A DNA stretch of 32,344 nt from a virus. Under the pieces are notes generated by a model. It made no database searches, was not told the origin of the DNA, and worked only from the letters and a program-made list of their open reading frames with translations. The stretch covers positions 1 through 32,344 of the IMG/VR virus record IMGVR_UViG_3300046170_000201; one strand, 5' to 3'. This document shows, piece by piece, positions 1 to 32,344 of the stretch; the first letter of the stretch is position 1, and each line of letters begins with the position of its first letter. A program made the position numbers and the translations under genes.

Positions 1-5
1 GTTTT

Positions 6-24
6 GAGAATCATTATCATTATC
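6..24. promoter_or_regulatory. Fur-box-like AT-rich 19-mer (weak)
   Basis: Read on the minus strand, this stretch contains GATAAT twice followed by GATTCT. That resembles the three-hexamer form of a bacterial Fur box. It lies at the very edge of the window in AT-rich DNA, and no gene start is visible next to it. It may be coincidence. Confidence 0.15.
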
Positions 25-37
25 ACTAATTAATACT

Positions 38-53
38 GATACGAATTCGTATC
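38..53. repeat. 16-bp perfect palindrome
   Basis: GATACGAATTCGTATC reads identically on both strands. It sits in the gene-free left end (1-320), downstream of thyX in the direction of transcription. It could be an operator or a protein-binding site near the genome end. No function can be assigned. Confidence 0.6.
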
Positions 54-96
54 GTAACACATAGATCGTGTAATCCCTCTGCTATCTAACACTAAC

Positions 97-203
97 CCGT
101 TCGCGCTTCGCGCTCACTCCCTCCCACAATATTCACCCTGTAAAAATATTATTTACACTGTGCAATATTATATCTAGCGCGGCGGAGTGAGCGTAGCGAA
201 CGG
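97..203. repeat. Inverted pair of a GC-rich dispersed repeat
   Basis: A GC-rich element at 97-125 (CCGTTCGCGCTTCGCGCTCA...) recurs in inverted orientation at 181-203 (GGAGTGAGCGTAGCGAACGG). The two copies are separated by about 55 nt of AT-rich DNA, which itself contains GTAAA...TTTAC pairing. Together they could form a long cruciform or stem-loop. A third copy lies inside the 3' end of thyX at 372-412. The rest of 1-320 is AT-rich and holds no convincing gene. Confidence 0.6.
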
Positions 204-276
204 AGCAAAGTAATATTAATACGTATCAATCATTATTTATTAATAATAACTTGTATTTGCTACGAATTCTAATTAT

Positions 277-300
277 TATTACCCCCTAATGGGGGATTAA
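277..300 (-). terminator. Candidate terminator after thyX
   Basis: The minus strand reads CCCCC-ATTA-GGGGG, a five-pair GC stem with a four-base loop at 282-295. It lies about 25 nt past the thyX stop and is followed by a T-rich but interrupted tract. The stem is strong and the T-run is poor, so this is a plausible but not certain rho-independent terminator. Confidence 0.4.
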
Positions 301-320
301 TTCTTAATTATAATTAAAAA

Positions 321-1037
321 CTAGTGCTGAAACATTTTTGTCATTTTTTTAAAGAGGTTATTAAACCCCCACCCGTTCGCTACGCTCACTTCGCTCACTT
401 CGCTCACTCGGGTCGGCCACATTGCTTGTGATACGTAAGGAAATTGTTCAATAAGTAACTGTTTAACCCCGTTAGCGATAGTTTGGTGTTCAAGTTGGGT
501 ACCGTTAGCGCATCTTAGCGCAGTATAATGTAACCAAGACCGTAAAGTACCATTCATATAGAGTTTAGTAGGTGTAGAGAGTGGAAGGACATCACGAGCA
601 CATTCTTTAGCGACACCAGCGACTAACATTTCGTTATAGAGGGCAAGGGATTGATCAAATAGGTCTTGAGTACGAATTTGGAACTCTTGTTGAGTAAATT
701 CATTAAGATCATCAATACTATTTTGTCTATTTGTTGTATCTTGGCGTCTAAAGTTAGGGAGTGATGGAGTATTAACGACTTGAGCGTAACGTTGAGAGAA
801 TTCTTGAAAACTAAAAGATCTATGTCTTAAGATTTGACTAGCAACACTTCGGGTTGTGTCTATTTGTACACACATATTAACCATTTCAAAGGGGGACCAA
901 TGATTATGTTTAATAAGGTACTTAATTAATTTAATACAATCAGGATTATCTTGATTAGCGGGGTTAGATACTCTAGCCATATAAGCTATTAATTGTTCAG
1001 CATCAGGTGTTACATGAACAAGTTCTACATTATGCAT
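321..1037 (-). CDS. thyX: Flavin-dependent thymidylate synthase ThyX
   Basis: ThyX makes dTMP from dUMP using methylene-tetrahydrofolate and a reduced flavin, supplying thymidine for phage DNA synthesis. The family signature RHRxxSxxxxSxRY is present at residues 71-84 (RHRSFSFQEFSQRY), and the conserved RSWLHYTALR segment follows near residue 166. At 238 aa the length is normal for the family. No strong Shine-Dalgarno sequence is visible before the ATG. The gene stands alone, about 290 nt beyond the large terminase gene and its terminator, so it may have its own promoter. The C-terminal tail includes a (VSE)n run encoded by a GC-rich 9-bp repeat that matches non-coding copies at 97-203. The ThyX assignment is secure; only the function of the tail is unclear. 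Confidence 0.95.
   Translation of the reverse strand: MHNVELVHVTPDAEQLIAYMARVSNPANQDNPDCIKLIKYLIKHNHWSPFEMVNMCVQIDTTRSVASQILRHRSFSFQEFSQRYAQVVNTPSLPNFRRQDTTNRQNSIDDLNEFTQQEFQIRTQDLFDQSLALYNEMLVAGVAKECARDVLPLSTPTKLYMNGTLRSWLHYTALRCANGTQLEHQTIANGVKQLLIEQFPYVSQAMWPTRVSEVSEVSVANGWGFNNLFKKMTKMFQH
372..412. repeat. GC-rich repeat copy inside thyX
   Basis: This is a third copy of the CGTTCGCTACGCTCAC element found at 97-125 and 181-203, extended here by tandem 9-bp TTCGCTCAC units. It begins CCCG and ends CGGG. It lies within the coding sequence and encodes the VSEVSEVSVANG stretch of ThyX. It appears to be an expanded or inserted repeat that kept the reading frame open. Confidence 0.65.
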
Positions 1038-1180
1038 ACAGTAGTATAAGTTGTGGTGGGATTAATAAAGTTTGGTCTTTGTAGTTTAATAAGTTCTCAC
1101 GGGATTCATCATAAGTTAAAGTTTATGTTTTAAATTAATATTTAAATATAATATTAAAAGGAGGTGTTTTTAAAGAATGA

Positions 1181-1228
1181 AGAAGAGGGAGATGTTTGTC
1201 TTTGGATCCTCCTCACGCTTCATTAAGA
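1181..1228 (-). terminator. Second imperfect hairpin in terL-thyX gap
   Basis: Minus-strand AATGAAG pairs with CTTCATT, and GAGGAG inside it pairs with CTCCCTC, giving an imperfect stem with a long loop. It follows directly on the stronger hairpin at 1227-1262. The two may act as tandem terminators or as a processing site. Confidence 0.3.
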
Positions 1229-1262
1229 AAAGGAGGAATGAGAGCTTGTCTCGAATTCCTCC
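1227..1262 (-). terminator. Rho-independent terminator downstream of terL
   Basis: On the minus strand GGAGGAAT (1255-1262) pairs perfectly with ATTCCTCC (1232-1239). An inner GAGA/TCTC pairing extends the stem, and TTTTCTT follows directly. The hairpin lies about 65 nt past the large terminase stop, where the late operon should end. A second small stem, CTCCC/GGGAG at 1259-1273, overlaps its base. Confidence 0.65.
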
Positions 1263-1327
1263 CAATCGGGGAGTCGGGTCCACCCTTCCCTTCCCCCCTA
1301 TACATCCGCCCATAAAAAATTAGATAT

Positions 1328-3052
1328 TTATACCCAGGTAGGGATTGAGTTTTTAGAGTTACCTTTAGCTTGTTGTCTTTGTTGTAAATTCATACCCAAT
1401 ACAAGATGATTAGCAGAGGCTTGAGGATCATCAAAGAACTCTTCAAGCATTGAATTCCATTCATTACGTTTACGATCTTTAATAGCTTCTAGGGCAGAGA
1501 TACCCATAGCATCTGTAAAGTATTGAACACCTTGAGCAAGACAATCAATTCTATCGTCGTGACGGATTGCACCTTTTTCACGACACATACGACTCATTTG
1601 ATAGAATAACATATAAAGGAGTCGTTCTTCTGGTGGGCTATCGGGGTTGGACTTAAAGTCCCACTCAATAACATTACGATCAACGATAAGACGATGCTGA
1701 TTGAGAATAGGCTCCAAACTATCAATGATTCGGTCTTCTTTTCTAACATTAGCACGTACCTCTTCAATATCTATACCTTGTTTAGTTTGTACCATATGTT
1801 TTTTAAACAATTCAGATACAATACCATCACCAAAGTTAGTTTCAATAAGTAATTTAGTTACACCATATTTTTTACAACCTTTTAAAATATCAAGTAATGT
1901 TCTATCGGAGTACCCATCTTTGTAAGCACGCATGTCGTGCACGTACAAGAAACCATTACGTTGTGAGATATAAGCTGCTGCCGTTTCATCCGAACCACGA
2001 CCCGACGGATCAACTGAGCAGATTGTTTCTTGGTAAGAATCCCATGTTCCTTGTAACTGCATTGGAGAGTAGAAATAGTCTCCAGGGAGTCCAACAGTGG
2101 GGAGGTCTTTGATAACGTTTTGGGGATCAGAGCACCAAACGATTGATTCGGGAGCAGTAGTGGGGTTAACGCTAGTGACGATAAGGTCAGAGCATTTAAG
2201 AGGAAACTTTTCAGCATCGGATAAACTCGTATCTAACATGAACTGCAACATAAAGTTGCTACGACCCATTGACGCTTCACGTTCAATCAGGTCTTCATTA
2301 TCAAATCTATCATCTGTTACTTGCCAAGGTTCAGCACCACCGTCTATATCTTCAACCAGTTGAGGCGCTAACAGGCCTTCGTATTGTGTTACCTTCCTAG
2401 GATACCTAGCAGGCCAAACAAAGGGCTTGTAGGCTCTCTCAGCTAGCTTACGATAGACGGTGAAGGTTGTCTGTGGTGTACCAAGGAACATAATACGACT
2501 ATCATTCTTAGGAGTAAGGATAGATTCAGCTTCAGTACATAATTGTAATAGTTTTTCCCTCATAAATTCTGTCATACTGTTACCAGGAACTTCAATATCG
2601 TCCAGGATCATCAGGTCAGCACGACTACCGGTAAGCTGACCAGTAATACCCACTGATTTAACAGAAGGGGCTTGGTGAGGGGAACAAGCCACATCAAATG
2701 AGATACGACTCCAACGGGAGTCATCAGATTTAGGGCGCAAATGAGCCAACCAGGGTGTTTCAATGATTAATTTTTGTAGGAAGATTGACATGTTATCTGC
2801 TCGTTCTTTAGAAGCAGATATAATCATTATTTTCTTTTCGGAGTTATTAAATAAAGTCCAAAGAACAAAAGCACCAGTAATCCAGCTCTTACCAACTCCC
2901 CTAAATGCTTGGATTTGTAAACGCTTTGGACCGTGTTGAAGGTAATCAGCAATTGCATATTGAGCACGTGTAGGGTTTGGTAAGTCTAGTTCACGCCATA
3001 ATGCTTGTAGGAATAGCTTGAAATCATCCTTTAATAGTTCTAATGTATTCAT
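1328..3052 (-). CDS. terL: Terminase large subunit (T7 gp19-like)
   Basis: This is the DNA-packaging motor, with an ATPase that drives DNA into the prohead through the portal and a nuclease that cuts the concatemer. Walker A is RGVGKSW at residues 51-57, Walker B is LMILDD at 147-152, and the GTPQTT coupling motif follows near 191. The nuclease half begins at SVDPSGRG (346-353), whose Asp is a typical metal ligand. At 574 aa it has the length of T7 gp19. GGAG lies just before the ATG. The start overlaps the end of the upstream sulfotransferase-like gene by 29 nt, which suggests translational coupling. It is the last gene of the long late operon, before the terminator. Confidence 0.95.
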   Translation of the reverse strand: MNTLELLKDDFKLFLQALWRELDLPNPTRAQYAIADYLQHGPKRLQIQAFRGVGKSWITGAFVLWTLFNNSEKKIMIISASKERADNMSIFLQKLIIETPWLAHLRPKSDDSRWSRISFDVACSPHQAPSVKSVGITGQLTGSRADLMILDDIEVPGNSMTEFMREKLLQLCTEAESILTPKNDSRIMFLGTPQTTFTVYRKLAERAYKPFVWPARYPRKVTQYEGLLAPQLVEDIDGGAEPWQVTDDRFDNEDLIEREASMGRSNFMLQFMLDTSLSDAEKFPLKCSDLIVTSVNPTTAPESIVWCSDPQNVIKDLPTVGLPGDYFYSPMQLQGTWDSYQETICSVDPSGRGSDETAAAYISQRNGFLYVHDMRAYKDGYSDRTLLDILKGCKKYGVTKLLIETNFGDGIVSELFKKHMVQTKQGIDIEEVRANVRKEDRIIDSLEPILNQHRLIVDRNVIEWDFKSNPDSPPEERLLYMLFYQMSRMCREKGAIRHDDRIDCLAQGVQYFTDAMGISALEAIKDRKRNEWNSMLEEFFDDPQASANHLVLGMNLQQRQQAKGNSKNSIPTWV

Positions 3053-3530
3053 CGTTTCTCCAAGTTATAGGACCGTTAGGTGTAAAGGGTAAGTGTTGTT
3101 TAACTGTAAAATTAGCCCTATTTTTTACAAACAACGGATCATATTGTAAAGATTCATATTGAATATCAAACCATCGTTCTTTATCTAAGGACTGCTTTAT
3201 CATTCCGATATAGTCATAACAATGGTCAACATAAGTACTATAAAAGTCAGGGTTGTCGGTATAATCTTTATACCATTCAATACGTTGCATACTTGCTATA
3301 ATGTCATCTTTATCACGGATCATAAAAGCAAACTGAGCAGTAGGGAATATAAAAGATAATTCTATTACTGCTTTAAGAAGAAAGGGAGCTTGAACGACAC
3401 AATTATTAGGTATGTCTAAATTATATTCAAGCTCGTCAATAAACTTCCTACCAGTTTGTCTAGCGATAATATGGCTAGCAAGCCGTGAGCCTGCTCTCTG
3501 TGGACCTGTGACAATGATTGGGTGGGTCAT
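3024..3530 (-). CDS. Sulfotransferase-like P-loop protein
   Basis: This 168-aa protein has the two nucleotide-binding elements of PAPS-dependent sulfotransferases. A 5' phosphosulfate loop, TGPQRAGSR, is at residues 8-16, and the 3' phosphate motif, RDKDDIIAS, is at 72-80. Such enzymes move sulfate from PAPS to hydroxyl or amine groups, often on sugars. It is shorter than most family members, so either it is a minimal version or the acceptor-binding part is reduced. It sits between an unrecognised gene and terL and overlaps terL by 29 nt. The substrate is unknown. A kinase-like P-loop NTPase is the main alternative, but the second motif favours a sulfotransferase. Confidence 0.65.
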   Translation of the reverse strand: MTHPIIVTGPQRAGSRLASHIIARQTGRKFIDELEYNLDIPNNCVVQAPFLLKAVIELSFIFPTAQFAFMIRDKDDIIASMQRIEWYKDYTDNPDFYSTYVDHCYDYIGMIKQSLDKERWFDIQYESLQYDPLFVKNRANFTVKQHLPFTPNGPITWRNDEYIRTIKG

Positions 3531-3566
3531 AGGTAGAATCTAGCGTGTAGGGGGTAGGAAGGGCTT

Positions 3567-4430
3567 TTAGGGACCAGGAGCGTTGAATAACAAACTGGCT
3601 GTAGCTTTACCAATGTTTAACATAATACCACCAACAGCAGTAGCAGCGCCTACTACATAAGGTGTAGCTGTTTCTACGACGTCTGATACAGTCTCCATAA
3701 CAGTAGGTGTCATCGGAACTTTAGGTGTGGTAGGTGTTTTTGGTACTGAATAATTTTGAGAAGGTTGTAGTTTAGGTGGATTGTATCTAATACCACTTTT
3801 TGTAAAAATAAGTTCAGGCTCTTGTTGTTGAAACCCACCTAATGTAGGTGGTGTATAACCTGTTTGAAATAAATCAACACGCCGTGCTGATGGTGATTGA
3901 CCCAAACTTTCTCTAGAACCTAAATAATTTTGTAAAGCCTTACCTTGTTGATACTTTTGTTTATTTTCTTCTTGGGAAAGTTGTTGTAAATTGCCAGGCA
4001 TATTACCTAGTTGATAGCCTGATTTTTTTAATGTATCTAAAGCCTGTTCAACAGCAGGGTCACCGCCTTCAGCTTCTATACGTTCTAATTGTTCACCAAG
4101 CATCCAACTTTCAACTATATGATCAGCTTCATTACCACCTTCTCTAAATTTAGTTTTTAACTCACGAGATTTTGAAGCATCTTCTTTAGATAATTTACCT
4201 GTTTGAATCCGTAGTCTTCTTTGACGAAGACGTTCACGTTTAGTCTGAGCTTTTGCGTTTCTTTCTTTTATACCACCAACACCGTCAGAAGTAATGCGGA
4301 TTATTTTACCGTTTTTAACAGGAGAACCTAGTTGTTTAATTATAGATTGTGGCGTAGTTTTAGGTTTAAGTTTTTTAATCTTTCTAGCAGCTCTTTGGTA
4401 CTCAACCCATGATAAAGTGCTTTGAGGCAT
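3567..4430 (-). CDS. Unrecognised protein, DH..N..K motif and C-terminal hydrophobic segment
   Basis: I do not recognise this 287-aa protein. The first hundred residues are very basic. A central block reads EADHIVESW, then GNMPGNLQQL, then a Lys-rich stretch. The order and spacing (DH, N, N, K) recall HNH-type nucleases, although no zinc cysteines are present. Pro-, Thr- and Gln-rich linkers follow. The last 35 residues contain a Gly/Ala-rich hydrophobic segment (PYVVGAATAVGGIMLNIGKA) that could cross or disturb a membrane. It lies between an HNH gene and the sulfotransferase-like gene in the packaging region. A virion-associated nuclease or an ejected protein is possible, but this is inference. 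Confidence 0.6.
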   Translation of the reverse strand: MPQSTLSWVEYQRAARKIKKLKPKTTPQSIIKQLGSPVKNGKIIRITSDGVGGIKERNAKAQTKRERLRQRRLRIQTGKLSKEDASKSRELKTKFREGGNEADHIVESWMLGEQLERIEAEGGDPAVEQALDTLKKSGYQLGNMPGNLQQLSQEENKQKYQQGKALQNYLGSRESLGQSPSARRVDLFQTGYTPPTLGGFQQQEPELIFTKSGIRYNPPKLQPSQNYSVPKTPTTPKVPMTPTVMETVSDVVETATPYVVGAATAVGGIMLNIGKATASLLFNAPGP

Positions 4431-4432
4431 AA

Positions 4433-4762
4433 TTAATTAACATACTCCATAATTAGTTTTTCACGGAGTCTATTAACTCCAAATTTATTTCTCATCCATG
4501 AGATAACGGGTGTACTTCCTTTATCCTGATTACATCTGGTACAGGCGCATACAACATTTGTTGCGACATCTTCTCCGCCACGAGCGCGAGGATGAACATG
4601 ATCGATAGATAATTGACTAAGGTCATAAGTTTTTCCGCAATAGATACAAGTATGGTCAAAGTGTTCCTTAATAGAGCGTCTCCACAGACGCTTAGCTTCT
4701 GGTGAGGTCATGGCTATTAAGTTAAATAAGTAATCGTTAGGGGTAGGAAGTAGGGGTGTCAT
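4433..4762 (-). CDS. HNH endonuclease
   Basis: This is a compact HNH nuclease of 109 aa. A first CxxC zinc pair is at residues 39-42, the IDHVHPRARGG core (D54, H55) follows at 53-63, N69 comes next, and the second CxxC with CNQDKG is at 74-82. All expected metal and catalytic residues are present. It begins with a 4-nt ATGA overlap on the upstream gene and lies three genes from terL. HNH proteins next to terminase genes assist packaging cleavage in some phages, while others are free-standing homing nucleases. The sequence alone does not separate these. Confidence 0.9.
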   Translation of the reverse strand: MTPLLPTPNDYLFNLIAMTSPEAKRLWRRSIKEHFDHTCIYCGKTYDLSQLSIDHVHPRARGGEDVATNVVCACTRCNQDKGSTPVISWMRNKFGVNRLREKLIMEYVN

Positions 4763-4995
4763 GCGCGTCCTTTACGTGCTCTGTTTTTTGATGCTGCTTC
4801 GAGGAATGTCTTTCCATTTTTTCTATGGGATACATCCTTGCCATCACCGTTACCGTAGGTGCCACGTTTACGGTTTTCTTTATTTAATGCAGATCGTTTA
4901 GAGATCTGTAATGCACTAGAATCATATTTCTTTTGATATGATTTATAGTTTCCATTAGCGTATTTAGCACCGCTATAGTTAGACTTTCGAGCCAT
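4759..4995 (-). CDS. Small basic phage protein near terminase
   Basis: This basic protein of about 78 aa begins MARKSNYSGAKY, with GGAGA just upstream; an in-frame ATG six codons earlier (5013) is less likely. The C-terminal part, with GDGKDVSHRKNGKTF and NRARKGRA, resembles a small protein often found next to phage terminase genes. The DVSHRK segment also recalls a degenerate HNH core. It overlaps the end of the small terminase gene and is joined to the HNH gene by ATGA. Its function is not established. Confidence 0.7.
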   Translation of the reverse strand: MARKSNYSGAKYANGNYKSYQKKYDSSALQISKRSALNKENRKRGTYGNGDGKDVSHRKNGKTFLEAASKNRARKGRA

Positions 4996-5230
4996 AAAGT
5001 CTCCGTTGTACAAGATCAGGATCTACAGTGGGCATAATACTAGCTAGTTTATCTAGTGGGCTACCTTCAAAAGCGACACCACTAATATCATTTTTGACAA
5101 GCCACTCTATCGCTGCCTTTATATCTTGTGTTGTGGCTTCACCACTTTTAATCCGATTAAGGAGTTCGGTGGTTACTAAGTTGTGCAACTGGTTAAATGC
5201 GTCCTCAGTTGCCTTTTTATGTTGTGCCAT
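4979..5230 (-). CDS. terS: Terminase small subunit (T7 gp18-like)
   Basis: This is the DNA-recognition partner of the large terminase. The 83-aa protein starting MAQHKKATEDAF is mostly helical. It has a conserved-looking segment around TTQDIKAAIEWLVKNDISG and a tail ending PDLVQRRLYGSKV, as in cyanopodovirus small terminase subunits. Position supports the call, since it precedes terL in the same operon. The next in-frame ATG upstream, at 5239, adds only MDI. The 5' end overlaps the endonuclease VII-like gene, so translation is probably coupled. In T7 the two terminase genes are also close together but without inserted nuclease genes. Confidence 0.75.
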   Translation of the reverse strand: MAQHKKATEDAFNQLHNLVTTELLNRIKSGEATTQDIKAAIEWLVKNDISGVAFEGSPLDKLASIMPTVDPDLVQRRLYGSKV

Positions 5231-5645
5231 AATGTCCATTAGTATATAAATACTGTGCAGCTTTTATCAAAATTTCTGGATTATCAGAGAAAAGCCCTAG
5301 CCCAGTGTTGCAACGATGACAAAGTAATGCTCTTACTTTACCTGTTGCGTGGTTGTGGTCTATATGAAACCTACCTTGACCACCCGGTTCAGTTGACGGG
5401 CAGATAGCACACCTACCGTTTTGCAAAGCAAGTAGTCTATCATAAACTTCAAGGGTAATCCCATATTTAGCTTTATAAAGGTAAGCACGGTGAGTATCAG
5501 GGTTTTCCTTGTATCTTTCTTTTTGATCGTCATTTCTACAAGGTTTACAGCGTGCTCTATGCTTTTTTACACCTTTTTCTGTATATTGAGAGAACCCATC
5601 AAGTGGTTTCTCTACCTTGCATTTTGTGCAAGTTTTCTTAGCCAT
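5217..5645 (-). CDS. Endonuclease VII-like HNH nuclease
   Basis: This 142-aa protein is of the recombination endonuclease VII type, a nuclease that can resolve branched DNA. A first zinc-like pair set is at C6xxC9 and C33xxC36, then C79xxC82, IDHNHATGKVR at 95-105 and LLCHRCNTGLG at 107-117. The last two are the family hallmark. It begins inside the last codons of the upstream membrane protein gene and overlaps terS downstream. The position beside terS fits removal of branches before packaging, as T4 gp49 does. T7 uses an unrelated resolvase (gp3) encoded elsewhere. The homing-nuclease alternative cannot be excluded. Confidence 0.9.
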   Translation of the reverse strand: MAKKTCTKCKVEKPLDGFSQYTEKGVKKHRARCKPCRNDDQKERYKENPDTHRAYLYKAKYGITLEVYDRLLALQNGRCAICPSTEPGGQGRFHIDHNHATGKVRALLCHRCNTGLGLFSDNPEILIKAAQYLYTNGHYGTT

Positions 5646-5871
5646 TCCTCAATACAATTTGATCTAATTTGTTTTCAATGCGGACCATATGATCCTCCAT
5701 ACGTTGTACCATTACTGAAAGATCAGCTTTAGATACATATTCTTGTGCAACACTTAATTCAAAGGCATCAACACGTCTATCTAAAACTGATATTCTAGTG
5801 TGTATACGATTTGTTAAAGCAGCTCCTGCTGCAATTGCTCCAATAAGAGCTGATACCGCTGCTTCAATCAT
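5638..5871 (-). CDS. Small membrane protein with coiled coil (holin-region candidate)
   Basis: This 77-aa protein starts with a hydrophobic Ala/Ile-rich helix (EAAVSALIGAIAAGAAL) and continues as a charged helical segment with heptad character (RISVLDRRVDAFELSV...MVRIENKLDQI). One membrane helix plus a coiled coil between tail genes and terminase matches the position of T7 gp17.5 holin, which is also small with one membrane segment. It could instead be a spanin-like protein. The small gene upstream ends exactly where this one begins. Confidence 0.6.
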   Translation of the reverse strand: MIEAAVSALIGAIAAGAALTNRIHTRISVLDRRVDAFELSVAQEYVSKADLSVMVQRMEDHMVRIENKLDQIVLRNG

Positions 5872-6033
5872 TTAAAGTTCACCAAATAATCCACGTTCAA
5901 TAAAATCTACTGCTTGATCATCAACAGTATTATCTGTATCTTTTACAAGTTGACGCAATAAATCAATGATCATACGTTTTACTTGTGGTGAATTAATAAA
6001 GGTAAATAGGATAGGACGGATAAGTTTAATCAT
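5872..6033 (-). CDS. Small helical phage protein
   Basis: This 53-aa protein begins MIKLIRPILFTFINSP. It is joined to the upstream gene by a 4-nt ATGA overlap, which fixes the start at 6033. The N-terminal 15 residues are hydrophobic and the rest is charged and helical (VDDQAVDFIERGLF). It resembles small proteins found between tail fibre and terminase genes in cyanopodoviruses. The function is unknown; a role with the neighbouring membrane protein in lysis is possible. Confidence 0.65.
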   Translation of the reverse strand: MIKLIRPILFTFINSPQVKRMIIDLLRQLVKDTDNTVDDQAVDFIERGLFGEL

Positions 6034-6374
6034 GCAAATACTCGATAAGGGTTGTTTGGTGTTACAGCAAAGGTTTCCCACCCATCGGGTAGGTCACCAA
6101 CATAGTTAATGTGAAAGCCATCAAGAGTTGTTGGAGCAACGGTCTCAATGCCGTCTTCATCCCACTCGCCACCAACGGTAATCGTGCCAATGACATCAAT
6201 AGCGTGGTAGTGTGTGTAAGCCTGTAGCTGTTCTGTTTCGTTACCGTCTTCATCAGTGACAGTAGTCATGAAGCCCGCAGTACGAGCAGCATCAAGCCAG
6301 GCAGTTTCATCAGCAAACCGGAAGAATGGACCGGGTGCTGGTTCTGTTGCTGGTTCTAGGATTCCTGAGGTCAT
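6030..6374 (-). CDS. Tail-associated hypothetical protein
   Basis: This acidic 114-aa protein (PATEPAPGPFFRFADETAW at the N terminus) has a compact, mostly beta-looking sequence ending GWETFAVTPNNPYRVFA. Similar small acidic proteins follow tail adhesin genes in many phages and may be virion parts or folding helpers. It sits just downstream of the large adhesin-like gene and is joined to the following gene by ATGA. No catalytic motif is visible. Confidence 0.6.
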   Translation of the reverse strand: MTSGILEPATEPAPGPFFRFADETAWLDAARTAGFMTTVTDEDGNETEQLQAYTHYHAIDVIGTITVGGEWDEDGIETVAPTTLDGFHINYVGDLPDGWETFAVTPNNPYRVFA

Positions 6375-6379
6375 AGTGG

Positions 6380-8092
6380 TTAGGAAGTGATATTTTGCTG
6401 GGTAGCGTCAGGAAGACGAGGGGGGAAATACGCAAGGCGAGAGATGTGGCCGTTTAGAAAGTTGCTTCCATTATGAGTTTGACCAATGTCTAGCTGACTA
6501 ATGACTGATGGGATATTCGGAGTGTTTGATGTAACTGCAGCAGCCCCATCAAGAGAGCCAGCAGATCCCGTGGATTTATAACCACCACTAGATTTAAGTC
6601 CACTGCTTACAAAGTTACCCAGAATTGCTCTTTGTTGAGAACCGCCAACGGTCACATCAAAGTTAAATTGATCGTTGCCAGTAGAGCTAGCAAGAGTAAT
6701 TCGATTGTTATAGGTGTTGTCACTAAAAGCAAGCGCTACGAGAGCTTTTCCAGATACTGGGTGTGGATAATTCTTAGCCTCAACAAACACCGTCCCTTCA
6801 CTTTGGTTATACCAAGAGCTGAAGTTCGTCCCTTCAATCGTGCAAAGATCGGGTGAGCGCGTTACGGTGCTGCCGGATGTGGGGATGTAGGATGTTGGAT
6901 AAGCTGAATCCTCGAACTGCGCTCCCCAGACCAAAGCTTGATCTAAAGTTTCAAGTTGTGTGTCTCCTCGACGAGTCCACCCCACAATATTGCCACCGTT
7001 TACACTAGCAGGAACAATCATAGTGTATCTTTTGATCGTTTCAGTTAGCTCAACATACGATTTAATGTATGTGCTACCACTGTAATAACCAACCGGAAAA
7101 GTTCCAGTACCGGAAACACTCCTAGCATAGAAACTAAAAGCTTGATCTACAGCCTGAAAAACTGAATTATTTTGATAAACCCTACTTCCTGAGCTTACAC
7201 TCCCAGCAACAGCCGAAAGGTCCATCAGTGTCATAAACGTAACGCCATCGGGAGACAGTACACCACTTAGAGAAGTGGCTCCACTGCTGGTTGCTGTCCA
7301 GCCTGTAGTGATTACGTCAAAGTCTTCTGAATCTCTGATCTTGTTGATGGATGAGCTCTCAATCAACAACCCCAAGGACTCACCAGTCACGGGGTCATGA
7401 TCAAAGCGTGGTGCTCCGCTGATTGTTCCACCTGTTGGGATGTAGTCAGTGGCGGTTGTGCCTTCTTCTAGTTGGGCTCCCCAGAAGTATACGTTAGTAA
7501 TATAAGTGTCGCCTTTATTTAAGATATAGACAAGTGTAGAAGCAGAGGGGTTATCATGAGTAAAGGTAAAAGTAAATTTCTGCCATTCCGAAGTAGTCTC
7601 AAAAGAATTGGCTGGAGTTTTAAATTGAGGTGAAGCGATGTAAAAGGTAAATTTATTATTAGTGCCGGGCGTTACAGCCTTTGCGTAAACAGAAATTGTA
7701 TAGTTTTTACCTTGGGTTAATGTAATACTTTGGGAAATATTTGTAAAGCCGGTTTGACTGAAATACACTAAGTCAGCAGTAAGAGTCCCATCAGGTGCAG
7801 CAATAGAATTAGGTGTAATAACTGAATTTGATGCAGCAGTCCATTGATCAAACTGCTCACTATAACTAATCAAATTAACCGGACTGGTCTTAATCAACCC
7901 ATCACTGTCCACATACGTCCCACTACTGGCACGGCTGAAGGTGATTAAATTATTCCCACTTACCTTATCAACTAATGCTTTATCCTTCGCAAATCGTTGG
8001 TCAAGTGTTGGTCTGCCACCTGCTGCGCGATACAATGCATCACCGGCACCACCAGCACTCGTAACACTTGTTCTAGTGGCTTGTAGTCTCAT
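6380..8092 (-). CDS. Tail adhesin with carbohydrate-binding/LamG-like repeats
   Basis: This 570-aa virion protein is probably involved in host recognition. It contains two related beta-rich modules. The first ends GAQLEEGTTATDYIPT near residue 220 and the second ends GAQFEDSAYPTSYIPT near 400. These endings are typical of carbohydrate-binding jelly-roll domains in phage tail proteins. A third region resembles a concanavalin/LamG fold and ends HISRLAYFPPRLPDA. It starts immediately after the 101-aa protein (1-nt overlap) and follows the gp17-like fibre. Ser/Thr/Gly-rich composition fits an exposed fibre tip. The exact receptor cannot be inferred. Confidence 0.75.
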   Translation of the reverse strand: MRLQATRTSVTSAGGAGDALYRAAGGRPTLDQRFAKDKALVDKVSGNNLITFSRASSGTYVDSDGLIKTSPVNLISYSEQFDQWTAASNSVITPNSIAAPDGTLTADLVYFSQTGFTNISQSITLTQGKNYTISVYAKAVTPGTNNKFTFYIASPQFKTPANSFETTSEWQKFTFTFTHDNPSASTLVYILNKGDTYITNVYFWGAQLEEGTTATDYIPTGGTISGAPRFDHDPVTGESLGLLIESSSINKIRDSEDFDVITTGWTATSSGATSLSGVLSPDGVTFMTLMDLSAVAGSVSSGSRVYQNNSVFQAVDQAFSFYARSVSGTGTFPVGYYSGSTYIKSYVELTETIKRYTMIVPASVNGGNIVGWTRRGDTQLETLDQALVWGAQFEDSAYPTSYIPTSGSTVTRSPDLCTIEGTNFSSWYNQSEGTVFVEAKNYPHPVSGKALVALAFSDNTYNNRITLASSTGNDQFNFDVTVGGSQQRAILGNFVSSGLKSSGGYKSTGSAGSLDGAAAVTSNTPNIPSVISQLDIGQTHNGSNFLNGHISRLAYFPPRLPDATQQNITS

Positions 8093-8397
8093 TAGACCAA
8101 CTCCGTTACTTCTAATACACCGCTACTAGATCCAGCACGAATCACAGCGATATTAGCTGTATTTGAAACAGAGAAATCAAGACGTTCATCTTGAGCAATA
8201 AAATGACTTGTAGCTGAAGCTGTTTGTGTACCTTGACCAATACTGAACCTAATGTCAGCACCTGTTGCACGTATTGAAATACGAAAGACACCAGCAGTTA
8301 ATGCAGTGTTAGCTGAAGCAGCACCAGCAGCAAGTTGACGTGCAAGACCAACTCTACCTAAAGGTTCTACTTGATGCGTATGATTTAATTGAGCCAT
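8092..8397 (-). CDS. Small tail/virion protein of unknown function
   Basis: This 101-aa protein lies between the fibre and the adhesin and is coupled to the adhesin by a 1-nt stop-start overlap. The N-terminal half is Ala-rich and helical (GRVGLARQLAAGAASANTAL). The second half is beta-like (VFRISIRATGADIRFSIG). The layout suggests a connector or accessory protein of the tail tip. No family is recognised with certainty. Confidence 0.6.
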   Translation of the reverse strand: MAQLNHTHQVEPLGRVGLARQLAAGAASANTALTAGVFRISIRATGADIRFSIGQGTQTASATSHFIAQDERLDFSVSNTANIAVIRAGSSSGVLEVTELV

Positions 8398-8432
8398 AAT
8401 TAATAAAAATAAATAATTGTAGATAAAGTAGA

Positions 8433-9917
8433 TTAAATATTACTGTAGTAATCGATGCTTACATAACCATTGAGACCGTAAGATGCAGTTGCATTAAATT
8501 GGTTAGAATAAATAAATGAAAATTGACTTACAGGTAAAGAGCTGCTAACGTGGTCAACTAGTATTTTACCAGAATTTCTTGTAGATCCAGAACCGTCATT
8601 AGCGTATTCGTATGTGTAACCTTCTTTAGCAAGTGAAGTTGTACCAGTACCTGAAAAATAATTATTACTTGAATCAGTTATTCTGAATAAAGTAAGAGTT
8701 CCGCTGTTTGAATATGCGTCACTACTTCCCCCTCCCACAAATCCAATTGGAATACAGGTATCTTGAAGTGTTCTAGTTGATGAAGTAACAACTCCTGTTT
8801 GGTATGGGCTATATGCTGCGACGGAAATATCAAATCCATGAGATACTTGGTTCTCTCCTGAAGTCCATAGACCTTGACTATCACCAATGTTAATTCCTAA
8901 AACCCTAAGACTTGAATCTACTCTAGAAAGACGAAGAAAATTTATAACAATACGTTTTGCATTACTTGGTATTGAAAATGTATAATCATCAGCATTTTCA
9001 CTACCAGTAGTACCTGTAAAAGTAGCGGAACTATTTGAAATAAAACCATTAACGGTTCCCAAAGTTTGACCAGGAGCAAACACAATGTTACCAGTCATTG
9101 TTCCACCTGCTAAAGGTAGATAATCATTAAATAAGTTTGTTACTGAAGTATCTAATTTAGCAGTAGTAACAGCACCATTAGCCAACTTATCTGTAGTAAC
9201 AGCACCATTATCCAACTTAGCTGTAGTAACAGCTGAATTAGCTATCTTAGCTGTAGTGACGTTAGCGTCAGCTATCTTAGCTGTAGTGACGTTAGCGTCA
9301 GCTATCTTAGCTGTAGTGACGTTAGCGTCAGCTATCTTAGCTGTAGTGACGTTAGCGTCAGCTATCTTAGCAGTAGTGACGTTAGCGTCAGCTATCTTAG
9401 CTGTAGTGACGTTAGCGTCAGCTATCTTAGCTGTAGTGACGTTAGCGTCAGCTATCTTAGCAGTAGTGACGTTAGCGTCAGCTATCTTAGCAGTAGTGAC
9501 GTTAGCGTCAGCTATCTTAGCAGTAGTGACGTTAGCGTCAGCTATCTTAGTATTAGTAACAGAACCATCAGCAATACCACCAGATATAACATCTTGGATT
9601 TTATTTTCTTCTTCTTGTCCAATATAAAGAGCTTGTTCAAAGTTTGCATTTAAATCTTGTGCTCTAATAGCTGAACCTGGAAAGAATGTTGAAGATGTAG
9701 CTGTTGTATCAGTTTCTCGAAAAATACGAATAGCTACACCATCAGGTGGTGCTACAGTAAAATCTACTTGTGTTGGCGTGTTATCATTAATTGTGAAAGC
9801 AGTCGTACCTATATCATCCAAGGTAACTTTTACGTCTTCTTTTTTTATGTAAGGAAATGAAAAAGTATAACTTGTTTTTGTTCCATTTCCTGTGTAATTA
9901 TTTTCAGTTGTTGCCAT
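8433..9917 (-). CDS. Tail fibre protein (T7 gp17-like N terminus)
   Basis: This 494-aa fibre has three parts. Residues 1-105 resemble the T7 tail-fibre attachment domain (TSYTFSFPYIKKEDVKV...IRAQDLNANFEQALY), which anchors the fibre to the tail tube. Residues about 125-255 are tandem ten-residue repeats of the IADANVTTAK type. The distal part begins LPLAGGTMTGNI, a motif common in fibre shafts, and ends in a Ser/Gly/Tyr-rich beta tip. The DNA repeat under the shaft is almost perfect. The gene follows the gp16-like gene with a 6-nt gap. It is one of two receptor-binding candidates here. Confidence 0.85.
   Translation of the reverse strand: MATTENNYTGNGTKTSYTFSFPYIKKEDVKVTLDDIGTTAFTINDNTPTQVDFTVAPPDGVAIRIFRETDTTATSSTFFPGSAIRAQDLNANFEQALYIGQEEENKIQDVISGGIADGSVTNTKIADANVTTAKIADANVTTAKIADANVTTAKIADANVTTAKIADANVTTAKIADANVTTAKIADANVTTAKIADANVTTAKIADANVTTAKIADANVTTAKIANSAVTTAKLDNGAVTTDKLANGAVTTAKLDTSVTNLFNDYLPLAGGTMTGNIVFAPGQTLGTVNGFISNSSATFTGTTGSENADDYTFSIPSNAKRIVINFLRLSRVDSSLRVLGINIGDSQGLWTSGENQVSHGFDISVAAYSPYQTGVVTSSTRTLQDTCIPIGFVGGGSSDAYSNSGTLTLFRITDSSNNYFSGTGTTSLAKEGYTYEYANDGSGSTRNSGKILVDHVSSSLPVSQFSFIYSNQFNATASYGLNGYVSIDYYSNI
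9241..9540. repeat. Ten tandem 30-bp repeats in tail-fibre gene
   Basis: Ten head-to-tail units of exactly 30 bp each encode IADANVTTAK-type decapeptides. Units differ only at one synonymous position (ACA or ACT for Thr; the ACT form is in units 5, 8, 9 and 10 counted from the low-coordinate end). Diverged units flank the array at about 9151-9240 and 9541-9570. Such uniformity implies recent expansion or homogenisation. Copy number can change without breaking the frame. Confidence 0.97.
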
Positions 9918-9923
9918 GATTTT

Positions 9924-12900
9924 TTAGTACCGGATGTTAAGTGTTCTATCTACTCCAGGCATTAAACCTTGTTCAGCTCTTTGACCAGCTAGTTGTTTTT
10001 CCATGATGCGTTGTTCAATAGAAAGACGTACTGGTGATTCTAGATCATTAAAGGCCAATTCTTCTGCATTTTTCAATGCTTCATCTATCATAATAAAGAT
10101 TTGATCGTATTTATCAATAGGTACCTGTTTAGAAGAAATACCTTGTCTTCGTGCTTCTTTTAGTTCATTAATAGTATTACGTGCATCAGCTGTACGCATA
10201 ATATTTTTAATTTCATCTCTAAAATAACCTCTTTTACCCATAAGGCTATTAAGTTCAGCACGTTCAGTATTTAACAATTCAACGCCATTACGTTTCTTAA
10301 ATGCACTAGATACATCATACTCAATATCATAAAGAAACTCTTCTTCTTTAGACATTGCAGGATGTACTTTAACTGGTGAATAAGAATTAAAGATACGTTG
10401 TAACAGTGTATATTTATTGGGTGCTTCACCTGTTACAGGACTAATTACAGTAGGTAGCCTGTTAGCAGGATCTAAGACACCAAGTAATTGGTTACGGTTT
10501 TTTAAGTTACTTACTATATCATTATTAAGATCCTTAAGTCCACCATCAAGAATCTTACCAAATTCATTACGTAAGCCACCTAAAGGTCCAAGTGAATTTA
10601 TTTGACCTGTTGCAAAAGTAGTTGCAGCAAATTGATTACCACTTAAAGTTTCTACAAGAGGACGTAAAGCAGACAAACCAGCTTGATCAGTTAAACCAGC
10701 TGCAAGTATAAAAGCTGCTTTTTGAAATAAATTCTCTGTTGCTGCTTCACCAAGCATATCAAAGTTATCAGCAATGTTAGCTACAGTAGCAACCCAATTA
10801 CTTAATCCAGGACCAAGTAATTCATCATATGTAAACCTAACTCCATCAGGTCCAATAATTGAGCGACCTTTCCAGTTACTGTTTTTAGTACGTGATCTTT
10901 GTAGTTGTCTATCAACACTACCGTCTCCTGTCATACTAAATAAACCATCACCAAATAGTTTATCTTTAATAACAGAACCAATAGCTAAAGAAGTGACAAA
11001 AGTACCAATTGCTTTTTTACCTAGTGTTTTATTTTTAAGGTCTACAATAGCATTTAGCCTAGCTGTTTCATCCATTTGAGTTAATTTATAACCACGATTA
11101 GTAAGGATCTTTTCTACTAATTCAGGTTGTTCCATAAATGTTTCAACTGACGTATAAGCTAGTTCATTTACATCACGTTGGAATGAACGTAAAGGTGCAG
11201 GAAGATAATCATCAGCTACTCTAACCATATTTGCCATAGTTCCAGGGAACATGATAAAAGGTCTTAGTCCAGGTATTTCTTGTAGAAGACCGTTTAGTTG
11301 AGTATTTAAACCAGTATCAAGGTTTAAAGCGATCTCTCCTGTATTATACTTAACTGCTTCATCTACAATAATACCGTTTTCATTAAACATACTATCATAT
11401 TCTTTATTGGCAATCTTTTTAATATTATCAGGTGTTGCTTCTTTACCAAGACGTTCTAGTTCATCCATAGCACGGAAACGTGCAGTAGCATTAGCTAGGT
11501 TAGCACTGGTAAAACCATCAAATCCAGTAAATAGATTTGGTGTAATCCTAAATACAGGGTCAGCTGCCATTGCTTGTAAATTTTCATATTGATCTACAAG
11601 AAATTTAAAACCGTAATTACCTTTATCTGCTTCTACTCTAGCAATGTTTTTGTATTGTGCTAGTTTCTTTTCATTCTTAATTACTAAGTCTAATCTAGTT
11701 GCACCTGCCACACTGTTAGGGTTTTGGGATGCTTTCATGAACAACTTACCAGCATAAGGTAATGCTTTCATCTGTGTATCTAAGATAGCACTATAAGCCA
11801 TCCAACCACGTTGTACGGATTTAAGATCCCCACGTAACATAGAACCTGCAAAATAAGATACTGGTTCTGCAACCAAACCACTTAAGTTACCATATAAAGC
11901 TCTACCTGCTGTACCAACAGAAGACAAAATAGAATTAAAGAAATTAGCTCTAACAGCTTGATCTAAGATATTAGGAGCATCAGGAGCATTATCAACAATT
12001 GGACGCCACCTAACAAAACTATTAAGAATATCTTCATTCATTTTAGTAATACTATTGATCTTACCATCACTAAGTTCATATAACTCAAGAAATGAATCAA
12101 GAACTTCTGGGTTATTTTCTTCTAAATACTGCCAGTTTTGGGTAAACCGATCACTTTCGTCTTGAATAATACGTAAAGCTTGTGGTGATTGTTCAATAAT
12201 CTCTTTGTTTAGTTGTTCTGGTGTCTTACCAAATGCACGAACACGCTCACCTAAAGCCATGATACCACGTTTCTTATCTAAGTAATATTTAGTGGTTCCT
12301 TGTAGTTGTTGTAGATATGCTAGGTTATCACGAATTTGTTCTTTAGCTTGATCAACAGCAGCTGAACCTCGGTTAAGTCTAATACCTTCAGATAGATCAG
12401 CAATTTGGCCGGAGATTGACGTAGCACTATAAGCTTGTGCTTTAGCAATATCCATGCCAGTGAATGCTTTAGCTTGATCATCAATCATCCTAAAGATACC
12501 TCTGTATCCTTCATCAGTTAATGTTTCTACACCAAACTCATTTTTTACAATGACAGGATCAAGAATCTTACGAATTTCATCTACACCAACAGTAGGATCA
12601 AACAATTCAAGTACTAAGTTATCACCTTGTTCTTGGATTTCATCAAAACTAATTGCCCAATCCGCTGCATCAACACGATAACGATCAGCATCTTTTAGTT
12701 GTTTAGCAAGACCAATTGAAACTTCTTCAACACCACCTGGTGTACTGATGGCAAACTTACGTGCAGGTTCACTAATAAAGTTACCTAAACGACCATAAAC
12801 TGATCCTTTGTTTTTAGCAACACGTACTGCATCAACACTAGCACCAATGATACCGAAATCATCAAGACTACGCATCCCAACTTCATTCCAATCATAAACG

Positions 12901-14030
12901 TCGTTTACACCTTTCAGTGGGACGTTAGCATTAGGATTCATAGCTTGATTGTAGTAGCCAAGCTCATCAAGATCTGCTTCTTGTTTAGCAGCATATCTAG
13001 AAAGTTCTTCTACTGCATCATCACTTTTAGCAACTGGTGTTAGATCATTAATAATTTTCTGTGCTTGAGGTGTCTCACCAACAATTTTTGGACCTTTAGA
13101 AAAAGTTTGACCTACTTCATTAATTGCAAAACCAAACTTACCAAGAAAACCTACAAAAGGAATAAGAAAACCAAGACCTAAATCTTCATTAATGTTTTTA
13201 ATACGTTTTTCATCTGGACTATCTGTATCTAGTGTGGCCCAGCTATCAGGGATAAAATCATATTGTGGTGGCAAAGCTTTCTTAAGAGTACCAAAAGCAT
13301 TGTCTTCTTCATACTCAGAGCTAAAAGCGCCGACAGCAACACTAGCACCTGCTTCTACACCCCTGGTTCCAAGGAACTTCATAAAGGCAGTATTACCTAA
13401 CCTATTGATGACGTTACCTGCTCCAAGTGCTTTAGTGGTTGCAGTTTGTGCTGTAGTTGCTGCGGCCATACCAACACCTTGAAGGGCTAATGTAGGTACA
13501 ACAACAGAAGAAATAGCTCTTACTGCTGATGATACACCGTTTTCATAAGGTGTTACCTTAGGAATCTGTGCACTTTTTGGTAGGAATTTATTAGCTAGAT
13601 CAGTGATTGGATCTAATACACCACCAACAGGAATAGCAGTCGCTAGTTCCGCAGCGTATCTAGGATCAGTAGCAAAACCTTCTACGTCACTCCCAACCCC
13701 ACCACTCATTTGTAAACGGTTCCATTCCCCACGGCTCATACCTTGGGCTTCATAATAAGAATAATCTTTACTTGGATCGAATGGTTCAGCAGCCATTTCA
13801 GGTTGCATTGTAGCCTCACCCGTAGGTGCAGGTTGTTCAATTGTTGGTGTAGTTTGACCTCCCGTAGGAGGTTGTGTCTCTTGTTCTTGAAGTTGCTGTT
13901 GTTGCTGTTCGTAAGTATCAACTCTCTGTTGAATTTCTTCTATTTGTTCATTAGAGAGTTGCTTGTTACGATCTTCTTCACTCAACACATATTCACTACC
14001 AACATTTGAATAATCTAATGGATCGTTCAT
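9924..14030 (-). CDS. Internal virion protein (T7 gp16-like, 1368 aa)
   Basis: This very large protein occupies the gp16 position. It is a predicted inner-core protein that is ejected first and helps form the DNA conduit through the cell envelope. The first 85 residues are Gln- and Pro-rich and probably disordered. Hydrophobic stretches lie near residues 170-200 (AISSVVVPTLALQGVGMAAA) and 285-300 (GLGFLIPFVGFLGKFGF), and there is another Ala/Gly-rich segment in the second half. No N-terminal lysozyme domain is seen, unlike T7 gp16; the transglycosylase-like domain is on the neighbouring core protein. The 4.1-kb frame is intact. Assignment rests on size, order and composition. Confidence 0.75.
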   Translation of the reverse strand: MNDPLDYSNVGSEYVLSEEDRNKQLSNEQIEEIQQRVDTYEQQQQQLQEQETQPPTGGQTTPTIEQPAPTGEATMQPEMAAEPFDPSKDYSYYEAQGMSRGEWNRLQMSGGVGSDVEGFATDPRYAAELATAIPVGGVLDPITDLANKFLPKSAQIPKVTPYENGVSSAVRAISSVVVPTLALQGVGMAAATTAQTATTKALGAGNVINRLGNTAFMKFLGTRGVEAGASVAVGAFSSEYEEDNAFGTLKKALPPQYDFIPDSWATLDTDSPDEKRIKNINEDLGLGFLIPFVGFLGKFGFAINEVGQTFSKGPKIVGETPQAQKIINDLTPVAKSDDAVEELSRYAAKQEADLDELGYYNQAMNPNANVPLKGVNDVYDWNEVGMRSLDDFGIIGASVDAVRVAKNKGSVYGRLGNFISEPARKFAISTPGGVEEVSIGLAKQLKDADRYRVDAADWAISFDEIQEQGDNLVLELFDPTVGVDEIRKILDPVIVKNEFGVETLTDEGYRGIFRMIDDQAKAFTGMDIAKAQAYSATSISGQIADLSEGIRLNRGSAAVDQAKEQIRDNLAYLQQLQGTTKYYLDKKRGIMALGERVRAFGKTPEQLNKEIIEQSPQALRIIQDESDRFTQNWQYLEENNPEVLDSFLELYELSDGKINSITKMNEDILNSFVRWRPIVDNAPDAPNILDQAVRANFFNSILSSVGTAGRALYGNLSGLVAEPVSYFAGSMLRGDLKSVQRGWMAYSAILDTQMKALPYAGKLFMKASQNPNSVAGATRLDLVIKNEKKLAQYKNIARVEADKGNYGFKFLVDQYENLQAMAADPVFRITPNLFTGFDGFTSANLANATARFRAMDELERLGKEATPDNIKKIANKEYDSMFNENGIIVDEAVKYNTGEIALNLDTGLNTQLNGLLQEIPGLRPFIMFPGTMANMVRVADDYLPAPLRSFQRDVNELAYTSVETFMEQPELVEKILTNRGYKLTQMDETARLNAIVDLKNKTLGKKAIGTFVTSLAIGSVIKDKLFGDGLFSMTGDGSVDRQLQRSRTKNSNWKGRSIIGPDGVRFTYDELLGPGLSNWVATVANIADNFDMLGEAATENLFQKAAFILAAGLTDQAGLSALRPLVETLSGNQFAATTFATGQINSLGPLGGLRNEFGKILDGGLKDLNNDIVSNLKNRNQLLGVLDPANRLPTVISPVTGEAPNKYTLLQRIFNSYSPVKVHPAMSKEEEFLYDIEYDVSSAFKKRNGVELLNTERAELNSLMGKRGYFRDEIKNIMRTADARNTINELKEARRQGISSKQVPIDKYDQIFIMIDEALKNAEELAFNDLESPVRLSIEQRIMEKQLAGQRAEQGLMPGVDRTLNIRY

Positions 14031-14046
14031 GTTGTTTGTTTTTTAA

Positions 14047-16767
14047 TTAGTTTTGACTAAGACCAAAGCGTTGCATGGCTCTTTCTCTATGTGGACCCAT
14101 TTTCGCAACACCACTTCTAGCAGAAGTTCCAAATGAATCCTGTGCGTCCCTATTTGCGCCAGGGTTGCCAGCAATAACTGTAGTATAAAGATCTTCTAAA
14201 TTAGCACCTTGTGTGGACATACCTGCTACTGCAAATCTATCTTGGAAAAATCTCTTAACAGGACCACGAAGTTGTTCTTCAAAAGACATACCTGGTACTA
14301 CACCATAAGCAGTTCTTTCTGGTCCACCAAATTGAATTAAACCCTGATAGTTACCACCTTCTCCACCAACAATACCAGGATCATAAGTACCGCCAGTTTC
14401 AAATCCAATAATAGTAGCAAGATCAATAGGACTTACACCTAGCTCTCCAGCAACCTCTACAAGTGCATTTGTCTGTTCAATAGGTGCAACTCCAGTACCA
14501 GTCATACTAGCTCTCATAGGACCAGTTGTACCTGTAACAAAAGCATTACCACGCTTAAATCTATTTTCTGATGATGTAGTCCAATCAGTGAATAGTTTTT
14601 GAACTGAAGGTACTTGATCAAATACAGCTTCTTCAGCTGGTGTTGGCATAAGTAAACGACGATTTAACCCATACTTTTTATTAGAAGCTTCAATCTGTGC
14701 ATTAATAGCTGCTATAGGACTAACACCTAGTATCTTAGCTGTATATTCTACATTTACTGGTATTCTAAAAGTACCATTATTAGCGTAATAAGAACCTATA
14801 CTAGTTTCAATTTCTTGTTCAGATAAGATTGAATTTGGTTTTGAAAATAAACCAGTATCATCTTGTGTTAAAAGTTTATTTAATTCATTACGACGTTCTT
14901 GAGCGGCAACGCTTAATTGTGTTGCTGTACCTTGAATGTTTGGAAAAACAGTTGCGTTGTTTGGACCTGTTTCAGAATAAAATTTGTTTTGTTTATCCCC
15001 TGCCACACCTTTAGCAACATAAGCTTGAAGTTGTGTATAAGCTTCTTTAGAGGCTACTTCAGGTGGTACACCTTTATCTATTAAAGTTTTAAACAAAAAT
15101 TTGTATTCATTTTCTAAAGATTTTTTTACATATAAAGTTGTAGAATCCATGCCTTCTGTACCAAGCTGAAATTTTGTCAAACCTTTAGCATCAGCAACTA
15201 AAAGTTTTCTTGTTTTAGCATAAGTAGGTCCATACTTTTCTACTTCTTGTTTTTTATACAAATCAATAGCTTGAATTTTATTTTGAGGATCTTGAATAGA
15301 TTCAATAAAAGCTTCATCTATAGTTTTGTTTGTATATTGCTGAGCAATAAGTGATAATTCTGTTTTTTTATTACCTTGCAACGCTGCTTTTTTTGCATCT
15401 AGGTAACGTTGAGGTAAACTTTGACCAGAAAACCTTTCATAAAATTCTCTTTCAAATGTAGCAGCACCTTCTAAATCTCCTTCTGGATCAGCATTATCAA
15501 AATAAGCTTGCATTTTTGGTACAGCACTAGCTGCAAAATCTTTAGCTTCAACTCTAGATCTAGCTTGATCCTCACGCATGTCGTCTGTTCTAGTTTGTAC
15601 ACGCAAGCGCTGTGCTTCCATATAACGAGAACTATTTCTTCGTTTTTCAAGAATAGTACCATCACCTAATAGGTTAAGGTTATCTAAATATTCCTTTGAA
15701 TAACGCAATGAACCATCAGCATTTCGTGCAGAGTATAAATCAAAGACATTCTGTAAAGCTTTTTCTCTACCAATAAGAGGGTTTTTTAAATCTAATAGAT
15801 AAGCTTGTACAATTTCACCATTATCTCTTAAGTTTTGACCTTGACTAGCAAGGGCTTCATAGTTTTGTTTTGTTTCCCCTTGTATAGATCTTTGAATATA
15901 AGCACTGCGGATTTTATCAACAGCATCATTTGAATCAGCTAAAAATCCAGGTTCAAGTTCACTAATATTTAAACCTGTTGATCCATATAGATTTTTTAAT
16001 ACAGTATCTAATACAATAGTAGTTCTTGCTGGATCGTTAACAGCTTCTATACCACTAAATTGATTACCGGCTGCATCAGTAAAAAGAGCTTTAGTACCTT
16101 GAAAGGCTCTACCTAAAAGTAAAGGTGTTTGTTCTTTAATTAATTGATTGTAGTAACCTTTTTGCCAATAGATACTTCTACCAGGGTTAGCCAGTAAATT
16201 TTTAGATGTTTCATTAGATGTTTGAAAACCTTTAGCCTCAGCTAAATAATTAACATTATCATATTTTACTGTCTCAATACCTAATTGACTTTCAGTTGTA
16301 GCATAGTCATTCTGAATTTGAGGGTTATTTCTATACTCTGTAAGCCTAGCCTGACGACCTTCTTCAGTTTGATCAATGATCATCTGCTTAGTTCTTTCAG
16401 CAGCTACTTTACCAGCAGTTACACTGAAATCAACTAAAGCACCTACTGTAGATTTAAATAATTCTTGATCAGCTTTCTCTTGCGCTTGCTTAGATTTAGC
16501 TTGATTTTCAATAGCAAGCTGTTCGTTTTTAATGTTAAGTTTTTCAATGTCTTGATTGCGTTCACGTGCTCGCCTTTCATACTCAGAGTTTTCCTTCATA
16601 TCTTGAAGGTCACTATCTCTTTGTCTTATTTCAGCGTCACGTTGACGCTCCATACCTCGGATAATCCTGTTACTTTCTTCTTCCATTCGAGCAATACCAG
16701 CCCTACTAAGTTGAATAGGTTGGAATCCTCTTGGTCTTGTAGCGGGTTGGTATTGTAGTCGTGCCAT
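14047..16767 (-). CDS. Internal virion protein with C-terminal lytic transglycosylase-like domain
   Basis: This 906-aa protein is in the gp15 position of the ejection core. The N-terminal 120 residues are a charged coiled coil rich in Arg, Glu and Gln. The middle is helical. From about residue 768 the sequence looks lysozyme-like: GVSPIDLATIIGFETGG, with a likely catalytic Glu near 790, then GNYQGLIQFGGPERTAYG. That pattern fits a soluble lytic transglycosylase fold that opens peptidoglycan during DNA entry. In T7 this activity is carried at the N terminus of gp16, so the domain has moved here. The gene is intact and begins 21 nt after the corrected end of the preceding gene. Confidence 0.75.
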   Translation of the reverse strand: MARLQYQPATRPRGFQPIQLSRAGIARMEEESNRIIRGMERQRDAEIRQRDSDLQDMKENSEYERRARERNQDIEKLNIKNEQLAIENQAKSKQAQEKADQELFKSTVGALVDFSVTAGKVAAERTKQMIIDQTEEGRQARLTEYRNNPQIQNDYATTESQLGIETVKYDNVNYLAEAKGFQTSNETSKNLLANPGRSIYWQKGYYNQLIKEQTPLLLGRAFQGTKALFTDAAGNQFSGIEAVNDPARTTIVLDTVLKNLYGSTGLNISELEPGFLADSNDAVDKIRSAYIQRSIQGETKQNYEALASQGQNLRDNGEIVQAYLLDLKNPLIGREKALQNVFDLYSARNADGSLRYSKEYLDNLNLLGDGTILEKRRNSSRYMEAQRLRVQTRTDDMREDQARSRVEAKDFAASAVPKMQAYFDNADPEGDLEGAATFEREFYERFSGQSLPQRYLDAKKAALQGNKKTELSLIAQQYTNKTIDEAFIESIQDPQNKIQAIDLYKKQEVEKYGPTYAKTRKLLVADAKGLTKFQLGTEGMDSTTLYVKKSLENEYKFLFKTLIDKGVPPEVASKEAYTQLQAYVAKGVAGDKQNKFYSETGPNNATVFPNIQGTATQLSVAAQERRNELNKLLTQDDTGLFSKPNSILSEQEIETSIGSYYANNGTFRIPVNVEYTAKILGVSPIAAINAQIEASNKKYGLNRRLLMPTPAEEAVFDQVPSVQKLFTDWTTSSENRFKRGNAFVTGTTGPMRASMTGTGVAPIEQTNALVEVAGELGVSPIDLATIIGFETGGTYDPGIVGGEGGNYQGLIQFGGPERTAYGVVPGMSFEEQLRGPVKRFFQDRFAVAGMSTQGANLEDLYTTVIAGNPGANRDAQDSFGTSARSGVAKMGPHRERAMQRFGLSQN

Positions 16768-16788
16768 AGTTTATTTATTAAAAATAGT

Positions 16789-18322
16789 TTAATCTAGAAA
16801 GCTAAGAAGTCCACCGTCAGCAAAACCTTGAGCATCATCTTCTTGTTGTTGGAGAAGATTAAAAATTGTACGGTGTTCCACCACCAAAATCTCCAAAATT
16901 TCCAAAGGGGTCAATATTGCCTGTAAGGTTTGGAGCGTTGGGATTAAACGAAGTACCGCCTCCGCCACCCGTAGGGCCGAAAAGATTTTGGATGTTTTGG
17001 ACACCACCGCCAGCGACAAACGAGGCAACCTGTGCACCAGCACTTAAAAGTTCATTTAATGGATCAATACGTGCACCTTTAGGTACTTGGCCTGGTTCTG
17101 TTTTAAGAGGTTTAACAAACGTTCTTTCTGGTCCCAATTGTGGTTCAGGTAGTGTAGGTAGTGGTTCTGGGAAGATACTCATCTGGGCTTCAGCTTTTAA
17201 ATCTTGACCTAATTTTTGTAGTTCAATTTGTTGGATGTTACGTTCAATTTGAGCAATCTGACTATCCATGTTAGCTTGTAATACTCTGTTATTAAATTCA
17301 GCTTCTTCGTTAGCAAAGCTAATAGCTTGATCAATTCTAGCAATATCAATGCCAACTTGTTTTGTTTGAAGACCTGCCGTAACTCTAGCAAATCTAGTTG
17401 CTTCATCAATTTTATTAATATTCAAATTAACACCAGTCTCTCTAACTGCTGAGTCAACATTTAGATTTAATAGTTGAATACCAGCACTACGTCTAGAACC
17501 TTTTAAAGAAGATTTTAATTGAGTTAACGTTCTAAATGATTCAGCTTGAGCAGATGCTATACTTTTAGCTGTTGATTTACCAGCCTGACCTAAAGCAGCT
17601 TGACCGGATGCTTGTAATCCTTTAACAAATTCAGCTTCTTGTTGAAATAAATTAGAATTAGAAAGATTTTTTAGTTCAGTTTGAATACTTTCAGTTTGAA
17701 TACGTCTATTACTTTGTATACCAAATAAATTTGCTTGTTGTTGTAATTTATCAATACCTAGATTAGTAAGTTGATTTTCAAACCCTGTTTTAATAGTTTC
17801 TAGTCTGACTTCTTGTGTTTCTCTATTAAAACCTTGGTTAATTAATTCATTTTGAAGATCTGCATAAAGTGATTCACGTTGAAATGCTTGTTGTAATGCC
17901 ACATCTTGTAAAGCAGCTTGTTGATCACCAATAGCTAATCCAAAAGCAGCTTCGTTATAACCAAGCTGTGCTTCATAAATACCAAGATCTTTTTCGTAAC
18001 GTGCTAAAGCTTGAGCGTATGAATAGTCTTGTATTTCTACATTGTAATCATACTGTTTTAATGCAGTTTCAAATTCAAACTCTCGTTGAGCATAATAATC
18101 ATCCTTACCTGCTTCAAAAACTTCTTTTTCGTATTCATAAACATCTCTTGCTTGTTCGTTTAATTCTACTTGTTGAGCCCTTTCACTTTTTCGTCTTTCT
18201 TCATTTATCTGACCAGAAAAAGCTGCGTTGTACAATTCGTCAAAAATTTTCATTTCAAGACCAGATGTTTCTAACTGCTCTTTAAGAAAACTTTCCTTAG
18301 GATTAAATTCAATGTCAAACAT
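16789..18322 (-). CDS. Internal virion protein (T7 gp14-like), one frameshift near its end
   Basis: This helical, Gln/Glu-rich core protein lies between tail tube B and the gp15-like gene. It starts at 18322 with an overlapping TAATG and a strong AGGAGGG. The first frame gives 487 aa and stops at 16859 after GGGTPYNF. Removing one T from the TTTTT run at about 16857-16863 continues the protein as NLLQQQEDDAQGFADGG to a stop at 16789. That fills the otherwise empty gap before the next gene. An extra base is therefore likely. The fold is dominated by long coiled coils, as expected for an ejection-core protein. The gp14 role is inferred from order. Confidence 0.7.
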
Positions 18323-20890
18323 TAAGCCCTCCTATAATATCGAGGTGAATAGTTACCTTCCCACATCATCTCTACAAGAGATACAGGATATGGATAATCA
18401 CTTGTCATTTTTAATTCAAAGTTAGTGTTACGTTGATGGATAGGTACATTAAATTTATATTCAGGTTTTACAGGACTTGTACTAAATGCATAATCATCAC
18501 TTAATGTTACCTCTTTAATTAAAGTCCATTGTTTAGAGCTACCTAATTTAGTTTCAAATACCAGTGGACCTGATCTACCAGTAGATATTTTAATTCTAGC
18601 AATAGTTAATATAGCACTAAAGTCAACAGAGTTGCCATCTCTTCGTCTAAAATAAAATGTAGGTAATTGTACTTCAAAGTGATAGTTATAGCCAATAATA
18701 ATACTATCAGCTGCATCACTTAAATTTCCTACAGCTTCAAAATAGTTATAGTTTGTATTGGCTTCAATTTTAGGTGTTACTTCTACAAAAAAGCCTGCAT
18801 CTTTATCAGGTTTACCGATTAAAAGTGCACCTTTTTTATTTTTGATAGGTTTATAAGGTGTGTAGATTTTAGTTACATTGTCAGTTGGGATATAAACAAC
18901 TTTATCGATAATTCCATCAGGAGATTTTGGGAGTGAAAACAAATCAAGACATGGATTACCTGTTACAACAAACTCATTATTAGAATCGAGTACAACAGAA
19001 ACATCCCCTGTAGGTAACTCATTAACTGTAATTGAGTTTAACAAATACGCATCTTCTTGTTGTGTTACAACTACAATGTCATCGTTTAAAACGTAAGCAT
19101 CTTGAATAGTACCTGTTAATTCCCATTTTGTCCAAGCTTGAAATAGATCTTTTTCACCATCATTATAATAACTATACATATAGATATAAGACGATTGTCT
19201 ATCTATAAGAATAATGAAAGAGTTTTGTGGACTAGAAACTAATCTAGCAACAGTTTCAGGGATCCATTCAAGAACAACTTTACTGATGTCTACAACAATA
19301 GGTGGTTGTTCTACATCTCGTAACTGCATACTAAATACTTTAGCATAATCAGGTACTTTGTTAACAAAACCTACAGTAGTCCCAATATCTACAGGAGATA
19401 TATTACTATCCATTTCATAGTTAGATACTGTACGGATAATAGAAGACGTAGGTGTCAATGTATTTGCATCAGTAGCAGATAAAATAAACTGCTGTCGATC
19501 ACCAAATAACAAAAGACCTTGAGCTGTAGGTAAGACATCAAATAACGTAACAGGTCTTGTACTAGATACATTTAAATCAATAGGATCTGATGCAACTTGT
19601 GTTGTAGCAGACTTAACAAAGAAGTTAAATGAATCATTTGCTGTACCAAAGAATACATTATCTTCAGACAACACACCAAATCTATTACTATAAAAGAAAG
19701 TAGATTGGATAGGGAAAACCAATGAAAGATGGAATAGGACTTGTTACATCATCACCAGTCTGTCTGGAGTATATGTAAGAGGACCAAATGTAAACGTAGT
19801 AGGACCAGTATTTGCTAACTGGTGTGGCATGGTAGCTGCATTAAGACCAGGTGAAGCATTACGTGCTACAGTCTCTTGCCAGTAACCCCTACCTTTTACA
19901 CCATCATCAGCTACAAACTTAACGTAGTAGTCATCTTCAGCAGATGCACTATTTAAAATTTGTACATTATGATTATGAAATGATTCAACAGGGAAGTTCA
20001 GATATGTCTGTAACTGAATCTTCAAATGCTTCTAGTGCTGTGTTAGTAGGACCACCTTTAGCATCAATAGTAAATGCTGCAGGATGTGTTTTCCATGTAT
20101 AGGTATTACTTGTTGTATCTTCATAACCAATTAATACTTGATTAGGAGTATTACTAGGTGTTGTTGAATCGTAAAAACGTTTAATAACAAGGCTAGTAGT
20201 GTAACCTTCTAGAGCCCATGTACCTGCAAAGGCTGCATTGTTTGCAGTATGTTGCGCTTCAATACCAGCTTTAACTGCATCAACAAGTTCATGTGTGGCG
20301 TTGATATGTGCTGCATCATACAACAACATGTCATCATATGTTGTAGAATTCTGAGCAGTAGCTAAAAAGGTTACACCTTGAATAATTGCTGAATACTCAT
20401 AAGTACCAATAAGTGACCTTAGATTTAACGTAGCTACTGAGTTTGAGACAAACGTACCAACTGGTTGCATAGCAGTTGTAACAGTTTTATTTGTAATAAC
20501 TGTAACGTCCTGTACACTACGGAAGTGGTAGTCTTTCTGTGTTGTACCAGTTAGATACGAAGCTGCATTGTTAGTTACAGTACAGAAGGTACCATCAGTT
20601 GTAGTCCATACATAAATGTTAGAACCTTTGATAGCACCAACATAAGAACCAGTTGCATCACGTTCAATAAAGAACCAAATAGCACCATCTAATTCAGCCT
20701 TAGTAAATGCAGTACCATCAGCTTTCTTTAATACATTTGTATGTTGCATCCCTGGTCTCTTCAATAGACCAAAGGTAGGATCAGGGTAACCGTTAATGCA
20801 TTCAGTTACTTGTCCTAATAATTTTTTGTCATCATTTTGGCGAGACACACCACCAAGAAAATTTGGTACTAGTTGTGTTACTGCTGGCAT
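18322..20890 (-). CDS. Tail tubular protein B (T7 gp12-like), broken by three indels
   Basis: This is the nozzle protein of the short tail. The start MPAVTQLVPNFLGGVSRQ and the RPGMQHTN segment are typical. The gene is read in three pieces: 19985-20890, then a middle piece to 19744, then 18322 to about 19720. Joining them restores one protein of about 855 aa. Three single-base changes are needed: one extra C in CCC at 19991-19993, one missing base near 19752-19756, and one extra base in the TTTTCCC run at 19712-19718. The conserved-looking junctions ELP/VESFHNHN and DDVTSPIPSFIG/PIQSTFFYSNRFG support this. Start overlaps the tail tube A stop as TAATG. Confidence 0.85.
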
Positions 20891-21776
20891 TATCGAATCA
20901 AAGTATGGAACGGCTGGTAGCTTTGATAGAAGTTCTTACCTTTAGGACTACCAAAGAATGTATAGTCTCCTTGGTTACACTCATATTCTAAAGCTGTAGA
21001 ACGTGCAAGAGCTTCCTTCTGTTGTAGCATTTGGAACTGATTAGGATCACCAATGATTCTACTAGATACAATAGAAGCAGACTTAGCAATAATAAATGAT
21101 TGGATAGGAGTAGGAATACTCGGCCAATCAAAGTACCAAATAACATCAACGTATAGTTTTCTCATCTGTCCAGGTAAATGAATGAGCAGTCTTATCGTAA
21201 AGTTTGCCTTCACGATTGATGCTGTCTCTATCCATGTTCTGTGTATAGGTAGGCATTCAAATCCATCTGAAGTATATTGTTAGGAATAACTACTTCGTTG
21301 TTTGAATCTGGTGTAATAGGATAGTCGTATTCTTTATTAAAAGACCATCCTTCTGATTGTATTTCGCGTGACACTTCTCTTAGGGTGTTGAGTGCAATCG
21401 CAACGTCCGGGTTGGTTTGTGATTCAACTCTACTTTTAACAATTGATTGTGTCAAGATTTGACTACTAACAGTCTGGGAGATATTGATAGTATAGTTATA
21501 TGTAACAGGGTCTGTAGCTGGGGATACCTCTACACCTGCGACGGCAATAGATGTACCAACAGTTACATTGGGACCACCAATATAGGTACCGACTGGGATG
21601 TCAGCTGTTGTAGTAGTTAGAGTAGTACCGGAAATAGAACCAGTAAATTTAGAAACTTCATTTAGTACAAAAGTTTCGTCGCTTGTTAGTGTTGTTACAG
21701 GAGCCTGACCAACTGACGCCAGGATCTGATTAACAGCTTGTAGCTCAGTGTTGGAGCCAGTAGTAGGGAAGGCCAT
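20890..21776 (-). CDS. Tail tubular protein A (T7 gp11-like), two indels and an inserted domain
   Basis: This is the adaptor ring between portal and tail nozzle. The start is MAFPTTGSNTELQAVNQIL at 21776. Two extra bases split it: one A in GAAC near 21236-21239 and one A in AAAA at 21157-21160. Correcting both gives about 294 aa, with GKLYDKTAHSFTWTDEK bridging to LYVDVIWYFDWPSIPTP. T7 gp11 is about 196 aa. The surplus lies at residues about 45-115, a Thr/Gly/Val-rich module (FTGSISGTTLTTTTADIPVG...VSSQIL) resembling repeats in phage structural proteins. The rest (REVSREIQSEGWSFNKEYDYP) matches the gp11 family well. Confidence 0.85.
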
Positions 21777-21798
21777 AATGAGTATTATTCTCAATAAA

Positions 21799-21832
21799 GA
21801 ATTAAAAAAAAGGAGCCCCCGAAAGGACTCCC
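21799..21832 (-). terminator. Strong rho-independent terminator after the capsid gene
   Basis: On the minus strand GGAGTCC pairs with GGGCTCC around a TTTCG loop and is followed by eight T residues. It lies 14 nt past the capsid stop and before tail tube A, which is the position of T-phi after gene 10 in T7. It probably reduces transcription of tail genes relative to capsid. Confidence 0.85.
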
Positions 21833-21845
21833 ATGTATATAAAAA

Positions 21846-22971
21846 TCAGAATGCAGAAGGAGCAGTAGCACCAACATACAGTTCAACGCTAGCAGCAGGG
21901 TTCAGATAATCTGCACCACATGCCAAGCGACCAAGCATCACATCGCCTTGGTAGACGACGGATACGTCTCCACTGGTGACTTGCACCTGTGGACCGATTG
22001 CTTCGACCATACCGGCTGCTTCCTTCTGGAAGATCAAACCGCAGGACTTAGCACCGACTTCAGCAGCAGTACCATAATCATTGTTGATACCAGTAGAAGC
22101 GCCAGAGGCATCTTCCATGGTTTCAGCAACGAAAGAACCAGTGTTACCAGGATCGGTTACACCAGTGGTTCCGCCGTAAGCAGTACCATACTTACCCAGG
22201 AACGGAATGTTCATGGACTTGTAGATCTTGATACCAGCAATCTCGATGATGCCGTTGCCGACTTGCAGAGCAGTGCCCTGAGCGTCACGGTTCACAAGAC
22301 CATTAGATCCAACAGCTTGGATCAATTCATAGTATTGACGTGGGTTCAAGGACGGCGACACGGCCATCGCTAGAGACACCCTTCTCGTCAAGAGCAGCAG
22401 CTGCATCATAGAATGCAGACACCAGGTTAGCAGCAACATATGCATCAGAGTCATTGGTGGTAGAACCTACACGGATCTGTGTACCACCTGGCTCAACATA
22501 ACCAGTTGCAGTGATAGGTGAAGCCTGACGTGCACCACGTGCAACAGCACGGAATGCAAGACGGTCATACTTCTCTGCAAGAGCGTAGCCGATCTTACGT
22601 GAGATCTCGCTACGCAGGTCGTAATGAGAAAGTACCTCGTCCAATTCATAGACGAAAGCAGAGCTGATCAGCAGATCATCAATTGTGATCGTCTTCTCAG
22701 CCACTGGAGGTGCACCATTGGAATCACCCAGGATGCTGTTACCAGGAGTATGGAACTCCGACTTGGTACGACCAGTGAAGATGAACTGCAATGATTTGCC
22801 GTTCTTAAGTGTACGCTTCATGATCAAGTCACGAGCGATTGTGTTATTCTGGAAGCCTTTGAACATCTCGCCACTGAACAACTTAAGGTACAGTGCGCGT
22901 TTGTCGCCAGCTAGATTAGCCTGACCCAGCTGAGTAAGCTGAGCAGGGTTTACAGTAGATTGAAAAGCCAT
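21846..22971 (-). CDS. Major capsid protein (T7 gp10-like), one frameshift
   Basis: This is the main head protein. It starts MAFQSTVNPAQLTQLGQANL and contains KRALYLKLFSGEM and KRTLKNGKSLQFIFTGRT, typical of the T7-like capsid family. The reading frame breaks near 22343-22352: the first part reads GRVAVLEPTSIL then stops, and the other frame continues NPRQYYELIQAVGSNGLVNRD. Removing one base joins VAVL to NPRQYYEL and gives 374 aa, a normal length. The break is in the middle of the protein, unlike the end-of-gene slippage that makes T7 gp10B, so an error or mutation is likelier than programmed shifting. A structured leader precedes it and a strong terminator follows it. Confidence 0.92.
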
Positions 22972-22976
22972 TTTTT

Positions 22977-23013
22977 TAAAGAGAGTTATTTTCGACTCTC
23001 TGAACGTTCAGAG
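22977..23013 (-). promoter_or_regulatory. Hairpin and palindrome in the capsid leader
   Basis: CTCTGAACGTTCAGAG at 22998-23013 is a perfect 16-bp palindrome. Next to it GAGAGT pairs with ACTCTC around an eight-base loop, ending a few bases before the capsid ATG. The two stems compete for the shared GAGAG segment. They could stabilise the abundant capsid message or control ribosome access. No clear Shine-Dalgarno sequence precedes the ATG apart from the CTCTC-containing stem. Confidence 0.5.
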
Positions 23014-23044
23014 TTATTTAGTTGTATATGTGTGGTCTATCCCA

Positions 23045-23056
23045 CCGTCTAGACGG
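23045..23056. repeat. 12-bp palindrome CCGTCTAGACGG
   Basis: A perfect palindrome in the non-coding part of the capsid leader (22972-23125). It could be a small RNA stem only with loop disruption, or a DNA-binding site. Around it nothing else is recognised apart from the listed hairpins. Confidence 0.4.
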
Positions 23057-23094
23057 CAAAGGGTGTCCTCGTAAGGGCCAATGCCAATAGTGAA

Positions 23095-23113
23095 GAGGGG
23101 AATTGCACCCCTC
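23095..23113 (-). terminator. GC hairpin after the 15-codon gene (no T-run)
   Basis: GAGGGG and CCCCTC pair around TGCAATT, 13 nt beyond the stop of the tiny gene. Outside it AGTGA and TCACT can also pair. No T-run follows, so a processing or mRNA-stabilising element is as likely as an attenuator. Confidence 0.4.
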
Positions 23114-23125
23114 ATTAGATCTATC

Positions 23126-23173
23126 TCACTTGGTGTATTTTACACCGCGATAGCAATAAGTTTTGCCTTGCAT
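23126..23173 (-). CDS. 15-aa downstream peptide with YRGVKY motif
   Basis: The peptide is MQGKTYCYRGVKYTK. An in-frame TAG six codons before the ATG fixes this as the start, and AGAGAGG lies 5 nt upstream as a good ribosome-binding site. The YRGVxY core is the motif of the cyanobacterial DUF4278 family, short proteins of unknown role. It lies directly downstream of an RNA fold that resembles the downstream-peptide (glutamine-II) motif, whose defining context is exactly such a short gene. Its size makes independent proof difficult. The combined signal of start, ribosome site, motif and riboswitch context makes a real gene likely. Confidence 0.7.
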   Translation of the reverse strand: MQGKTYCYRGVKYTK

Positions 23174-23183
23174 AGTAACCTCT

Positions 23184-23257
23184 CTAGAAGCCTCCACAAG
23201 CCCCGTTCCATGCTTATGGTGTCATGCGTCCCGAAGGATGAACGGACGTGCTTCTAG
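23184..23257 (-). ncRNA. Downstream-peptide (glutamine-II) riboswitch candidate
   Basis: The core at 23204-23244 has outer stem CGTTC/GAACG, then stem TCC-TTCG-GGA with a stable UUCG loop, then CGCATG...GCATGG with CATG/CATG pairing. This order (CGTTCATCC, GGGACGCA, GCATGGAACG) fits my memory of the downstream-peptide motif, a glutamine-binding RNA of picocyanobacteria and cyanophages. An outer 8-bp pairing, CTAGAAGC (23250-23257) with GCTTCTAG (23184-23191), ends next to the AGAGAGG ribosome site of the tiny gene. This suggests control of translation. The exact pseudoknot could not be traced by eye. Confidence 0.7.
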
Positions 23258-23318
23258 CCGCTCACAGGTGCCTTAGAAGTAGCAAGGTCAAGGGGGGAAG
23301 TTATATGCGTTTTAGCTA

Positions 23319-23690
23319 TTAAAATTTGTACTTAACTCCTGCTTTAACAGTTGTTCCGATAGGCTCCCCTAGATCCATACCACCGCTAGTCAAGAATTTA
23401 AATTCACTATAAGCACCAAGACGCTCACTAAGTTGTGTCTTAATACCTACTTTACCAGAGGCTTCAGTAGTTGTTGCTTTACCGTCAGGCATTACAAAAG
23501 CAGGTCCACCTTGGATATAATATTTTGTTGATTCACTGAATTCTCCTTCATAACCAACATCATTACGCAACACTGTTTTATTAAAATCTACACCAGTAGA
23601 CTTAGACTCACTTTCAATATTTACGTAAGGACCAGCCATTACAGGAGTAGAAGCAATCAGGGTTGCAGGGAGGATAGCAAGAATTTTCAT
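23319..23690 (-). CDS. Secreted beta-barrel (porin/OmpA-like) protein
   Basis: This 123-aa protein has a clear signal peptide (MKILAILPATLIASTPVMA, cleavage after VMA) and a mature part starting GPYVNIES. The mature part has alternating polar and hydrophobic strands with GYEGEF, YYIQGGPAF, SGKVGIKT and a final VKAGVKYKF, whose aromatic last residue is typical of outer membrane barrels. Similar short barrel-like proteins occur in marine cyanophages with unknown role. It overlaps the lysozyme-like gene by 4 nt (ATGA). It may insert in the host outer membrane or modify it; this is inference. Confidence 0.7.
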   Translation of the reverse strand: MKILAILPATLIASTPVMAGPYVNIESESKSTGVDFNKTVLRNDVGYEGEFSESTKYYIQGGPAFVMPDGKATTTEASGKVGIKTQLSERLGAYSEFKFLTSGGMDLGEPIGTTVKAGVKYKF

Positions 23691-24139
23691 TGTAATTTAT
23701 TTAAAAAAGAATAAGTGTATTTTGTACGGTTACCATGAATACCCCAGCCTAACCAGTAGTAAGCAGCATTCATATAATAACGTACTGTTTGATGATTAGT
23801 TTGAAAAGCATAGAGATCTTTTCTAAACCTCATCTCATTAATCATGTAATCAGTTTGACATTGAAGACCACTAGGATCTTCGTTACGTTTAGTACAATGG
23901 TTACCAAGACCAATGTAACGATGTTTAGATGTCCATTGAATTAAACCATAACCACCACGAAGGCAGCGATCGTAAGGAACGATAGCACCACCCTCGCATA
24001 CGTTAGGTTTAAAATTAGACTCTTGTTGGATGTTACCCAGAATGACTGCTAGTGCTGTACGGTCTTTCACACCAGCAGAAGCCTGTAGTTGTTCTAGAAC
24101 GTACTGCTGAGGTGCAGTACATTGTGGGCATTCAATCAT
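23687..24139 (-). CDS. Lysozyme-like peptidoglycan hydrolase (phage tail lysozyme type)
   Basis: This 150-aa protein has the features of the phage tail-lysozyme fold. VILGNIQQESNF contains the likely catalytic Glu at residue 40, and GGYGLIQWTSKHR follows at 62-74. Several cysteines (C4, C7, C48, C59, C82, C94) suggest disulfides or metal binding. It probably cleaves peptidoglycan either as endolysin or as a virion enzyme. No signal peptide is visible. It sits in the head operon among tiny genes, joined to both neighbours by ATGA overlaps. No other endolysin is seen in the window, so it may be the lysis enzyme. Confidence 0.75.
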   Translation of the reverse strand: MIECPQCTAPQQYVLEQLQASAGVKDRTALAVILGNIQQESNFKPNVCEGGAIVPYDRCLRGGYGLIQWTSKHRYIGLGNHCTKRNEDPSGLQCQTDYMINEMRFRKDLYAFQTNHQTVRYYMNAAYYWLGWGIHGNRTKYTYSFLNKLQ

Positions 24140-24285
24140 TTTTTCTTAGCAGTTTTAGCAGCTCGTTTAAAGTTGGCAGCAGTAGGAGCACCTTTGCTTC
24201 CTGGCTTACGCATCTTTTCACCTGAGCCTTTTGCGATACGCTCTTTCTTTGCGTGGATGTTAGCGTAGAGACCTTTTTTAGCCAT
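24136..24285 (-). CDS. 49-aa basic phage protein (MAKKGLYANIH type)
   Basis: The protein starts MAKKGLYANIHAKKERIAKG and ends in AKTAKKK. Similar Lys-rich proteins (MAKKGLYANI..., GSGEKMRKPG) occur in many T7-like phages near capsid genes. The start shares one base with the previous stop (TAATG) and the stop overlaps the next ATG, so it is fully embedded in the coupled chain. It may bind DNA or be a minor virion part. Confidence 0.8.
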   Translation of the reverse strand: MAKKGLYANIHAKKERIAKGSGEKMRKPGSKGAPTAANFKRAAKTAKKK

Positions 24286-24545
24286 TAGGATTTACCACAT
24301 TTCCATTTACGTAATGCAAGAGCCTTTCGTGTAGGACGACCCTTGTTGTCCTTCATTGGTCCTTTGACCCCACCCATCCTAGCACAGAAAGACTTCTTAC
24401 GCTTTCCTCCACCAGGTTGAGGTGCCTTTAAATTAGAACCAGTTTCCCGGTTATACTTATCACGACCAGCTTTAGTAAGACCACCAGATCGTGACTTGTG
24501 TGTACCAATTTTTAATTTTACGGAAGGTTTACTTTTTGCAGCCAC
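24285..24545 (-). CDS. DUF6321-type small basic protein
   Basis: This 86-aa, strongly basic protein contains KSFCARMGGVKGP and ends in ALRKWKCGKS. Small proteins with SFCARM and a terminal W-x-C are widespread in phages (I recall DUF6321). The start is GTG with a near-perfect AGGAGGT five bases upstream. That ribosome site lies inside the preceding 14-codon frame. It is followed by a TAATG overlap. The role is unknown; nucleic-acid binding in the head is possible. Confidence 0.75.
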   Translation of the reverse strand: MAAKSKPSVKLKIGTHKSRSGGLTKAGRDKYNRETGSNLKAPQPGGGKRKKSFCARMGGVKGPMKDNKGRPTRKALALRKWKCGKS

Positions 24546-24573
24546 CTTTACCTCCTTTCTTTTTACCAGCCAT
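24529..24573 (-). CDS. 14-aa Lys/Gly peptide, possible coupling leader
   Basis: The frame MAGKKKGGKGGCKK starts at an ATG overlapping the hli stop (TAATG) and ends inside the DUF6321-type gene. Its codons contain the AAGGAGGT that serves the next GTG start. It may be a real micro-protein, or a leader that keeps ribosomes on the message between hli and the next gene. Its codon sense is partly forced by the ribosome site. Confidence 0.4.
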   Translation of the reverse strand: MAGKKKGGKGGCKK

Positions 24574-24767
24574 TACCAAATACCGGGGATAATTTGACCA
24601 GTTAGTGCATACGCTCCAAGCGCAGCCATCACACCTAGCATAGCCAGGCGACCGTTTAGCATTTCAGCTTTTTCGTTATGTGTCACAGTGTAATCTTTGT
24701 CAGTGTACATGGTGGGTTCTTTAGCAAATAGGTTTTGTTGTCCGTGTTCGTTGGTGGTAACAGTCAT
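24573..24767 (-). CDS. hli: High-light-inducible protein (HLIP)
   Basis: This is a 64-aa photoprotective thylakoid protein with one membrane helix. The chlorophyll-binding motif ExxNGRxAMxG is at residues 35-45 (EMLNGRLAMLG), followed by the hydrophobic segment MAALGAYALTGQIIPGIW. Cyanophage hli products are thought to protect photosystem II during infection. In the host family, HLIPs bind chlorophyll and carotenoid. The gene lies between scaffold and capsid, coupled to the scaffold stop by TAATG, so it is made with the head proteins. It is one of the clearest host-derived genes here. Confidence 0.95.
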   Translation of the reverse strand: MTVTTNEHGQQNLFAKEPTMYTDKDYTVTHNEKAEMLNGRLAMLGVMAALGAYALTGQIIPGIW

Positions 24768-25414
24768 TAGAATGAGATGTCAGAGTTTTCTAGTTTACGC
24801 ATAATGTCTGATCTATAGGCAGGATCTTTATCATAACGTGGATCTGACATAGCTTGTACAAGTTCAGCCTGACTACGGAATGATTCATTCTTTTGATTAG
24901 AACCTTTACCTGTCAACAGTTGACCTTCTTTACCTACAGAATCAGTATATTTACTATACAATGCTTGTACTGCAAAGAAGATTGCACTGGGATTACCATC
25001 TGCCATAACAGAATCATACATTTTAACCTCTTCTTTAGAAAGAGAGTCTCCAGCCCAATTAACCATTGCTTTATAAGCTTGGTGACCACCAACCATTTCA
25101 AACAACTGTTCAGCTTGTTGTTCAGAAAGAACTTCTTTGCTAGATTCTTCTTGCTCTTCTTGATTGTCTAGTACTTCTTCAGGGGCTTCTTCTTGCTCCC
25201 CTTCTTCACTGGTTTCGGATTCATTTCTTGGTTGTCCTAGTTTACTTTGTAGTTCAAGGTAAGCTTGTTCTAGTGCTTGTGGATCTGAAAACTTACCTGC
25301 AAGTAGTTGTGGTTCTCCTGAAATAGATTCTGCTACTTCAAGAGAGTTCTGCTCATCAGCATTAAATTGTGGCTGATCAGCAGGTGTTTCATTCATTGTT
25401 AAAACTTCTGACAT
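24767..25414 (-). CDS. Scaffolding protein (T7 gp9-like)
   Basis: This is the internal scaffold that guides prohead assembly and leaves before packaging. The 215-aa protein is very acidic with a Glu/Gln-rich middle (residues about 65-105) and a helical second half. It starts MSEVLTMNETPADQPQ and lies between portal and capsid as in T7, separated from the portal stop by 1 nt. The C terminus is short and mixed in charge (PAYRSDIMRKLENSDISF), where scaffolds usually contact capsid. Assignment is by position and composition. Confidence 0.85.
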   Translation of the reverse strand: MSEVLTMNETPADQPQFNADEQNSLEVAESISGEPQLLAGKFSDPQALEQAYLELQSKLGQPRNESETSEEGEQEEAPEEVLDNQEEQEESSKEVLSEQQAEQLFEMVGGHQAYKAMVNWAGDSLSKEEVKMYDSVMADGNPSAIFFAVQALYSKYTDSVGKEGQLLTGKGSNQKNESFRSQAELVQAMSDPRYDKDPAYRSDIMRKLENSDISF

Positions 25415-25415
25415 A

Positions 25416-26981
25416 TTATTGCTGTGGTGGTGGTTGTTGTTGCATCATTTGAGCTGATGCTTGCTCACGTTTCTGATCTACTGAAGCTAGTTGTCCAGCT
25501 TGTTGAGCCAACATCATTTGTTGTTGTTGTTGAGCAGCAGCCTGTTGTTCTTGCTGGATCTCTTGCATACTCTTAACAAGATTCAATGTATCAATACCAG
25601 ACGAAGCAGCCAAACGTTTAACTACTTCTTCAGGATTAATGTATTCTTGAATAGCTTGTGGTCCCATTGTCTGTGCAATGACAGTAAGGAACTGTGCAAG
25701 GCTTTCACGGTCTTGACCACGACCAAGTGCATTAATACCAGCTACAATAGTAGGCTTGACAATATCACCTTTAGGTAGACGTGGTATCTCACCTGTCTTT
25801 TGTGCAACAGAAAGTTTACGATTCAAATAAGGTACAAGGAATTCAACAGTAAGTAGACTGAACAGTCCACCAAGTTGTTGTTCTAGTTCTAGCTGTGTCA
25901 TACGTACTTCTTCAGCAGTAGTACGTTCACTATTCCTTACATTAAGAATAAGGAATGCATCACTAATTCGTTGTGATAAACCTCCTACCATTTGATAAGC
26001 AGTTTGAAAGTCAGCCGTTTTACCAACCTGTACTACACCAATATCATCAGGTCTACCTTGAATGATAGCTCCGTTGCCTGCTTGTGCAAGCGTCTGAGGC
26101 TTGGTTGTACTGGAGGGTGAAACGGTAAACACTACCTTAGCAGCGGCTGCACTGCCTTCTACAAGGGCTTGTGACAGAGCTTCAAGTGACTTCAAGTCAC
26201 CAATGAATTCTTCTACACGTCCACGTCCATAAGCTTCACCATCAACATGGTTAAACCTAAGTGGAAGCCAAGGGTTAGAATCAACAGGAGCTTTACCCAT
26301 TGACTTAGGTAGTATATCATTATAAACCTCCTGATGCCACACCCATCTGTTGTTGTCTAAGATTACGTGTGTATAAACATCACATTCATCAGTTGATGTG
26401 TCATCTACATTTTCCCAATTGTTTTTCTGGTCAAATGCAGGATAATTTTTTTTGAGTAGTTTTTTAGAGATTGTTTCTTTTGTTACAATTTCAATAACAT
26501 TACCACTACCATCTCTATCTACAACATAACGGTTCAAAGGATATAGTTTAAGACCATCCTTTCCCATATAGATAAGAGCATTACCAGCAACGACTAAATG
26601 CTTTAGTGCTTGGTGAACAATTACACGATCAGTAGAAGCTGCAATAGATTCCATGATAGTTCGTTCAACTTTAGCAAACGACAAGTCAAGTTCTGATCTA
26701 ATGTCTGGTCCTAGTTCTCCGGGGATATTAATATCATTAACCTGTAGCTTAAAGAAGCTGGTTTGTGGTGGTAGCAAAGCAAGCATTAGTTTACTTGCAA
26801 GCGTCACCACACCTTTAGCTCCTACACTTTGCCACGGTGTAATGAGATTACGTGCACCTTTATAAGATGTTTCTTCTCCACGGATTAGATAAGGAAGAGT
26901 TAGATCTGCTGCTTGTCTAGCAGTATTTAGAAACTGGGAGCGGTCTGAAGACAATCTTTCATAACGTGATTGAGCAGTCAT
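25416..26981 (-). CDS. Portal (head-tail connector, T7 gp8-like)
   Basis: This 521-aa protein forms the ring at the head vertex through which DNA enters and leaves. The N terminus (MTAQSRYERLSSDRSQFLNTARQ) and the LTLPYLI, LMLALLPP and NSERTTAEEVRMTQ segments are typical of the T7-like connector family. The C-terminal 60 residues are a Gln-rich helix, the usual barrel and crown region. The start shares one base with the stop of the gene before it (TAATG). Confidence 0.93.
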   Translation of the reverse strand: MTAQSRYERLSSDRSQFLNTARQAADLTLPYLIRGEETSYKGARNLITPWQSVGAKGVVTLASKLMLALLPPQTSFFKLQVNDINIPGELGPDIRSELDLSFAKVERTIMESIAASTDRVIVHQALKHLVVAGNALIYMGKDGLKLYPLNRYVVDRDGSGNVIEIVTKETISKKLLKKNYPAFDQKNNWENVDDTSTDECDVYTHVILDNNRWVWHQEVYNDILPKSMGKAPVDSNPWLPLRFNHVDGEAYGRGRVEEFIGDLKSLEALSQALVEGSAAAAKVVFTVSPSSTTKPQTLAQAGNGAIIQGRPDDIGVVQVGKTADFQTAYQMVGGLSQRISDAFLILNVRNSERTTAEEVRMTQLELEQQLGGLFSLLTVEFLVPYLNRKLSVAQKTGEIPRLPKGDIVKPTIVAGINALGRGQDRESLAQFLTVIAQTMGPQAIQEYINPEEVVKRLAASSGIDTLNLVKSMQEIQQEQQAAAQQQQQMMLAQQAGQLASVDQKREQASAQMMQQQPPPQQ

Positions 26982-27520
26982 TATATATTAATACCTAAAC
27001 TAGAAGAAGCAGGTAAACCCGGAGACAATCCTGTTGAAACTTGGGGTTTGATTTGTAAAGGTCTACGTTTAAATGCACTTGTACCTCCCTGTGAACCAGG
27101 TAAATTAGAAATACTTTGAAGTTGCAATTGGGCAGTTCTACTACCAGCAAGTTGATTTTGTTGTGCAGTCCTGCTAGCAATTTCTAATTGTTTCAAACGT
27201 TCCTCTTGTTCTCTAGCTAATCGTTCTTGTTCAGCTTTAGACTCAGCAGCTATCCTATCTAATTCTTGTTGCCTTTGAGCTTCTTCTTGTGCACGTTCCT
27301 CTGCACGTTTTTCATTTTCTTGTGCTTGTGCTGCGTCGCGAGCAACAATATCGTAAACCCCACCAGCAGCTCCTGGTCGGTTATCTGGACTCAATGTATT
27401 TGGATTAGCATTTAAAAAAGCTAGTACTTCACGAGGATCTGTACCTGCCTGTTGAGCGGCATACATATCCATATGACCAAAGTAATCGTTTCTAGCTCCT
27501 GCTGCTGTGCTTATAGTCAT
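26981..27520 (-). CDS. Coiled-coil protein upstream of portal
   Basis: This 179-aa protein is not recognised with certainty. Residues 60-120 are a long charged helix rich in Glu, Gln, Ala and Arg (EEAQRQQELDRIAAESKAE), predicted as a coiled coil. The C terminus is Ser/Pro/Gly-rich and flexible. It overlaps the portal start by 1 nt. Small genes in this position in cyanopodoviruses are of unknown role and could encode a head-assembly factor. Confidence 0.65.
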   Translation of the reverse strand: MTISTAAGARNDYFGHMDMYAAQQAGTDPREVLAFLNANPNTLSPDNRPGAAGGVYDIVARDAAQAQENEKRAEERAQEEAQRQQELDRIAAESKAEQERLAREQEERLKQLEIASRTAQQNQLAGSRTAQLQLQSISNLPGSQGGTSAFKRRPLQIKPQVSTGLSPGLPASSSLGINI

Positions 27521-27535
27521 AATGTTTAAATTGGT

Positions 27536-27718
27536 TTAGTTTTCTTCCATGTATTTAATGATCCATTCAACAACATTACGTTGTCCAGATCTATACATAA
27601 TTTTTGAATGCGAATCTTCAGGTGAAGGATTCACTGGTGGAAAAGCTTTTTCTAATTGATGGACTAAACCACGGGCTTGCATACCCACGGTTTCAAGCGT
27701 ATTGGGGGAGATTGACAT
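27536..27718 (-). CDS. Small protein downstream of nrdB
   Basis: This 60-aa protein begins MSISPNTLETVGMQARGLVH and ends VVEWIIKYMEEN. The start at 27718 lies inside the end of the ribonucleotide reductase beta gene (26-nt overlap). The frame stays open further upstream, but an upstream start would only add overlap. A charged helix and the absence of cysteines exclude a glutaredoxin. The function is unknown. Confidence 0.6.
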   Translation of the reverse strand: MSISPNTLETVGMQARGLVHQLEKAFPPVNPSPEDSHSKIMYRSGQRNVVEWIIKYMEEN

Positions 27719-28409
27719 TACTATGCTCGAAGAAGGCTGGCATTCTAGCTGATTTAGTTGCAGAAAGTTCTGGGGCTTTACCCTCATACATTAAGCGATC
27801 ACTAGAATCAAGCCAAAATTTTTTGTCCAAATATTTATCGGTAGTATTACTACCTAGTGGTTGCATTACCCAATTGATAGTTGCCTTGCGGAGTTTATCA
27901 AGACTAGGGCTGACAGTAAGCCCCAACTCGCGACAAACAAGGCTATTGGCAGCAACGTGAATTTGTTCATCTCTACTTATATCCGCACTAACTGTTCGCA
28001 TTCCAGCATCACCATTAAAGCGGAAGAATGGTAAAAGAACGAAGAAAATTGCACGTTCGGCCACCATCGCTTTGAGGATCGTATGATCAGGATGCGTAGT
28101 CCAAGCTTCCCTGATCCGGAGAGCTTCCGATTCAGCTTTTTCGTCAACACCGTAAGCATTGGCAATGTAACCAAGTGCCAGGTCGTGATTTTCCTCGTCG
28201 GTGATATTTGATTCCAGTAACTCCCTCGATAGTTTTGGTACGTCGGTAGCCAATCCATCACGAATAAAATCTCCCACAGGTAGTTCCATATGTCGCAACG
28301 CAAGAGCACGGAGTACCGTCTCTTCCGCCCCTGCCTTGCATGATCCGGCAGTTGTCTGGACTGGTGTCCATTTTCTTTTTCTGTTTAGTAGTTTTTCGTA
28401 AGGGTTCAT
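27693..28409 (-). CDS. nrdB: Ribonucleotide reductase beta subunit, tyrosine-less
   Basis: This is the small subunit of class I ribonucleotide reductase, which stores the oxidant needed by the alpha subunit. From the ATG at 28409 (ATGA overlap with nrdA; an ATG at 28424 adds five residues) the protein has 238 aa. All six metal ligands can be placed: E42, E72 and H75 (EENH), E118, E148 and H151 (DEQIH). The residue four after the first His, where classical enzymes have the radical Tyr, is L79. The first ligand is Glu instead of Asp. Both features fit tyrosine-free subclasses. The protein is shorter than cellular beta (about 320-375 aa). Confidence 0.88.
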   Translation of the reverse strand: MNPYEKLLNRKRKWTPVQTTAGSCKAGAEETVLRALALRHMELPVGDFIRDGLATDVPKLSRELLESNITDEENHDLALGYIANAYGVDEKAESEALRIREAWTTHPDHTILKAMVAERAIFFVLLPFFRFNGDAGMRTVSADISRDEQIHVAANSLVCRELGLTVSPSLDKLRKATINWVMQPLGSNTTDKYLDKKFWLDSSDRLMYEGKAPELSATKSARMPAFFEHSNVNLPQYA

Positions 28410-29773
28410 TCTTGGCAATCGCATGTAATTTGTTCATTTAAAATGTCCTCCAAATAAGTCTCCACATCTTCTGCATCTAATGCAGCATATGCATCTGATT
28501 TATCTTGTGTATCACTCATTACTTGAAGTGAATAATAAAGGCTTGTTTGCGGGGACCGTAGCCACTCTTCCACGAACGCATTGTCGTAGGTTACCATATC
28601 ACTCCATGAATTGAAGCTATAACCGTGAAGAAGCCCTGTGGTATCTAGTAGAGTCATGATGCCATCAGCAACACGTTTGTAAGCTTCCCAGCCTACCTTA
28701 GAGGCGATCTCTACGTCACCATAGTTATAAGTTTGTACTCCGAAAGTACCTGAGTCGCGATCGACTGTCTGCGAGATAGGTGGAGCGATTTCTGGTGTGC
28801 AAGTATAGCCATCCAGATCCAAGCTTCTATAACTGCAACTGGCGGTTGGAGCGATAGCAAAGGCTCGAACCATATTATTAATCCGAGCGATTGTGGCTGC
28901 TTGGTTAACTCCTGAAGCAATTTGAGAGACAAGTTCATAAGCAGCAGAGCGGATAATTTCTTTGTTGTTGTATTGTTCTAATGCACGTCCAAATTGATCG
29001 TAAGTTACTCCGTACCTCCGTAGGAGATTTGCGAGGCCAAGCATGCCGAGTCCCACCTGTCTATCAACTTCAGGCGAGAGGTATTCTCCAGAATCTCCGA
29101 CAGCTGTCCTACTATGTAGGCTGCACAATTCGGACATACCTTCAACAAATGCTCGTGGGATGTCATCGAACTCACAGGCTCCAAGATTGATATGCTGTAG
29201 TAGACAGGTACCTCGTGATGGCAAGTATACTTCGAGACAGACGTTACCTCTGATGCGATTTCCTTCATTGTCATACTTTACTTTGTTGAGCCAGATGTCA
29301 CCTGATTTGATTCCAAATAATAGTTCTTCCTTGAACGTACAATCCTTCCACCACTCTTCAGTGATGTTGATGCATCGTTTGACCCAAGGTAGTTCGGATC
29401 TACTAGCAGTAATAAACTCCCTAGCATCAGGATGGGATAAGTCAAGGTGCAACACAATCGCACCATTCTTGTAGATACCCCCACGTCTAAGTATTTCATT
29501 TAATGATGAATAAATTTTACCAAAACTTACAGGACCAGAAGCAGTAACACCTGACTTTCGTACATAACCTTTTGGGTCAAGTTTAGAAAGATGGATAGCA
29601 CAACCTGCGCCGTACCTAAGAGCATGAGAGGCAAACCTCCAGCTAGCCTCAATACCATTCGGTCCTTCCATTTCATTTTCAACTACAAATACAGTGCAGC
29701 TGACAGGTAAGCGATGAGTAGGATCATCGATCCATGATTGAACACGTCCTGTGCGTGAGATTAAATTAGTCAT
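28406..29773 (-). CDS. nrdA: Ribonucleotide reductase alpha subunit, compact class I
   Basis: This subunit reduces ribonucleotides to deoxyribonucleotides. At 455 aa it is much shorter than cellular NrdA (about 760) and has no N-terminal ATP-cone. The catalytic set is complete: C26 (redox), N177-x-C179-x-E181 (NVCLE), C190 as the second redox Cys, the Y413-Y414 dyad for radical transfer, and a C-terminal CDC at 451-453. The YY dyad and the adjacent beta gene support class I. The absence of the allosteric cone suggests activity not restrained by dATP. It overlaps the MazG-like gene by 8 nt and nrdB by 4 nt. The cyanophage P-SSP7 enzyme is likewise compact and was re-assigned to class I. Confidence 0.92.
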   Translation of the reverse strand: MTNLISRTGRVQSWIDDPTHRLPVSCTVFVVENEMEGPNGIEASWRFASHALRYGAGCAIHLSKLDPKGYVRKSGVTASGPVSFGKIYSSLNEILRRGGIYKNGAIVLHLDLSHPDAREFITASRSELPWVKRCINITEEWWKDCTFKEELLFGIKSGDIWLNKVKYDNEGNRIRGNVCLEVYLPSRGTCLLQHINLGACEFDDIPRAFVEGMSELCSLHSRTAVGDSGEYLSPEVDRQVGLGMLGLANLLRRYGVTYDQFGRALEQYNNKEIIRSAAYELVSQIASGVNQAATIARINNMVRAFAIAPTASCSYRSLDLDGYTCTPEIAPPISQTVDRDSGTFGVQTYNYGDVEIASKVGWEAYKRVADGIMTLLDTTGLLHGYSFNSWSDMVTYDNAFVEEWLRSPQTSLYYSLQVMSDTQDKSDAYAALDAEDVETYLEDILNEQITCDCQE

Positions 29774-30149
29774 TGAGTAGATCAGTTAGGTTTGGAGGTT
29801 TGTAGCTTGGTCCCTTTAGGACTTTACCGTCTGGTCGATAAATAGGTTGTCCATTCTCATCTAGTTTGGACATATTTGATTTATGCACACGATCCATAGC
29901 TTTGTCTAAATCCCAGCCTTCGTTAGCAGCAAACTGATAACACACATAGACAAGATCACAAAGTTCTTTTAGTTGTTCGTGTTCATTTTTAAAATGAAAT
30001 GCTTCGTGAAACTCTGACCATTCTTCATCGATCAAAGATTTCTGGGTCTGTCTCCCACTCATCCCAGATACTTGCAAATTGTAAGCGTCCCGGAACTCTT
30101 TTGCTTGATCCAATAGAGTCGTTTTGTGTGTTTTCAAGTTCATTTTCAA
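29766..30149 (-). CDS. MazG-like nucleotide pyrophosphohydrolase
   Basis: This 127-aa all-alpha NTP pyrophosphatase has the metal-binding signature EExxE at residues 42-46 (EEWSE) and ExxD at 62-65 (ELCD). The C-terminal part (VHKSNMSKLDENGQPIYRPDGK) is typical of small phage members of the family. Such enzymes hydrolyse dNTPs or ppGpp-like nucleotides. It precedes ribonucleotide reductase, so nucleotide-pool control is likely; in cyanophages a starvation-signal role has also been proposed. The first 125 nt overlap the DUF3310 gene, an unusually long overlap. Confidence 0.85.
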   Translation of the reverse strand: MKMNLKTHKTTLLDQAKEFRDAYNLQVSGMSGRQTQKSLIDEEWSEFHEAFHFKNEHEQLKELCDLVYVCYQFAANEGWDLDKAMDRVHKSNMSKLDENGQPIYRPDGKVLKGPSYKPPNLTDLLND

Positions 30150-30324
30150 GGTAGTGGATTGCTTTCTTTAGGTCGTCTGTTTTACTGTCCTTATAACCAG
30201 CTCGGCTGATGTATTTGACAGCATTGCCTAAGTGGTAGTTGAGGTTTTGGTCTCTTATAAAGTCCCAAACCTGGATATTTCCTCTTCGGTAGTGCGAGGG
30301 TCCAGTTGAATTGGATTCGGCCAT
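30025..30324 (-). CDS. DUF3310 phage protein
   Basis: This 99-aa protein contains the DUF3310 core at about residues 9-64: PSHYRRGNIQVWDFIRDQ, then LGNAVKYISRAGYKD, then a helix ending IHYLENEL. This small domain is common near nucleotide-metabolism genes in phages; its role is not settled. The last 35 residues share DNA with the start of the MazG-like gene and are probably not conserved. The first 70 nt overlap the end of the NblA-like gene. Confidence 0.85.
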   Translation of the reverse strand: MAESNSTGPSHYRRGNIQVWDFIRDQNLNYHLGNAVKYISRAGYKDSKTDDLKKAIHYLENELENTQNDSIGSSKRVPGRLQFASIWDEWETDPEIFDR

Positions 30325-30527
30325 TGTTTTACTAGGTTGGATACGGTGTTAGCTAAGGCAAAGTTTTGACGTTGCAGTGCCATAAATAAAGTAATAATAT
30401 CTGATTTATCAGCTTTAGGTAGTAGGTCTTCAAGTCTTCTTATCTTGAATTCCTGCTCCACTGTCAACTTTGTAATTGGAGGAGGGGGTAAAAAGGATTG
30501 GTTGTTTAGCGGTCCAGTCATAATCAT
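30255..30527 (-). CDS. nblA: NblA-like phycobilisome degradation protein
   Basis: NblA is a small adaptor that brings phycobilisomes to the Clp protease during nitrogen starvation. The core LTVEQEFKIRRLEDLL (from residue 21), then DIITLFMALQRQNF and LVKQW near 65-69, match the NblA pattern (LSLEQxFxxRxFE..., then LxKxQW). The start was chosen as ATG-ATT-ATG at 30527 because the core begins inside the end of the exonuclease gene, a 98-nt overlap; 30521 is also possible. It has about 20 extra residues at each end compared with the usual 55-65 aa. An NblA homologue is known from other cyanophages. The family call rests on motif reading. Confidence 0.75.
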   Translation of the reverse strand: MIMTGPLNNQSFLPPPPITKLTVEQEFKIRRLEDLLPKADKSDIITLFMALQRQNFALANTVSNLVKQWPNPIQLDPRTTEEEISRFGTL

Positions 30528-31197
30528 CGGTGGTAAGGATCTTTGCAAGTCTTGCGTTTTGCAGTGCAATGTCTTCACCAAGAGCCTTCTCAGCAAAAGC
30601 ATCTACAACTGTTTTCCAAGTGTAACCTTTTTCTTCAAATAAAGCAACAGCACGTTTGATACCAATACCAGGTACACCAGCATAACCATCTGTCTGGTCA
30701 CCTGCAAGCGTCTGTATGAGGTGCCAACGTTGTCCTTCTGCTTCATCCACATTCACGGTTTCATCCATGTTGTAGAGCGTTCCAGGTATCTGTCGCATGT
30801 CCTTGTCAGGACTGACGATAATGTTACCAGGATATTCAGTAGCGTAAATACCCATGCTATCATCTGCTTCAAGAGTATTCATCAGTATAACTTCATACTC
30901 ATCTTTGAGAGCATTGATCACACGTTTGTATCCACAAGGTTTTTTGCGGTTACGATGTCCTTTATAAGCAGGCATGATCTCTTTACGAAAGTTAGTACTA
31001 TCACTAAAGAAAAGAACTACTTCAGGAACATCCCACATGAACTTATTTTTAATTTTATTTAGTTCACGTTTTACTGCTGCGTATGCTTCACTGAATTTGC
31101 TGACAACTACAATTACATCATCACCAAAGTCTAAGTCAGACTCACAAGAGGCACAAGCCTTATAAACAATGTAATCTGCGTCAACAAATAACTTCAT
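30430..31197 (-). CDS. 5'-3' exonuclease (T7 gp6-like)
   Basis: This exonuclease removes RNA primers and degrades DNA to recycle nucleotides. The 255-aa protein has the FEN/5'-nuclease pattern: D6 (VDADY), YKGHR at 78-82, EADD at 110-113, SPDKD at 129-133 and the helix-turn motif GDQTDGYAGVPGIG at 166-179. All acidic metal ligands are present. It is coupled to the small basic gene upstream by ATGA and lies directly after DNA polymerase, as gp6 follows gp5 closely in T7. Its last 98 nt also encode the start of the NblA-like gene. Confidence 0.93.
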   Translation of the reverse strand: MKLFVDADYIVYKACASCESDLDFGDDVIVVVSKFSEAYAAVKRELNKIKNKFMWDVPEVVLFFSDSTNFRKEIMPAYKGHRNRKKPCGYKRVINALKDEYEVILMNTLEADDSMGIYATEYPGNIIVSPDKDMRQIPGTLYNMDETVNVDEAEGQRWHLIQTLAGDQTDGYAGVPGIGIKRAVALFEEKGYTWKTVVDAFAEKALGEDIALQNARLAKILTTDDYDWTAKQPILFTPSSNYKVDSGAGIQDKKT

Positions 31198-31322
31198 TTA
31201 CCTTGGCCTCTATATTTCTTTTTACCTTTACGTGGCTTACTATGCAAACCGTTACCTTGACGGGTTTTCTTTGATGTAAACGGAATTACGTTTTGTAATC
31301 CCATCATTGATTTACTTCTCAT
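31194..31322 (-). CDS. 42-aa basic protein between polymerase and exonuclease
   Basis: The protein starts MRSKSMMGLQNVIPFTSKKT and ends KKKYRGQGK. It shares a base with the polymerase stop (TAATG) and overlaps the exonuclease start (ATGA), so it fits the coupled chain exactly. The SKKTRQGNG and KKKYRGQGK segments recall small proteins of other cyanophages. Strong positive charge suggests nucleic-acid binding, possibly with polymerase or exonuclease. Confidence 0.8.
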   Translation of the reverse strand: MRSKSMMGLQNVIPFTSKKTRQGNGLHSKPRKGKKKYRGQGK

Positions 31323-32344
31323 TAGTGGGTTTCACTCCAGTTGTTTCCTGTTTTGGCTTCTGCGTCGATTCTGATTCTGAGGTTGTAGTATTCTCCAGCT
31401 GCGAGACTGCTAAATACCAAGGATGTTGATAAGTCAGCTGTCTGTTCAGGGGAACACTCGAATTGCAATTCGTCATGTATAAAAGCTAGTTGTGAACAAC
31501 ATAAATTTAATTCTTTAATGTTTTGTTGATTGATGACCATCCAACGTTTTGCCAGGATGGCAGAGTTACCTTGAAGGCAGTAGTTTAACGCTTTATGTGG
31601 GCTATCCACCATAATTTTTCTGCCATCGATAGCTTTGATATATCCTCGTTCTGAAGCTTTCTTAATAGCCTCCAAGAGTTTATCGAGTCCATCAATTGCA
31701 TTAATATATGCTTCTCTGATTTCCTTACCTTTCTTCTTGGCTTTTGTGGATGAAAGAAGTTTGTCATAGCTGTGTCCAATTTTTTCGTCACCTGCACCAT
31801 ATAGGAATGCATAAGTTACCGTCTTAACTAATTTCCTAGAGATACCTATCTTATCAGCATTTACTTGATGGATGTCTCCGTTAAGTAAGATGTCTGCATA
31901 TCGTCCATCATCATATCTGGAAAGGAAATGAGACAACATACGTAACTCAATCCCAGACAAATCAGCAGCGACCATGACTTGACCTGGAGATGGTAAGAAA
32001 AGTTGTCTAAATCGTGGGTCACTGGGAACTTGGGCAAGGTTTGGGTTTCGGTGTGCACATCTAAAGGTAGAAGTAGCGACAGAACAATGATGATGTATCC
32101 TATTAGCAGTCGTAGATAGCTTCAGCCAAGCGTTCGCGCCTTCTGATATCATTCCAAGCATCTTCGTTATCGTCAAAATCTGGAGGAATGCAAGGGCAAT
32201 CTCTGTCCCTATCTCCTTCAGTATCGGTTCGTCGATGATAGGCTTCCCAGTAGGTGTCTTCTGGGTTGGAGTCCAACCATGAAATGTTTGCAGGATCCAT
32301 GCTATATGATCTCGTGATGTAGGATTTAGTTCTTTAAGGCGTGT
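31322..32344 (-). CDS. DNA polymerase, family A (T7 gp5-like), 5' end cut by window
   Basis: This is the palm, fingers and thumb part of the replicative polymerase; 340 codons are visible and the frame is open to the window edge. Motif A is DLSGIELRMLSHF near 31963-31925, motif B is RKLVKTVTYAFLYGAG near 31837-31790, and motif C is IHDELQFEC near 31480-31454. The C terminus GNNWSETH is close to the T7-type ending. Palm aspartates and the finger Lys and Tyr are present. The exonuclease domain lies outside the window. An alternative frame at 32103-32300 is only a shadow. Confidence 0.95.
   Translation of the reverse strand, partial: TRLKELNPTSRDHIAWILQTFHGWTPTQKTPTGKPIIDEPILKEIGTEIALAFLQILTITKMLGMISEGANAWLKLSTTANRIHHHCSVATSTFRCAHRNPNLAQVPSDPRFRQLFLPSPGQVMVAADLSGIELRMLSHFLSRYDDGRYADILLNGDIHQVNADKIGISRKLVKTVTYAFLYGAGDEKIGHSYDKLLSSTKAKKKGKEIREAYINAIDGLDKLLEAIKKASERGYIKAIDGRKIMVDSPHKALNYCLQGNSAILAKRWMVINQQNIKELNLCCSQLAFIHDELQFECSPEQTADLSTSLVFSSLAAGEYYNLRIRIDAEAKTGNNWSETH

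Follow-up and report, generated by a model that had tools for sequence, protein, structure and literature searches.

A phage-borne type-2 glutamine riboswitch and its YRG micropeptide in T7-like cyanophages

A Glutamine-II aptamer upstream of a short reading frame

The window, a 32,344-nucleotide stretch of the IMG/VR virus record IMGVR_UViG_3300046170_000201, carries genes of the T7-like cyanophage kind, namely capsid, scaffold, hli, tail and class II ribonucleotide reductase genes. Before the riboswitch (23319–24139, minus strand) lie a phage tail lysozyme-like gene and a cyanophage outer-membrane-like β-barrel gene (PF24653); psbA, which is usual at the riboswitch site in relatives, is absent from this interval. 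The features of the locus, in minus-strand order, are the following.

23184–23257, minus strand: outer 8-bp helix CUAGAAGC/GCUUCUAG (23257–23250 with 23191–23184), lineage-specific and present here
23195–23247, minus strand: Glutamine-II (type-2 glutamine) riboswitch aptamer (RF01704, 42.8 bits, full model)
23240–23244, minus strand: 5' strand of the pseudoknot, CGUUC, which by sequence pairs with GAACG at 23208–23204; pocket nucleotides according to PMC6698751
23229–23238, minus strand: P1 hairpin UCC-UUCG-GGA, covarying in 100 phage aptamers
23194–23219, minus strand: P2 helix CCAUAAGC/GCUUGUGG around AUGGAACGGG, the 3' strand of the pseudoknot; P2 pairing seen in 100 aptamers
23179–23185, minus strand: putative Shine-Dalgarno-like sequence AGAGAGG, 5 nt before the ATG at 23173
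23126–23173, minus strand: 15-codon reading frame MQGKTYCYRGVKYTK (ATG 23173, TGA 23126), a minimal YRG/DUF4278-like microprotein recognized by YRGxxY conservation and dN/dS
23095–23113, minus strand: T-arm-like hairpin GAGGGG-UGCAAUU-CCCCUC between the peptide and the capsid leader, recurring in relatives with changing stems
23021–23089, minus strand: structured RNA leader that belongs to the capsid gene and is distinct from the riboswitch (covariance model R1, 85.2 bits)
21846–22971, minus strand: major capsid gene (T7 gp10-like; PF21703, phrog_27239), with an extra base near 22349 that disrupts the frame

A covariance-model scan of the whole window against all 4227 Rfam families returned a single match, to RF01704 (Glutamine-II, the type-2 glutamine riboswitch) at 23195–23247 on the minus strand, which scored 42.8 bits (gathering score 33) with an E-value of 2.2e-7. 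The alignment covers the full model (positions 1–60), and the same place was matched when the region was scanned alone; the window gave no covariance-model match to RF01739 (glnA, the type-1 glutamine riboswitch). The binding-site nucleotides of the crystal structure, which are the pseudoknot CGUUC/GAACG, the linking strand CGC and the A33–G42 and C19–G41 contacts (PMC6698751), are all conserved in the window sequence, and the aptamer is predicted to bind glutamine. The window contig carries frame-breaking indels, yet its aptamer is identical in sequence to those of three relatives (L010, L014, and L058).

The initial annotation had proposed a Glutamine-II-type riboswitch on this strand and had named a covariance-model search and covariation among related phages as its tests; with a score above the gathering threshold and with P1 and P2 covarying, the riboswitch stands. 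Its CGTTC/GAACG pairing (23244–23240 with 23208–23204) and its UUCG-capped stem (P1, TCC/GGA, 23238–23229) were likewise recovered, as were the ribosome site (AGAGAGG, 23185–23179) and the 15-codon frame running from the ATG at 23173 to 23126. The proposed CATG/CATG stem could at most form as an alternative; the second helix proper is P2, which at the DNA level is formed by CCATAAGC (23219–23212) and GCTTGTGG (23201–23194) of the minus strand.

The 8-bp outer pairing of that annotation also exists in the window, but the translational control attributed to it is unsupported because the helix is not conserved, and we rejected it as the expression platform. Among 11 close relatives, only six have it at 6 bp or more; leaving one subgroup aside, such helices are about as frequent as in mispaired controls (36% versus 33%). 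That subgroup, whose peptides start with SINLIRF or SDLEK, has an outer helix of at least 6 bp in 17 of 17 cases, usually UUCGUA/UACGAA. Sequestration of the Shine-Dalgarno sequence in the free state was considered as well: constrained versus unconstrained folding of 111 phage elements gave a weak trend only, the ribosome site being easier to open with the aptamer fixed than free in 53% of the elements and harder in 22%, and the window element, in which the site is harder to open when the aptamer is folded, goes against this trend. By analogy with host type-2 riboswitches, which activate expression upon glutamine binding and hence are ON switches (PMC6316151), the direction of the phage switch is probably ON.

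Distribution of the riboswitch and conservation of the YRG micropeptide

Relatives were collected by a capsid search in IMG/VR, with at least 80 listed. RF01704 scored above its cut-off in 29 of 50 related records, including P-SSP7, S-TIP37, and MedDCM-OCT-S28-C3, and in eight of 12 further named records (P-SSP2, P-GSP1, NATL1A-7, 9515-10a, S-TIP28, S-RIP2, S-RIP1, and P-SCSP-R27W); among these 12, it is absent from 7B11-B, S-B28 and the T4-like DSL-LC03, and the copy of S-SBP1 is partial and below threshold. Overall, 11 of the 14 named T7-like cyanophages tested carry Glutamine-II, spanning 10 genera (Tiamatvirus, Igirivirus, Pedosvirus, Tritonvirus, Lingvirus, Cheungvirus, Tangaroavirus, Voetvirus, Sednavirus, and Kajamvirus). 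A chance match is ruled out as the explanation of the RF01704 score, since 14 control genomes gave no match in the same search. Genome contigs were additionally scanned with a degenerate pattern, whose hits outside cyanobacteria are mostly chance, so that a match was kept only if it had both a paired P1 and a YRG frame; frequencies from the collection scans hold for the sample only, and element counts apply among the matches listed.

In 100 distinct phage aptamers, the first four pairs of P1 are standard pairs in 97–99% of cases and the first six of P2 in 98–100%, each with many pair types, compared with 49–98% paired in shuffles and 15–80% when the strands were slid by one base; the separation from shuffles is clearest for P2 pairs 2–6 (98–100% versus 49–78%). 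Because a match to the regular expressions required the pseudoknot bases and a relaxed YRG motif, the constancy of these two elements is partly selected for. The pseudoknot is supported by five host aptamers (L341, L343, L345, L347, and L348) in which CGUCC/GGACG replaces CGUUC/GAACG, a compensatory change.

A YRGxxY frame begins 22–31 nt past the pseudoknot in 146 elements of phage and host, among the matches listed, and such a peptide follows every intact phage aptamer detected that has enough downstream sequence; the search criterion, [YFWH][RK][GR]..[YF], was looser than YRGxxY itself. Two viral aptamers with a paired P1 have no peptide (L288 and L300), and both are cut by a contig end. 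The phage peptides comprise 13–42 residues, with one of 60, and their N-terminal parts are unrelated, while YRG and the second Tyr are invariant across all 102 unique phage frames, with codons that vary synonymously. In P-SSP7, the aptamer is followed by an unannotated 17-mer, MKVTFVYRGVAYTRVIG. The dN/dS ratios (Nei-Gojobori) are about 0.06 for the 15-mers, 0.33 for the 17-mers and 0.13–0.27 for the 33–38-mers, values that are lowered by the preselection of pairs for at least 60% identity. Judged by codon substitution, the phage peptide is under purifying selection, and the short peptide of the initial annotation can be taken as real, with a frame conserved at the amino acid level and YRGxxY in all 102 frames. 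Four phages (L015, L018, L072, and S-SBP1) still encode the peptide, but the aptamer before it is broken, its 5' half having either changed or been substituted, in part at least by the end of another gene; since the peptide persists in these phages, it is seemingly the retained unit.

The riboswitch might instead be a hitchhiking host fragment that has no ligand response in the phage, and its patchy presence among close relatives, with decayed copies in L015, L018, and L072, would fit such an origin, as would the phage score of 42.8 bits, which is under the host scores, mostly 58–73. We nevertheless regard this as quite improbable: all pocket nucleotides are kept, P1 and P2 covary across the 100 distinct aptamers, the peptide is, on the same codon measure, under purifying selection, and the riboswitch is present in 10 genera.

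The capsid gene and its own leader

Relatives encode an intact 374-aa capsid protein. In the window, apparent breaks are found in the tail tubular A and B genes too (18322–21794), and these and the break in the capsid frame are probably sequencing or assembly indels. The initial annotation had placed the riboswitch and the peptide upstream of the capsid gene, a position that we confirm and that most riboswitch copies share; among the matches listed, the capsid start lies 226–1441 nt downstream of the riboswitch in 119 elements. This spacing, together with the co-orientation of the genes, which makes a polar effect on the mRNA possible, favors a role in which the riboswitch would tune capsid (head gene) expression to the glutamine supply and the peptide would be a regulatory leader. 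Several arrangements speak against it. Two genes and a tRNA-Gly separate the aptamer from the capsid gene in NATL1A-7, and four genes do so in 9515-10a, so that the riboswitch can lie as much as 1.3 kb from the capsid gene. The order in L253 is RNA polymerase, ssDNA-binding protein, outer-membrane-like protein, hli, psbA, riboswitch-peptide and gp3/gp4 region; in L221 the gene after the riboswitch-peptide pair is convergent; in L224 the riboswitch follows hli in the replication region; and L277 is a phage without match to the P-SSP7 proteins tested, yet has the riboswitch. All four copies from these non-capsid contexts are above the RF01704 cut-off. Conversely, many close relatives have the capsid gene and its leader and no riboswitch, and no U-tailed terminator-like site was found on the transcribed strand between aptamer and capsid.

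The capsid gene has, moreover, a structured leader of its own, with the consensus GGCAUUGG-CCC-NUACGN-GG-AUACCC-UUNGCC, then CCGUCUAGACGG, then GUGGGAUAGACCAC, and with double-sided changes in seven of 13 predicted pairs. Model R1 finds it beside the capsid gene in 78 of 81 capsid-containing sources, whether or not these have the riboswitch; it accompanies the capsid gene also in NATL1A-7 and 9515-10a, where the riboswitch is more than 1 kb away, and a search with R1 did not find it in L221, L224, L253, and L277. The window part of this leader matched nothing in Rfam (release 15) at E ≤ 2, and it is a candidate for a new, likely unreported RNA family, possibly a capsid translation or processing element. 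On the synteny exceptions and this separate leader, we rejected riboswitch control of the capsid gene, a role opposed by the intervening genes, the non-capsid loci, the riboswitch-free capsids and the capsid's own leader, and consider that it has little chance of being right. The link between glutamine sensing and head-gene expression drawn by the initial annotation is thus not supported, the aptamer being always with the YRG peptide and sometimes nowhere near the capsid gene: the riboswitch travels with the peptide, independent of the capsid.

Between the peptide and this leader, the window (23095–23130, minus strand) and its relatives show the T-arm-like hairpin, with a UUCGAUU or UGCAAUU loop and a short outer helix that extends into the peptide stop region; a hairpin with the loop CACCUCAGAGUCGGAC is the alternative at the same spot. 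The T-arm-like hairpin resembles a tRNA acceptor/T-arm minihelix and is perhaps an RNase P-type processing site; a tRNA or tmRNA identity was rejected, ARAGORN and Rfam giving no match. This hairpin and the other conserved structures downstream, as well as the frequent position of the riboswitch behind psbA or hli, are what would be expected if the structured RNA served mainly the processing or stability of the psbA/hli-capsid transcript, with an incidental glutamine response. Most of the conservation, however, falls within the ligand pocket, and the peptide frame shows conservation of its amino acids, which makes such a role extremely unlikely. A perfect palindrome, CTCTGAACGTTCAGAG, lies between the leader and the capsid start (22998–23013); in relatives it reads CCAAACGTTTGG or CTCAAAGATCTTTGAG, the sequence changing and the self-complementarity staying.

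Host counterparts and the proposed role of the micropeptide

Type-2 glutamine riboswitches have been described as restricted to marine picocyanobacteria and associated with DUF4278 genes, DUF4278 being the N-terminal part of the glutamine synthetase inactivating factor IF17 (PMC6316151). Weinberg et al. reported 634 Downstream-peptide RNAs before cyanobacterial ORFs of 17–100 aa and mentioned a conserved amino acid sequence (PMC2864571); many of their marine metagenome matches may already have been phage DNA. A 33-aa Yfr6 peptide has been described as well (PMC1242208, PMC2518516). We found Glutamine-II in 99 of 101 genomes of a Prochlorococcus host genus, in one to seven copies each. The host copies sampled lie mostly upstream of small proteins with one to three YRG units (DUF4278), and a few before other small proteins. 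A 57-aa host protein (MTTLTYRGKNY...LNYRGVNYTK) scores 44.2 bits with DUF4278 (PF14105), whose cut-off is 25.3, and a 33-aa host product 33.1 bits. PirA was dismissed as the host counterpart, as it is published as absent from marine picocyanobacteria.

Compared with the type-2 riboswitch of marine picocyanobacteria (Downstream-peptide or Glutamine-II RNA, RF01704; for example Yfr6 and PMM1846), the phage element has the same aptamer fold, pocket, ORF spacing and short YRG product, but it usually encodes one YRG unit (13–42 aa) instead of the one to three repeats of the host, and it sits in a T7-like transcription unit beside psbA or hli, usually before the capsid gene. YRGxxY is common to the phage peptides and to DUF4278, including the N-terminal part of IF17. 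The phage peptides keep the motif end of DUF4278 only: the 34–38-mers match the final ~20 residues of the DUF4278 model with 14–21 bits, below the cut-off of 25.3, and the 15-mer of the window is under the minimum length for scoring. The phage peptide thus resembles DUF4278 and is not filed as a member.

The reading that we favor, with a probability of roughly 80%, is that the phage-borne Glutamine-II riboswitch regulates the 15-aa YRG peptide directly behind it and thereby mimics the glutamine-controlled DUF4278 genes of the host. It draws on the observed identity, conservation and covariation of the aptamer, the fixed aptamer-peptide pair, the selection on the peptide, the host counterpart and the independence from the capsid gene. 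Glutamine binding would stabilize the pseudoknot and P2, the end of which lies shortly upstream of the ribosome site, so that initiation on the peptide would change, and the phage would probably make the peptide when intracellular glutamine is high. The peptide resembles a single repeat of the DUF4278 proteins that Prochlorococcus and Synechococcus hosts keep under the same riboswitch and, by analogy, may imitate or compete with these nitrogen-status proteins during infection. More tentatively, and with doubt outweighing confidence, a glutamine-gated, DUF4278-like micropeptide of a single repeat, delivered by T7-like cyanophages, may take control of the glutamine/DUF4278 nitrogen-control circuit of the host during infection, for example of glutamine synthetase activity.

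Glutamine riboswitches of the glnA type have been published in T4-like cyanophages (PMC9602691, PMC9964418), and a glutamine riboswitch in phage Melnitz (PMC9004378). The type-1 elements of the T4-like cyanophages (S-CREM1) and of the methylophage Melnitz are, like the present one, phage-borne glutamine aptamers, but they have a three-way junction fold (RF01739) and occur in other phage groups before other downstream genes. For Glutamine-II with a YRG micropeptide in T7-like cyanophages, no paper was found in the literature searched, subscription papers and Rfam hit lists aside. A switch described as restricted to marine picocyanobacteria here occurs widely in their T7-like phages, coupled to a minimal, single-repeat form of the protein family that it controls in the host, and it reveals a gene left without annotation in well-studied phages (P-SSP7). 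If the more tentative reading is true, a viral riboswitch-microprotein auxiliary module has been overlooked in model phages such as this one. The riboswitch also makes it possible to ask whether cyanophages read the nitrogen status of the host through RNA. The DUF4278 motif may have its smallest natural version in this peptide, which would be useful for finding the target of the motif. In five Prochlorococcus sequences (L339, L346, L349, L350, and L351), Glutamine-II precedes a distinct small-protein family (MNNLLQIREKI...YRRSVFEER) that is not of the YRG-repeat type.
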